Shown here in pieces: positions 1-64,000 of a stretch of 64,000 bases of DNA. The notes beneath the pieces are model-generated. The model did no database searches and was not told the DNA's origin. It saw only the letters and a program-made list of their open reading frames with translations. This DNA is from Mesoplasma photuris ATCC 49581. Lineage in GTDB: Bacteria > Bacillota_I > Bacilli_A > Mycoplasmatales > Mycoplasmataceae. The stretch is taken from NCBI RefSeq assembly GCF_000702725.1, contig NZ_JNJI01000006.1, positions 1-64,000 of the forward strand. Reading direction: 5' to 3'. The translations under genes were made by a program, and so were the position numbers. Positions within the stretch are counted from its first letter, which is position 1, and the number at the start of each line of letters is the position of its first letter.

Positions 1-14
1 CCCCCCCCCCCCCC
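1..14. other. poly-C run at contig edge
   Basis: Fourteen consecutive C residues open the window in an otherwise very AT-rich sequence. No other long G or C run occurs in the 64 kb. This is most simply a sequencing or assembly artefact at a contig end, although a genuine homopolymer cannot be excluded. Confidence 0.6.
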
Positions 15-93
15 GTCAAGTGAAAATTGGTTTTTTATGAAAAAACAAAAAAGGTGAAGCATCTTAAATTAGTAAATTATTTCGAACAAATAA

Positions 94-124
94 AAAACCT
101 CATTCAAACTTTGAATGAGGTTTT
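94..124 (-). terminator. terminator of pepV
   Basis: A 10-bp inverted repeat (98-107 with 111-120) sits just downstream of the pepV stop codon. On the minus strand it is followed by a T-rich tract, which fits an intrinsic terminator. Confidence 0.85.
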
Positions 125-133
125 GAGTAATAA

Positions 134-1495
134 TTATTTTTGTGTCATTTTTGTTAATAATACAATTGCTTTTGTATAAATTTCTAACATCTTTTTAAGA
201 TCGTCAATTTTTACATATTCATTGTAAGCATGCATTGTAGATTGTTCAATATCAAACTCAGCTCCAAAAGCAACGATGTTTGGCATTGATTTAGCATAAG
301 TTCCACCACCAATTGCTAGTGGTTGAGATTCCATATCACCTGTAACTTCTTGATATACAGACATGATACCTTTAATTAAATCTGAATCTCTTGGTACATA
401 AACACTGTCTTCAATAGCAATAACTTCAGTTTCTAAATTATATTTTTTAACAAACTCTGTTATTACTGGAATGAATTTTTCTTTTGGTTCTGTGAAAACT
501 GGAACTCTATAATTAAATGCCATTCTTTGACTACCATCTTTAATATCAATGATTCCTAAATTTTGAGTTAAATCTCCGGTTTCATCTTTAATTGATTTAA
601 AGATAGTTGAATGATTGTAATTCATATGAGCATTTTCTGCTAAATAATCAGTTGTTGGGTGGTGAATATCATTTTCATATAATGCTTTAGCTAATCAAGT
701 TGCTGCATTAACTCCAACTCATGGAAGTGATCCATGACCAGCTGCTCCTTTAACTAAAAGTAATCCATCTTTCATTTCTGTTTTAATATTATTTTCAGTT
801 AAGTATTTTTGGATTTCTTCTTGTTTTGGTCCTTTATAAGAAACTAAATCGTTAACGATGTTGTATGCTGAACCACCCTTAATTTCAAAATCACATTTTG
901 TTGATGACTTAACATCTAAATCAACAATTCATTTTTCTGCATAAACAACTGGGAATTCACCATCTGGAACATAACCAGCATCAGCTATACCATGATCAGC
1001 TAGATAAAATCTAATTGATTCTCATGTTGTTTCTTCTGTTAATCCAAATACAATTCTAATTTTGTATTCATTAGATACAAAACCATTATCTTTTAAGTAT
1101 TTTAATGCAAATAAGTTCATCATTGTTGGACCTTTGTCATCAAATGAACCACGTCCAATTAATTTACCGTCTTGTTCGATTGGTGTGAATGGATCAGTAA
1201 TTCATTCTTCCATATTACCTGGAGGAACAACATCCAAGTGACATAAAATAATAAATGTTTTTTCTCCATGACCATAATCTAAAAATCCATAACGATTTTG
1301 TGAATCTTGGTGTACATCAAATCCTAAGTCTTTAGCAAGATTACATGCATAATCTAAAGCGTCTTTTGTACCTTTTCCAAATGGGGCATTTGGTTCTGCG
1401 GGTGTTAAAAAAGAAGGTATTTTTAATAAGTTTTTAGTGTGTTCATAAGCTTGTTCAAAATACTCTGATAATAATTTTTCTGTGTTAATTTTCAT
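134..1495 (-). CDS. pepV: PepV-type M20 dipeptidase
   Basis: This is a 453-residue zinc metallopeptidase of family M20 (PepV/Sapep-like), expected to cleave dipeptides in the cytoplasm. The metal-site motif HLDVVPPG gives His86 and Asp88, a second acidic pair follows at about 119-120 (DDKGP), and the C-terminal IGGGTYAKSMPN motif is typical of PepV. Length matches the family (about 470). Several in-frame TGA codons (for example residue 98) encode Trp, so the gene is intact and not split. The product would be the natural consumer of peptides imported by the Opp system found further on. It is followed by a terminator. Confidence 0.9.
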
Positions 1496-1527
1496 AACTA
1501 TTTCTCCTATTGGTTATTATTTTATCA

Positions 1528-2301
1528 TTAAATTTTTTTTATTGTTTTAATTAATGTATATGCTTCGTTAATCATAGACATTTTTTCATTAGCATTTTTA
1601 TGTTTATTTATATCTGGATGATATTTTTTAGCCATTTTTTTATATTGTTTCTTAATTAATTCTAAATCGTTAGTTTCATTCATTTCTAAAATTAAAAATG
1701 CTTCTAAGATTGGATCTCTAACTTCAATATCCTCATCTTCTTCAAATTTTTGTGATGATATTTTCTTCTGGTGAATTTGCTTATAAATATTTTTTAATTC
1801 ATCAAAAATATTTATCAATATCTTCCGTGCCTCATCCTCGTGATTATCAATTACAAGAGGAATTATTTGTTTAGAAAATTCTTCAGTAATTTTATCTTTA
1901 TAAAAATTTAATAATATTTTATAGTTGTATGGGTTTTTATTTTTAATCAAAATTTCATGATTAACAATTGACCAATTTGAATAAAATTCAAATTGTAATT
2001 GTTTTAATGTTTTAATAATTAAATTAATTTCTTCAAATTCTAAATTATTTTTTTTAATCAAATATTCTTTTGTTGCTATAAATTCACTATTGAAAGGAAA
2101 CTTATCATAAATTTCATAATAGTTAAATTTAGGAATTTGAACTGTTGTTTTATTTTTAGAACTTCATATTTTATTTTTAACAGATTGACTATCATTTTTT
2201 AATTCTTCAGTTTTGGTTTTCTTTTTAATCAAAATTGCAGCGATGATTATTAATATTAAACATACTAACATACCAGCAATACTTAAACCTATTTTTAACA
2301 C
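1528..2301 (-). CDS. membrane-anchored J-domain protein
   Basis: The protein has about 257 residues. It starts with a single hydrophobic segment (roughly residues 1-22, rich in Ile/Leu/Ala) followed by basic residues, and ends with a J domain carrying the HPD signature (KKYHPDINKH) about 20 residues from the C-terminus. J domains stimulate DnaK ATPase, so a DnaK co-chaperone held at the membrane is likely. The long middle part is charged and helical and is not recognised. The start is uncertain: GTG at 2301 is used here, but TTA at 2307 or the internal ATG at 2271 are possible, with an AAAGG-type ribosome site upstream. Trp is coded by both TGA and TGG (1972-1974). Confidence 0.7.
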
Positions 2302-2355
2302 TTTTAACCAACACCTTTCATTTTCTTATATTATATAAGAAACAGGAGATTAGAA

Positions 2356-3222
2356 ATGATTAAAATTAATAATGACGAGATTAAATTGATTGTTTGTGAT
2401 GTTGATGGAACATTGAGAACAACTAGAAAGCCATACCTTAGTGAAAAAACAATTAAAGAGTTAAATAAATTTATTGACGACGGTTGTTATTTTGTTTTGA
2501 ATACAGGTAATATGCCAAATCACATGGAGGAATTTGTCAAAAGTGTTAATCCTAAATTAAATGATAAAACAAAATGATTTATCGGTAATAGTGGTAGTGT
2601 TATTCATGATTTTGAAACAAAAAAAAGTATAACAACTGGTGTATTCGATAATAAAATGGTTAATACCATGGTTAATGTATTTAAAAGAAATAATGTCTTT
2701 TGAAGTTTCTTAGATTCAGATTTAAGTAAAATATATTTTGGTTCACAAGAGAATTTAGATGAATTTGCTAATTTATCTAATTCAAAATTTAAAAAAAATT
2801 TTGCAGTTGCAAATGCCGAAGTTCTTGACAATATAACTTCTCCAAAAGTTATTTTTAAAACTAATGATGACGACAAATTCGATAAAGTAATCAGTGAATT
2901 AAAAGAAGTTATTGATGAGGATTTATTTCAAGTTATGTGTTGAACAAAGAATTCAGCTGATATAGTTATTCCACATTTAAACAAATTTACAGGATTATTA
3001 AAAATGATCGAAGAAATAAATAAAGTTGATGGTACGAATTTAACTTTAGACAATGTAATCTTTTTTGGAGATAGTTGAAACGATATTGATGTTTTTGAAA
3101 ATCATAAATATTCAATCGCTATGGGCAATGCGATTGACGAATTAAAAGAAATTGCTTTTGCAATAACTGATGATGTTGAAGATGATGGTGTTGTTAATTT
3201 TCTAAATAAATATTGAAAATAA
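2356..3222 (+). CDS. HAD phosphatase, Cof type
   Basis: This 288-residue haloacid-dehalogenase hydrolase of the Cof-type subfamily probably dephosphorylates sugar phosphates or nucleotides. The true substrate cannot be read from sequence. Motif I is DVDGTL (nucleophile Asp15, acid/base Asp17) and motif IV is GDSWND (residues 238-243). An AGGAG site lies 8 bases before the ATG. Five or more TGA codons are read as Trp. The gene is divergent from the J-domain gene across a gap of about 50 bp and convergent with rpmA. A second Cof-type HAD gene lies at 61721-62545. Confidence 0.85.
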
Positions 3223-3249
3223 AAAAACTGGTTATAAGACCAGTTTTTT
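3223..3249. terminator. bidirectional terminator, HAD / rpmA
   Basis: A 10-bp stem (AAAAACTGGT with ACCAGTTTTT) around a TATAAG loop lies between two convergent genes. It has A-runs on one side and T-runs on the other, so it can serve both strands. Confidence 0.85.
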
Positions 3250-3250
3250 A

Positions 3251-3541
3251 TTACTTAGCTTCTTGTTTAATAACAATAGCTCTTGTACGGTTTTTTCCGA
3301 ATTTTTCGTATTTAACGATACCTGAAACTAATGCGAATAGTGTATCATCTCCACCACGTCCAACATTTTGACCTGGGTGAATTTTTGTACCTCTTTGTCT
3401 AAAGATAATTGATCCAGCATTAGCAAATTGACCGTCAGCTTTTTTAGCTCCTAAACGTTTTGATTCTGAATCTCTACCGTTTTTTGTTGACCCTACTCCT
3501 TTTTTAGAAGCAAAGAACTGTAATCCTAATAAGAAACGCAT
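3251..3541 (-). CDS. rpmA: 50S ribosomal protein L27
   Basis: L27 (96 residues) sits near the peptidyl-transferase centre. The N-terminus carries the extension [10 protein letters not shown] before ASKKGVGST. That form of L27 must be trimmed after the Phe-Phe by the protease Prp, whose gene lies immediately upstream. The core motifs [10 protein letters not shown] and [11 protein letters not shown] are normal. It is the last gene of the rplU-prp-rpmA operon, one base after the prp stop, and ends in a bidirectional terminator. Confidence 0.97.
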
Positions 3542-3542
3542 A

Positions 3543-3857
3543 TTAACGTACCTCCTTCAATTTTGCATTATTTGGATATTGAACTGCTATTGTTTCTAGT
3601 TGAACTTTCAACATCAATAACATCGTTTGTAAATCTTGATTATTTGTATTTAATACATTGATAACAATCTCGTTTTCTAAAACTTTTATATCAATATCAT
3701 TTTTATGAAAGACATCCATTGCATTCATAGCACCACTCATAATTCCAGTGAAAGCTGCACAAACTAAATCTTGTCCATATTCACCTGAATTTGCGTGTCC
3801 ACTCATTTGAACTTTTGTTATATCTTCATTTTTTCAATTTATATTAATTTTTACCAT
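3543..3857 (-). CDS. prp: L27-processing cysteine protease Prp
   Basis: Prp (104 residues) is a small cysteine protease that removes the N-terminal extension of L27. The catalytic His lies in GHANSGEYG (His21) and the catalytic Cys in [10 protein letters not shown] (Cys33). A TGA codon at residue 8 is read as Trp, so the true start is the ATG at 3857, which restores the family N-terminus (MVKI...). The position between rplU and rpmA is the classic arrangement in Firmicutes and mollicutes. Confidence 0.95.
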
Positions 3858-3863
3858 ATAAAA

Positions 3864-4166
3864 TTATTTAGCATTGATTGCTTCAATTTTAACTTTAGTA
3901 TAAGGTTGTCTATGACCATAAACTTTATTAACATTTTTCTTTGGGTGGTAACGTACTACACGGATTTTTTTAGCTTTACCATGTTTTACGATTGTACCTG
4001 TAACAGTTGCACCAGCAATTGTTGGTGTACCTACTTTCCCATCGATCATTAATACTTCGTCAAATACAACAGTACCATTTTCTTCACCTTTAATTAATTC
4101 GATGTAGATTTCTTGTCCAGCTTCAACTTTAATTTGTTTTCCACCAGTTTTAATGATTGCGAACAT
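3864..4166 (-). CDS. rplU: 50S ribosomal protein L21
   Basis: L21 (100 residues) is a structural protein of the large subunit. The N-terminal [14 protein letters not shown] motif and the C-terminal [12 protein letters not shown] motif identify it clearly. A GGAGGAAG ribosome site precedes the ATG. It is the first gene of the operon with prp and rpmA, and is preceded by a structured leader of about 100 bases that is probably regulatory. Confidence 0.97.
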
Positions 4167-4262
4167 TTTTCTTCCTCCAGTCTAGACTCGCCTTCGTACG
4201 TGAGAACTAAGTTCTGCTTTTTTAACATACTAGTAAGAGCGGTTGAAACTATTTTGTTTTCA
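4167..4262 (-). promoter_or_regulatory. probable L21 leader RNA
   Basis: The transcribed leader of rplU has short hairpins (for example AGAAC/GTTCT) and ends in the segment GTCTAGACTGGAGGAAG just before the start codon. Its position and the GTCTAGACTGGAGG ending resemble the L21 leader family of Firmicutes, which is thought to mediate autoregulation. The family assignment is from memory and has not been checked with a covariance model. Confidence 0.5.
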
Positions 4263-4270
4263 ACATATAT

Positions 4271-4300
4271 ATAATACTATAATTCGGCACTAAATAGCAA
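4271..4300 (-). promoter_or_regulatory. promoter of rplU-prp-rpmA
   Basis: A minus-strand -35 box TTGCTA (4295-4300) and -10 box TATTAT (4271-4276) are separated by 18 bases and sit about 100 bases upstream of rplU, just before the leader RNA. Confidence 0.6.
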
Positions 4301-4314
4301 TATTTATGTGTATT

Positions 4315-4650
4315 TTATAGAAAATCATTTGTAATAAAATTTTGATTTTCTATTGATGAAAGATCTTCGTTATGAATTGGTGAAGACTTTAACTCAGTTA
4401 GTGTAACTTGTGTTGGTTGCTGTTGCTTTGCCAAAACAGTGTTATCTCATGATAAATTCATTTCTCCAACCTTTAAAGATCCTTTAATCGGGTTACTATC
4501 ATAAATTCTATTCGCTAAATTCATTTGTGAAACAGACGTACCCACATGTGTAAGTGATGAAATTATTGCAGCTATTCCAGCAAGTAGAGCTCCTGTGATA
4601 ACAAATCCGGCTTTAATTTCTTGCATTTCTTCTTTATTTAATTTTTTCAT
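4315..4650 (-). CDS. bacteriocin-like small secreted peptide
   Basis: This 111-residue protein is not recognised as a named family. Its first 15 residues (MKKLNKEEMQEIKAG) look like a double-glycine-type leader of class II bacteriocins and peptide pheromones (L-x3-E-[LM]-x2-I-x-G-G pattern, here ending AG). A Gly/Ala-rich hydrophobic stretch of about 20 residues (VITGALLAGIAAIISSL) follows, then a polar Gln/Ser/Asn-rich tail. A strong GGAGG site fixes the start at 4650. It lies 27 bases after rsmI on the same strand. No C39 peptidase or ABC exporter, immunity gene or modification enzyme is in the window. A single-pass membrane protein is the main alternative. Confidence 0.6.
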
Positions 4651-4677
4651 TTTATACCTCCACAAAGGGTTAGTGTG

Positions 4678-5562
4678 TTATTTGAAAAAATCTAAATAAA
4701 TTTTATAAATTTCATTTTTAGAAAATGTTGATTCATTGGCCACAAATTCACAAGCTTGTTTTGTTTTATACCCATCATCAACCAATGCTTTAACTTTATT
4801 AGCTATTTGTTCACTAGACAACTCTAATGATTGAACTTGATATTTATCTAAAACAATGACAAACTCACCTTTTTCAATAAATTGATCACTTTGAATAAAT
4901 TCGTTCACCTCTGAAATATTACCGCTAATATATTCTTCATTAAGTTTTGTGATTTCTCTAGCCACAACAACTTGTTGATCATGATTCAATAATTCATTTA
5001 AGATTTTGATTGTAGATTTAATTCTATGAACAGATTCATAAAAAGCAATTATATTTTCATCATTATACTTTTTAACAATATTTAATAATTCATTCTTTTT
5101 AGAAACTTCATTTTTTGATTCAATAAAGCCGTAAAATAAATTTTGTTTAGAAATAAATCCTGATGCAACAATAGCGTGAATATAAGCTGGTCCAACATTA
5201 ACTGATGAAATATTAAATTCCAAATCTTGTTTTTTAAGTTCATTTAAAAAAGTAGCACCTGGATCTGAAATAATAGGAGCTCCAGCATCACTGACTATTG
5301 CAATGTTTTTACCTGATTCAAGCAATTTATTAACTTCAACAACTCTTTGAAATTCATTATGCATATGCAATGAAATTAAGTTATTTTTAATTTCAAATTT
5401 AGATAATAAAATACTTGTGGTTCTTGTATCTTCACAAAAAATAAAATCCACTTCTTCTAAAACTTTTAAAGCTCTTGGTGGCATGTCATCTAAATTACCG
5501 ATTGGTGTTCCTACTAAATAAATAGTTGGTTTATTATTTTTAAATGTTTGTTGAACTCTCAT
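4678..5562 (-). CDS. rsmI: 16S rRNA 2'-O-methyltransferase RsmI
   Basis: RsmI (294 residues) methylates the ribose of C1402 in 16S rRNA using S-adenosylmethionine. The N-terminal LVGTPIGNLDDMPPRAL and the central SDAGAPIISDPG motifs are diagnostic. Usually the next motif reads VPGPSA; here it is NVGPAYIHA, so the loop has diverged. Length is normal. It follows the greA terminator, so it probably has its own promoter, and is followed at short distance by the bacteriocin-like gene. Confidence 0.93.
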   Translation of the reverse strand: MRVQQTFKNNKPTIYLVGTPIGNLDDMPPRALKVLEEVDFIFCEDTRTTSILLSKFEIKNNLISLHMHNEFQRVVEVNKLLESGKNIAIVSDAGAPIISDPGATFLNELKKQDLEFNISSVNVGPAYIHAIVASGFISKQNLFYGFIESKNEVSKKNELLNIVKKYNDENIIAFYESVHRIKSTIKILNELLNHDQQVVVAREITKLNEEYISGNISEVNEFIQSDQFIEKGEFVIVLDKYQVQSLELSSEQIANKVKALVDDGYKTKQACEFVANESTFSKNEIYKIYLDFFK

Positions 5563-5583
5563 AACTATATTCCTTTCATAAAA

Positions 5584-5609
5584 AAATAACTTGTCTTCAC
5601 AAGTTATTT
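5584..5609 (-). terminator. terminator of greA
   Basis: An 11-bp stem (5584-5594 with 5599-5609) with a 4-base loop directly follows the greA stop and has a T-run on the minus strand. Confidence 0.85.
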
Positions 5610-5613
5610 TACA

Positions 5614-6087
5614 TTAATTAACTGATAAAATTTTAATTTTGTAAGGTGATGCAACATCACTAATTTCAACAACATCGCCTTTAGTGAATCCTAACATCGC
5701 TTTAGCAATTGGAGATTCATTTGAAATTAAACCCTCAAATGGATTAGCTTCAATAGCTCCAACTATTTTTAGTGTCGATTTTGTTTTTAAATTTTGATTC
5801 TCAAATTCAATTGTTGAACCAATTTTAACTTCATTTTTATTTCCTGAATTATTCTCAATAACTTGAGCTTGAGAAATCATAGCCTCAACTTCTTTAATAC
5901 GAGCCTCAACTTCAGCTTGTCTATTTCTAGCTGCATCATAATCTGCGTTTTCAGATAAATCACCTTGATTACGTGCCTCAACCAATTCTTCAATAACTTG
6001 TGGTCTAACAACATCTAACAAGTTTTTTAATTCTTTTTTAAGAACTTCAAGACCTTCTTGAGTTAAAATAATTTTTTCTTTTGCCAT
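5614..6087 (-). CDS. greA: transcription elongation factor GreA
   Basis: GreA (157 residues) rescues backtracked RNA polymerase by stimulating transcript cleavage. The N-terminal coiled-coil carries LTQEGLEVLKKEL and the loop motif NADYDAARNRQAEVEARI with the acidic tip (LSENADYD) that reaches the active site. The C-terminal FKBP-like domain follows. The start is taken at 6087 (MAKEKIIL) because it has a GGAGAGA site and matches the family. An upstream ATG at 6117 would add ten unconserved residues. Confidence 0.95.
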   Translation of the reverse strand: MAKEKIILTQEGLEVLKKELKNLLDVVRPQVIEELVEARNQGDLSENADYDAARNRQAEVEARIKEVEAMISQAQVIENNSGNKNEVKIGSTIEFENQNLKTKSTLKIVGAIEANPFEGLISNESPIAKAMLGFTKGDVVEISDVASPYKIKILSVN

Positions 6088-6144
6088 TTTCTCTCCTTTT
6101 TGAAACATCTTTAACAATTATACAATATTTATTTATTGAAAGTT

Positions 6145-7905
6145 TTATTTTTTTAAATACTCAATCAAATTATTTGTAGTATTAGTGTTTTTAATTACTG
6201 AATTCAATTCTTCAAAAGAAGCATTTTTAATATTTTCTAAAGAATCAAATTTTTTATAAAGATTTTGAATTTTTTTATCACCTAATCCAGTGACTTTTTC
6301 CAATCCAGTTTCTAAGAATTTTTTGTTTTGTTTTTTCCTAAAACCACTTTTAGCATATTCATCAACTCTAATTTGAATTCCAGATAAAAAATTATAAAGA
6401 TTTCGATTAGATTTAATATTTACGACTTTACCATCTAAATCAATTAAATGATCAGTTTTATGGTGATCATCTTTAACCAAACCAATAACATTTAATTCTT
6501 CTAATCCTAATAAATTAAGTTGTTCTTTAGCCGCATTAATTTGAATAATTCCACCATCCATGATGATTAAATCTGGCATTTCTCTTCTTTCTACTAAAGC
6601 TTTTTGGAATCTTCGATAAATCATGTTTTTAACTCTGTGGTAATCTGAAGCATCTTCTATTTCAATATTATATTTTCTAAAGTCATTTCTTGAAGGAACT
6701 CCATTTTTATAAACAACACAACTTCCAGTTACAAATTCATTACCAATGTTTGAAATGTCAAACATTTCAATATGATTAGGATAAACATTTAAATCTATTA
6801 AAGTTTGTAATTCTTTTAAAACAACAGATTTATTTGTTTGTGCACTTAGCGATTTGATTAAAGATTTTCTATTTAATTCTTCTGCATTTTTATATGCCAA
6901 TTCAATTAAACCAATTTCTTCTTTATTAATCGGTTTTGTTATAACTGTTTTTAATTGATCATTAATCAATATATCATTACTAAATTTGGGCACAATAATT
7001 TTATGTGGAATGTTGTTTTTTGTATATATTGCATCTATATAGTTAAACAACATTGCTTCTTCGTCTTGTTCAAAATACTCTTGAATATGTTCGTCTTTAA
7101 AAATCAGTTTACCGCCTCTAAAAAATAAACCAACAAGGGCAATATTTTCATTAGAAATATGATAATTAAACACATCAGTATCTTTTTGTGAATTCAATTC
7201 AACATTTTGATCAAAAGTAATTATTTTCAGAGATTTAATTGTTTCTTTAATTCTTTGAGCTTCTTCAAACTGAAGATTATTTGAAGCTATTTGCATTTTG
7301 TTAATTAAAGTTTGTTCAACTTCTTTAACATTTCCTTTAAAAAATTTATCTACTTGAGAAATGTTATTTTTATAAAACGATTGATCTACTTCTTTAAAAC
7401 AAGCCCCAGAACACTGATCAATGTGAAAATAGATACATGGCTTACCTAAATTGCCTTTACAGCGTCTTAGGGGGTAAATTCTTTCTAATATGGTCATTAT
7501 TTCTCTCGCATTTGATCCTAAAGGAAATGGTCCGTAACTTCTTAATGATTTTTTATTATATTTTCTAACATATTTATATTGAGGATCTTTTTCGTTTGTG
7601 ATTGTTATATAAGGATAAGCTTTATCATCATTCAATAAAATATTAAATCTTGGTCGATATTTTTTAATTAAATTTTCTTCAAGAATTAAAGCTTCCATTT
7701 CATTTTTAACAACGAAATAATCTAAATCAAAAATTTCTCTTACTAATCTTGTAGTTTTTATATTATGTACTCTATTGAAATATGAACCAACACGTTTATT
7801 TAAATTTTTAGCTTTTCCAACATAAATAACTTTTTTATCTTTATTGTAGTAAATATAACAACCTGGTTTATCAGGTAAATTTTTAACTTTATCTTCTAAA
7901 TTCAT
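6145..7905 (-). CDS. uvrC: excinuclease ABC subunit C
   Basis: UvrC (586 residues) makes both incisions in nucleotide excision repair with UvrA and UvrB. In order: the GIY-YIG nuclease domain at residues 10-90 (GCYIYY, VIYVGKAKNLNKRV), a four-Cys cluster (CKGNLGKPCIYFHIDQCSGAC) that may hold a metal or Fe-S site, a UVR motif (LQFEEAQRIKETI), the RNase H-like nuclease (EMFDISNIG) and a C-terminal helix-hairpin-helix region (VTGLGDKKIQNL). The start at 7905 has an AGAGG site. The ORF contains no Trp. uvrA and uvrB are not in the window. Confidence 0.96.
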   Translation of the reverse strand: MNLEDKVKNLPDKPGCYIYYNKDKKVIYVGKAKNLNKRVGSYFNRVHNIKTTRLVREIFDLDYFVVKNEMEALILEENLIKKYRPRFNILLNDDKAYPYITITNEKDPQYKYVRKYNKKSLRSYGPFPLGSNAREIMTILERIYPLRRCKGNLGKPCIYFHIDQCSGACFKEVDQSFYKNNISQVDKFFKGNVKEVEQTLINKMQIASNNLQFEEAQRIKETIKSLKIITFDQNVELNSQKDTDVFNYHISNENIALVGLFFRGGKLIFKDEHIQEYFEQDEEAMLFNYIDAIYTKNNIPHKIIVPKFSNDILINDQLKTVITKPINKEEIGLIELAYKNAEELNRKSLIKSLSAQTNKSVVLKELQTLIDLNVYPNHIEMFDISNIGNEFVTGSCVVYKNGVPSRNDFRKYNIEIEDASDYHRVKNMIYRRFQKALVERREMPDLIIMDGGIIQINAAKEQLNLLGLEELNVIGLVKDDHHKTDHLIDLDGKVVNIKSNRNLYNFLSGIQIRVDEYAKSGFRKKQNKKFLETGLEKVTGLGDKKIQNLYKKFDSLENIKNASFEELNSVIKNTNTTNNLIEYLKK

Positions 7906-7931
7906 AATTACCTCTTTCAATAATTTTATAT

Positions 7932-7956
7932 AAAAAATCGGTATTAACCGATTTTA
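7932..7956 (-). terminator. terminator of ftsK
   Basis: The stem AAAATCGGT...ACCGATTTT lies directly at the ftsK stop codon with a minus-strand T-run, separating ftsK from uvrC. Confidence 0.8.
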
Positions 7957-10560
7957 TTTTTTAATGATGACTTCTCTTGGTTTATTTCCTTGTCTTGGTC
8001 CAATAATTCCTTCTCTTTCCAATTCAAAAATAATACCAGCAGCACGTGCATCACCCAATTTAAATAAACCTTTAATTTGTGAAGCAGATACAACACCAAT
8101 CTCTAGAACATGAGTTTTAACAATGTCGTACATCGGATCTTTTTCAGTGGGTGCTCCAGGTCCAACACCAGATAAATTATTTTCAGAAAATTCTTCTGAG
8201 TAAAATGGTTCTTGTTGTTGAATTGTTCATGAAACAATATCTTCAATTTCTTTATCAGACATATATGCACCTTGCGCTCTGATCAAATCACTACCCCCTG
8301 GTGGAGAAAATAACATATCTCCTCTACCTAAAAGAGTTTCAGCTCCTGATGAATCTAAAATAGTTCTAGAATCTGTACCTGTTGTTACCATGAATGCAAT
8401 ACGAGTTGGAATGTTAGACTTAATTGTTCCCGTAAGAACATCAACAGATGGTCTTTGTGTAGCTACAATTAAATGAATTCCTGCAGCACGAGCCATTTGT
8501 GTAATTCTCATAATTGATTCTTCAACACCTTTTCGATCACCCGTCATCATTAAATCAGCAAGTTCATCAATAATAACAACAATGAAGGGTAATTTATTAT
8601 TTGGATTTTTCTCATTAAAACTAGCCATATTTTTAACGCCATTTTCAGTAAATAAAACATAACGTCTTTCCATTTCTGAAACAATCATTTTTAAAGAATT
8701 AGAAGCTTGTTTCATATCAGAAATTACTGGTGTTAGCATATGAGGAATTCCTGAATATCCTGAAAGTTCTACTTTTTTAGGGTCAATCATCAAAAATCTT
8801 ACTTCAATTGGTTTAGCTCTTAATAAAATTGAACAAATTAGTGTGTTGATCATTACGGATTTACCTGAACCAGTAGAACCAGCCACTAATAAGTGTGGCA
8901 TTTTATTTAATTCTGCTGTTAGAGGTTCTCCTAAAACATTTTTACCTAACACAAACAATAGTTTTTCATCTTTTTTAGAACTAGGAATAGATTCCATCAT
9001 TTCTCTCAAAGAAACTATCTCAGCACTTGGGTTGGCAATTTCAATACCTACTAGATTTTTTCCTTGAATAGGTGATTCAATACGAATTGTTTTTGAAGCT
9101 AAAGCCAGTTTCAAATCTTCTTCTAATTTAGTAATACTATTTACTCTAGTTCCAATATCAGGTTGAATTTCAAATTTAGTAACAGATGGTCCAATAATTG
9201 TATTTATAACGTTTGCCTTAACATTAAAATGATTAAATACTTCATTTATGGCATCAGCTTTTTCTTGAGCAATTTTTTTATTAGCAAGTTCTTTGTTTGG
9301 ATCTTTGTCAAATTTTTGTAGTAAATCGATTGATGGATTTTTATAATTTTTATTTATTTTTACAATTGGTTTTGGAGGTTCGACATATACAGTAGCATCT
9401 TTACCTTCATAAAGTTCATCAAAAAAATCATCATCTGATATTTCTTGTGTAAATTTAACTTGTTGCGAAGAATTTTTTTCAAATAAAGTTTCATTAGACG
9501 GAGTAACTTTTTTCAATTCTTTATCAACAAAAAATGTAGCTTCTTCTTCAAGTTCATTTAAATTAAATTTTTCCAATTGATTAACTGTCTCATCTTTTTC
9601 AAACGCAATAACCGGTGTTTCAACATTCGCAACTTCGATTTCTGTTTTTTTACCATAAAACGGTAGTTCAATAGTAATGTCTGATTCTTCAATTGCTTCA
9701 TCAAGTGCTTGCATATTATCAAAAACTTTCAAATCAGTTCACAAACTATTGTCTTTTTTAATTTGAATAACTTCTTCTTTATTAAGTTGATCAACATTGT
9801 TAATATTTTTATTAGGATTTTCTTTTGATTTTAATTTTAAAATTCTAATTTTCTTACCATGTCTTTTTGATTTAGGCTTAAAGAAATATAAAGCATCACC
9901 TGTAAGAATTCACATAGTATTAATTCCCATCAATATGACCATCAAAATAAATGAACCTGGAATTGATAAGTAAGCTGTTAAACCAGCTGTTAAAGTACCA
10001 ATTAATCCACCACCAGAGTAAGTGTTAAAATATCCACCACTCGTAATGAAATAATCAATTACTTTAAAGTTTTTTGCTGTTGTAAAAATAGCGTTGTTTT
10101 TTCATTCCTCAAAATAAATTCCAAAAGAATTTGTGAAAATATCTTTTTGTCATAATTCTTTAATTGAATACTCATTAAAAGTTCTTTGATTATGATAAAT
10201 ATCAATCATTAATGATATTGAAATCAATCAACATAATAAAACGAAAGTTGATATGATCATTGCAATCAATCTTTTCTTTAATTTAAACTTTACACCTGCA
10301 TAAATAACAATATCAACAAATAATAAAATTATATACATAGGGTATTTAAATCAACCAAAAATTAAATTGAAAATTACATCATCAAAAAATTGACCAACTA
10401 TAGTTATTCTTCCCATTGAAATAGCTGTAAAAAAGAATAAGAATAAACCTATTATAATTCAAGATATAGAATCCTGTTTTCTAGTTTTTTTATAAGTAGT
10501 GAAAGATTTAATTTTATCATCATTAAATTTTTCATTTGTAATTATTTTTTGATTTTCCAT
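7954..10560 (-). CDS. ftsK: DNA translocase FtsK/SpoIIIE
   Basis: This 868-residue septal DNA pump clears chromosome from the division site. The first about 210 residues contain several hydrophobic membrane segments, then a charged linker of about 200 residues. The motor follows with Walker A GSTGSGKS (561-568), Walker B (FIVVIIDELADLM) and the FtsK motif (LIVATQRPSVDVLTG). The C-terminal winged-helix gamma domain is intact (SQIKGLFKLG, GPRQGNKPREV), so it should read polarity sequences. It starts at an ATG with GGAGG. TGA codons encode Trp throughout the N-terminal part. Confidence 0.94.
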
Positions 10561-10641
10561 AAATCCTCCAATAATATTATTATACCTCTATTTTAATAAA
10601 TAGACTTTAAAAGTATTTTGATTGTAGCATATAAAAACATT

Positions 10642-10669
10642 AAAAAACCAACGAGTTAAATCGTCGGTT
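10642..10669 (-). terminator. terminator of the opp operon
   Basis: A 9-bp stem with one mismatch (10646-10654 with 10661-10669) has the oppA stop codon at the loop edge and a T-rich tract on the minus strand. Confidence 0.75.
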
Positions 10670-13403
10670 CATTAGGATCAGGTCTATCAGTTTGGTATGT
10701 AAAGTAATGAACTTTTTTATCTGGGTTATCAATTTGATCTTGATGTTCTTCTTTACGTTTAATAAATTGTTCATTAGTTAACAATCTTTCTGACATAAGA
10801 ACTCCAAATAATCTGTATTGACTAGCTCCAGATGGATAAGCAGCACGTGTAAATGGATCAGTGTATGAAAGATACATAGTCTCAGCATCACGTTGTGAAT
10901 AAGTTGGCAAAATAAATTGTCTATTTATTACAGCTTCTACTTCAGCAGCTGCGAAAGCTTTATATCTATCTGCTGGTGTACCAATCAAGTTTGCTGCTGA
11001 TACGTTTTGAGTATAATTATCAAGCGGTGCTAGTAAGTTATCGTTTAATATTCCAATTTGTTCTGAAGTCATTCCAGTAGTTTTTTGCGCTTTATATCGT
11101 AAAGTTGGTTCATCACCTCTTAGTTTGCTTTGATCATTGCTTATTGGTTCAATAACTTTTGTTAGTGCTTGATAGTTATTATATTCACCATTATAAATAA
11201 TTGTATGTAAAAAGTTATAAGGATCAGTATAATCCGGTGATCAACCACCTGTATATAAATCAAAGTTACCTTGCTCAGATTGTGTTCTATAAGAGGCAGC
11301 GTCTGTTGTAGTTTTTTCGATAATTTGAATAACTTGTTTTCCATCAGCATTAACCATTTTATTAAAATCATCAATCATGTTTTGAATTGATCTATTAATT
11401 GTTGTTTTAGTATTACCGTTAGTCAAAATTTCTAAAGTAATGCTTTTTTTACCTATCAATGCGTATAAATCATTCGCTACTTTTTCAGTTAAAATTGAAA
11501 TTTTTGCATTAACATTTTCTAAAGTTTCTACTTCAGGATTTGCCAATTTCTTAAATTCATTTTCAAGTTCAATATCTTGAGCAGTTTCTCCAAAGAAATG
11601 AGCTTGATCACCAATAATAATATCATCATTAAAACGATACATATCATAACCGTCTCTAATAATACTTTCTTCATTTACTTTAGTTTCAGGTTGGGTTTCA
11701 TTTGAAGTGAATACTTTATTGTATGTTTCACCAATATCATCTAAAGCATAATCACGTTTATTATTATCATCTCCATAAGGGATAAATCCTTCAGAAGTAT
11801 AAGTATTTCTCACCAATTTTGATGTTCTATTACCTAATTTATCTACTTCATTAGATTCACCATCCATAGCTTTTGAATAGAAACTGGCTAGGTGAGATCT
11901 ATTCATTACATAACCGATTAACTTACGAACAGAAGTTAAGTGTAATGCTTTAGATTCGGGTGTTCAAGTACCTTTATCATCAAGTCTACCAAAGTTATAC
12001 ATTAAGAATCATGTTCCTGAGTTTGGTTTTTTAACTGGGTGTGTTCCTTCAAAAGCAGGATTTTGAATGTCTGATCCTACATAACGATTTCAACCAGAAG
12101 AGTCAGTTGGTGATAATTCAACTTCACTTATATCTCCTGCTTCAAATAATAATCTAGGTTTAGAAACATCAGCACTACCCATGTAGTAATAAATTTGTTT
12201 TTTAATAGAATTTTCTTCTTCGAAATATTTTTCTTCATAATAGTATGGATTTTGAGATAATTCAATTTTTCTTGTTGGAGCATAACTATCAATAACATAT
12301 GCTCCTGAATATCAAATGTTATCTGGACTTTCACCATAATGATAACTTGATGAACCAGCTTTGTTATAATCTACAGCTTTTGGAGGAACTGGTGCTCATG
12401 TATTGAAAGCAGCAATTGATTCAAAATAAGGTGAAGGGTTTTGTAATGCCATACGAAGTGTATAACCATTTTCGGCAGCTTTAATTACTTTACCTTCTGA
12501 TTTAGCTCTATTAATATATGCATTATACATGTTTTCATCAGTTTCACCTGTTGATTCAATTTTTTTATCTTCAATTAGAGATTGTAATCAAGTTTGAGAT
12601 TTACTTGTTAATTTATAACCAACAATTGTTTTATCTTCGACTACAGTTGTTTCTGTTGTTCAATCTAATTCATCAGGAGTTTTGATTTCGATATTTCCTC
12701 TTTTTGAAATATCAACACTTTCATCAACATACATATTAAAGTAAGCGATTGCAACATCAATTGCTTTTGTAGAAATAACACGTTGCATATCTTGAGTTAT
12801 ATTAGAATTTTTTGAATCATAACTTTTATCAAATAATTCCGGAGTTCCAATGATCAGTTTATCGATAAAATCAACAAGTTGTACTCCACCAAGAATTACT
12901 GAAGATCAAGCTGCTGTTGCAGCAGAAAGGTTATTTGGATTAAAAATAAATCTATAAGCATCTAACATTCCATCTGTACCAATTTCATGTTGTTTTATAT
13001 AATCACCTTTAGGATCGTTTTTACCAGTTCATACCGCAGGATTTATTTTGATACCTTCAGAATTTAATTTGCTAGCCAGTTCACTGGTTTTCATATCAAA
13101 TTCTCAAACAAGTTTTTCAGAATCTCAGTTTCAATCATAAGCTAAAGAACCTTCGAATTCATTATATCTATTAGGTGTTAAAAGAGTATCTTGTAACTGA
13201 GTCAAAATAATAGCATCTTCAGCTTGTTGAGTTGATAAATGTGATCAAGTAGTCATAGGAAATTTGAAAGTTCCTTTGAATACTGATGTATCAATCGAAC
13301 GATTCATTAGTTTAGTCTTAGTAACTGGACCACAAGCTACAACAGTCATTGTAGATGATGCAATTACACCAAAAGCCATTAATGTCGATAGTAGTTTTTT
13401 CAT
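10656..13403 (-). CDS. oppA: oligopeptide-binding lipoprotein OppA
   Basis: This 915-residue surface lipoprotein should capture peptides for the OppBCDF permease. The N-terminus is a lipoprotein signal (MKKLLSTLMAFGVIA then the lipobox VVAC), with lipidation at Cys24. The size, much larger than the 540-residue OppA of Bacillus, is usual for mollicute OppA. The family call rests on operon position, lipobox and extracytoplasmic composition rather than on strong motifs. It lies 17 bases after oppF with an AAGGAG site, as the last gene of the operon. Confidence 0.85.
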
Positions 13404-13420
13404 AATACTCTTTCTCCTTT

Positions 13421-15286
13421 TTATTTATTATTTTTTAAATATTGATTATATTGTTTTTTGTAATTTTTTAATTCACGTTCATTTGCATAAACATAGTGAC
13501 CATTTTTAACTTCAACTCATTGAGGGAAGTCTGTAATATAATCTGCATGTTCAATTTCTGGTTGATACTTATAATGTACTTTATTACGTTCTTGTTCCGG
13601 ATCTGGTAATGGAACTGCGCTTAATAATGATTTTGTATATGGGTGTAATGGATTAAAGAATAATTCATCAGCTTCTGCTAATTCCACAATATCACCACGA
13701 TAAATAACAGCAATTCTATTAGCCACAAATCTAACAACTGATAGATCGTGAGCAATAAAAATATATGTTAAATCAAATTCTTTTTGGAATTTTGCTAGTA
13801 AATTCATAACTTGAGCTCTAATTGAAACGTCAAGTGCTGAAATTGGTTCATCCGCTACTATGAAACTTGGTTTCATAATCAATGCACGAGCAATACCAAT
13901 ACGTTGTCTTTGACCACCTGAGAATTCATGTGGATATCTTGATAAATGTTCTGGTAACATACCAACAGTTGTTAACAATTCTAATATTAGGAATTTTTTA
14001 ACTTTATAATCATCAAGTTTTTTCAAAGTAATGTGTTTTGATTCATCTTCTTCATTTGCGTTAAATCAATCAACATAAACTTGTCTAGTTTCGTCATTTT
14101 TATAAATTTCTGGGAAGTTATCTAAACCTTCTGCAATAATTTGTTCAACTGCCATACGATCATTTAATGATGAAGCAGGGTCTTGGAAAATCATTTGCAT
14201 TTGTTTTTTTAGATTATGCTTATCTTTTTTATTTGGTAATTTAAAGTTGTCAGATTTATTAACTTGTTTTTGAACATTTGGATATTCCATTAGTTTTAAA
14301 ATATTATTGAATTCTTCAACTAATAAAATATTATTTCTTGTTTTATTTTTTTCAATTTGAAAATTAATTGAAGAAATACGTTTTCTTTTTGCTTTACCAT
14401 CAACTGATAAATCAATATTAAAATTATGTTTTTTAATAGCCATTTCTAACAATGTAGAAATAGACTTATGATATCTAACTACTTCTTCAACTTTTGATCC
14501 CATATCATTAAAGAATTTTTTAACTGAAGTATATTCTCCTTTTTTCAAATTTTCACGAATTTCTTTCATTTCTTGAATGTTTTGATGAATATTATTTTCT
14601 AAATCCTTAATTCCAATTACAAATTCATACGCTTCTTTTTGATATTTAACGATTGCAGTTTCTAAATCGACATTTACATCTGCATAATCAGAAATTCTAT
14701 CAACGAATCTGATTGTTTTTTGTTGTAAACGAATTACTTTTAATAATCTTTTAAGATTATCTTCAATTGCTTCGTTGATGTATTCAAGGTTGATATCTTT
14801 TTTAACTTTGATTATTTTAGTATCTTTTAAATTTACACCTTCAGCAATTTTACGATCAACACCATCAGTATATGGTTTAACTTCACCTGTTTTAAATTCA
14901 TAATACATTGATTCAATGTATTTATAATAAATACGTTTGAATTCAGCAATATACTCGTTTAAACGAACAGTTGTAGTGTTTTGATTCATTTGCATAATTT
15001 TTAAATTACGTTTAATTTTTAAATTTAATTCGTGTAAATTAGGTGGTGCACCATAAGCAACACGACTATTAAAGTAAATTGTTCCATCACTGATTGGTTG
15101 AATTCCCATAACAGCACGTCCAACAGTAGTTTTACCTGATCCAGATTCTCCTACTAAACCAAAAGTTTCCCCTTTGAATACATCAAAAGTCACACCTTTA
15201 ACAGCTTTAACAGCTTTTTTACCTGTTCCAAATTCAATGACTAAGTCACGAACTTGAACAATTGCTTCTTTTTGTTCTTTTTTCAT
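13421..15286 (-). CDS. oppF: oligopeptide ABC transporter ATPase OppF
   Basis: OppF (621 residues) is the second ATP-binding subunit of the peptide importer. Walker A is GESGSGKT (46-53), the Q-loop is [10 protein letters not shown] (Gln368), the signature is [16 protein letters not shown] and Walker B is [13 protein letters not shown], followed by the His switch (FIAHDLSV). About 260 residues of charged, predicted helical sequence are inserted between Walker A and the Q-loop, where ordinary OppF has about 60. Such enlarged Opp ATPases are known from mollicutes. The start lies 3 bases after the oppD stop. Confidence 0.93.
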
Positions 15287-15289
15287 AAC

Positions 15290-16849
15290 TTATTCACCTA
15301 CCTTATGTTGCTCAACAGCTTCTTTAAGCTTACTTAATTGTTTAGGTTTTGAAACTTTAGGAGCACGTGGATCAAGAAGTCAAGTTCTAGCTCCATGTGT
15401 TTCATTTATTTCAAACATTGGAGGTGTTATTTGATAATCAAGCGCTAATGCGAATTGATTTCTTGGTGCAAATGCATCACCATTAATTTCATTAAATAAA
15501 GAAGGTGGTGTTCCTGAAATTGAAAATAACTCTTCTCCTTTAATACCTAATTGAGGTAAAGCAGATAATAATGCTCATGTATATGGATGTCTTGGATCAA
15601 AGAATATATCATTTGTTGTTCCATATTCAATAATTTGACCAGCATATACTACCGCTACACGATCAGCAATATTAGCCACAACTCCTAAATCGTGAGTAAT
15701 AAAAATAACTGTAAATTTGTATTCTTCTTTTAATTCTTTAATTAAGTCTAAGATTTGTGCTTGAATTGTAACATCTAAAGCTGTTGTTGGTTCATCACAA
15801 ATCAAAATCTTAGGTTTACATGCTAATGCAATAGCAATAACCACACGTTGACGCATACCACCTGAATATTTACCAGGAATATCTTTATAACGATTTTCTG
15901 CGTTTGGAATACCTACTTTTTCCATTAATTTGATTGCTTCAATTTTAGCTTCTGCACGTGACATGTTTTGGTGATCACGTAATACTTCTGAAATTTGGTA
16001 ACCAACTGATAGTAGTGGGTTTAAAGATGTCATAGGGTCTTGGAAAATTGTAGCAATTGTTCCACCACGTAATTTTTTAAGACTTTTATTAGCTTTAATT
16101 TTGTTTATAAAAGGTGAACCTGCTTGGAATTCTCAAATTTCTCTTAATAAAGATATTTGTTCACTTTCAGGAACTCTATTTTCCTTCAAATCTTGTAATA
16201 TGATTTGTAAATATGTTTCAAATTCTGTTAAAAATTCTTCATTTTTTAAATAATTTAAAACTGAATTTATTTCAGATTTTTTAATTTTCTTTAAGTTTTT
16301 ATTATTAATTAATTGTTTAACTATTGAAGAAACTTTTAATCTTGTACGTTTTGATAAACGATTAAATGAAGCCATTTCACGATAAGCATCTTCGATAATA
16401 TCGTTTTGTTTTTCTAATTGAATTTGGTTTTCTTTAAGATTAATTCCAGCTTCAATTTCTTTATTAATAATTCCGATTGCAGTTTTAGCATCTTTAATTC
16501 TTGAAAAGTTATATTTTTTAATTGCTTTACGAGATTCTTTTGAAAGTGCTCCTTTATGGAATTTGATTAAATCCACTTCAGATCTAAAAGCTGATTCTTC
16601 ATTATTAATTGTATCTTGATTTGGATAATACATAATTGAACCACTGGCAATATATCCGTTTGATTCAATCATATTTGTTAAAGTTTTAGTTAAAACTGAT
16701 TTTCCAGAACCTGATTCACCAACAATAGCTACAGTTTCTCCATCATATATATCGAATGTAACATTACGGATTGATGTTAGCATTTTTGAACGCACTCTAA
16801 ATTTAACGACAATATCTTTTAAAGATAAAATTTTGTTTTTGTTTTCCAT
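15290..16849 (-). CDS. oppD: oligopeptide ABC transporter ATPase OppD
   Basis: OppD (519 residues) is the first ATP-binding subunit of the peptide importer. Walker A is GESGSGKS (44-51), the Q-loop is IFQDPMTSLNPL (Gln270), the signature is KYSGGMRQRVVIAIAL and Walker B is ILICDEPTTALDV, with His switch ITHDLGV. As in OppF, a charged helical insertion (about 165 residues, 75-240) separates Walker A from the Q-loop. Its C-terminal part has the proline-rich region typical of Opp/Dpp ATPases. A GGAGG site precedes the ATG. Sits between oppC and oppF. Confidence 0.93.
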
Positions 16850-16865
16850 AATGTCCTCCTGTTAA

Positions 16866-17864
16866 TTATCTATGGTTTTTTGGATCTAATGAGTCAGCAA
16901 ATACTTTTGCTACTACGAAGAAAATAATTGATACAATGGTTGTTAATACAATAGGAATAATGATTAAATGTGGGAAGTCTTGTCACAATGTACCAGCCAT
17001 AATTTCATTTAATATTTGACCAAGTGAGGTTTGTTTACGTCCAGTAACAAATCCAAATCCTAGGAATGTTAATGAAGCATCAATTGAAATTGCATTCGGA
17101 ATAGCAAATGCTCCCGCTTGAACAATTACTGGTAAAATTCTTGGCATAATATTTTTTGAAATAATTCTTCCTGATGAAGAACCTAAACTTACAGAAGCAG
17201 TATTATAGTCAGTATTTTTTACTAACATAATTTGCACCCTAACCGTACTTGCGATTGCAATTCACGCTTGTAGTGATACCCCAAAAATTATTGGTCAATA
17301 TCCTATGTCAAAAATAAATATAATGAATAATAATAAAATTAATTGCGGAACTAAAGTTAATAAGTTTGTTATTTGTACAAAGAATAAATCAGTTTTTTTG
17401 AAATATCCTCAAATTGAACCTAATAAAATACCTACAAACAATTGGATTGCTGCTAATAAGAATGAGAATAATAGTGTTGTTCGCATTCCTGCTCAAACTT
17501 TAATTCAAAGGTCTTCACCTTGTGTTCCCAATCCAAATAAGAAATCTCATGTTGGTGCCATTGGACTACCATCAATTATTACTGTTCCGTCACCTCATGG
17601 ATTTGGTTTAATCAATGGAGTCGCTTCGTGACCGATCGGAACAATTAATGATAATAAGATGAAAGCAATCAATATTGAAATTGCGATAATAAATATTGGA
17701 GATTTAATTAATAATTTTCCAACCGATCTTCAATAACTATACTGTTTTGTCTTTAACTGCTCACTTTCCTCTTCTTTAGCTCCAACCAAAGTGAAAAGAG
17801 ATTGATCTATTTCATCAAAATTTATTTTATTTTTACGCTGAAAGTCGTCTTTATCAATTTTCAT
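16866..17864 (-). CDS. oppC: oligopeptide permease subunit OppC
   Basis: OppC (332 residues) is one of two membrane subunits of the peptide channel. It has a cytoplasmic N-terminal region of about 50 residues, then about six membrane segments. The transmembrane-core motif is VQAWIAIASTVR-like, followed by the coupling-loop region ASVSLGSSSGRIISKNIMPRI and the C-terminal DASLTFLGFG typical of OppC. A GAGGAGAA site precedes the start. Translation is interrupted in code 11 by several TGA Trp codons only. Confidence 0.92.
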
Positions 17865-17882
17865 AAATCATTCTCCTCTTTT

Positions 17883-19226
17883 CTATTTTTTACCTAAACT
17901 TACCCTTGGATCCATTCAAACCATCATCAGGTCAGAAATTAATGTAGCAAATATTTTGATAAATGCTGCAAATGATATATATCCTAAAATAACGAATGAA
18001 TCTTTTTCTCCAGAAATTGCTTTAACAATGAATGGACTCATTCCCGGAATTTGTCATTGTTGTTCTGTTAAGATTGATGCTCCGAACAATGTAACAGCTA
18101 AATCAATTGGGAATTGTCTTAAAATTCTAATTCCAGCATTTCTAAAAATGTGGATGTAGTAAACTTTTGTTTCTCCCATACCTTTAGCGTATGCAAATTT
18201 AGTATAATCAGCTGTCATTTCATCGATTACATAACGTCTAGTTAAAATTACTGTCGATGGTGTCATCATTGTGACTAATGCGACCACTGGTCAAAATTTA
18301 GTTCAGAATGAACCAGATTCGAACATAGCCGAATGACCAAATGCGGAAATACTTAATAAGTAGAAACCAATAATGATTACAATACCAGGAACTGCTACTA
18401 ATAAAATATTTGTACCATTGATTATATTATCTGATGTTTTACCCTTACGTTTTGCTGCTTGGATACCTAATGGTAAACCAATCATGTAAGAAATAATTAC
18501 TGAAACTGATCCAAATGCAAATGAATATGGAATAGCTTCATTAAATAATGTCATAATTTCTGTTTGACCAGGTTGTCCAATTGATTTAGATGAAACAACA
18601 CCTAAATGTACTCAAACTCTTTTTGAAGTTACATTTTCTGTAATATTACCTCAATCCAGTTCTGGATTTGCTTTAACAACATCAGCTCATACAAATGAGT
18701 GAATTGTTGAATAGGGATTTGTATCAATTATTGCTGAAAATTCAAATTCTTGACCTGTAACAATGTATTTAGGAATAAATGGAGTTAGGTTTCTTAAGTA
18801 AGTTAATAATCTTTCTCCAACTGAACCATAAACACCAAATAATTTCATACGCTCTGCTAGATATTCATTATATTTATCTGATCCAACTTCTCCTAAACCA
18901 AGTTTATTTCAGTAATCGGGCATATACTGATTAACATCGGTTACAGCATTAACAATTAAGAATAGTGCAATAATAGCAAATAATAAAGTTGCAAATCCAT
19001 AAACAATACGTTTAAATGAATATCCGATTAAAGGATGTTGTCTAAAGAATCTTGACATATCGGCTGATATATCATCGAATTTATATTTTGCAGCTGTTAA
19101 TCAAGTAGATTCACCATAAATTAATTCTTCATCCAAAGAATAATTTACTGATTCAATATCAATATTATTAGAATTTGATTTGTTTTTAATAGTGAATTCA
19201 CTTGTTTTATTATCTTTGTTAATCAT
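17883..19226 (-). CDS. oppB: oligopeptide permease subunit OppB
   Basis: OppB (447 residues) is the other membrane subunit of the peptide channel and the first gene of oppBCDFA. A soluble N-terminal part of about 65 residues, rich in Asn/Ser/Asp, precedes the first membrane segment. A long extracytoplasmic part follows, then the conserved core (IPYSFAFGSVSVIISYMIGLPLGI; DYTKFAYAKGMG; HIFRNAGIRIL). The usual OppB has about 310 residues, so both the N-terminal extension and the loop are enlarged. The start is set at 19226 by an AAAGGAA site. A start at 19292 would add 22 residues without one. Confidence 0.92.
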
Positions 19227-19318
19227 ATTTTTGAGTTCCTTTCGAATTTTATATAAAAATAATAAATATCCTATTTCAGATATTTTTTTCAATTAAAAAT
19301 AATATTTAAATTAGATAA

Positions 19319-19396
19319 TTATGCTAATTTATAGTTTGTCAGTCAGATAAGGCGAGCAAAAGAGTTATGAACTTTTATAAAGTTTTGATTACGCAT
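19319..19396 (-). CDS. possible leader peptide upstream of oppB
   Basis: This is a 25-codon ORF in the oppB 5' region, out of frame with oppB and ending 92 bases before it. It starts with ATG, has a good Shine-Dalgarno stretch (AGAAAGGATGAG) at the right distance, and contains one TGA Trp codon (LIWLTN). The peptide is basic and has no recognised motif. It may be a translated leader that controls the opp operon, or a chance ORF. Nothing in the sequence decides this. Confidence 0.4.
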
Positions 19397-19535
19397 AACC
19401 ACTCATCCTTTCTGTATTAAATTGTTATATATTGTTATAAATATACCTTATTTCAAATAACATTTAAAGTTTTTATTTAAAAAAGTTTAAATTTCTATCA
19501 CATTATGTTTATCATTTAAATATATAGAGGTACGT
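19397..19535. promoter_or_regulatory. divergent promoter region, opp operon / membrane protein
   Basis: The 309-base gap between oppB and the plus-strand gene at 19536 is the longest interval without a firm gene. Its upper half is almost pure A/T with a repeated TTGTTATA element (19423-19440) and several -10-like hexamers facing both ways, but I cannot choose a unique start site. The lower half holds the possible leader ORF. Confidence 0.4.
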
Positions 19536-20033
19536 ATGGATAATAAAAAGCCAACATTGAAAGATTTAAGAGAATCTCAAAAAAAAGTCTATAAACAAGA
19601 AGTGGCAGAAGCTCTTGATTCAACTTATTCTGGATTAGGTTTTAATGCAAAAATACTAGATTATCGTAAGACTAAGAAAATGAAATGATGATCTTGACTG
19701 ATTGCTTTAGGAGCATCAATAGTCGCAACAGGTTTTAGTTTTTTGATGGGTTATGCATTCAGAAGTAATATCAATATTAATGTTGGGGTCGATTCATATT
19801 ATGGTGCAGCCGGATGAACGGCATTATCAATTATTGTAGCTTTGGTTTTGGCTTACATGATAATTAGTTATATTAGGAATAAAAAGGCTGAAAAACATTT
19901 TAATGATAAAAGAAGACGTTACCAAAGAACATTGACACAGTGAGAAGCGAAAGTTTTTCTTGCTAAAAAAATAATTTTTTTAACTATTTTATTAATGGTT
20001 GCTCCAACTGTTTGTTTTATGGTTTTATTATAA
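19536..20033 (+). CDS. membrane protein of unknown function
   Basis: This 165-residue protein is not recognised. A charged N-terminal region of about 50 residues is followed by two membrane segments (about 55-75 and 95-115), a basic cytoplasmic loop (HFNDKRRRYQR) and a third segment at the C-terminus (IIFLTILLMVAPTVCFMVLL). A GAGG site lies 6 bases upstream of the ATG. Five TGA codons encode Trp, two of them adjacent (KWWSW). It is divergent from the opp operon and convergent with the YwaF-like gene. The topology gives no functional clue. Confidence 0.8.
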
Positions 20034-20039
20034 ATAATG

Positions 20040-20066
20040 AAAGGATCACAATTATTGTGATCCTTT
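20040..20066. terminator. bidirectional terminator
   Basis: A perfect 12-bp stem (20040-20051 with 20055-20066) has a 3-base loop. The TAA stop codon of the minus-strand gene is exactly the loop, so the hairpin serves both convergent genes and encodes the last residues of one. Confidence 0.9.
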
Positions 20067-21122
20067 ATTTTGTCTTCTTTTTTCTCATCTTTGATCAGCT
20101 TCGCTACATTTTCTAGAAAAATCTTCTCGCTTAATTTCAATTGTTTGGGCATTTTTAGCTTGATATTTAGCTATTAAGCTAAATCTTTCTAACTCAAATT
20201 CAGAAACAAGTTTCCTAAAATCTCGAGCCAGTGTTAATCGATATTCTGATTTAATATTTCCATTTTTAATATATAAAGGTCTGAAAATATATAATAGCAT
20301 GAATATTCCAAATACCGCTATTGGTCCTATCAAGAAATTTAATAAAAAGTATTGTGCTCACATCGGTAAATAACCAAAACCAGTATTGTTAAATACATCT
20401 CTGAAAATGAATGCCGGGTATCCCATTTGTTCACCATTTAAATTTCAAGCTCATTGATCTAATTCATCAATTGGTTCAACAGCAAATAATAAATTTCATA
20501 CCATTACAAATGTTGAAAATATTCACGCAAATGAAAATGATCTAATTAAGTATTGTTTATTTCATTCAAACTTAATTATTCCAAACATATATGGATAAAC
20601 ATAAGCCATTATAGATAATCAATGTCCGTAATAAAATTGTCAATATCTAACTGAATTAAAGTCCATATCAAATCCACCTTTAGATGGAACTATCATAACC
20701 ATGACTGGTCCGATAAGAGCTAAAGTTAATGTTGAATCGAATAATCTTTTTGTTGCATTAGGAAATAAGCAAATCAATACTCCACATCAAGCAACCAAAT
20801 TACATACTTCCATGTAAAAAACGTTATTTAATATCAACAAGTTAAAACGCTCCTGGTCTCAGGTTCCTGATTCAGTTGTAAAATCGTAATCAACCACTTG
20901 TTTAATTCTAACAACATATCAATAAATTTGTGAAACTATTAAAATTATAGCAATTGGATATCTAACATATGCCCCATTATTTTTTTGAGCAGTTTTTGCT
21001 CAAAAATCTTTAAACACAAATAGCACCACTATTGAACTAATAAAAACAAATAAACCAAGAAAATATCCTCATGGATTATTATTTACAAAGTCAAATAAAT
21101 TTCCTTCTTCTGCAAAAAACAT
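20052..21122 (-). CDS. YwaF/TMEM164-like integral membrane protein
   Basis: This 356-residue protein has about seven membrane segments. The central part (FYMEVCNLVAWCGVLICLFPN and later RYWQFYYGHWLSIMAYVY) resembles the YwaF family (TIGR02206), where a conserved Cys-Asn and a later His are found. The function of that family is not established. A charged C-terminal tail of about 90 residues (KREDFSRKCSEADQRWEKRRQ) is longer than in typical members. The start at 21122 follows an AAAGGAT site. The last three residues lie inside the terminator stem. Confidence 0.65.
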
Positions 21123-21197
21123 AAATTATCCTTTCTAAAATATTCTTATAAATAATATCATATCAATACAATCATTTTTTAAAGAATGAATAAAAAT

Positions 21198-21227
21198 AAA
21201 ACCAAACTATTTTAATAATTTGGTTTT
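21198..21227 (-). terminator. terminator of the RNase J gene
   Basis: The stem AAAACCAAA / TTTGGTTTT lies 9 bases after the stop codon of the RNase J-like gene, with a T-rich tract on the minus strand. Confidence 0.7.
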
Positions 21228-21235
21228 ATAGAAAT

Positions 21236-23017
21236 TTATTTTTTATTATTTATTTTTGATTTATTATTTTGATTTCAGTTTTTATTATTACGGTTTTGAT
21301 AATTAGAAACATTTTTTGTGTTTCTAATATTAGGAATATATTCTTTACCATCAATTTCATTCATTATCGCAAGAACAATTGGTTGTTTACCAGATTCTTG
21401 TTTAATTGAAGATCTTACTTTCGAAATAATCTCGCGCTTAATTTCATTTAAATCATATGCCTTAGGATTTGTTTTAAATTCTTCTTGACCTTTAACAATT
21501 ATATCTTCAATAGATTTTTGCAATATTTTGAAAATAGGATTTTCTTCACTAATATAAAGAACTCCACGCATTTGTGTATCAATTAATGAAACTAGTTCTT
21601 TATTTCTAGAATCTATTGTTGCACCAACAATAATAACACCATCAGTTGCTAATTGTTTTCTTTCATTTAAAACAACTGCACCAACATCTCCAACACCAAC
21701 ACCATCAACAAAGATATCTCCAGAATCAACTCTTTCTTCAGAAACAGCTAAATTCTTTTTAGATAAAACTAAGATTTGACCGTTATCAATAATTCCAACG
21801 TTTTCTGATTTGACACCAGCTTCAATAGCTGCTTTTTCAGCTTTTAAGAAATCTTTATATAAAGCTTTAACTGGAACAAAGAATTTTGGTTTAAATAAAG
21901 AAATCATTAATTTAACATCTTCATAAGAAGCGTGCATTGATCAAATGTTTTTATCTGATAAAGCCATTAATCTAGCGTCAGTTCTTGCAAGTTCATCTAA
22001 GATTTGTGCATGACGTTTTTCAACACCCGCAGCAGGTGGTGTTGCTAGTACAATTAAATCATTTGGACCAAATTCAACTACATTATCATTTCCATTAGCA
22101 ATCTTTGCAAGTTTTGAATAAAGAACATCACCAGTACCTGAAATAATTAATACACCATTTTCTGATTCCATATATTCTTCAATTGTCATTAAATCGTTTT
22201 TAGTAACTGTTAAGTTTTGATGAATCATGTTTGATTCTAAAATTGCAGACATTGTTCTTCCATAAACAGCAATTTTACGTCCATTTTCTTTAGCTGCTCT
22301 TACGATTTCACCAAGTTTGAAAATGTCTTCTTCGAAAATACCAACAGCAATTTTAGTTTTCTTTTCTTTAAATGGTGAAGAAATGTAACTTTCAATTTTG
22401 TGATTTGGAACAGTAAATCCAGTTCTTGATGCAAATTCAGAATCAGCAATTAAAGCTAATACACCGTTTTCAGCAATTTTAGCGATATGTGCATAATCTG
22501 TTGAAAAATTTGATTCTTCTTGACCATCGATAATGTAATCTCCTAAATAAACAACTGATCCCATATCTGTATGTACTGCATAACCAAATGATTGTGGTGA
22601 TGATGATGTTGTTCTAAAAACTTCAACTTTTGTGTTACCAAAATCTAAAATTTGTTTATCTTCAATCACATTAAAATTTTTATCATTTGTTTTAACACGT
22701 AATCTTTGAGCTTTAATTTTCAAAACCAGAGTTGTTAATTCGTTACAATAAACTGGTAAATCGTTTTCTTTTAAAATGTATGAAATAGCTCCTGAATTAT
22801 AAGCTGAAGGATTTGTAATAAAAATACCCTTAATTCTTTTTTTGTTATTTTTAATAAAATCTAATTTAGGAATAACAACATCAATTCCTAAAATTCCTTT
22901 GTCAGGAAATTTAACACCAGCATCAAAAATAAATAAATCTTTATCAACTTCTAATGCAAATATGTTTTTTCCTCTTTCATCTTGACCACCAATGGCCATA
23001 AATCTGATATTTGACAT
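21236..23017 (-). CDS. rnj: RNase J-family protein lacking catalytic residues
   Basis: This 593-residue protein has the RNase J architecture: metallo-beta-lactamase core, beta-CASP domain (VPNHKIESY, KIAVYGRTM) and C-terminal domain. The metal motif HxHxDH is gone: after FIT the residues are NPSAYN (69-74). The later SGHG and PVHGE motifs are also lost (HASYEDV, VPVKALYKD). It is therefore almost surely inactive as a nuclease and is best read as the partner subunit (J2 type) of an RNase J heteromer. The C-terminus is an Asn/Lys-rich tail. An AGAGG site fixes the start. Confidence 0.88.
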
Positions 23018-23150
23018 AAAATACCTCTTTCTATTATTCAATTTTAATCTTTATAAACAATTAATATTATCTGTTTATTTTAGTTCACTAATCGCGAATA
23101 TCGTTAGATTAGTTATTAAAGAATTTATTATCAATATTTTACAACAAAAA

Positions 23151-23185
23151 AACAACATTTGCTATTTGTTAGCAAGATTGTTGTT
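23151..23185 (-). terminator. terminator of the permease gene
   Basis: A two-part stem (AACAACA/TGTTGTT outer, GCTA/TAGC inner) overlaps the last codons of the permease gene and ends with seven T on the minus strand. Confidence 0.75.
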
Positions 23186-24559
23186 TTTTTTGTTCATAAT
23201 TTTTGTTTTGACAATACCAATCGGAATCAATAATAATACAACTCCAAGAACAATTGATTGACTAATCAAACTCTTGATAACAACGTCATCATCTGATGAC
23301 ATGTAGAATTGTGCCATTATGCTTCCAGAGAATGTTAATATAGCAAATAATATTGAAGAAATTGCAAATGTTCAAAACACTTTATTATTTCAAATTTTTC
23401 TATACTCTTTATCAGTTCTTCGTAAATGAATAATTGTAACAAAAGTCAAGAATTTTAATAAACTCGTTGCCATTGTAAAGTAGGAAATAATACTAAATAA
23501 ATTACTTGTAAATACATAAACTGATGCCATTGCTATTAATAATAAAGTTGCTACTCAAGCAGAATCAATTTTATTTCTTTTTTGGAAAATTTTACCAATT
23601 TCTTTTTCCTCACTTAATTTAACAACAAAAGCAGTTTGATAAACCAAAAATGAAGAAAGTGATCCAACAAATAAGAATATTGCTAAAATTTGAAATGTTA
23701 ATTTTGCTCAATCAGGAATGTTTAAAATGTCTGGAACTTTTGAATTTGGATCTCCAAGAGCACTGGTTGGTGCTAATGTTAATAAGGCTAATCCAAATAA
23801 TACATAAATTACTACAATAATTGCAATTGCTGAAGCAATTACTTTAGGCACATTTTTTTCAGCTTTTTCAATATCTTGAGCCATAAAGATAGAAACTTCA
23901 GTTCCTGAATAACCATATGATGTAAAAGTTATTGCCGGAATTAATAAACCAGAAGCTAAGAAAATTTGACTCATTGATTGATTAATTTCTTGAGATGTTT
24001 CAGTATTTTGGTGTAAATTACCATAAACCATCGCCATTATTAAAATGAAGGCAATAGGTAACATTGTCATTACAGTAAATAAATGTTGCATAATTTTTTT
24101 AGAATTTTTAATAAACATTTGTGTCACTGCTAGGACTATCAAAATTCCAATTCCAACAGCTTTTGATTCATAAGAACCGACCGCTAAAACGTCTTTGTTA
24201 TTGACAATTGAAGCGATCATATCTCCAGTAGCCATTGACACAGATGCAATTGAAGCAGCCGATACCATTGATATTAAAACTCAACCGAATCAAAATGCAA
24301 GTACATTTCAATTTGCTCTTTTAACTCAACCATATGAAGCACCATTCATTTTGTATGATGCTCCAGCTTCAGCCATCATTAAATTTTCAGGAATAATAAT
24401 GATTGCTCCGATTACTCATGCAATAATCATGAATATTCAGTTTTCTTTTGATAAGAACATTACTTGATTAAAAGAAATTAATAGACTTGAACCGATTGTT
24501 GCTGTAAGAGTCATCGCAAGTGTTGTTCAAAATCCAAATTTATTTGTTAGTTTTTTCAC
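23162..24559 (-). CDS. APC-family amino-acid permease
   Basis: This 465-residue secondary transporter of the amino acid-polyamine-organocation superfamily has about twelve membrane segments. The opening segment (LAMTLTATIGSSLL) and TM6-region (ITFTSYGYSGTEVSIFMAQDIEKAEKNVPKVI) match the APC fold, the latter being the typical GxE plus cytoplasmic-loop motif. The substrate cannot be assigned. No ATG fits the N-terminus. GTG at 24559 is used because it begins one base after the stop of the upstream hydrolase, which suggests translational coupling. Confidence 0.85.
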
Positions 24560-24560
24560 T

Positions 24561-25532
24561 TTATTTTTCTCACTTTCTAGCAAACGCTAATGTTTTAGAT
24601 TTATAGTTTTCATTTTCTTTAGCAATAGATTCTACGTGATCAGCATTATTAACTAACCATATTTCATTTTTAGAATCAAATTTACTTTTTTCATCAAACA
24701 TCGCTTGAGACATCTCTCATGGAATTCATTTATCCGCAGTTCCGTGAATAAACATAATTGGAATGTCTTTTGCATTCTTCATGTTTTTAATCAAATCATA
24801 ATCAGAAGGTGCAATTGTTAATACTTTCTTAAAACGCTTATTTAGATTGAATCCTGAAATAACTCAATTAATGTGTGATCAATTATTTTGGATATAATAT
24901 CTATACAAAATTTGTAAATTATCAAAACCACAGTCAGCAATTGCTCAATCAATCTTATGTTTGCCTTTTTGAGCATATAACACACTTGTCGATGCTCCCA
25001 TACTATTTCCAATTAGGCCAATTGATTGAACTTTATGATCGACTTTTAATTGTTTGATGATTTCATCAATTATTGGAATAGCAGAATATCCAATATCTGT
25101 TTTTGATCCATATGTTTTTCCATGCGCATAACTGTCAAATCCAATAATATTATATCCTTGATTGTAATAATGCTCAGTGAGTTTTAATGATGAATATTTA
25201 TTTCCTGTTCAACCATGTAATCCAATTACTCATTTATTTGAATTTGGATTAATCATTTTAAAACACGAAATGTTTCCTTTTCTAGTTTTAATTGAATATT
25301 CTTGAATCAAATCTTTTTTTAAAGTTGTGTGATTCATATTCAACTCATCTAATTCATAATTTAAAAATTCAAACGAATTCATTTCTATTCCGGTTTCGGT
25401 TTTGCCTGATCTTTTATAATCATGGCAGAATTTTTCATATTCTTTAAAGATTGATTTAGACTTAAAATATATATACGGAAATAATAAGATTGTAATGACT
25501 ATTTTAATAAAGTTATATCGATATTGTTTCAT
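24561..25532 (-). CDS. membrane-anchored alpha/beta hydrolase
   Basis: This 323-residue serine hydrolase begins with one membrane segment (about residues 8-25) and so probably acts on the outer face. The oxyanion region is GLHGWTGNK, the nucleophile elbow is GNSMGAS, and the Asp and His of the triad are in the C-terminal part (HGTADKWIP; NNADH). Substrates of such mollicute hydrolases (peptide, ester or lipid) are unknown. It is co-transcribed with the permease. It contains one of the rare TGG codons (24657-24659). Confidence 0.85.
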
Positions 25533-25678
25533 TTAAATTTCTCCCTTACAATTCATTATATTCTTATAACGCTTAATTTCTCATTCCATATAAGAATAAA
25601 ATATTTTCTTTTAAAAAATGAGAATATCTATTTTTTTACAAATGGAGTAGAATAATATTAATTAGAAAAGGAGCACAT

Positions 25679-26689
<1,011 letters not shown>

Positions 26690-26701
26690 GAGGACAAAAT
26701 A

Positions 26702-26878
26702 ATGCCTAACGATACAAGAACATGAGTGGCTGCTTACAATAAATATTTAGATGAGTTAACTGATGCTGAGTGAATGGAAATGTCTAATGCACAATGCGAC
26801 AGTCCATTATCAAGTTGTTCAAACAACTTAGAACAAATTTTAGAAGAACAAGAAAGTCGTCGAAATAAAAATAAATAA
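26702..26878 (+). CDS. small protein downstream of trpS
   Basis: This 58-residue acidic protein is not recognised. It carries two TGA Trp codons, a cluster CDSPLSSC with two Cys seven residues apart, and a charged C-terminal helix (LEQILEEQESRRNKNK). A strong AGGAGG site straddles the trpS stop codon, so it is probably translated from the same mRNA. A terminator follows at once. Function unknown. Confidence 0.7.
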
Positions 26879-26887
26879 ATTAAAATT

Positions 26888-26917
26888 AAAAAGCTGAAAT
26901 ATGATCAGCTTTTTTTC
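26888..26917 (+). terminator. terminator of trpS operon
   Basis: The stem AAAAAGCTGA / TCAGCTTTTT is followed by a T-run, 10 bases after the stop of the 58-residue ORF. Confidence 0.85.
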
Positions 26918-26937
26918 TTTCTTTTATAAAATAGTTA

Positions 26938-26965
26938 TTGCAAAAAAATACAATGGGAATATAAT
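26938..26965 (+). promoter_or_regulatory. promoter of the FNT transporter gene
   Basis: A -35 box TTGCAA (26938-26943) and a perfect -10 box TATAAT (26960-26965) are separated by 16 bases. The predicted start near 26972 falls right before a row of small hairpins. Confidence 0.7.
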
Positions 26966-26971
26966 TTTATT

Positions 26972-27031
26972 AATGTTTGCTTAATAGCAAACCCGTTTTT
27001 ACGGGTGGTGGAAAAACCAAAAAGAGAAAGG
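26972..27031 (+). promoter_or_regulatory. compact structured leader RNA of FNT gene
   Basis: The 60-base leader contains the hairpin GTTTGC-TTAATA-GCAAAC (26975-26992), then ACCCG/CGGGT (26991-27006) and GGT/ACC (27007-27018). GTTTTT (26995-27000) can also pair with AAAAAC (27012-27017), which would exclude the second and third hairpins. The GC-rich stems stand out from the AT-rich background. I do not match it to a known riboswitch. It could be a small sensor, an mRNA-stabilising 5' end or chance. Confidence 0.4.
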
Positions 27032-27035
27032 TTAT

Positions 27036-28073
27036 ATGAAAGTAAACATTAAAAATATTTTTAGTAAAAAAATTATTAAAAACTACACAGATGATGAACT
27101 TAAAGCAGAGATTCAAGAACTTGAATCAATAGATTACTCTAAATTAGATGATCACGATTTATCTTATAGTCATTATGGTTATGTACAAACATTCAAAGTT
27201 ATTGCTGATGGTTTGAGATTTAGTACATTAAAACAGTTTTCAGCAGGTATGTTAGCTGGATTCTGAATTGGAGCAGCATATACAGCAGTATTATATGCTT
27301 CATACAAATTAGGAAATCCTTCATTAGAAAAACTAATGACTGGTTTATTATTCTCAGGAGTAATTTTGTTAATCAGTTTCCTTGGTGGAGGATTTGTAAC
27401 TGCTCATATGTGAATTAATCGATCAATGTTCAAAGGTGTTGAGAGATGAAGAAATTATGCCAAGGCTTGTGGTCTAGTATATATCGGAAATATTGTTGGT
27501 ATCGGAATTTTTGTTTCAATACTATTGTTGGCAAATGCATTTAATGCAGAGCAATTTGAATATCTATATGATCACTTTTCAAGAGATAAACTTGGCTGAA
27601 TCGGTACTGCTATTCAAAATGGGGGAATTGGTTCTCTTACAACAGGTAAAACTTTCCAAACAATTGGTTATATCTTCGCTTCAGCGATTTTATGTAATTT
27701 CTTAATTTGTTTAGCAACACAAGGTGCTAAATCAACTAAAGGAAATACTGTTGCAACAATGATTATGTACTTATTGGTTTTATTCTTCTTTGCAATTGGA
27801 GGTTACCAACACTGTGTTGCTAACTGATATGGTGTATGAGTAGGAATATTAGCGCCATTAACAAATACCGGATCTGAAGTTGTTATTAACAACGACATGG
27901 GTTGAGCATTAATTGTATTTAACATTATTCCTGTATTTATCGGAAACTGAGTTGGTGCTTACATCATGGGAGCAATCATGTCATGATACAACAAAGAATA
28001 CGAAGTTTTATTAGTAAAACAATACAGAATTAGAACTTTAACAGAAGAGCTAGCAAGTAGAACTAAAAAATAA
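27036..28073 (+). CDS. formate/nitrite transporter family channel
   Basis: This 345-residue membrane protein belongs to the FNT family (FocA/NirC/lactate channels). Family marks are QFSAGMLAGFWIGAAY, the region ASAILCNFLICLATQGAKS, the central His in GYQHCVANWYGVWVG and the final NIIPVFIGNWVGAYIMGA. FNT pentamers pass formate, nitrite, hydrosulfide or lactate with protons. In a fermenting mollicute with ldh close by, lactate or formate export is a reasonable inference. An acidic cytoplasmic N-terminal region (about 60 residues) is extra. AGAAAGG precedes the ATG. Confidence 0.85.
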
Positions 28074-28074
28074 T

Positions 28075-28098
28075 AAAAACGCATTACTGCGTTTTTTT
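28075..28098. terminator. bidirectional terminator
   Basis: The stem AAAACGCA-TTAC-TGCGTTTT lies between two convergent genes. It has A-rich and T-rich flanks on either side and touches the stop codon of the minus-strand gene. Confidence 0.85.
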
Positions 28099-28444
28099 AT
28101 TTATCATTTTCTTCATCATACTTTCATTGAACAGCGTAGTATTTTTTTAATAATTTTCGAGCATCGTCCTTTTTTCTATTTGGTATACAGTTAGAATGTA
28201 CAGCAATATAATTAGAACCTGTTAACTCAGGCTTTTTAATATTTATTAAATCAATTGATCAGTTATAATCACCATCAGGAGTTTGTAAATCATTTTGGTT
28301 TCTAATTATATGGAATTGACATGTGTAACATAACCTAAATTCTTCTTCTGGTTTATTAATTAATTTTGGTGCTGCATCTCATGCTTGATCGTATTCTTCT
28401 TGATCAAATACAACCATTTGTTTTTCTTTATCAATTATCGCCAT
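28097..28444 (-). CDS. conserved-looking Cys-containing small protein
   Basis: This 115-residue soluble protein is not recognised. It has a CYTC motif in the middle, a His three residues later (CYTCQFHI), and a further Cys near HSNCIPN. Together these could form a zinc-ribbon-like site. The rest is charged, with three TGA Trp codons and a basic C-terminal helix (RKKDDARKLLKKYYAV). An AGAGG site precedes the ATG. It is convergent with the FNT gene and upstream of nothing on its own strand except the terminator. Function unknown. Confidence 0.75.
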
Positions 28445-28476
28445 ATTTACCTCTATATCTTAATAAGATTATAAAT

Positions 28477-28496
28477 AAAAAAGACCAAAAGGTCTT
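28477..28496 (-). terminator. terminator of ldh
   Basis: AAGACC-AAAA-GGTCTT lies 11 bases after the ldh stop and is followed by a long T-run on the minus strand. Confidence 0.8.
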
Positions 28497-28506
28497 CAAT
28501 TAATTA

Positions 28507-29466
28507 TTAGTTTCCAAATACAGCTTTTTTAACTGATTGGTAGTTTGTATTTAATTCGTCGCATGACTTATTAAATGCTTTTTTCTCAGCGTCTGTAAGG
28601 TTTCATTCAATGATTCTGTCTCATCCATTAGAATTAATAACAGCAGGAACTCCTGTATAGAATCCTTCTTGTCCGTATTGACCTTCTAATAATGCTCCAA
28701 CCATTAAAGTAACATTTTCATTTCCTAAGATTGCTTTTGAAATTGTAGCTAAACATGCTCCAATACCATAGTATGTAGCACCTTTACGATTAATAATTTC
28801 ATATGCCATGTTAATTGTTTGTGTTCAACATTCTTGTAAATCAGCTTCTGTTATTTTGCCTTCTTTAACGTAATCTAATAAAGGTTTTCCCATAACTGAT
28901 GCGCTTGAATAAACAGCTACTGATGAATCACCGTGTTCTCCCATAATATATGCATTAACTGAATTTGGTGCTACATTTAATTTAGCTCCAATCAATCTTC
29001 TTAATCTTGATGAATCTAATGTAGTTCCTGCTCCAACAACTTTATGTTTGTCAAATCCAGTTGCTTGTTGGTAGATAGTTGTTAAAACATCACATGGATT
29101 AGATGCAATAACTGTAACACCATCAAATCCACTAGCTTTGATTGATTCAGCAATACCTTTCATAATTCTTGAATTATCTTCAATTAATTGTAATCTTGTT
29201 TCTCCTGGTTTTTGTGGACGACCAGCTGTAATACAAATTAAATCTGCGTCAGCACAATCTTCATATGTTCCTTGTTTAATTGTAAATGGTGTATCTAATA
29301 CAGCGATTGTATCAGATACATCGATTGCATGCCCTTCAGCAGCAGTTGCATTTAAATCTACTAATACGTATTCTGCAGCTAAACCACGGTTTACAGCTGA
29401 ATATAGAAATGACATTCCTACAGCACCAGTTCCAACTAAAACAATTTTGTTAGATGTTTTTTTCAT
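28507..29466 (-). CDS. ldh: L-lactate dehydrogenase
   Basis: Ldh (319 residues) reduces pyruvate to lactate and regenerates NAD+. The Rossmann motif is GTGAVGMSF, the substrate loop is [10 protein letters not shown], Asn is in IASNPCDVL and the catalytic His in MGEHGDSS. Length and motifs match bacterial L-LDH, and SRLRRLIG holds the substrate Arg. It has GGAGAG upstream and its own terminator. It is the terminal step of the glycolytic genes spread over this window. Confidence 0.97.
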
Positions 29467-29530
29467 TTTTTCTCTCCTTTTACTTATATACTTATTTTAG
29501 CACTAAAAAGAACTAAATAATATTTCTTAT

Positions 29531-30643
29531 TTATATCATTCATTTTATAATTTTATGATTTTTATGATAATCATCTCTTAAATGATGATGAGCTATTTTA
29601 TGAATACTATAAACAGATAATGAAATAGTAATATAAGAAATTATAATTGTTGTAATAATTATTTCGACTAAATGCACTCAGTGTAAAATCGTTCCCAAAT
29701 CATTATAATAATGTAAATTTGCAAAATTAGAAACTTTACCCATTGCAAAAGATGAAATCGCTAGTGGAAAAGTAAAACATGCAAATAAAGGAATGAATTT
29801 CAATGTTATAAGACAAGAAAAAATAATTAGATCAACTAAGGTTAATAAAACTGCTAATCCAAATAAGAATCATAAAATTCCTTCATTAACTGTTAATCCT
29901 GCCAGATTACCATTTCTAGTTATCGTCAAGTAGCCAGCCAAACATAAACTTGCTGGTGCTCCAAAAATACCGTATGTCAATAGAGTATTTTTTGAAACTT
30001 TTAATTCAATAAATAATACTTTATAAATAATAATTGGTAGTGAAACCATGTATCCGCCAAACCCTAAATATCAGACAGCTTCAGCCAATTTATTAAAACC
30101 ATATTGAGCATTTTGCATTTGCAATTCACTAAGTCCTTGTAGATTTTTACCCATATCAGATGAAGTAACACAAAAAACTACAATTCCTACTCATATTACA
30201 AATCATGTTGGAAAAATAGATTTCATGGAAAAGTTTTTTAAATGATACACCATAAAAGAAGTTACATAAATTAAAAATACCGGTAATGTTATTAATCAAA
30301 TAATCTCACCAATTCATGGAGCTTGAATATTTTGATTAGATAAAAATGCTGCTCACCCTCAGGTTGCCATAAATAATGTTGGAATTAAAGAACCAATAAT
30401 TGGCATTTTTAATTCTTGAATGAAAAGATGTGGATGTAGAATATATTTAATTATTATTGTTACTAATAAAATTGTTAAAATTGCAAATCCGATTGAGGTT
30501 ATTACAATCCCTGCAATATGACTATATTGCTCTAGTCATAAACTTCATGAGTTAGCCAATGTCATAACACCAAGCGCAGTTCCACTTAAAGCGATTGGGA
30601 GTGTTGACATGTTTTGTTTTTTTGTTTCAAAGAGTTCTTTCAC
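29531..30643 (-). CDS. TDT-family (SLAC1/TehA-like) transporter
   Basis: This 370-residue protein has about ten hydrophobic segments and is probably a tellurite-resistance/dicarboxylate transporter (TDT/SLAC1 family) anion channel. Evidence is the segment pattern plus stretches such as LPIALSGTALGVMTLANSWS at the N-terminus and FGAPASLCLAGYL later, which resemble the family's first helix and central helix. The substrate is unknown. The start is a GTG with a GGAG site. The ATG eight bases upstream is out of frame. The tail is His-rich (KIAHHHLRDDYHKNH). Confidence 0.7.
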
Positions 30644-30761
30644 TTTGTCATCTCCTTTATAATTAATTAATATTTAAAAATTTAGAAAAGATCTTATTTG
30701 CGAATAAGTACATTTATTATTATAGCACTCAAAAACTTTAGTATAAAAGCGTCATAATTTT

Positions 30762-30799
30762 AAAATAAGAACATTACTGGTTAAGGTAATATTCTTATT
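30762..30799 (-). terminator. terminator of PAP2 gene
   Basis: A long imperfect stem (AAATAAGAA with TTCTTATTT, plus ATTAC/GTAAT) lies immediately after the stop codon of the PAP2 gene and is T-rich on the minus strand. Confidence 0.75.
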
Positions 30800-32020
30800 T
30801 TAATTTGTTTTGTTTTTATCTTTTATTAAGCGATTATTTCTCTTATTGATAATTACTTTTTTGTGTTCTTTTTTCTTTACTATATAGTCAATAACCAGTC
30901 CTGTTATAAATAATCAAAATACTCCGTTGATTGTACTAAATACAACATCAGTCATTCAGTGAGTTCTTGCAACAACCAAAGAATTCATCATACTTAATAA
31001 ATATATGATTAAGAAGCTAAATAAAAATTTAGTTATCTTAGAGTTTTTTAATTTTGAATTTTGTAAAAAATATCCATAACCAAAAAGCATAAAAGTTGTG
31101 GTTGTATGACCAGAAGGAAAATCTATATTTGAATAACCTGGGTTTGAAATTTCTTCTATTGGAATTCCTTTGAAAATAGATTTAAGCATAATGCCAATAT
31201 TTCCTCAAAAACTACCGTTTGGTTGATATCATTCTTTATATTCTGCTGGTCCTCAAATATTATTGTTAATAGAATTTAAAATGGCTTGTTTATCAACATT
31301 ATCCAAAAGTAACATTTCATCAGTTAATGTAATATCTGTAGCAATTCCATTGGTTCATGTTATTTTACCAACAAATTCTTCAAAATTAGTATTTAAATAG
31401 TATGGTCTTCCCATTGATATCTTTAAGAATATTACAATCAAATACATAAAGAAAATAAACGCAAGTGTTTTAATTGCACTAACTCAATAATTTGTTTTTA
31501 AAAAATTATCTTTTGAAACTAATTTTAATTTAGTATAAACCAACAGCCAGATTAAGAAAGTTCCTTCAACAAAACAAATAATTATTCTTGAAATAAATTT
31601 AAAATCATTTGTGATTAAATATTCAGCATCAATTCCACTACCAAAGCCGCTATCATCATTTAAAGCATTTACAGTTGGAATTATTCGATTAGTACCTCAC
31701 ACTACAATTAAAATAACTATAATAATTCATCCGATATTATTTAAATTTCTGTTTTCCTTAACTTTATTAAATAATAGTGATTCAATCAAAATATAAATTG
31801 CAAAAAACACAAGAGGTAAAAATTGAGCATCACCAAATTCATCATTTATAACAATTCAAAATTTTACAAATTGATTATTAGTAATTCTAGAATAAACTTC
31901 GGCAATTTTCTCATCAAAAAACGATGATATTACAAAAATTATCATACATATTAACAATAATATAGTCATAGATAATTTATATCAATAATTATCTTCGGTT
32001 TTTCTAATCTTAAAGTTCAT
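30800..32020 (-). CDS. PAP2-family membrane phosphatase
   Basis: This 406-residue phosphatidic-acid-phosphatase type 2 protein has several membrane segments. The three-part signature is complete: LKISMGRPYY (KxxxxxxRP-like), PSGHT, and ARTHWMTD (SRxxxxxHxxxD-like with Ala in place of Ser). It probably dephosphorylates a lipid phosphate on the outer side of the membrane. An insertion of about 90 residues separates the first and second motifs. A second PAP2 gene is at 44261-45133. Confidence 0.85.
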
Positions 32021-32059
32021 GTTTCAATTATATCAAACCACTTTTAAAAAATAGCAATA

Positions 32060-32079
32060 AAAAAAGACCAATTGGTCTT
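32060..32079 (-). terminator. terminator of infC-rpmI-rplT
   Basis: The palindrome AAGACCAATTGGTCTT (32064-32079) lies just after the rplT stop and is followed by a T-run on the minus strand. Confidence 0.8.
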
Positions 32080-32086
32080 ACTTTTA

Positions 32087-32923
32087 TTATTTAGATAATG
32101 CTTTACGTACGTTTTTCATATAAACAATTAATTCTTTTTTAGTCATATCTCTTAAGTTTGAATCTTTTAAAGAAATGTTAGCTTCTTTAGCCATAGAACG
32201 TAATTTGTTTGAATATTTTTGTAATTCTGAACGTCTTTCAGTAATTGCGTGTGATCCATCAACTGCAGCTCTTTCAGCTGTTGTTTTTGCAGGAGCGGCT
32301 TTTTTAACTGTTTCTTTTTTAACTTTATCAACATGTGCTTCTTCTTTAACTTCAACTTCATCATGATGAGTTTTAGCTAAGTGTTCTGAGTATTTGTCTT
32401 CCATTTTGTCTAAGAAAGCGTGTGCTTCATCAACTGATGGTTCTACTTCTACTTCTTTTGTTGCAACTGTTGGTTCAACAACTTTTTTAGGAGCAACTGT
32501 TTTTGTAGCTTCTTTTTTAGCTTCTACTTTAACTTCAGGATTTTTAACTTCAACTTTTTTAACTGTTGATCCTAAAGCTTTTGCTGCAGTTTCAACAATT
32601 GTTTTAAATTGTTCAGGGTTGTTAATTGCAATTTCTGATAACATTTTACGGTTAACATCAATGTTTGCTAATTTTAAACCATTCATGAATTTTGAGTATG
32701 ATAAACCATAAGGTCTAACAGCTGCGTTAATACGCACGATTCATAATTGTCTGAAATCACGTTTCTTTTGTTTGCGTCCAATGAACGCATAAGCCATAGA
32801 ACGAACTACTTGTTCATGTGCTTTTTTGTATGAAGATTTTTTAGTTCCATAGTAACCTTTAGCACGTTTAATTCAACGCTTTCTTCTTGCTCTAGTTACT
32901 TTTCCAAATTTAACTCTTGCCAT
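32087..32923 (-). CDS. rplT: ribosomal protein L20 with long C-terminal extension
   Basis: The first about 120 residues are ordinary L20 ([41 protein letters not shown]). L20 usually ends there, but this protein continues to residue 278. The tail starts with Lys/Val/Glu/Ala low-complexity sequence, passes a His-containing acidic part ([13 protein letters not shown]) and ends with a short basic helical region ([18 protein letters not shown]) reminiscent of an Ffh/SAP-like or Rho-N-like helix pair. The single stop and the terminator right after it show that the tail is part of the gene. Confidence 0.93.
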
Positions 32924-32944
32924 AATTTATTTTCCTCCTATTTC

Positions 32945-33142
32945 CTATTTTTGTAATAAACCTTTTAATCTTTTCACGTCTGTTTTGTGAACGATTGTCA
33001 TTTTAGCTAAACCACGTTTTTGTTTAGTAGTTTTACCTGTAGCACGGTGTTGATTACCAGCTTTACGACTTCTTGTCATTGTTCCATTAGCTTTAACTTT
33101 AACTCTTTTTGCTAATGATTTTTTAGTTTTCATTTTTGGCAT
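32945..33142 (-). CDS. rpmI: 50S ribosomal protein L35
   Basis: L35 (65 residues) is a basic large-subunit protein with the family start [16 protein letters not shown] and the motif [16 protein letters not shown]. It lies between infC and rplT, the invariant order in this operon. Its ribosome site (GAGG) lies 25 bases after the infC stop. Confidence 0.97.
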
Positions 33143-33167
33143 AATTTTTTTTCCTCGCTATCCTTTA

Positions 33168-33713
33168 CTAATTTTTCTTGGGCACTACATACATATCTAA
33201 AAATCTTGAGTTTAATTTTGCCTCTTTTTCAATTTTAGCTACGTCCTCAATTTGTGCATAAAACTTTTTCAAAGTTTCATGACCAAGATCGATATATGCA
33301 ATTTCTCTTCCTTTGAATTTTAATGAGATTTTAACTTTGTCACCATCTAATAAAAATTCTTTAGCTTTTCTTGCTTTTGTTTCTAAATCATGTTGCCCAA
33401 TGTTAACTGTTAAACGAATTTCTTTGTTTTCAGTTTTTGAAGAATTTTTTTTAGCTTCCTTCATTTTCTTTTGTTGCTCGTACTTATACTTACCGTAATT
33501 TACGATTTTAGCAATTGCAACACCATCAGGTTGTTGACCCACTTGGAATAAATCTAATCCAGCAGCATCAGCAATAGCTAGTGCTTCTTGTTTTGACATT
33601 ATTCCACGTTTTTCACCATTTTCATCAATAACAAGAATTTCTCTTGCTCTAATGAATTGATTAATTGGGTCTTGATTTTTAACAGGTCTTGAATTTCTAT
33701 TTTTTTGATCCAT
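33168..33713 (-). CDS. infC: translation initiation factor IF-3
   Basis: IF-3 (181 residues) keeps ribosomal subunits apart and checks the initiator tRNA. The N-terminal domain (INQFIRAREILVIDENGEKRGIMSKQEAL) and the C-terminal domain (EIRLTVNIGQHDLETKARKAKEFL; VKISLKFKGRE) are both present. It begins with a plain ATG with AAGGAG, not the rare AUU start by which many bacteria autoregulate infC. It is the first gene of the operon behind an L20-type leader. Confidence 0.97.
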   Translation of the reverse strand: MDQKNRNSRPVKNQDPINQFIRAREILVIDENGEKRGIMSKQEALAIADAAGLDLFQVGQQPDGVAIAKIVNYGKYKYEQQKKMKEAKKNSSKTENKEIRLTVNIGQHDLETKARKAKEFLLDGDKVKISLKFKGREIAYIDLGHETLKKFYAQIEDVAKIEKEAKLNSRFLDMYVVPKKN

Positions 33714-33850
33714 TTAATGTTCTCCTTAAAATAATAAAAAATGTGCCGTTAAAGAATTAGAAAGCACATTTTATTTAGATATTCTTAAAATAAATTTACT
33801 ACCATTTCACTTAATCGTTAGTGGTGAGCTGAGTGCTTCTTCTTTAAACA
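33714..33850 (-). promoter_or_regulatory. probable L20 leader with attenuator
   Basis: The roughly 137-base leader of infC-rpmI-rplT contains a terminator-like hairpin (AAATGTGC at 33739-33746 with GCACATTT at 33764-33771, then T-run) before the infC ribosome site, and further pairable segments upstream (GCTCACCACTAACG). This matches the L20-leader principle in Firmicutes, where L20 binding promotes termination. Family membership has not been tested. Confidence 0.55.
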
Positions 33851-33855
33851 ATAAT

Positions 33856-33884
33856 AGTATATAACATTTAAGCATTTAAAACAA
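33856..33884 (-). promoter_or_regulatory. promoter of infC operon
   Basis: The minus-strand -35 TTGTTT (33879-33884) and -10 TATACT (33856-33861) are 17 bases apart and lie directly before the leader RNA. Confidence 0.6.
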
Positions 33885-33901
33885 TAATTTTCATATAAAA
33901 A

Positions 33902-33926
33902 CAAAAAAACGCCGAAGCGATTTTTT
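33902..33926 (-). terminator. terminator of ptsI-crr
   Basis: A short stem TCGC-TTCG-GCG on the minus strand is followed by a run of T at the crr stop codon. The stem is short but the loop is a stable tetraloop. Confidence 0.6.
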
Positions 33927-34401
33927 ATTTAATAATTGCGATTAAGTCACCTTTTTTAACTGGACCATCAACTGCAACCATTTCGATTGCTTTATTGATT
34001 TGGTTTGTAAAAATTAATGGTGTTTTCATTGAAGGAACTTCAGCAGCAACTTTTTTAATATCAACTTTAACTAATTCGTCACCAACTTTAACGTCTTGAC
34101 CTTGAGTTACAGCTGCTTTAAAACCTTTACCCTCTAAAGTAACAGTATCTAAACCAATGTGGATTAATACTTCTAATCCTGATTTGTGTTGAATACCGTA
34201 AGCGTGTCCTGTAGGAAATACAGTTACTAATTTACCTTCGATTGGAGAAACAAAATCCCCGTTTTTTGGTTCGAAAGCAAATCCATCTCCCATCATTTTT
34301 TCAGCGAAAACTTCATCTTCAACTGATGATAAAGGAATTAATGTTCCATCAACTGGTGCATAAATTTCAATCCCTTTATTTTTTTTACTAAATAATCCCA
34401 T
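33925..34401 (-). CDS. crr: PTS glucose-type EIIA component
   Basis: This 158-residue EIIA of the glucose family passes phosphate from HPr to sugar permeases. The phosphorylated His is in VLIHIGLDTV, and the family motif SPIEGKLVTVFPTGHAYGI precedes it with the second active-site His. It is a stand-alone domain, so it can serve several EIIBC permeases. It is the last gene of the ptsI-crr operon, 59 bases after ptsI. Confidence 0.95.
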   Translation of the reverse strand: MGLFSKKNKGIEIYAPVDGTLIPLSSVEDEVFAEKMMGDGFAFEPKNGDFVSPIEGKLVTVFPTGHAYGIQHKSGLEVLIHIGLDTVTLEGKGFKAAVTQGQDVKVGDELVKVDIKKVAAEVPSMKTPLIFTNQINKAIEMVAVDGPVKKGDLIAIIK

Positions 34402-34460
34402 TTTATATTCTCCTTGTTTAGTCTTATTTTAACTCTATTTTTTAAAAAGTATTATATATA

Positions 34461-36185
34461 TTATAATTTATCATCTAAGAATTCATTAACTAATGCTAAT
34501 ACCTCTTCTTCAGTTTCTAAATCTAATGCTTTATTTGCTAATATAGCTGCCTCTTTTGAATCAATTTTGCTCATAATAGCTCTTGCTCTTAACATTGAAG
34601 TTGCACTCATTGAGAATGCATCTAATCCCATTCCAATTAACAATGGTAATGCTTGAATTTCACCAGCCATTTCTCCACACATACCAACTCATTTATTATT
34701 TTTGTGTGCACCTTCAATTGTTAATTTAATTAATTTTAAAATTGATGGATTTGTTGGTTGGTATAGATATGAAACATTTTCGCTCATTCTATCTGCAGCC
34801 ATTGAGTATTGAATCAAGTCGTTTGTTCCGATTGAGAAGAAATCTGCATATTTTGAAAATTTATCAGCATGTACTGCTGCTGCTGGAATTTCTACCATCA
34901 TACCAACTTGTACGTTGTTATCATATGCAACACCTTCAGCTTTTAATTCTTCTTTACATACTTCAACAAGTGCCTTTGCACGTTTAAATTCATCAATTGT
35001 TGCAATCATCGGGAACATAATTCCTAGTTTACCAAATGCTGATGCTCTTAATAACGCTCTTAATTGATCTTTAAAAATATCTTGACGATCTAATGTGAAT
35101 CTAACAGCACGGTATCCTAAAAACGGATTTTCTTCATGTGGGAATTCAAAGTATGATAATTTTTTATCTCCACCAATATCTAGTGTACGAATAACTACTA
35201 ATTTTTGATTCATGTCAACTAATACTGATTTGTAAGCTTGGAATTGTTCTTCTTCAGTTGGGAAGTGATCATTATCCATGTATAAAAATTCTGAACGGAA
35301 TAAACCAATTCCATCTCCACCATTTTCAATAACACTTTCTGTGTCATTTGGTGAACCAATGTTACCTTCGATTTCTTTTTCAATTCCGTCTTTTGTTAAA
35401 GAATGTTTATCTTTAAACTTTATTAATTCTGCTTTTAAATCAGCAAATTCTTTTGCTAATTTTTCAAATTCAGCAGTATCAGAATCACTTAAATCTAATA
35501 CTATTTCACCAGTTGTTCCATTTAACGCAAAAACTTCACCGTTTTTAACATCTTGAGTAATTGATTTTAATCCTAAAACAGCAGGAATTTCTAAACTTCT
35601 AGCCATAATAGCAGCATGAGAAGTTCTTCCACCAATATTTGTAGCAAATCCTTTTACAAACTTTTTATCTAATTGTGCTGTTTGTGACGGAGTTAAGTCT
35701 TCAGCAACAATAATAACTTCTTCAGCAATTGTTGAAAGATCAACAATTTTGATTCCTAAGATGTGTTTGATCATTCTTGATGCAACATCTTTAATATCTG
35801 CTGATCTCTCTTGGAAATATGAATCATCCATTGCAGCGAACATTTCAAAATAGTTATTTGTAATTGTGTGGGCAGCAAACTCAGCATTAACTGAATCATT
35901 TTTAATCATTGATTCAATTTCTTCTCTGATTGCAGGATCAGCTGCAATATCTTTATGTGCTTCAAAGATAGCAGCTTTTTCTTCACCTAATTTTTTTAGT
36001 GTAGTTTCTCTTAAACCATCTAAATCTGCAACTGTTTTTGAAATAGCATCAGCTAATTTAGTTAGTTCACCTTCTACATTAGTAACGGCTGTTTTAACTA
36101 TCTTAATTTCTTCTTCTTTTAATACTAAAGCTTTAGCAACGGCAACACCTTCACTAGCTCCAATACCTTTCATTTTTTTACTCAT
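34461..36185 (-). CDS. ptsI: PTS enzyme I
   Basis: Enzyme I (574 residues) transfers phosphate from phosphoenolpyruvate to HPr and is the entry of all PTS sugar uptake. The phosphorylated His is in GGRTSHAAIMAR, the PEP-binding region has LFRSEFLYMD and IRTLDIGGDKKL, and the active Cys lies in the C-terminal MCGEMAGE. Length is normal. A single TGA Trp codon near 34686 interrupts it only in the standard code. HPr (ptsH) is not in the window. Confidence 0.97.
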
Positions 36186-36291
36186 AATTATTCCCTCACT
36201 ATATTTGTCATATAATTATTATTATAAACATTTTTTCCTTTTGATAAATATCTAAAAGGAAAAAATTTCCAAAACGATTGTATTTAAACAA

Positions 36292-36317
36292 AAAAATAAG
36301 GAGAAATCCTTATTTTT
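36292..36317 (-). terminator. terminator of thrS-oxidoreductase operon
   Basis: An 11-bp stem AAAAATAAGGA / TCCTTATTTTT with a GAAA loop overlaps the stop codon of the oxidoreductase. T-rich on the minus strand. Confidence 0.85.
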
Positions 36318-37278
36318 GATTTTCAACTGTTTCTAATATTTGAATCGCATCAATTGCTTCATCTAAAATTCTGTTCATTTCAATAACATTTTTTTCATTG
36401 AAGATTTTTAAAAATTCTACAAATTCATAATACATATGACTATTGATTTCAGAATCCGGGAATTTGATCGGTCCCATTCTCAATATGTAATTGTGTAGAG
36501 TTAAATTTTCAATTCTTGTTAATCGATCAAAAACTAAAGTTTTTTTATCAAAAAATATTTGACTTGGTGCTATATCATGTGAATTTTTTGAACAATCAAT
36601 TGTTGTCACTAAACCACTTTCATGAATCAAAACAACAATGTTTGAAATCGCTACGCCATTGGCTAATCTTTGATTATAAATATAATCAATTTTTTTAACC
36701 TTTCCAAATAAAGCGATTGCTAATTCAACAGGATAAATCAACATATCGTATGTTGACCCTTTTCCTAATTCAGCATCAAACACTGAATTGAAAATTCCCT
36801 TTTGTGTATCATTCATTCTTGATGAATATTGGTTCATGCTAAAGTGAACTTTATTAGGAATTTCGCTTTCAAGAATTTTTTTAATTTGGAAAAAGTTTGG
36901 TACGAATTTAGTTTTAAAAGCTTCAAATAAAAATACATTGTTTTCATTTGCAAGTTTTTTCAACTCTAAAGCTTGAGCAACTGTAAAAGTTAAAGGTTTT
37001 TCAACAATCACATTAATTTTATTTTCTAGTAGGAATTTAGATTGTTCAAAATGCAAACCGTTAGGACTTGCTACATAAACAAAATCAACTTTACCTACAA
37101 AATCATTTAGATTAGTGATAATTTGAACTGTTGTTAGATTATTTTTTTTAAGAAATTCATTTGCTGTTTCTTCTTTTCTCGAATAACAAACAGCATAATC
37201 AATCTCTTTAATTGTTTTAATTGTTTGAACAAACTCATCAACAATAAAGTTTGTACCGATGCTCCCGAATTTAATCAT
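36310..37278 (-). CDS. Gfo/Idh/MocA-family oxidoreductase
   Basis: This 322-residue NAD(P)-dependent dehydrogenase has an N-terminal Rossmann domain (GSIGTNFIVDEF), the family signature EKPLTF (about residues 95-100) and the C-terminal alpha/beta domain with the KGSTYDMLIYPV segment. Such enzymes act on sugars, inositols or related compounds, and the substrate is not predictable. It follows thrS by 8 bases and probably shares its T-box-controlled transcript. That link has no evident metabolic meaning. A TAGGAG site is present. Confidence 0.85.
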   Translation of the reverse strand: MIKFGSIGTNFIVDEFVQTIKTIKEIDYAVCYSRKEETANEFLKKNNLTTVQIITNLNDFVGKVDFVYVASPNGLHFEQSKFLLENKINVIVEKPLTFTVAQALELKKLANENNVFLFEAFKTKFVPNFFQIKKILESEIPNKVHFSMNQYSSRMNDTQKGIFNSVFDAELGKGSTYDMLIYPVELAIALFGKVKKIDYIYNQRLANGVAISNIVVLIHESGLVTTIDCSKNSHDIAPSQIFFDKKTLVFDRLTRIENLTLHNYILRMGPIKFPDSEINSHMYYEFVEFLKIFNEKNVIEMNRILDEAIDAIQILETVENQK

Positions 37279-37286
37279 AGTTTCTC

Positions 37287-39221
37287 CTACTTTTTACTTT
37301 TGATTTGTTCATTTATTTTTTCAATAAATGAATTTAAATTAGTTATTGTTTGTTCTTCACTTCCATACTTACGGAAAGTAACAGTGTTATCTTTTGTTTC
37401 ACTATTACCAATAACTAATTGGTAAGGAACTTTATGAGTTTGAGCATCACGAATTTTATAACTCAATCTCTCATCTCTTAAATCAACATTTGATCTAATC
37501 ATTTCTTTTTTAAGAGCTGCTTTGATTTGTTTTGCATATTCAAAGTTTTCTTCTCCACCAATTGGAATAATTTCAACTTGACGTGGTGCCAATCAAAGTG
37601 GTAACACACCTTTATTTTGTTCTAATAAAATAGCAATGAATCTTTCATATGTTCCAACTTGACCACAGTGAATCATGATTGGTGTTTGTTGTTCTTGATT
37701 TGCATCAATATATGTAACATCAAATTTTCTTGGCAATAAGAAGTCTAATTGAATTGTTGAAACTGTAATTTCATGGTTTTGTGCAGTTTTGATTTGAATG
37801 TCTAATTTTGGACCATAAAATGCTGCTTCACCAATGCATTTTTTATAATCTAATTTTAATTCTTTTAAAACGTTTTCTAAGGCGTTTTCAGCTTCATCTC
37901 ACATTTTATCATCTTGGAAATATTTAACTTTATCTTCTGGATCTCTTGCTGAAAAGCTCAAGTAATCAATTTCAATATTGAAAGTTGTTAGGATTTCAGA
38001 AACCATTTGGTAAATTGATTTAAATTCAGCAGCCATTTGATCTGGTCTAACAAAAATGTGTGAATCTGTTAATTCCATTGCACGAACTCTTTCAAGACCT
38101 TTTAATGATCCTGAAGACTCATAACGATGTTGAATAGCGTTTTCTGAAATTCTTAATGGTAAATCTCTATATGATCTGCTTTGTGTTTTATAAACAGCAA
38201 CGTGGTGTGGACAATTCATTGGTCTTACAACAAATTGTTCTTCACTACCACTACCACCATTGAATGGTTGGAACATATCTTCACCATAATGTTCTCAGTG
38301 ACCAGAAGTTTTATATAAATCAATTGTTCCAATTACCGGTGTTGTTACTTCTTGATAATCATATTCTCATTTTTTTTGTTTTAAATAAGCTTTAATTTCT
38401 TCTTTAATAACAACTCCATTTGGTAATCATAATGGTAATCCTGGACCAACTAATTTATCAAATCCAAAAATTTCTAATTGCTGATTAATAACTCTGTGAT
38501 CACGTGATTTTCTATCTTCAATTTCTGCTTTTTTAGCATCTAAATCAGCTTGGTTTGTTCCAGCCATTCCGTGAACTCTTTGTAGCATAATATTATCGGC
38601 ATCATTTAATCAGTATGATCCAGTTAATTGTGTGATTTCAATTACTTTAATGTTTTTTAAGTCACAAATTATTCCTGATTTCATTACAACAGTTGTTTCA
38701 TTTAATGTATAAGTCATTACAAAACCAAAAGTTTCATTTGATTGTTCTGCTAATAGTAATTGGTATTTATTATTTTTGAACATTTCTTTTGCTTGTTCAA
38801 GAGTAATTTTTGAAGAAATAACTTTTCCTTCTTTTAAAATTGAATTTACTTTTTCTTGAATTGCCGCAAGTGTTTCTAACTTAATTCTTGGTTCAACTTC
38901 AAATGTCAATGAAAATTCTTTATTTTCTTCATCACTATAATTTTTAGCTAATTTAACATTTTCAAATAACTCATTAACAGCCACTGAAGTAATAAGAGAC
39001 GCTGTTCTGTTTATAAAATCGTTAAAATACTCTGATTTACTTGTAATAAGTTCTAAATTAACGTCTTTATCAATAATGTAGTCTGTTGCTACAAAGACAC
39101 CATTAACTTTTGCTCCAACTGTACTTTTTCCTAAACTTGTTGCTAAATTTGTTGCTATTTCTTTAACAGTTAATGATTTATCAAATTCTTTAACTGATCC
39201 ATCTAATAATTTTACTTTCAT
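37287..39221 (-). CDS. thrS: threonyl-tRNA synthetase
   Basis: ThrRS (644 residues) charges tRNA-Thr. In order: TGS domain (1-60), a diverged second domain, the class II core (motif 2 around [12 protein letters not shown] and the [14 protein letters not shown] stretch; motif 3 [13 protein letters not shown]) and the anticodon-binding domain ([13 protein letters not shown]). In motif 2 the common HRNE reads HRYE and in motif 3 the usual GSxERF reads GTYERF. The editing site His pair (HxxxH) is not seen in the second domain, so editing may be weak or absent. It is controlled by a T-box leader. Confidence 0.95.
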
Positions 39222-39240
39222 ATTTCCTCCTAAAAAATAA

Positions 39241-39445
39241 AAATCGCCCTATAACATAGGAGCGATTATTCGCGGTACCATCCTAATTTTACGCCTCAAA
39301 TGAGGCGCCTTAATTATATACGTAACGTGTACTGACGTAACATTTTGCATGGTAGTAATAATTTATTTATCCCGTTGACTTGCACCATCCATCAACTCTC
39401 TTTAAGGTCTCAATAAATATCGTGTCCATATGTTAATAATATTTA
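39241..39445 (-). promoter_or_regulatory. T-box leader of thrS
   Basis: The leader carries the T-box sequence GGATGGTACCGCG (39270-39282, minus strand), which pairs with the acceptor end of uncharged tRNA. A Rho-independent terminator follows (39241-39268). Upstream lies a stem I with the AGAGAG...GATGGTGCAAGTCAAC signature. A stretch ATTACTACCATGC on the 3' side of stem I contains ACT and ACC, both Thr codons, as specifier candidates. It should activate thrS when charged tRNA-Thr is low. Confidence 0.9.
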
Positions 39446-39466
39446 ATTACTTTTATTATAATACAT

Positions 39467-39889
39467 TTATTTTAATTTGTAAGAATTAATTTCATTTAAT
39501 GATGATGAAGAAATTTGTCTTTTTTCTTCATCAGAAATTAAGTAAATTGTTTCAATAGATTGATCTAAATATTTATTTGCATCATACATTTTAATCTCAT
39601 TTTTAAAATCTTCATCGCCACGCAATCCTCTAATAATAAATTTAGCATTAACTTTATTGGCGAAATCTATAGTAAGCATATCTGCATTAACCATAACTTC
39701 TATATTTTTTAAATCTTTGATCATATTTTCAACATTCTTTTGACGTTCTTCAAGAGACTTTTTCGCAGTTTTATTAATATTTTTTGTAATTACAATTATA
39801 ACTTCATCAAAAATATTTGTTGCTTTTTTAATTATATTCAAGTGTCCTTCATGAATTGGATCAAAACTTCCTGGATAAATTGCTTTCAT
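39467..39889 (-). CDS. coaD: phosphopantetheine adenylyltransferase
   Basis: CoaD (140 residues) joins ATP and 4'-phosphopantetheine to make dephospho-CoA. The nucleotidyl-transferase motif is YPGSFDPIHEGHLNII, and the C-terminal ISSSSLNEI is the second ATP-binding segment. It is slightly short for the family (about 160) but has all landmarks. It is divergent from coaX, another CoA-pathway gene, across 68 bases. Confidence 0.95.
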   Translation of the reverse strand: MKAIYPGSFDPIHEGHLNIIKKATNIFDEVIIVITKNINKTAKKSLEERQKNVENMIKDLKNIEVMVNADMLTIDFANKVNAKFIIRGLRGDEDFKNEIKMYDANKYLDQSIETIYLISDEEKRQISSSSLNEINSYKLK

Positions 39890-39957
39890 CTTATTCTCCT
39901 ACTTACATTTTAGTTAACTTCATTTTATAATGTAAATGAAGAAACGAGATATTAAAT

Positions 39958-40671
39958 ATGAAAAAAATATTAATTGATATCGGAAATACAACGATTCATA
40001 TCAAAAAAATTGACCAAAATAACTTTTCAGACTTATTAAGAATTAATACTAAACAAAATTTAGATCAAATTAAAGCAAGTTTTAACGAAATGGATTTAAC
40101 AAATGTAAGTCAAGTTGTTTATTCATCAGTGGTTCCTGCAATTGGAGAATTTGTTAAAAATTATTTTAAAAAATTTGAAGTAATAAATGTTAAGGAATTA
40201 AAAGATTATTCTAATGATTTATTTGCATTTGAAGTTAATGGATTAGGAGAAGACTTTATTGCCAATCTATTAGCTGTTAAAGATAAATTTAAAAATGGAA
40301 TCATCATTAGCCTTGGAACTGCTACAACTTTTTCGTTAGTAAGAAATGGTAAATTTTCAGGAGCAATTATTGCACCAGGAATACGAAATAGTTTAAACTC
40401 GTTGATATCAGCAGCAGCTCAATTAGATCAACTAGAATTTGGTCCTACCGAAGAAATTATTGGTACAAATACTCTTGATTCAATTAATATTGGTGCAATT
40501 AATGGTCACTGATTTATGATTGAAAAACAAATCGAATCACTTTCAAATAAATTTGATTGTAAGTTTGAAGTCATCTTTACAGGTGGTAATGCTAAACTTA
40601 TTGAAAAATTCATAATTAAAAATAACTATGAACTAGATTATGATTTAATTTTTAAAGGTTTAAATAAATAA
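39958..40671 (+). CDS. coaX: type III pantothenate kinase
   Basis: CoaX (237 residues) phosphorylates pantothenate, the first CoA step. The ATP-binding motif is LIDIGNTTI and the central region ISLGTATTFSLV with GAIIAPGIRNSLNSL matches the family, as does the C-terminal FTGGNAKLI. Type III kinases have a modest length of about 250. It is divergent from coaD, so the pair probably shares regulation. Confidence 0.9.
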
Positions 40672-40697
40672 AAGAGAACTTAATAGTTCTCTTTTTA
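40670..40697. terminator. bidirectional terminator coaX / pyk
   Basis: The stem AAAAGAGAACT-TAAT-AGTTCTCTTTT lies between convergent coaX and pyk, with T-runs usable on both strands. Confidence 0.85.
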
Positions 40698-40712
40698 TAT
40701 TATAAGATTTAA

Positions 40713-42152
40713 TTATTTAACAGTGATTTCTCTAATGTCTTTATTTCTAACAACTAGAATTTTTTCACCTGATTTTGCTCCTCATAATTTAGCAATATCA
40801 CTTAAACCATTTAGATCTTCTTCTAAAGCAGTTAAGTCTTTTGTTCTATTCATGAAGATTGAGTGTCATGCACCAAATGCAGTTCATAATCTTTCTGATT
40901 CTGAAACTCCTAAAATTGCAACGTTTGGTCTGAATTTTGAAATTGTTTTTAATAATTGTCCAGTTCTTGATAAAACGATTGCAAATTGGTAGCTACCATC
41001 AAATGTTCTGTCAGCTAAGTCAGAAGCAATTTCAGCACGTGGACCATTACCAGCAGTTTTTTTAGCATTTTCAAGTTGTTTTGTGTAGTACATTTTATTG
41101 TAGAATTCTACTTCAGCACGTTTGTTGATTGTAGCCATTGTTTTTGTAGTAATGAATGGGTAATCACCAGCTGCTGATTCTCCAGATAACATAGTTGCAT
41201 CTGATCCTAATTCTGTAGCGATGTATACGTCTGTTACTTCAGCACGAGTAGGAGCTGGGTTTTCTGTCATTGTTTCTAACATTTGTGTAGCAACGATAAC
41301 AATTTTTCCTGCTTCTCTACATTTTCTAATAATAATTTTTTCTCAGTATGGTACGTCGTAGTAAGGAATTTCTAATCCTAAATCTCCACGAGCAACCATG
41401 ATTCCATCAGATGCTTCAATAATTGCATCAATGTTATCTAATCCAACTTGTGATTCAATTTTTGAAATAATTTGAATATCTTCAGCATTTCCATCAACTA
41501 AAATTTGACGAATTTCTTTTACATTATCTGCTGAGTTAACGAATGAAGCTGCAATATAGTCTACTCCAACTTTACATCCAAATAAAATATCGTTTCTGTC
41601 TTTTTCAGCTAAGAACGGCATTGAGAAATCTACACCTGGTAAGTTAACACGTTTGTTTGTTTTAACTGTGTGATTGTTGAAAGCTACTGTTTCAACGATT
41701 CCTGGTTTAACAGAAACAACTGTTAATTCTAATTTACCATCATCGATTAAAATTTGGTTTTCTGGTTTTAAATCAACTGACATATCATAAGCAACAGTCA
41801 TCTCTCCTTGACCACATTCTTTATTTGCAAATGATTCTGCATCTGTAAAGATTGTAATTGCTTGTCCAGCGTGAACTTCTTGTTTTCCATCTTTAAATTT
41901 ACCAACACGGATTTCAGGTCCTTTTGTATCTAATAAAATTGAGATTGGTTTACCCATTTGTTCTCTAACTTTTTTAGCTCCTTCAATACGGTATCCTTGT
42001 TCTTCGAAGTCACCGTGTGAGAAGTTTAAACGGATTGTTGTCATCCCGTTATCAAATAATTCTCTAATGTTTTCTGGTTCATGAGTTGATGGACCAATTG
42101 TTGTAATGATTTTAGTACGCTTAATTCTTGAAGCTAATTCTTTTTTAGTCAT
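40713..42152 (-). CDS. pyk: pyruvate kinase
   Basis: Pyruvate kinase (479 residues) converts phosphoenolpyruvate and ADP into pyruvate and ATP. Family marks are IRLNFSHG, LLDTKGPEIR, IISKIESQVGLDN, the active-site loop MVARGDLGLEI and the C-terminal SRTGQLLKTISKFRP. It lies 37 bases after pfkA in the same operon, so the two regulated steps of glycolysis are co-expressed. Few TGA Trp codons. Confidence 0.97.
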
Positions 42153-42189
42153 TTTTATTTCTCCCTTATGTATATGTTTATTTTATAGA

Positions 42190-43218
<1,029 letters not shown>

Positions 43219-43239
43219 TTATCTGTTAAAAGGGGTATT

Positions 43240-43274
43240 TAAAAAGAAGTTTGAAAGGTTCAAACTTCTTTTTA
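43240..43274 (-). terminator. terminator of PAP2-ruvX-hpt operon
   Basis: A 15-bp stem AAAAAGAAGTTTGAA / TTCAAACTTCTTTTT with a 3-base loop lies just after the hpt stop and before pfkA. Confidence 0.9.
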
Positions 43275-43277
43275 AAA

Positions 43278-43838
43278 TTATCATTTTCAGTCTTTTAATT
43301 TATCTGTATCACAAGTTGCTATATATGGTAAATTTCTTAATTTTTCTTGATAATCAAGGCCATATCCAATGATGAATTCGTCATCAACATCAAAACCATA
43401 TCAGTCAGGTTTAATATCAGCTTTTCTACCAACTTTTTTATCTAATAAAGTTACTATTTTAACTGATTTAGCACCACGATTAATGAAATAATGTTTAATG
43501 TATTCTAATGTAAAACCAGAATCGATAATATCTTCAATAATCAAAACATCACGATCTTTTAAAGGGGTATTAACATCTAATAATATTTTAGGTTCACCTG
43601 ATGTTTTAATTCCTCCTCTATAAGAAGAAACAACCATGTAATCAGTTTCACAATTACCATTATAATTAGCTATAAATTCAGCATAAAATGGAATACATCC
43701 TTTTAGTAATCCTATGCATAATAAAGATTCGGTTTTTTGTTCTTTATAATATTGACTAATTTCTTCAGCAAGAACTTTTGTTCTTTCTTGAATTTGTTCT
43801 CTTGAAAAGATGATTTCTTTAACTAGTGGGTGCTTCAT
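43278..43838 (-). CDS. hpt: hypoxanthine-guanine phosphoribosyltransferase
   Basis: Hpt (186 residues) salvages hypoxanthine and guanine with PRPP, an essential route where purine synthesis is missing. The PRPP motif is [14 protein letters not shown], preceded by [13 protein letters not shown] and VSSYRGG typical of the family. The C-terminus ends KDWKW, both Trp from TGA. The start overlaps the end of ruvX by 20 bases, so translation is coupled. A typical ftsH neighbour is not seen. Confidence 0.95.
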
Positions 43839-44271
43839 TGTTTTTCTCCTTGATGTTTAAATATTGTTCCAAAATTAATTGTGCTGCTAAGGAATCTTTA
43901 GATCTTTTTTGTTTTTCTCTTGTGATTCCAGCTTCGATCATAATTGCTTTAGCCATTTTTGTGGTTCTTCTCTCATCTATTCTGATGATGTTTGCTTCTG
44001 TAAATTGAGGATTGTAGGCTAAAATTCCCTCAATGAAGTAGTCGACCATTTCTGCTCTTTCACCAATTGATCCATCCATATTTTTAGGATAACCAATAAC
44101 AAGTATTTCTGCTTTATATTCATTTATTAAATCAGTAGTTTTTTGAACCCCTTCTTCAAATTCTCATTCTTCAAATCTAATTGTTGGTCCAGGATTTGCA
44201 ACAACACCATTCGATGTTGCTATCCCAACTGTTTTAGAACCAATATCTAATCCTAAAATTTTACTTTCCAT
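43819..44271 (-). CDS. ruvX: RuvX/YqgF-family RNase H-fold nuclease
   Basis: This 150-residue protein is a putative pre-16S rRNA nuclease, also called a Holliday-junction resolvase homologue. The N-terminal [13 protein letters not shown] and the conserved [11 protein letters not shown] with the C-terminal [14 protein letters not shown] define it. Catalytic acids would be the Asp of LDIG and the Asp of KRSKDSLAA. Overlaps at both ends with PAP2 (11 bases) and hpt (20 bases). Confidence 0.92.
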
Positions 44272-45133
44272 GATTAACTCTCCTTAAAATTTTAGGCATT
44301 ATTAACTCTTCTGTCAATAAATAAAATGTTGTTGAAATTAATGCTCCCATTGCAATATCTGAAAGGAAGTGAGCGGTGATAACAACTCTTGACATACCTA
44401 CTAAAATCGCTTGAGATAACCCCAATATTATGAACATTGTTTTAATTTTTTGGTCTTTAAAAATTAATGCCATACTAATGATTAGAATAGCAGCCGTTGT
44501 GTGACCTGATGGAAATGATTTACCACCAACACCAGAATAAGAAATATTTCATCATTCTCTATAAATAACATCACCTTCTAAAACACTTCTTGGTCTTGGT
44601 CTGTTGAAAATATTTTTTAAAACTTCAGTTGTTAATGTCATTAATAAAATAAATACTAAAGCAATAATAATTCTAAAAGCAAATTCTTTGTTATATTCAA
44701 TTTTATTAAATTTACTATTAAAAAAATAAATGATAATTGCATATATTGATAAATAAACTAATGCGTTAATTACAAACGATCAAAGATCATTAGTTTTTTT
44801 AAAGTCAACATCATCAATAAGCAAGTAAGTAAATATACCAACAACAAGTAAATACGTTAGAACTTCTAAAGGTAAAATATATTTTAATTTTTTCTTTTGT
44901 TTTCAAAAATTAAAAGTTAAACAAACAATTATCATTGCATAAGTTGAAGGAGCTACAAATCCAAAATAATCAAATAAAACTCCATAAAAACTATCTTTGT
45001 TTCCAATACTTTGACTAATTTGTAAATCTTTGAAAGTTCCCACTAAAAACAAAGTTAAAAATAAAGTAATCATCGATGAAACTAGTATTAAATTGATAGT
45101 TTTTAAATCTTTTTTAAGTCTTAATTTACCCAT
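44261..45133 (-). CDS. PAP2-family membrane phosphatase
   Basis: This 290-residue membrane protein has the complete PAP2 signature: [16 protein letters not shown] and [12 protein letters not shown]. About six membrane segments. It probably acts on a lipid phosphate or pyrophosphate outside the cytoplasm. The three motifs are closer to the consensus than those of the other PAP2 protein in this window. It is the first gene of an overlapping three-gene operon with ruvX and hpt. Confidence 0.88.
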
Positions 45134-45170
45134 ATTTTTCCTTCTTTATTAATTTATTTTATCAAATAAA

Positions 45171-45192
45171 AAATAGAACCGAGGTTCTATTT
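45171..45192 (-). terminator. terminator of eno
   Basis: AAATAGAAC / GTTCTATTT stem with a CGAG loop, 15 bases after the eno stop and T-rich on the minus strand. Confidence 0.8.
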
Positions 45193-45206
45193 AAAATTAA
45201 TTAATA

Positions 45207-46568
<1,362 letters not shown>

Positions 46569-46595
46569 ATTTTCTCTCCTTATGTATATAAGATA

Positions 46596-46623
46596 ATTAT
46601 ATTATGTTTATTTGAATAAACAA
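46596..46623 (-). promoter_or_regulatory. promoter of eno
   Basis: The minus-strand -35 box TTGTTT (46618-46623) and perfect -10 box TATAAT (46596-46601) are 16 bases apart, about 28 bases upstream of the start codon. Confidence 0.65.
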
Positions 46624-46633
46624 CTAAAAAATA

Positions 46634-46657
46634 AAAAATAAGGCAATACCTTATTTA
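46634..46657 (-). terminator. terminator of nitroreductase gene
   Basis: AAATAAGG-CAATA-CCTTATTT overlaps the stop codon of the nitroreductase gene. T-rich on the minus strand. Confidence 0.75.
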
Positions 46658-47322
46658 ATGTAGTTAACAAAGTCCTTTTTATCTTTTCTTACTTTTTTAA
46701 AGTAACCAATTCCTTCTTCACCTTCAATTTTACCAAGTAGAATACTTAAAGTTATTTCCTCATCATTTGCTAATAGATTTTTTGATCTAAATAGTTCTTC
46801 TAATTTAATTCGATCATATCCTTCTTGAGGACATGCATCAATACCAAACTGTTCAGCTGCAACAAGAGCAATCCCTAATGCGATATATGCTTGTTTTTGT
46901 GATCAAAAATTAGCATGATTCATATCGTTTGGTGCTCCAAATTTTGCATCTCAAATTTTTGCAAAAGATTCGAAATATTTTGCTTTTAATTCTTCGGGTT
47001 TACCTTCAAATTTTGCATTAATAGTAAGTGGCATAGTTTCATTTTTTAATTTATCAGCTTTATCTGTAATAATTAAAATTTGTGCTGAAGCAGTTAAATG
47101 ATTTGGTGCTCCAAAAAAGATTGGATTTAAACTTTCTTTAAATTCACCGTCAACTAAGACAATTACTCTTTGATTCATCATCCCATAACTTGAAGGACTC
47201 ATACGAATAGCTTCAACAATTGAATCTAAAATATCTTGTTCAATTTTAAAACCTTTTTGAAAAAGTTTTGCACTGTGTCTTTCTGTCATCAATTCAGCGA
47301 CTGTTTTATCTTTTAATTTCAT
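46651..47322 (-). CDS. nitroreductase-family flavoprotein
   Basis: This 223-residue FMN-dependent oxidoreductase uses NAD(P)H. The N-terminal RHSAKLF is the FMN phosphate motif, followed by RMSPSSYGMMNQRVIVL (the usual PSS...QPW region) and the C-terminal LAAEQFGIDACPQEGY. Natural substrates in mollicutes are unknown. The start is placed at 47322 with AAGGAG. It probably has its own promoter in the gap to typA. Confidence 0.85.
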
Positions 47323-47342
47323 GTTTCTCCTTTTTTTTAATA

Positions 47343-47370
47343 AAAAATAACTCATAATTGAGTTATTTTA
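47343..47370 (-). terminator. terminator of typA
   Basis: The stem AAAATAACTCA-TAAT-TGAGTTATTTT lies 20 bases after the typA stop, T-rich on the minus strand. Confidence 0.8.
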
Positions 47371-47389
47371 ATTTTACATTAATAAGTTA

Positions 47390-49231
47390 TTAGTTAATAA
47401 CTTTTTTATTGTCATTTCTATGTTGTTTACGTTCAACTTGTGATAATCATCTTTTACGTAATCTAATGTCGATTGGAGTTACTTCAACTAATTCATCTCA
47501 TTCGATGTATTCTAAAGCTTCTTCTAGTGTCATAGTACGTGGTGGTGTTAATTTAACTGAATCATCTGTTCCTGATGAACGAGTATTAGTTAATTTTTTA
47601 CCAGTTGTTGGGTTAACATCTAAATCATTATCTCTTGAGTGTTGACCAACAATCATTCCTTCATAAATTTCAGTTTGAGGAGAAACGAAAATAATTCCAC
47701 GTTCTTCTAAGTTTCCTAATGCATAAGCTAAAGCTTTACCGTTTGCCATTGAAATCATTACACCATTTTGGCGTGATTCAATTTCACCTTTGTGAGCTTC
47801 AAAACCATGTGATGATCTAACCATAATTCCTTCACCATGAGTATCATTTGTAAATTCTGAACGGAATCCAATTAATGCTCTTAAAGGAATGATATAAGTA
47901 ACTTTATCTCTTGTTCCATCAGAATCCATATCAATCATTAAACCTTTTCTTTGGTTTAATTTATTAATAACTGTTCCTGAGTATTCACTTGGTACGTTAA
48001 TAATTACTTTTTCCATTGGTTCTAAAATATCACCACTCATTGGATCTCTATGTAAAACTACTTCTGGTTTAGAAATAGCCAACTCAAAACCTTCACGTCT
48101 CATTGATTCAATAAGTACTGATAAGTGTAGTTCACCACGACCATAAACTTTAAATCCTTCAATTGAAGAGTTTTCTAAAGCTTCAACTCTTAATCCAACG
48201 TTAACTTCTAATTCTTTGTCTAATCTTTCACGAATGTTTCTTGATGTAACAAATTTTCCTACTTTACCAGCAAATGGTGAAGTATTAACTAAAAAGTTCA
48301 TAGACATTGTTGGTTCTTCGATTGTAATTGGTTCCATTGGTCTAACATCGTTAGGATCACAAATAGTATCACCAATTGAAATATCGTCAATACCAGCAAT
48401 TGTTACGATCTCTCCTGCGAAAGCTTCTTTAACAGCAACTCTTGCTAATCCTTGATAAATCATTAATTTTGAAATTTTACCTGATTTTGTTTTTCCATCA
48501 TTAGTAGCCACAGTAACTGTTTGACCTTCTTTGATAGATCCTTCAAATAATCTTCCGATTCCTAAACGACCAATAAATGAATCATACGCTAATGTAGAAA
48601 CTTGTAATCTTGTTGAATTGTTTGCTAATTCTTCTGGGTATGCTCCAACTTGTTTAATTACAGTCTCAAATAATGGTGATAAATCTTCTGATTCTTCAGT
48701 CATTGTATATTGTGCAATTCCGTTTTTAGCAATTCCAAATAAAGTAGGGAATTCTAATTGTTTGTCGTTAGCATCTAATTCCATAAATAGTTCTAATACT
48801 TCATCAACAACCTCTAAAGCTCTTTGATCTTTTTTATCAATTTTGTTAATCATTAAAATTGGACGTAATCCTAATTCTAAAGATTTCTGTAATACGAATC
48901 TTGTTTGTGGCATTGGCCCTTCACTTGAGTCAACCAAAAGAATAACTGTATCAACTGTTTTTAAAACACGTTCAACTTCTGATGAAAAATCAGCATGGCC
49001 AGGAGTATCAACGATGTTGATTTTAATTCCGTTATATTCTATCGCACAGTTTTTTGAATAAATTGTAATTCCACGTTCACGTTCTTGATCGTTTGAATCC
49101 ATAACTTGAGCTATAAGTTCTTGATTATCTCTGAATGCTCCACCTTGTTTTAATAATGCATCTACTAATGTAGATTTACCAGCATCAACGTGAGCAATAA
49201 CAGCAATGTTAATAATTTTTTGATTTGACAT
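47390..49231 (-). CDS. typA: ribosome-associated GTPase TypA/BipA
   Basis: TypA/BipA (613 residues) is an EF-G-like GTPase that aids ribosome assembly or stress translation. G1 is [11 protein letters not shown]2 region [13 protein letters not shown]3 DTPGHADF, G4 NKIDK. The C-terminal BipA-specific domain has [17 protein letters not shown] and the tail [16 protein letters not shown]. The one TGA near the end is Trp, so the last 36 residues belong to the gene. Confidence 0.96.
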
Positions 49232-49402
49232 ATTTTCCCCTTTTATTTATTTAACTTATAAATAATACCATTTTTTAACTAATTAAAAAAGTGCTAACCT
49301 TTCTAAAAGAGCGATATTGTGGTAAATTTCATTAAACTATCGAACAAAGTAGGTAAAAAGATCATTACTTGGTAATTTTGATAAAACTTTAAGAAAATAA
49401 AA

Positions 49403-49426
49403 AAACAAACTTTTTAAAGTTTGTTT
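49403..49426 (-). terminator. terminator of the 266-residue ORF
   Basis: AAACAAACT / AGTTTGTTT stem at the stop codon of the hypothetical gene, with T-run on the minus strand. Confidence 0.8.
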
Positions 49427-50225
49427 AGTTTTTTACAATATGACTATTCATAGTTTCGACCATTTGAATTCTTTCATCGCGCTCAAGAATGTAAAGTTTT
49501 AACTCATCATTTACTAAACCAGCATTTTTTTCTGCCTTGTCTTGTAAAGTTTCATGAACCACTATCAAGTAATAAATAATTGTTTCAATATAAGTTGCAA
49601 ATTTTAAAAATACATTAGCAAGAGCAATCTCTTCAGGATCTAAATCAATATCAGTTTCATCAAGTGAATCAATAAAATCAGATAGGCTCTCTTGAATTAG
49701 ATATATTTTTTCATTAACTTGTTCAGAAGTTTTTGCAACTTGAAAATCTTCGAAAAAATTTTTTAAATCTTTATAAAATAGGCTGAATGGTTCTACTATT
49801 TCCATGTTTAATAATGTATTTTGAAAGCTTTCTACATATGCATTCATCAATTCAAAATATGTACGATCAATTAAAGCATCAATCCCTAATTCATTTAATG
49901 GTTTCGAACCATATTCTTCTAATAAAGTTAAATAAAATTGTTGATAATCATATGCAACAGTTGTTAATGCATTCATTCTAATAATCAACATATCTGAAAC
50001 ACCATCTGGTAGTTGATCAGATTCTAGACCGATAAAAACTGGCTTAATTTTTGAAAATATATCACTAATATATTCTCTATATTCTGAATAGTTAAATATT
50101 TCTCTTCACTTATCACCAATTAATTTAGCCGTCGGTTCTCCTTTGAATTCAGGATAATATTCAATTAAAAATACTTCATCATCAACTATGTCAAAAAAAT
50201 CTTTTTCATATTCAAATTTATTCAT
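49425..50225 (-). CDS. hypothetical acidic helical protein
   Basis: This 266-residue protein is not recognised. It is acidic, almost wholly helical in composition, has no membrane segment or signal, and contains the notable stretch LDETDIDLDPEEIALAN. The N-terminus is Phe/Tyr/Glu-rich (YEKDFFDIVDDE). One TGA Trp codon lies near the start. An AAGGAAAGG site precedes the ATG. It lies between lepA and typA, both ribosomal GTPases, with its own terminator. No role is suggested by sequence. Confidence 0.75.
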
Positions 50226-50300
50226 ATTGTCCTTTCCTTAAAGAAAAAATGAAGTTTCCCTCATTAGTCCCTAAATTGTTTTAGATTAAAATGTTATATA

Positions 50301-52103
50301 TTAGTCATCTAATTTTAATACTGCAACAAACGCCTCTTGAGGAACTTCTACACTACCAATTTCTTTCATTTTCTTTTTACCTTCAATTTGCTTTTGTAGT
50401 AATTTTTTTCTACGAGATTTATCAGCAGCATGTAATTTTCAAGTAACGTCTTTACGGTAAGCTTTGATTGTTTCTCTTGCTAAAATTTTATTTCCAATCG
50501 CAGCTTGAATTGGTACTTCAAAGTTTTGACGAGGAATTAATTCTTTTAATTTAGCTGTTAAGGCTGAACCACGTGAATATGCAAATGATGAATGCACAAT
50601 CATTGAGAAGGCATCAACCATATCTCCATTAAGTAAAATATCCATTCTTACTAGTTTTGATTCTTTATAACCAATTAATTCATATTCAAAAGAAGCATAT
50701 CCTCTTGATATAGATTTTAATTTATTAAAAAAATCAAAAATAATTTCTGCAAGTGGCATATCATAAACTAAAATCATTCTTTGATCATCAACATATTCTA
50801 AATCTTTATAGATACCTAGTTTTTGTTGACATAAATTCATTAAATCACCAACAGAATCTTTTGGTGTAGCAATTCTGACGTTTACAAATGGTTCTTCCAT
50901 CTTTAAGATTTTTTGTGGATCTGGCAATTTAGCCGGATTATCAATTTCGATAACATCTCCATTAGTTAAAAATACTTTATAGATAACAGATGGGGCTGTT
51001 GCAATTAGATTTAAGTTATATTCTCGCTCTAATCTCTCTTGAATAACTTCCATATGCAATAGTCCTAAGAAACCACAACGGAAGCCAAACCCTAATGCTT
51101 GTGATGTTTCTGGTTCATAAACTAATGACGAATCAGATAATTCAATTTTTTCTAGCGCTTCTTTAAAATCTTGATAACGATTTGTATCAACTGGATAAAT
51201 TCCACAATAAACCATTGGTTTCATTTTTTTATAACCAGGTAGTGGTTCTTCTGCTGGTTTATCAGCATTTGTAATAGTATCACCAACGTTAATGTCTTTA
51301 ATATTTTTAATTGATGCAGCTATTCAACCAACTTCTCCAGCTTCTAGTGATCCGGTTTTTAAAATTTTTGGTGTTTTAACACCAACTTCAGTAACATCAT
51401 ACTCAGCACCGTTGAACATTAAACGAATTTTGTCGCCAACTTTAATTGTTCCTTCTTTAACTCTAATTGACATAACTACACCTAAATATTTATCATAGTA
51501 ACTATCAAAAATTAAAGCTCTAAGTGGTTTAAAATCATCAGCATCATTTGGATAAGGTATTTTATTAACTATAGCTTCTAAAACATGTTCAATATTTAAA
51601 CCTGTTTTAGCAGAAATTAGAGGTGCTTCACTGCAATCAAGACCAATGATATTTTCAATTTCAGCTTTAACTCTTTCAACATCAGCACTTGGTAAGTCAA
51701 CTTTATTGATTACGGGAATAATTTCTAAATTACTATCAAGTGCCAAATATACATTAGCAAGTGTTTGTGCTTCAACTCCTTGAGTTGCATCAACAACAAG
51801 AATAGCACCTTCACAAGCTGCCAAACTTCTAGATACTTCGTATGAAAAATCTACGTGACCAGGAGTATCAATTAAATGAAAAACATATTCTTCACCATCT
51901 TTTGCCTTGTATTGCAACTGAACAGAGTTTAATTTTATTGTAATTCCACGTTCTCTTTCAATATCCATTGAATCCAATATTTGCTCTTGCATTTCTCTTT
52001 TTTCAACAGTTTTAGTATGTTCTAAAATACGATCAGCAAGAGTAGACTTACCGTGATCAATATGGGCAATAATACTAAAGTTCCTTATTTTTTTCTTATC
52101 CAT
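50301..52103 (-). CDS. lepA: elongation factor 4 (LepA)
   Basis: LepA/EF4 (600 residues) is a ribosomal GTPase acting on stalled or early ribosomes. G1 [11 protein letters not shown]2 [10 protein letters not shown]3 DTPGHVDF, G4 NKVDLP. The C-terminal LepA-specific domain includes [20 protein letters not shown], and the end has the basic [21 protein letters not shown] typical of the family. Two TGA Trp codons only. Confidence 0.97.
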
Positions 52104-52119
52104 TGGATACTCCCTTTTT

Positions 52120-53052
52120 CTAAAATTGATTATTTAAATTTTCTTTAATAAAATTAGTTAAATCTTTTTCCACTTCTAGTTTTTCTGGTTCAAATAAAAT
52201 TTCATGTCTTAAATTAGGATATAAAACCAATCTTGAATTATAACCATTTCTAACAAATTTTGAATTAATTTTTTCAGGACCTTTACCATAATTTCCTACA
52301 ACATCATCATCACCTGATGCAATTAAAATAGGAAGATCTTGTCTCATTAATTTAAAGTTGCTTGTTTTAGAATTAAATAACATTCCTTTAAACATATCTT
52401 TAAATGCACTTGCGCTAAAAACTTGACCACATAATTCATCATTAACAAATCATCCCTGAATATCTTCATCTCTTGTTTGTCATTCAGATCCGTTTGCTGT
52501 TGAAGAATCAAATTTTTTATTTAATGATCTATAACTTAGATTTCAAATAAATTTTGAAGGTTTCTTAGCTCCATTAAAAATTTGTACCATTTTTGAAATT
52601 AAAATTGACATCATCATTAAACCTTTTGGTTTTTCAGCTGTTCCACTTAAAATTAATCCAGTGATTGTTTGTGAGTATTTAATTGCATAAGTTCTAGCCA
52701 TAAAACTACCCATTGAATGTCCCATCATAAAAACTGGTAATCCTACATAAGTTTTTTTGATATAAGTATTAACTACTTTTAAGTCATCAACAATTGTGTT
52801 TCAACCATTTTTTTTAGCAAAGAAACCTAGTTCAGCATTGCTTAAATCAGCACTTTCACCATGCCCTCTATGATCAGCACCAACAACTATGATTCCTTTT
52901 TTGTTCATTCTTTCAGCAAATTCATTATACCTTGTCATTCTTTCAGCTGAACCATGAACAAATTGAATAACCGCAATCGGTTCTTTAACATCTTTTCACT
53001 CAAAAGTTGTTAGTTCTTTTCCATCTAACATTTGTAATTGAAATTTTCGCAT
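52120..53052 (-). CDS. alpha/beta hydrolase, lysophospholipase-like
   Basis: This 310-residue soluble serine hydrolase resembles the monoglyceride lipase/lysophospholipase group. The oxyanion hole region is FVHGSAE, followed by ADHRGHGES, the nucleophile elbow GHSMGSF, and Asp/His near [12 protein letters not shown] and [10 protein letters not shown]. It could hydrolyse host-derived lysolipids or monoacylglycerols (inference from family). The start codon lies one base after the stop of rnhA. Confidence 0.85.
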
Positions 53053-53053
53053 A

Positions 53054-53698
53054 TTATTTAACTCCTTCATATAATTCAAAAGTTGCATTTGCAGCTAATT
53101 GATCAGCTAAATCATTATAATGATCACCGCTGTGTCCTTTTACTCATTTAAATTCTACATTTACTCTTGTAGAAATTTGATCATAAAACTCTTGATATGC
53201 TTGTGTGGCTGGCAAATTAGCTTTTCACTCTCTTGTTGCTCACGAAGCAACTCCTTGATAATCATGATGAATTATCAAATATTGAATCTTTTGATCAAAT
53301 GCAAATTTCATTGCTTTTTTAGCACCTTCAAGTTCCCCTGCAACATTCCTTAATGATGCATTTTCTTGATCATTAAATCTTTGTGAAAAATAATATTCCC
53401 TATCTTTTCACAAAACAACTGTTCCATATGAATAATTATTGCCCTCCGAAAGGTAACTTCCATCTGTATACGCAATAGCACTCACTAGGTCTTCCAATCC
53501 AAAAGGCTTTTTCACAATTGGTTTAGCTTTAACTTCTGAGGTTGGTTTGTTTCTTAAAAAATCTCACGCCTCATTTTTTGTTTTAAAAGATTTATAAACT
53601 GCTCCTGAAAATCCATCAATATATGATTTTGTTTCTTCTCAAGTTTCAAAAACACCAGTTTTAAACCCTTTTTTAACCGCGTAATATTTTTTAGACAT
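53054..53698 (-). CDS. rnhA: ribonuclease HI with viroplasmin domain
   Basis: RNase HI (214 residues) removes RNA from RNA-DNA hybrids. A small N-terminal viroplasmin-like domain (YYAVKKGFKTGVFETWEE; about residues 4-48) binds hybrids. The catalytic domain has Asp in AYTDGS, Glu in GELEGAKKA, Asp in IIHHDYQGVASW and the final His/Asp in KGHSGDHYNDLADQLA. Two tandem ATG codons exist, and the second (53698) is better spaced from GGAGG. It lies 13 bases after proS in direction of transcription. Confidence 0.92.
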
Positions 53699-53711
53699 CA
53701 TTTCCTCCTAA

Positions 53712-55133
53712 TTAGTAAGCTCTTGCAAAATAAACTAGTGCTTTTGATGGTTTAGAACAATTGAAGCATTTCCCTTCTTTTTGTTCTACATCAAAAGGAA
53801 TACAACGCGAATTTGTTGAAGTTTTTTGTTTAATTTCATTTTCACATTCAATTTGTCCACAAAATGGAACTAAAACAAATCCTTGATTTTCTTTTAATTT
53901 TTCAATGTACTCTTCAATAGTTGAGGCTTTTGAAGTTCTAGCTTCTCTATTGTCTAAAGCTTTTTTGTATAAAGATTCATCATACTCTTTCATCATTTGA
54001 CGAACCGTTTGTTCAACCTTACTTAACTCAACCAATTGTTTTTCTCTTGTATCTCTTCTTGAGATAGTAACCATGCCATTTTCCAAATCTCTTGGTCCGA
54101 TTTCAATTCTAATTGGAATACCTTTAATTTCCGCTTCAGAAATTTTAAATCCAAATGATTTATCAGTTTTATCAATGTTAACTCTTAAATCAGAAAGTTG
54201 TTCTTTGATTGAATTTGAAACAGCAATAACTTTTTCGTCTTCTTTAATTTCAATGATTGCTACTTGAATTGGAGCAATTGTTGAAGGTAATACTAAACCA
54301 TTGTCATCAGAGTGAGTCATAATGATAGCACCGATTAGTCTTGTTGATACTCCTCATGAAGTTGAGTAAGCATTTTCAAGTTTACCTTCTTTGTTTTGAA
54401 ATTTGATATCATAAACTTTTGAAAAGTTTTGACCAAAATAATGTGATGTACCACATTGCAATGCTTGACCATCATGCATTAGAGATTCAATTGTATAAGT
54501 ATCTTGAGCACCCGCAAATTTTTCTTTTTCTGTTTTCTTTCCTTGAATTACAGGTAATAATAAAAATTCTCTAGCGAATTTTGTATAGATGTCTAAAATA
54601 TTTAATGTTAATTCTTCAGCTTCTTGAGCTGAGTTATGTACTGTATGACCTTCTTGTCATAAAAACTCTGAAGTTCTTAAAAATGGTCTTGTGGTTTTTT
54701 CTCATCTCATAACATTTACTCATTGATTGTAAATTAATGGTAAGTCTCTATATGAATTAACTTCTTTTTCGAAGAAGCTTGCCATTAAAACTTCTGATGT
54801 TGGACGAATATATAATGGTTCATCTAATTGTTTATCACCAACTCTAGTAACTGTTGCGATTTCAGGAGAAAATCCTTCAATATGATCTTTTTCTTTGTTG
54901 AATAAAGATTCAGGAATCAATAGTGGGAAATAAACATTTTGAACTCCAATTTTTTTGAATTCTGAATCAAGTTGTTTTTGCATCAATTCTCAAATCGCAT
55001 AACCATAAGGTCTAAAAATAGTTGTCCCTTTAACTGGTCCATATTCTACAAGTTTTGCATTTAAAACTGTATCTGTATATCATTGTGAGAAATCTACATC
55101 TCTTGGTGTAATCTTATCTAATTGCTTTGCCAT
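53712..55133 (-). CDS. proS: prolyl-tRNA synthetase (zinc/archaeal type)
   Basis: ProRS (473 residues) of the eukaryote/archaeal type charges tRNA-Pro. Class II motifs include FRPYGYAIWELMQ and the [31 protein letters not shown] region. There is no bacterial editing insertion. The C-terminal zinc-binding extension has CGQIECENEI and CFNCSKP, and ends in the family's Tyr. Mollicutes typically have this type. Its start is one base after the stop of the preceding ORF. Confidence 0.95.
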
Positions 55134-55134
55134 A

Positions 55135-55776
55135 TTAATTAACTCCTTGTTCTTCTTTAACAACACCATTTCTTCCGAAATATAATTGTGCTTTTAATTT
55201 ATTTCTTTTAATTGCTTCTTTAGCATTTTTATATCCATTGCGATCACGAACAATAATTCATTTGATCGCTTCTGGTGGAATATCCTCTAAAATACTTACC
55301 TTGTTTAAAGAAATATCAAATAACCAATCTTTCTCAGATATCTCTTTAATTTTTTGAGGATCTAATGCTAAAACACAAAATTTTGATGCATTGAAATCTA
55401 AATCATTTGATCATTTTCAAAAATTTCCTCTAGACGATACGTCAAACTCTAAATTGATCGAATCCTCTTCTTGCGAAAAAGTTCAAACATGATAATTTTC
55501 ATTGTAATCAAGCTTTAAATTTTTCAACAATTCAATTCCGTTATCTAAAATGTGATTTATATTTCTGCTATCTGTATAAAAAAGTAGACTTTCAATATCT
55601 CTCTTTTCGATAATCTTTAAAATATTTTCTTTTTCAGATTTATTAACCAAAAATAATTTGTTTAAAATATCTTCAAAGTAATCTGATTCTATTGAGGAAT
55701 CAATAGGTTTTCAAAATAATAATGTTCTAAAAAACTTTTTAAATTTGTCCTTGAACTTATTTTTTTCTTGTTTCAT
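55135..55776 (-). CDS. hypothetical protein upstream of proS
   Basis: This 213-residue soluble protein is not recognised. A very basic N-terminal stretch (KNKFKDKFKKFFRTLLFWK) could bind nucleic acid or membrane. The middle part LLFYTDSRNINHILDNGIE has the look of the first strand-helix of ADP-ribosyltransferase-like folds, and IPPEAIKWIIVRDRN is similar to a late strand of such folds. This resemblance is weak and no catalytic motif can be named. It contains one rare TGG codon (55324-55326). It is coupled to proS (TAA, one base, ATG), and tRNA-Ser lies upstream. Confidence 0.7.
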
Positions 55777-55832
55777 TTTTTCACCTATTCTAACATATAT
55801 GATTATATAGATTTTGTAGACCAAATAAAATA

Positions 55833-55858
55833 AAAAAGGATACATAAGTATCCTTTTT
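55833..55858 (-). terminator. terminator of tRNA-Ser
   Basis: AAAAAGGATAC-ATAA-GTATCCTTTTT stem directly downstream of tRNA-Ser(GCT), T-run on the minus strand. Confidence 0.85.
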
Positions 55859-55870
55859 AGAATTTTAAAC

Positions 55871-55960
55871 TGGCGGGTTAAAAGAGACTCGAACTCTTGC
55901 GCCGGAAACCGACCTAACACCTTAGCAGGGTGTCCTCTTCACCAACTTGAGTATTAACCC
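55871..55960 (-). tRNA. tRNA-Ser (GCT)
   Basis: A 90-base cloverleaf with acceptor stem GGGTTAA/TTAACCC, anticodon loop CTGCTAA (anticodon GCT, reads AGC/AGT), a long variable arm as expected for serine, T-loop GTTCGAGTC and an encoded CCA end. Confidence 0.95.
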
Positions 55961-56007
55961 ATTAATACTTTAATATTATACATAATAAAGTATTCTTTTA
56001 TAAGTTC

Positions 56008-56574
56008 TTAAATAAAGTTTTTAATATATACCGGATTGATATCATCAACATTTTTAACTTCATCAAATGAATCTTTTACTTTCAAATAAGCTTGAACAAA
56101 GTCGAAGTTAACATAATCTTTAATAATTTCAAAATCAGAATATTGATCAACAATATTTTGAATATCTTCATTTGATAAAATTGTTTCTTCGATCACAGAT
56201 ATACCTTGATCATATATTCCAATATAAGATTTATTCCCTCTAGCATCAAAGATTGAAATAACTTTTTCATTCATTGCTTGATATTTTAAGGAACTAATTA
56301 AAAAAATATTATATTTTTTATCAATAGATTTTAAAGTTTTTGCTATTGTTAGACCAATTCTTACGCCAGTATAGCTTCCGGGACCTTTGGTTACATAAAT
56401 ATTTTCAATATTTTTAATTGTTAATGAGTTTTGATTAAGTAAATTAGATATTTCATCCATTGCAATATCAGAAATTTTTTTAGTATTAAGAATGATTTTT
56501 TTATCAATAATTTGATTATTTTTTTCTAAAATTATTACAAAATTTCAATTGCTTGTATCAATAAATAAATTCAT
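56008..56574 (-). CDS. tsaB: tRNA t6A synthesis protein TsaB
   Basis: TsaB (188 residues) is the inactive-homologue partner of TsaD in making N6-threonylcarbamoyladenosine on ANN-reading tRNAs. The motif KGPGSYTGVRIGLTIAKTL is diagnostic. The N-terminal FIDTSNWNFVI is the ASKHA phosphate-1 region and includes a TGA Trp. Ends normally. Directly coupled to tsaE: the tsaE stop and tsaB start are separated by one base. Confidence 0.92.
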
Positions 56575-56575
56575 A

Positions 56576-56995
56576 TTAATTTCTTTCTATAGTGAACTCA
56601 CGATTGTGATCACCAATATTTTTAATATCTATTTTTAAATAGTTAATATTTGATTCTAAATCAATATTCTCATATCATTCAATAATATTTATACTGTTTT
56701 CAAATTCGTCCAAATACATATCTAACTCAGAATCATTTTTCAATCGATAAGCGTCCATATGATTAATTGTTAAACCACTTTTAGAAGTGTATTGATTCAT
56801 TATCACAAAAGTTGGAGAAGTTACAACTTCATCAACACCAAGTAATTTGATTAATTGTTTTGAAAAAGTTGTTTTTCCAGCGCCTAAATCACCACTCATT
56901 AAAATATAAAAAGGTGTTTGCATATTTTTTAATTCTTCACAAATTTCTTCAGCAATTTTTTTTGTATCTTCGAGTGAGTTACTTATTTTCTTCAT
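56576..56995 (-). CDS. tsaE: tRNA t6A synthesis ATPase TsaE
   Basis: TsaE (139 residues) is the ATPase that works with TsaB-TsaD. The P-loop is SGDLGAGKTTFSKQL, followed by SPTFVIMNQY and the HMDAYRL motif typical of the family, and IIEWYEN near the end (Trp by TGA). A GGAGG site is present before the ATG. It is the first gene of the tsaE-tsaB pair. tsaD is not in the window. Confidence 0.94.
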
Positions 56996-57026
56996 AATTC
57001 CTCCATTGATTTAATTATAAATAAAA

Positions 57027-57047
57027 AAAGTTGTTTTAAACAACTTT
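57027..57047 (-). terminator. terminator of mgtA
   Basis: AAAGTTGTTT / AAACAACTTT stem just after the mgtA stop, followed by a T-run on the minus strand. Confidence 0.8.
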
Positions 57048-57048
57048 A

Positions 57049-59883
57049 TTATAGTCACTTTTTATAAATTTTAATGAATAGCATTTTAACAGTTTGTGCC
57101 ACCAAACAATAAGCACTAATTATACCAACCACGATTGGAATGTAAATTAGTGAAGGCTGGGCAAATCTGAAAATAGATCCTATTGGTTCAATATATGGTA
57201 TTAAGAAAGCAACTAACATTATGATTCCTCCAATTAAGAAAATTGGTCATGGTGATCTAGATTTTATAAATGGTAATTTTTCAGTTCTTAAAATATGGAA
57301 TATAATTGTTTGAGAAATTAATCCCACAATAAATCATGATCCTTGGAAAATAGATTGTGCTAAGTCTTTTGCATCAACTCCAATTTCTGGATTAATACCC
57401 ACCAATAGGCTTGCATCATTATTATTGTATGCTTGAACTGTACCTAAACCTCAACCAACAATAACAAAGGTAATGATGTCAAAAATTGAACTGACTGGAC
57501 CATTTATTAATGCAAAAGGCACGAACTCTTTAGAGTTTCATTTTTGTGGTTTTTGAATAAATGTATCATCAACCCTATCCATTACAGAAACAAATTGAGA
57601 AAAATCGTAAATTAAATTTTGTAATAGCAGCTGTGATGGTAGCATTGGTAAAAATGGTAAAAATGCTGCAACTAACAACATTGATAATGCATTACCAAAA
57701 TTTGATGAGAAAGTTATTTTTGCATATTTTAAAATATTTCCAAAAATCATTCTTCCTTCAATAATCCCTTTTTCTAAAACAAGTAATGATTTTTCTAAAA
57801 GAATAATATCTGAAGCATCCTTTGCAATATCTGTGGCATTTTGAACTGAAATAGCAACATCAGATTGTCTAAGAACAGGAGCATCATTAATACCATCTCC
57901 CATATAACCAACTGAATGACCATTAGATTTTAAAACTTGAATGATTCTAACTTTTTGTAATGGATTCAATTTAACAAAGATGTTATTTTTTTCAACAATG
58001 CGTTTTAGCTCTTGTTCGCTAGCGTTTTCAATTTCTGAACCAGTAACTAAACCGGTGATATCTAAATTAACCATTTTACAAATAGCACGAGTAACCGGTT
58101 CGTTGTCCCCTGTTAATATTTTTAAATCTACACCATATTTTTTTAATAAAGATATCATTTTAGCTGATGATGGTTTTGGTGTATCTAAAAATGATGCAAA
58201 ACCATAAAATATCAATTCTGATTCATCTTCAACTTTAAAAACTGTTTGATTATCTTCAACAGGTTTATAAGCAATTCCTAGAACTCTCTTACCTTCTTCG
58301 TTTGCTTTTTCAAAATAGGCTTCGATTTGACGTCTCAATTCATCATTAATTTCTACAACTTTTCCTTTATAAAATACTCTATTTGATGAATTCATGATTT
58401 CTTCAGCAGAACCCTTCGTGATCATAATTCTACCCTCTACTTCAGAATCAATCACAAGTGTTAATTTTCTTCTGTTGAAATCAAATGGTATTTCATCTAC
58501 TTTAGAAAATTTATCAGTTTTATTAAAATCGAAATTATTTTTAGTAACATAATCTAAAACAGCTTTATCCATCGGATTTCTCAATCCCGTTTGGAAGTAA
58601 GAATTCATATATAATAATTTAATTAATTTATCGTCTTTTTTCTTATCAACACTTAAATATTCAACTAAATCAATTTTATCGTTTGTAAGTGTTCCTGTTT
58701 TGTCTGTACATAAAATATCGATTGCACCTAGTGCTTGAACAGCTTCAAGTTCTTTCACAACAACTTTGTTTTTAGCCATTCTACGTGATCCTCTTGAAAG
58801 GTTAATGTTCACTATCATCGGAAGCATTTCTGGTGTTAAACCAACTCCTACAGCTGCCGCAAAAATTAAACCTCCTACTCAAGGACTAATTGCGTCGTTT
58901 TTTAGTTCGTTATTTGTAAGTGATGCAACAATGTAAATGATTGGAACCATCATTAACATGAATATTAATAATATTCTAGTAACTGATTTAATACCTTTAG
59001 TAAATGAGCTCTCCGGTCTTTTTTGCATAATAGTTTTACTAATTGTTGCAAAATAAGTATCATTGGATGTAGCGATTACAATTGCAATTGCTCCCCCAGA
59101 AACAACCGATGTCCCTGTGTAACAAATATTTTCTAAATCAAGAATATTATCAGTATTATTAGAATTATATGCGTGCTTTTCAACTGGCAAAGATTCACCA
59201 GTTAAAGAAGATTGATTGATAAATAAGTCTGTTGAAAGAATAATTCTAACATCAGCTGGTACCATATCTCCACTTGAAAGATATACTAAATCTCCAGGAA
59301 CCAATTGCTTAACATCGATTTCTTCTCCAAGTTTAATTAAATTTAATTGATTTTGTTTTTCAACTTTTTTATATTCTATTAATTTTTCATCATTTTGATG
59401 ACGAATAATATTTGTTGTAGTTTTAACAATTGAACTAATTTTTTTAGTACTAAAGAATGATTTAATTACTTGAATATATGAAATTGTTCCTGAAATTAAT
59501 ACCATTGCTGATGTTATAACAATTCCCGCTATTTCAAATGGTGATGTTGAAGCATCTCAAACAGGATTGAATGATCAATCACTAAATTGAGCTGTCAAAT
59601 AACTAAATAAATTAAAAAATGTTATTGCTATCAAAATTAAATTAAACGCATTAAAATAGCTCTTTACAAACTCTCCAAATCAATTAAAATTTACTTTTTG
59701 GATTTCATTTGTTCCAAATTTTTCTAAATTATCTCTGAATTGTTCGTCTGTTAGTCCAAAATATTCAATACCAAAATGATTTAAAATTTCATTTTGGTCA
59801 TATTTTGACATATTCATAATCATTTGTTCATTATTAAATGATAATTTTTTTATTCTAGATTTTTTGATTCTAGTTTTTTTCAT
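57049..59883 (-). CDS. mgtA: magnesium-type P-ATPase
   Basis: This 944-residue P-type ATPase fits the P3B (MgtA) subfamily, which imports Mg2+. The actuator domain has SSLTGESLPVEK, the phosphorylation site is CTDKTGTLTND, nucleotide binding KGSAEEI and the hinge GDGINDAPVLRQSDVAISV, typical of MgtA in its VQNATDIAKDASDIILLEKSL sequence. About ten membrane segments. The start has AGAAGGAG upstream. A 34-codon ORF lies 40 bases upstream. Two TGA Trp codons occur near 57538 and 58878. Confidence 0.92.
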
Positions 59884-59923
59884 ATGTATCCACTCCTTCT
59901 ATAAATAAGGAATTTAAACTAAA

Positions 59924-60028
59924 CTAAAAAGCTCTGTTGTCAGAAGCGATTATTACAGCATAGTTAAATTCTGTTTTGTTAATATAAACGGACTCAGGAT
60001 TGTCATCTAAAACGTTAATTTTAGCCAT
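59924..60028 (-). CDS. small ORF, candidate mgtA leader peptide
   Basis: This 34-residue ORF has an excellent ribosome site (GAGGTGG, 5 bases before ATG) and a clear -10 box just upstream, and ends 40 bases before mgtA. After a basic start the sequence contains VLDDNPESV, an acidic run broken by Pro. Acidic-Pro segments in the mgtA leader peptide of enterobacteria destabilise translating ribosomes at low Mg2+. A similar control here is an inference. It is not homologous to a protein I recognise and could also be an independent small protein. Confidence 0.6.
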   Translation of the reverse strand: MAKINVLDDNPESVYINKTEFNYAVIIASDNRAF

Positions 60029-60054
60029 AATAACCACCTCTTTCTATCTTATAA

Positions 60055-60060
60055 ATTATA
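60055..60060 (-). promoter_or_regulatory. -10 box of mgtA leader transcript
   Basis: A consensus TATAAT on the minus strand lies 27 bases upstream of the small ORF start. The -35 region is weak (TTTTAA at the expected place). The 5' leader before the ORF would be about 20 bases. Confidence 0.55.
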
Positions 60061-60095
60061 CTTCATTTAATTATCTATTAAAACTCAAAAATAAA

Positions 60096-60116
60096 AAAAG
60101 ACCTTTTGGGTCTTTT
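60096..60116 (-). terminator. terminator of tpiA-HAD-gpmI operon
   Basis: AAAAGACC-TTTTG-GGTCTTTT just after the gpmI stop with a T-run on the minus strand. Confidence 0.85.
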
Positions 60117-60118
60117 AA

Positions 60119-61711
60119 TTATTTCTTAATCATTGAAGGTTGAGTCATTTCAGTTGGAATTTCTAATCCCATAATTTCTAAAATTGTTGGTGCAATGTTT
60201 GCAATTGCAGCGTCTTGCTCAACTAATTTAATTGATGAATCAGTAACAATAATTGGCACAAGAGAAGTTGTGTGTTTTTTGTTTGGATTTCCTTCTTCAT
60301 CTAACATAATTTCAGCATTACCATGATCTGCAGTAATAACCATAACTCCATTATGCTTAATTACAAATTCATCGTGAATTCTTTTTAATTGTTCATCTAA
60401 AACTTTTACAGCTTTAACAGTTGCTTCATTATTACCAGTGTGCCCAACCATGTCACAATTTGCAAAGTTTAATACAATTAAGTCAAATTCATCTTTTTGA
60501 ACTTCTTCTAATAATTTATCTGTTATTTCTACAGCTGCCATTTCTGGTTTTAAATCATATGTAGCAACTTTAGGAGATGATATTAAATCAATACTTGCCC
60601 CTGGTAAAGAAACTTCTTCAGGTGTGGCAATACCATTTTTAAAGTAATCATTTCCACCATCAAAGAAGAAAGTAACGTGAGCAATTTTTTCAGTTTCAGC
60701 AATTCTTAATTGCTTTAAACCTAAACTAGAAATGTATTCTCCTAATGTATTTGTTAATGGATTTGATGGATATGCAATTAAAGGAGATTTAACTGAATCA
60801 GCATATTTCATTAAAGAAACAAATCGAATTTTATCTCCTAAAAATGGAAGAGTTTCATATTCTTTTGTTGATCATGAAGCATATCCTTTGTTTGTCATAA
60901 CTGAAGCCATTTGAATTGCACGATCAGGACGGAAATTACAAAAAATCATAGCATCATTTTCTTTTAAATTTCCATTTACATCTAATTCATTAAACGCTGG
61001 TTCAATCATTTCATCATCTTTACCTAAAGCATATTGAGCATCAATGTAAGCTAGTGGATCTGAGAAAGATTTTACATCTTTTCTTGTTACGATGGCTTTG
61101 TATGATTCTGCAGTACGTTCAAATCTTTTATCACGATCCATTGCAAAATAACGACCATTAATTGATGAAATTATTCCAACTCCATTATTATTTTTAATCT
61201 CATCTAATAAAGTTTGGATATATCCTTTAACAACAGTTGGAGCTGTATCTCTACCATCTGTAATTAAATCAAATTTAATATTTTTAAGACCAAAATTAAC
61301 TGCAGCTTTATAAATTGCAATCATGTGGTTCATGTGAGCATGAACACCACCATCTGAAAATAACCCCATTAAATGTAGTGCGCTATTTTTTTCTAAAACT
61401 TCATTGAAAGTAGCAACCAATTCTTCGTTTTTAGCAATATCATTAGTTTTAACTTCTCTATTTAGTTTTACTAAAGATTCAAAGTTAATTCTTCCTGCTC
61501 CCAAGTGAATGTGACCTACTTCTGAGTTTCCCATTTGTCCATCAGGTAATCCAACTCATTCACCTGAAGCATGAGCTTTAACATGTGGATATTTTTCTAG
61601 CATTTCTGCAACAAATGTCATATGAGCATTATCAACAGCATTACCTGCTCCTGCTTTTTCAATTCCTCAACCATCTAAAATAGTTAAAATAACTGGTTTT
61701 TTAGTTTTCAT
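60119..61711 (-). CDS. gpmI: cofactor-independent phosphoglycerate mutase
   Basis: iPGM (530 residues) interconverts 3- and 2-phosphoglycerate using two Mn2+. The nucleophile Ser63 is in MGNSEVGHIHLGAGR. The metal ligands are in TILDGWG, NFANCDMVGHTGN and ITADHGNAE. GRDTAP and INGRYFAMDRD are typical. In the first motif, His replaces the usual Asn before LGAGR. It is the last gene of the tpiA-HAD-gpmI operon. Confidence 0.96.
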
Positions 61712-61720
61712 ATTTCTCTC

Positions 61721-62545
61721 CTATTTTTTTAATAAATAATTTTCGACTAAATATTTAATTGCTCCGTCATCACTATTTATATCAATATATAAATCAGCAA
61801 TTTCTTTAATTGGATCAACAGAGTTTTTCAGTGCTACTCCAACTCCAGTATATTCAATCATTGAAAAATCATTCATTCCATCACCAACAGACATAATATT
61901 ATCTTTTGTGATTTTTAATTTTTCTTCAAATCATTTAATAGCAAACTTTTTGTTTACATCTTTTTTATTTATTTCTAATATTTCACCATTATTTGTAGCA
62001 ACTTCTAAACCTAAATCTTTTAATTCTTTCATAAATTCAGGGTTAGCATTAAATGCTAAAAATTTGTAAAAGTCATCTTTAAAAGTATCTTTAACATCAT
62101 TGTAATTAATCATTTCACCATCAAAGAAATTAGTTTCTCCATGATAAATTTTTTTATTATCAGAAACGACATTTAAAACAGAACGATTCATATCTGTTGA
62201 ATATCCTCAAATAATAATATTTGCATACTTCTCTTGGTTAGCTAATTCAAATATTTTTCTAGCTAAAACATTATCGATTGGTGCCTCTGATAAGATTTTT
62301 TTATTTTTTAAGTCATAAATACATGAACCGTTGAATGCTCCCATAAAAGAGTTTTCACCTAATAAACCATTTTCTTCAATTTGGTTCATTTTAGACAAAA
62401 CAGGTCTACCAGTAACAAAAGCTACTTGAGTTCCCTGTTTTATTAATTCTTTTAAAGGTTCAACATTAGCTTCAACAACCGTTCCCATTTTATAGTAACT
62501 AGTTCCGTCCATATCTAAAACTAATAATTTGATATCTTTATTCAT
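61721..62545 (-). CDS. HAD phosphatase, Cof type
   Basis: This 274-residue Cof-type HAD hydrolase has motif I LDMDGTSYY (Asp11, Asp13), motif II FVTGRP and the final SVGDGMNDFSM (metal-binding acids). Substrate unknown. It sits between tpiA and gpmI in one operon, which suggests a house-cleaning role toward phosphorylated glycolytic side products. This is inference only. It differs clearly from the other Cof protein at the start of the window. Confidence 0.88.
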
Positions 62546-62549
62546 TAAA

Positions 62550-63296
62550 TTATTTATTGTAGTTTACTAATGCTAAGTAATCTTTTGATAATAATGAAGC
62601 TCCACCAACTAATGCTCCATCGATGTTTGGCATTGACATTAATTCTTTGATGTTATCTGGTTTTACTGATCCACCATATTGAATTGAAATTTGATCAGCT
62701 GTTGCTTGATCATAAATTTTTGCTAAGTTTTCACGAATTGCTTTACATACTACTTCAGCATCTTGAGATGTAGCAGTTTTACCTGTTCCAATAGCTCAAA
62801 TTGGTTCATAAGCAATAATAGTTTTGATTGCATCTTCTTTTGAAATTCCTGCATATGCCTTTTCAATTTGATTATTTACAAATGAAACTGTTTTTCCAGC
62901 TTCTTTAGTTTCTAAAGTTTCACCACAACATACTAATGGAGTCATGTTAGCAGCTAAAATCGCTTTAGCTTTTAGGTTAACTGTGTTATCAGTTTCACCA
63001 AACATTTCTCTTCTTTCTGAGTGACCAATAATTACAAATTCAACACCTAATTCTTTTAACATTTCAATTGAAATTTCACCAGTAAATGCTCCATTTTTTT
63101 CAAAGTGTACATTTTGCGCTGCAATTTTAACATTTTTTGATAATTTTAATCCTGTTGATAAAGCTGTAAAAGGTAATCCTAGTCCAGCAACAACTTCTGT
63201 ATTGTTAGCTTGTGCATCAACAACTGATAAAAACTCTTCAACAGCTGCATTTGTACCATTCATTTTTCAATTTCCAAAAATAACTTTTTTTCTCAT
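62550..63296 (-). CDS. tpiA: triosephosphate isomerase
   Basis: TpiA (248 residues) interconverts dihydroxyacetone phosphate and glyceraldehyde-3-phosphate. The N-terminal FGNWKMNG holds the catalytic Lys/Asn, His is in [13 protein letters not shown], Glu in AYEPIWAIGTGK, and the phosphate loop is YGGSVKPDN ... GALVGGASL. First gene of its operon. An AGAGAGG site lies 13 bases upstream, a little far. Confidence 0.97.
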
Positions 63297-63393
63297 ATTT
63301 TAAATTTACCTCTCTTAAGTAATACCATTAAATTATATAACTTATTGGGTATTTTTTCTATTGAAATAAGTGGTTATGAGCAAAATAAATAAA

Positions 63394-63415
63394 AAAAGCA
63401 ACCATAAGGTTGCTT
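63394..63415 (-). terminator. terminator of tRNA cluster
   Basis: AAGCAACC-ATAA-GGTTGCTT stem after tRNA-Phe, T-run on the minus strand. It ends the tRNA operon that enters from the right edge. Confidence 0.85.
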
Positions 63416-63432
63416 GAAATTTTTGTTCTAAA

Positions 63433-63508
63433 TGGTGGTCGTGGACGGAGTTGAACCGCCGACACGCAGAGCTTCAATCTGCTGCTCTACCAACTGAGCT
63501 ACACGACC
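63433..63508 (-). tRNA. tRNA-Phe (GAA)
   Basis: 76-base cloverleaf with acceptor GGTCGTG/CACGACC, anticodon loop TTGAAGC (GAA), T-loop GTTCAACTC and encoded CCA. Confidence 0.96.
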
Positions 63509-63513
63509 AATAA

Positions 63514-63590
63514 TGGCGACCCCAACGAGACTCGAACTCGTGATCTCCTCCGTGACAGGGAGGCGCGATAACCAACTTCGCTATGGGGCC
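63514..63590 (-). tRNA. tRNA-Asp (GTC)
   Basis: 77-base cloverleaf, acceptor GGCCCCA/TGGGGTC with a G-U pair at position 2, anticodon loop CTGTCAC (GTC), discriminator G and encoded CCA. Separated from tRNA-Phe by 5 bases. Confidence 0.96.
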
Positions 63591-63593
63591 AAA

Positions 63594-63669
<76 letters not shown>

Positions 63670-63690
63670 TACCTTTTAAGTTTTTAATAA

Positions 63691-63783
63691 TGGCGGAAGA
63701 TGAGGGATTCGAACCCCCGCTCGGGTTTCCCCGACTCTCGGTTTTCAAGACCGATCCCTTCAGCCGGACTTGGGTAATCTTCC
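63691..63783 (-). tRNA. tRNA-Ser (TGA)
   Basis: 93-base cloverleaf with acceptor GGAAGAT/ATCTTCC, anticodon loop CTTGAAA (anticodon TGA, reads UCN codons), long variable arm and encoded CCA. Confidence 0.95.
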
Positions 63784-63830
63784 GTGATTGTTTTGTCCGT
63801 CATAATCAACCGCATATTTTGTGTTCATCA

Positions 63831-63907
63831 TGGTGGACCTTATTGGACTTGAACCAATGACCGTCCGGTTATGAGCCGGATGCTCTAACCAACTGAGCTA
63901 AAGGTCC
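63831..63907 (-). tRNA. tRNA-Ile2 (CAT, lysidine-type)
   Basis: 77-base cloverleaf with anticodon CAT in loop CTCATAA. The acceptor GGACCTT/AAGGTCC and body resemble the Ile2 tRNA of Firmicutes, in which C34 is changed to lysidine by TilS to read AUA. Distinct from the other two CAT tRNAs here. The assignment is by resemblance, not by test. Confidence 0.75.
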
Positions 63908-63916
63908 TTATAAAAA

Positions 63917-63993
63917 TGGTAGCGGGAGTGAGACTTGAACTCACGACCTTTCGGGTATGAACCGAACGCTCTAACCAACTGAGCTACCTCGCC
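63917..63993 (-). tRNA. elongator tRNA-Met (CAT)
   Basis: 77-base cloverleaf with anticodon loop TTCATAC, as in Bacillus and Mycoplasma elongator Met tRNA. The acceptor stem has G1-U72 and an A5-C68 mismatch, where relatives have G-C. CCA is encoded. The cluster continues beyond the window. Confidence 0.85.
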
Positions 63994-64000
63994 ATAAATA

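Follow-up and report, generated by a model that had tools for sequence, protein, structure and literature searches.

A leader ORF and conserved RNA switch upstream of mgtA in Mesoplasma photuris and its relatives: a probable ribosome-operated attenuator of a magnesium pump

Mollicutes serve as models of the minimal cell, which lends interest to the way in which such near-minimal bacteria control Mg2+ with neither an M-box nor Rho. In other bacteria, including Bacillus subtilis, the M-box riboswitch (RF00380) controls Mg2+ transporter genes. A second type of control uses the ribosome itself. In Salmonella MgtQ, a short ORF before the Mg2+ P-type ATPase gene mgtB, the RNA adopts either the 1:2 and 3:4 folds or the 2:3 fold, and it has been shown experimentally that early acidic residues hinder leader translation and so free the mgtB ribosome site, which lies in 3:4 (PMC8092293). 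The enterobacterial mgtA leader ORF MgtL also combines early Pro/acidic codons with mutually exclusive leader structures, and inefficient translation of the leader raises mgtA (PMC11552253, PMC6460261); its output is Rho-dependent transcription termination. CorL, the uORF of corA, acts through Rho as well, with two alternative RNA folds and CorL translation inverse to the Mg2+ transporter (PMC11552253). In amino-acid attenuators such as the ilvB uORF of Corynebacterium, slow codons in the leader ORF set which of the alternative folds is formed (PMC11109978).

Here, we analyse the region upstream of mgtA in a window of 64,000 nucleotides, which is the whole stretch of Mesoplasma photuris ATCC 49581 DNA under study. 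The locus consists of the following elements:

57049..59883, minus strand: mgtA, magnesium-translocating P-type ATPase of 944 aa (UGA read as Trp), TIGR01524 above cut-off
59924..60028, minus strand: leader ORF, ATG at 60028, 34 codons and TAG, peptide MAKINVLDDNPESVYINKTEFNYAVIIASDNRAF, based on translation, positional conservation and frame tests
60055..60060, minus strand: putative -10 box TATAAT, from sequence; relatives have a similar TATAAT just 5' of their leader ribosome site
60096..60116, minus strand: intrinsic terminator of the upstream phosphoglycerate mutase gene, from a terminator scan

MgtA scores 903.8 bits against TIGR01524 (magnesium-translocating P-type ATPase; cut-off 610.75), the solved proteins that match it best are Magnesium-transporting ATPase, P-type 1, and judged by its sequence it is a genuine Mg2+ P-type ATPase. 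The terminator ends the upstream gene, and the mgtA transcription unit is therefore isolated. The TATAAT box was missed by a generic promoter scan because it lacks a -35 match; it would place the start of the mgtA-leader transcript approximately 7 nt 3' of the box. The original prediction had pointed out a 34-codon ORF with a strong ribosome site and a DDNPES segment between a TATAAT box and an MgtA-type gene, a description that the sequence and the TIGR01524 match bear out. It had also recognised no M-box, and covariance searches agree, with none in the window at gathering or permissive thresholds and none in 60 family genomes, and with the positive controls B. subtilis and L. lactis both detected. 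More generally, no Rfam family was found in the mgtA leader at the gathering threshold, and the permissive threshold gave chance-level matches only. Elsewhere in the window, a Ribosomal protein L21 leader (RF00559) at 4174-4254 on the minus strand scores just above the gathering score. Mollicutes have been reported to be without Rho (PMC7745072), and a search for the Rho RNA-binding domain, which detected 9 of 14 positive controls, gave no match in this genome. No intrinsic terminator was found between the leader ORF and mgtA.

The leader ORF has a strong ribosome site, GAAAGAGGTGG, and its stop codon lies approximately 40 nt 5' of mgtA. The ribosome-site pattern GAAAGAGGTGRTNNNNATG is found only once in the whole 779-kb genome, at this ORF, and a stricter pattern occurs once per genome in 16 relatives, each time ahead of mgtA. 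The leader peptide has no Pfam domain, and a similarity search with it returned a self-match and no significant relative, so we located the MgtA orthologues and read their upstream regions. An ORF of 23-44 codons with the same type of ribosome site is present immediately 5' of mgtA in 50 of the 60 family genomes; by group, it occurs in all members of g1, g2, g3, g7, g9, g10 and g12, in one of two in g11 and in eight of 14 in g8. Leader ORFs of a more divergent kind lie ahead of mgtA in several other mollicute families as well, and none was seen upstream of the divergent MgtA paralogues (28-42% identity; loci L079-L099). This distribution supports a leader ORF that is specific to mgtA; its conservation lies in position and structure. 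A second, divergent MgtA-like P-type ATPase (G000:C2:173990-176509; 37% identity) has no leader ORF in its upstream region (L092).

Two frame tests bear on coding. In one subgroup, an internal anchor lies at a distance of 48, 54 or 57 from the ATG, which is divisible by 3 in 10/10 aligned leaders, and closely related leader pairs differ 180 times at codon position 3 compared with 98 and 95 times at positions 1 and 2. The ORF is more than a product of chance and looks translated, and it is presumably translated in the cell.

The early part of the peptide has a distinct composition and contains a rare codon:

59990..60007, minus strand: acidic/Pro segment DDNPES, codons 8-13, ending in Ser TCC (codon 13, 59990-59992), from translation

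Across 33 representatives, the first 14 residues after Met contain 7.8% Pro and 13.2% Asp+Glu, compared with 2.1% and 4.8% in the remainder of the same peptides. Motifs that recur early in the closest groups are DSPES (SPLPLEDSPES, SPLPVSDSPES), DNPEP, DTPDS, GEGPES, FPDPES, TPEPEPGE and SPLP. Leaders of g9, g7, g3 and g11 begin instead with MSIPS or MNVPLDNSD, and those of g10 with MSPLSSFNDEVP; the acidic-Pro stretch is not universal, because the early segment is only MSIPS in many relatives. The Ser codon TCC is found within codons 2-15 in 26 of 30 representative family leaders, and most f3 and f7 leaders lack it. It accounts for 29 of 420 early leader codons against 13 of 17,316 codons in MgtA genes, an odds ratio of approximately 99 with kinship ignored. 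In the window, the codon is rare in general (19 of 19,833 codons of long ORFs, and 0 of 756 early codons of ORFs). The tRNA-Ser genes of this genome have the anticodons UGA and GCU only, and therefore the reading of UCC must fall to the UGA anticodon, by wobble to C. In the family leaders, UCC is placed in frame 0 in 29 cases, as the T of one codon followed by the CC of a Pro codon in 24, and never in the third frame, given which UCC is less likely to act through RNA pairing than as a codon. Among the tRNA genes, one with anticodon TCA at L230/L233 (G000:C2:82431-82619), called SeC by ARAGORN, adjoins tRNA-Trp(CCA) and is presumably a UGA-reading tRNA-Trp.

The leader RNA contains three segments that can pair in two ways:

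60023..60042, minus strand: segment A, ribosome site and start codon of the leader ORF (AAGAGGTGGTTATTATGGCT), leader -14 to +6, pairs with B
59941..59972, minus strand: segment B, the switching strand within the ORF's second half, approximately +55 to +85, from duplex positions and the swap test
59909..59926, minus strand: segment C (TAGTTTAGTTTAAATTCC), beginning around the leader stop codon, pairs with B

Within B, positions 59941-59960 pair with A and 59955-59972 with C. For the window leader, A:B has a computed energy of -23.8 kcal/mol (z -5.2) and B:C of -11.2 kcal/mol (z -1.8). Over 64 leaders compared with dinucleotide shuffles, the mean z is -2.79 for A:B and -2.26 for B:C, and control pairings gave 0.03 (mgtA start with its own coding region) and 0.29 (leader A with mgtA). 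Exchanging partners among 32 representatives weakens both pairings, from -16.1 to -9.6 kcal/mol for A:B and from -14.8 to -8.7 kcal/mol for B:C (p 0.00005 each; shared ancestry is only partly corrected for in the swap and shuffle p-values). Subgroup alignments contain two-sided compensatory changes in the pairings. A:B and B:C overlap within B in most leaders, and in nearly all of those from the family, and, sharing part of this strand, are therefore mutually exclusive. The MFE fold of the window leader consists of an 18 bp A:B helix and a hairpin of 7 bp that covers the mgtA ribosome site. Its total folding energy is unexceptional (z -1.5), and hence it is the specific pairings and their covariation that carry the argument. 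Together, the computed pairings and the comparison of leaders make a conserved A:B / B:C switch in the mgtA leaders of Mesoplasma/Spiroplasma relatives well supported. A role of A:B or B:C as a terminator with a U-run was dropped, given that the leader has no terminator and that relatives do not conserve the U-runs.

The most probable reading, to which we assign a probability of roughly 0.6 from sequence, folding models and analogy, is that the leader is a ribosome-operated translational attenuator of mgtA, in which the ribosome reading the leader ORF probably switches the pump on or off. It builds on what the comparison of relatives brings out: a leader ORF kept in frame, the distinct composition of its early part with the UCC codon, and the A:B and B:C pairings, which exclude each other. 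With no ribosome on the leader, A:B would shut the leader ribosome site and, in this genome, C:D would cover the mgtA ribosome site, so that both are closed. If ribosomes stall or are lost within the first approximately 13 codons, at the acidic/Pro segment and the rare UCC, A would be occupied and B would pair with C; formation of B:C would loosen C:D and mgtA would be translated. A ribosome running smoothly to the leader stop would melt B, and C:D would re-form. Low Mg2+ would destabilise ribosomes on acidic/Pro nascent chains, and slow or aborted leader translation would result in more MgtA. Translation of the ORF, Mg2+ as the signal, the ON/OFF polarity and the readout at the mgtA site are what we infer.

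The readout would take place at the following hairpin:

59892..59913, minus strand: C:D hairpin of 7 bp with the mgtA ribosome site AAGGAG (59893-59898) as its 3' arm, from the MFE fold

Opening the mgtA ribosome site of the window costs 6.1 kcal/mol (z 1.0), and over all leaders the opening-cost test gives a mean z of +0.74 with strong lineage differences. C:D is above chance in several lineages (for example g8, part of g9, f5, L016 and L018), and the opening-cost test finds it absent in g7, g3, g11, another part of g9, and f3. Hence, we claim sequestration of the mgtA site only where it is seen. General sequestration by C had been our first guess, against which stand a mean z of 0.14 for pairing of C with the mgtA ribosome site in an initial duplex test and the lineage differences. 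In the window, the mgtA site has a modelled accessibility of 0.03 when the RNA is free; a ribosome placed at the leader start raises this to 0.39, and values of 0.05 and 0.04 result for one at codon 13 and one at the leader stop, respectively. In g7, formation of B:C is predicted to make the mgtA site less accessible. The readout step may therefore differ among lineages. Because C:D is patchy and the modelled release modest, the output is the weakest part of the model. Several points speak against the attenuator: a ribosome paused at codon 13 would leave A uncovered; in the window, the predicted rise in mgtA-site accessibility is confined to the ribosome at the leader start; C:D is not general; and many relatives have MSIPS and no acidic-Pro stretch.

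A more specific version places the sensing of Mg2+ at the codon. Decoding of UCC by tRNA-Ser(UGA), with its U34-C3 contact and beside Pro/acidic residues, would become rate-limiting in falling Mg2+, hold the ribosome early and thereby reset the A/B/C switch. We regard this as a tentative and rather unlikely proposal. If true, it would be a decoding-based Mg2+ sensor in minimal cells with neither Rho nor an M-box, evolved separately from MgtL and MgtQ.

Alternatively, the RNA itself could sense Mg2+, with high Mg2+ stabilising A:B and shutting the leader ribosome site, low Mg2+ opening A:B and turning mgtA on, and the ORF doing no more than coupling translation to mgtA, by reinitiation or by melting of the hairpin. 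No other pairing is as strong or as universal as A:B, which covers the leader start codon directly, no special peptide is needed, which fits the variable peptides, and the leader stop is near enough to mgtA for a terminating ribosome to disturb C:D. However, the conserved in-frame UCC and the acidic/Pro bias would be unexplained, and an ordinary AU-rich helix does not sense Mg2+ specifically; we consider direct sensing by the RNA unlikely. The UCC codon could also be taken to mean that what the leader monitors is translation capacity or charged tRNA-Ser, and not Mg2+, in the manner of an amino-acid attenuator: it is an in-frame Ser codon in most family leaders and is readable by one tRNA only, and Salmonella mgtL responds also to Pro-tRNA (PMC6460261). 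Yet there is a single Ser codon and no run, mgtA has no link to serine, and the f3 and f7 leaders mostly do without the codon; we consider this reading improbable. It is very improbable that the product of the ORF is a functional small protein that acts on MgtA and that translation of the ORF plays no part in regulation. The ORF is conserved, has a good ribosome site and adjoins mgtA, but the peptides are too divergent to detect one another by search, vary in length and in the C-terminal half and lack a Pfam domain, and the second half of the ORF coincides with strand B, whose sequence covaries with those of A and C; this reading was rejected on the divergence and the covarying pairings. A chance ORF in an ordinary 5' UTR, easily imagined in AT-rich DNA in which stops are few and short ORFs common, is refuted by the presence in most family genomes of the same site type and spacing, the conserved frame and the covarying pairings, and has practically no probability left.

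Compared with the described systems, the attenuator proposed here resembles MgtQ in that a short ORF encoding acidic residues early on precedes the gene for a Mg2+ P-type ATPase, and 1:2, 3:4 and 2:3 correspond to A:B, C:D and B:C. MgtQ differs in that it has 8 codons and lies in an operon intergenic region, compared with 34 codons near a presumed transcript start; no sequence relationship is seen, the pairing of segment 4 is not kept in all mollicute lineages, and the structures here are computed. The original prediction had raised the possibility that the ORF senses low Mg2+ as MgtL does. Among the relatives, conservation of the ORF stands and that of the acidic-Pro segment stands only in part; an mgtA-specific leader ORF, early acidic/Pro residues and mutually exclusive folds are likewise found, and in our model inefficient leader translation would also raise mgtA. 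Rho was not found in this genome, so a MgtL-type output is inapplicable and the output would have to be translational. CorL shares the two alternative folds, but is Rho-dependent, has fewer acidic/Pro residues and serves a different transporter. The ilvB-type attenuators share a leader ORF and alternative folds set by slow codons, but have enriched regulatory codons and an intrinsic terminator, whereas the window has a single UCC and no leader terminator; unlike in M-box systems, the riboswitch is absent here and from the 60 family genomes. The window system would thus work like MgtQ and MgtL, yet it lacks the Rho feature that defines MgtL, and no evidence of common descent was seen.

What goes beyond the original prediction is the conserved A:B / B:C switch, which is the strongest feature, and the conserved rare UCC codon. 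In neither Rfam nor the open-access literature did we find a leader ORF of mollicute mgtA described, a scope that mostly leaves subscription papers outside. An mgtA leader ORF with a conserved switch across Mesoplasma, Spiroplasma and relatives would suggest a repeated origin of ribosome-based control of Mg2+ pumps, and the leader is a compact system that is directly testable in M. florum-like strains.

Some relatives have other arrangements. In f3/g36 (L114, L117, L124, L125, L134, L140), leader ORFs often start with MD or MN.HL and contain a recurrent D/E-Y-Y segment; UCC is absent from the representatives checked, some start with TTG, and most have the A:B pairing. In g8, a different conserved mgtA leader (L025, L027-L031, L033, L034, L036 and L077, upstream of one mgtA copy) contains the near-identical, mutually complementary RNA stretches GATTTAGGAATTTTATTACTTT ... 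AAAAGTCCTAAATTTATA and no clear strong-site leader ORF. In f7/g18 (L120, L122, L132, L133), short ORFs before mgtA have a common [ED]RS[YW] segment, and the mgtA ribosome site is covered by a CTCC/GGAG hairpin.
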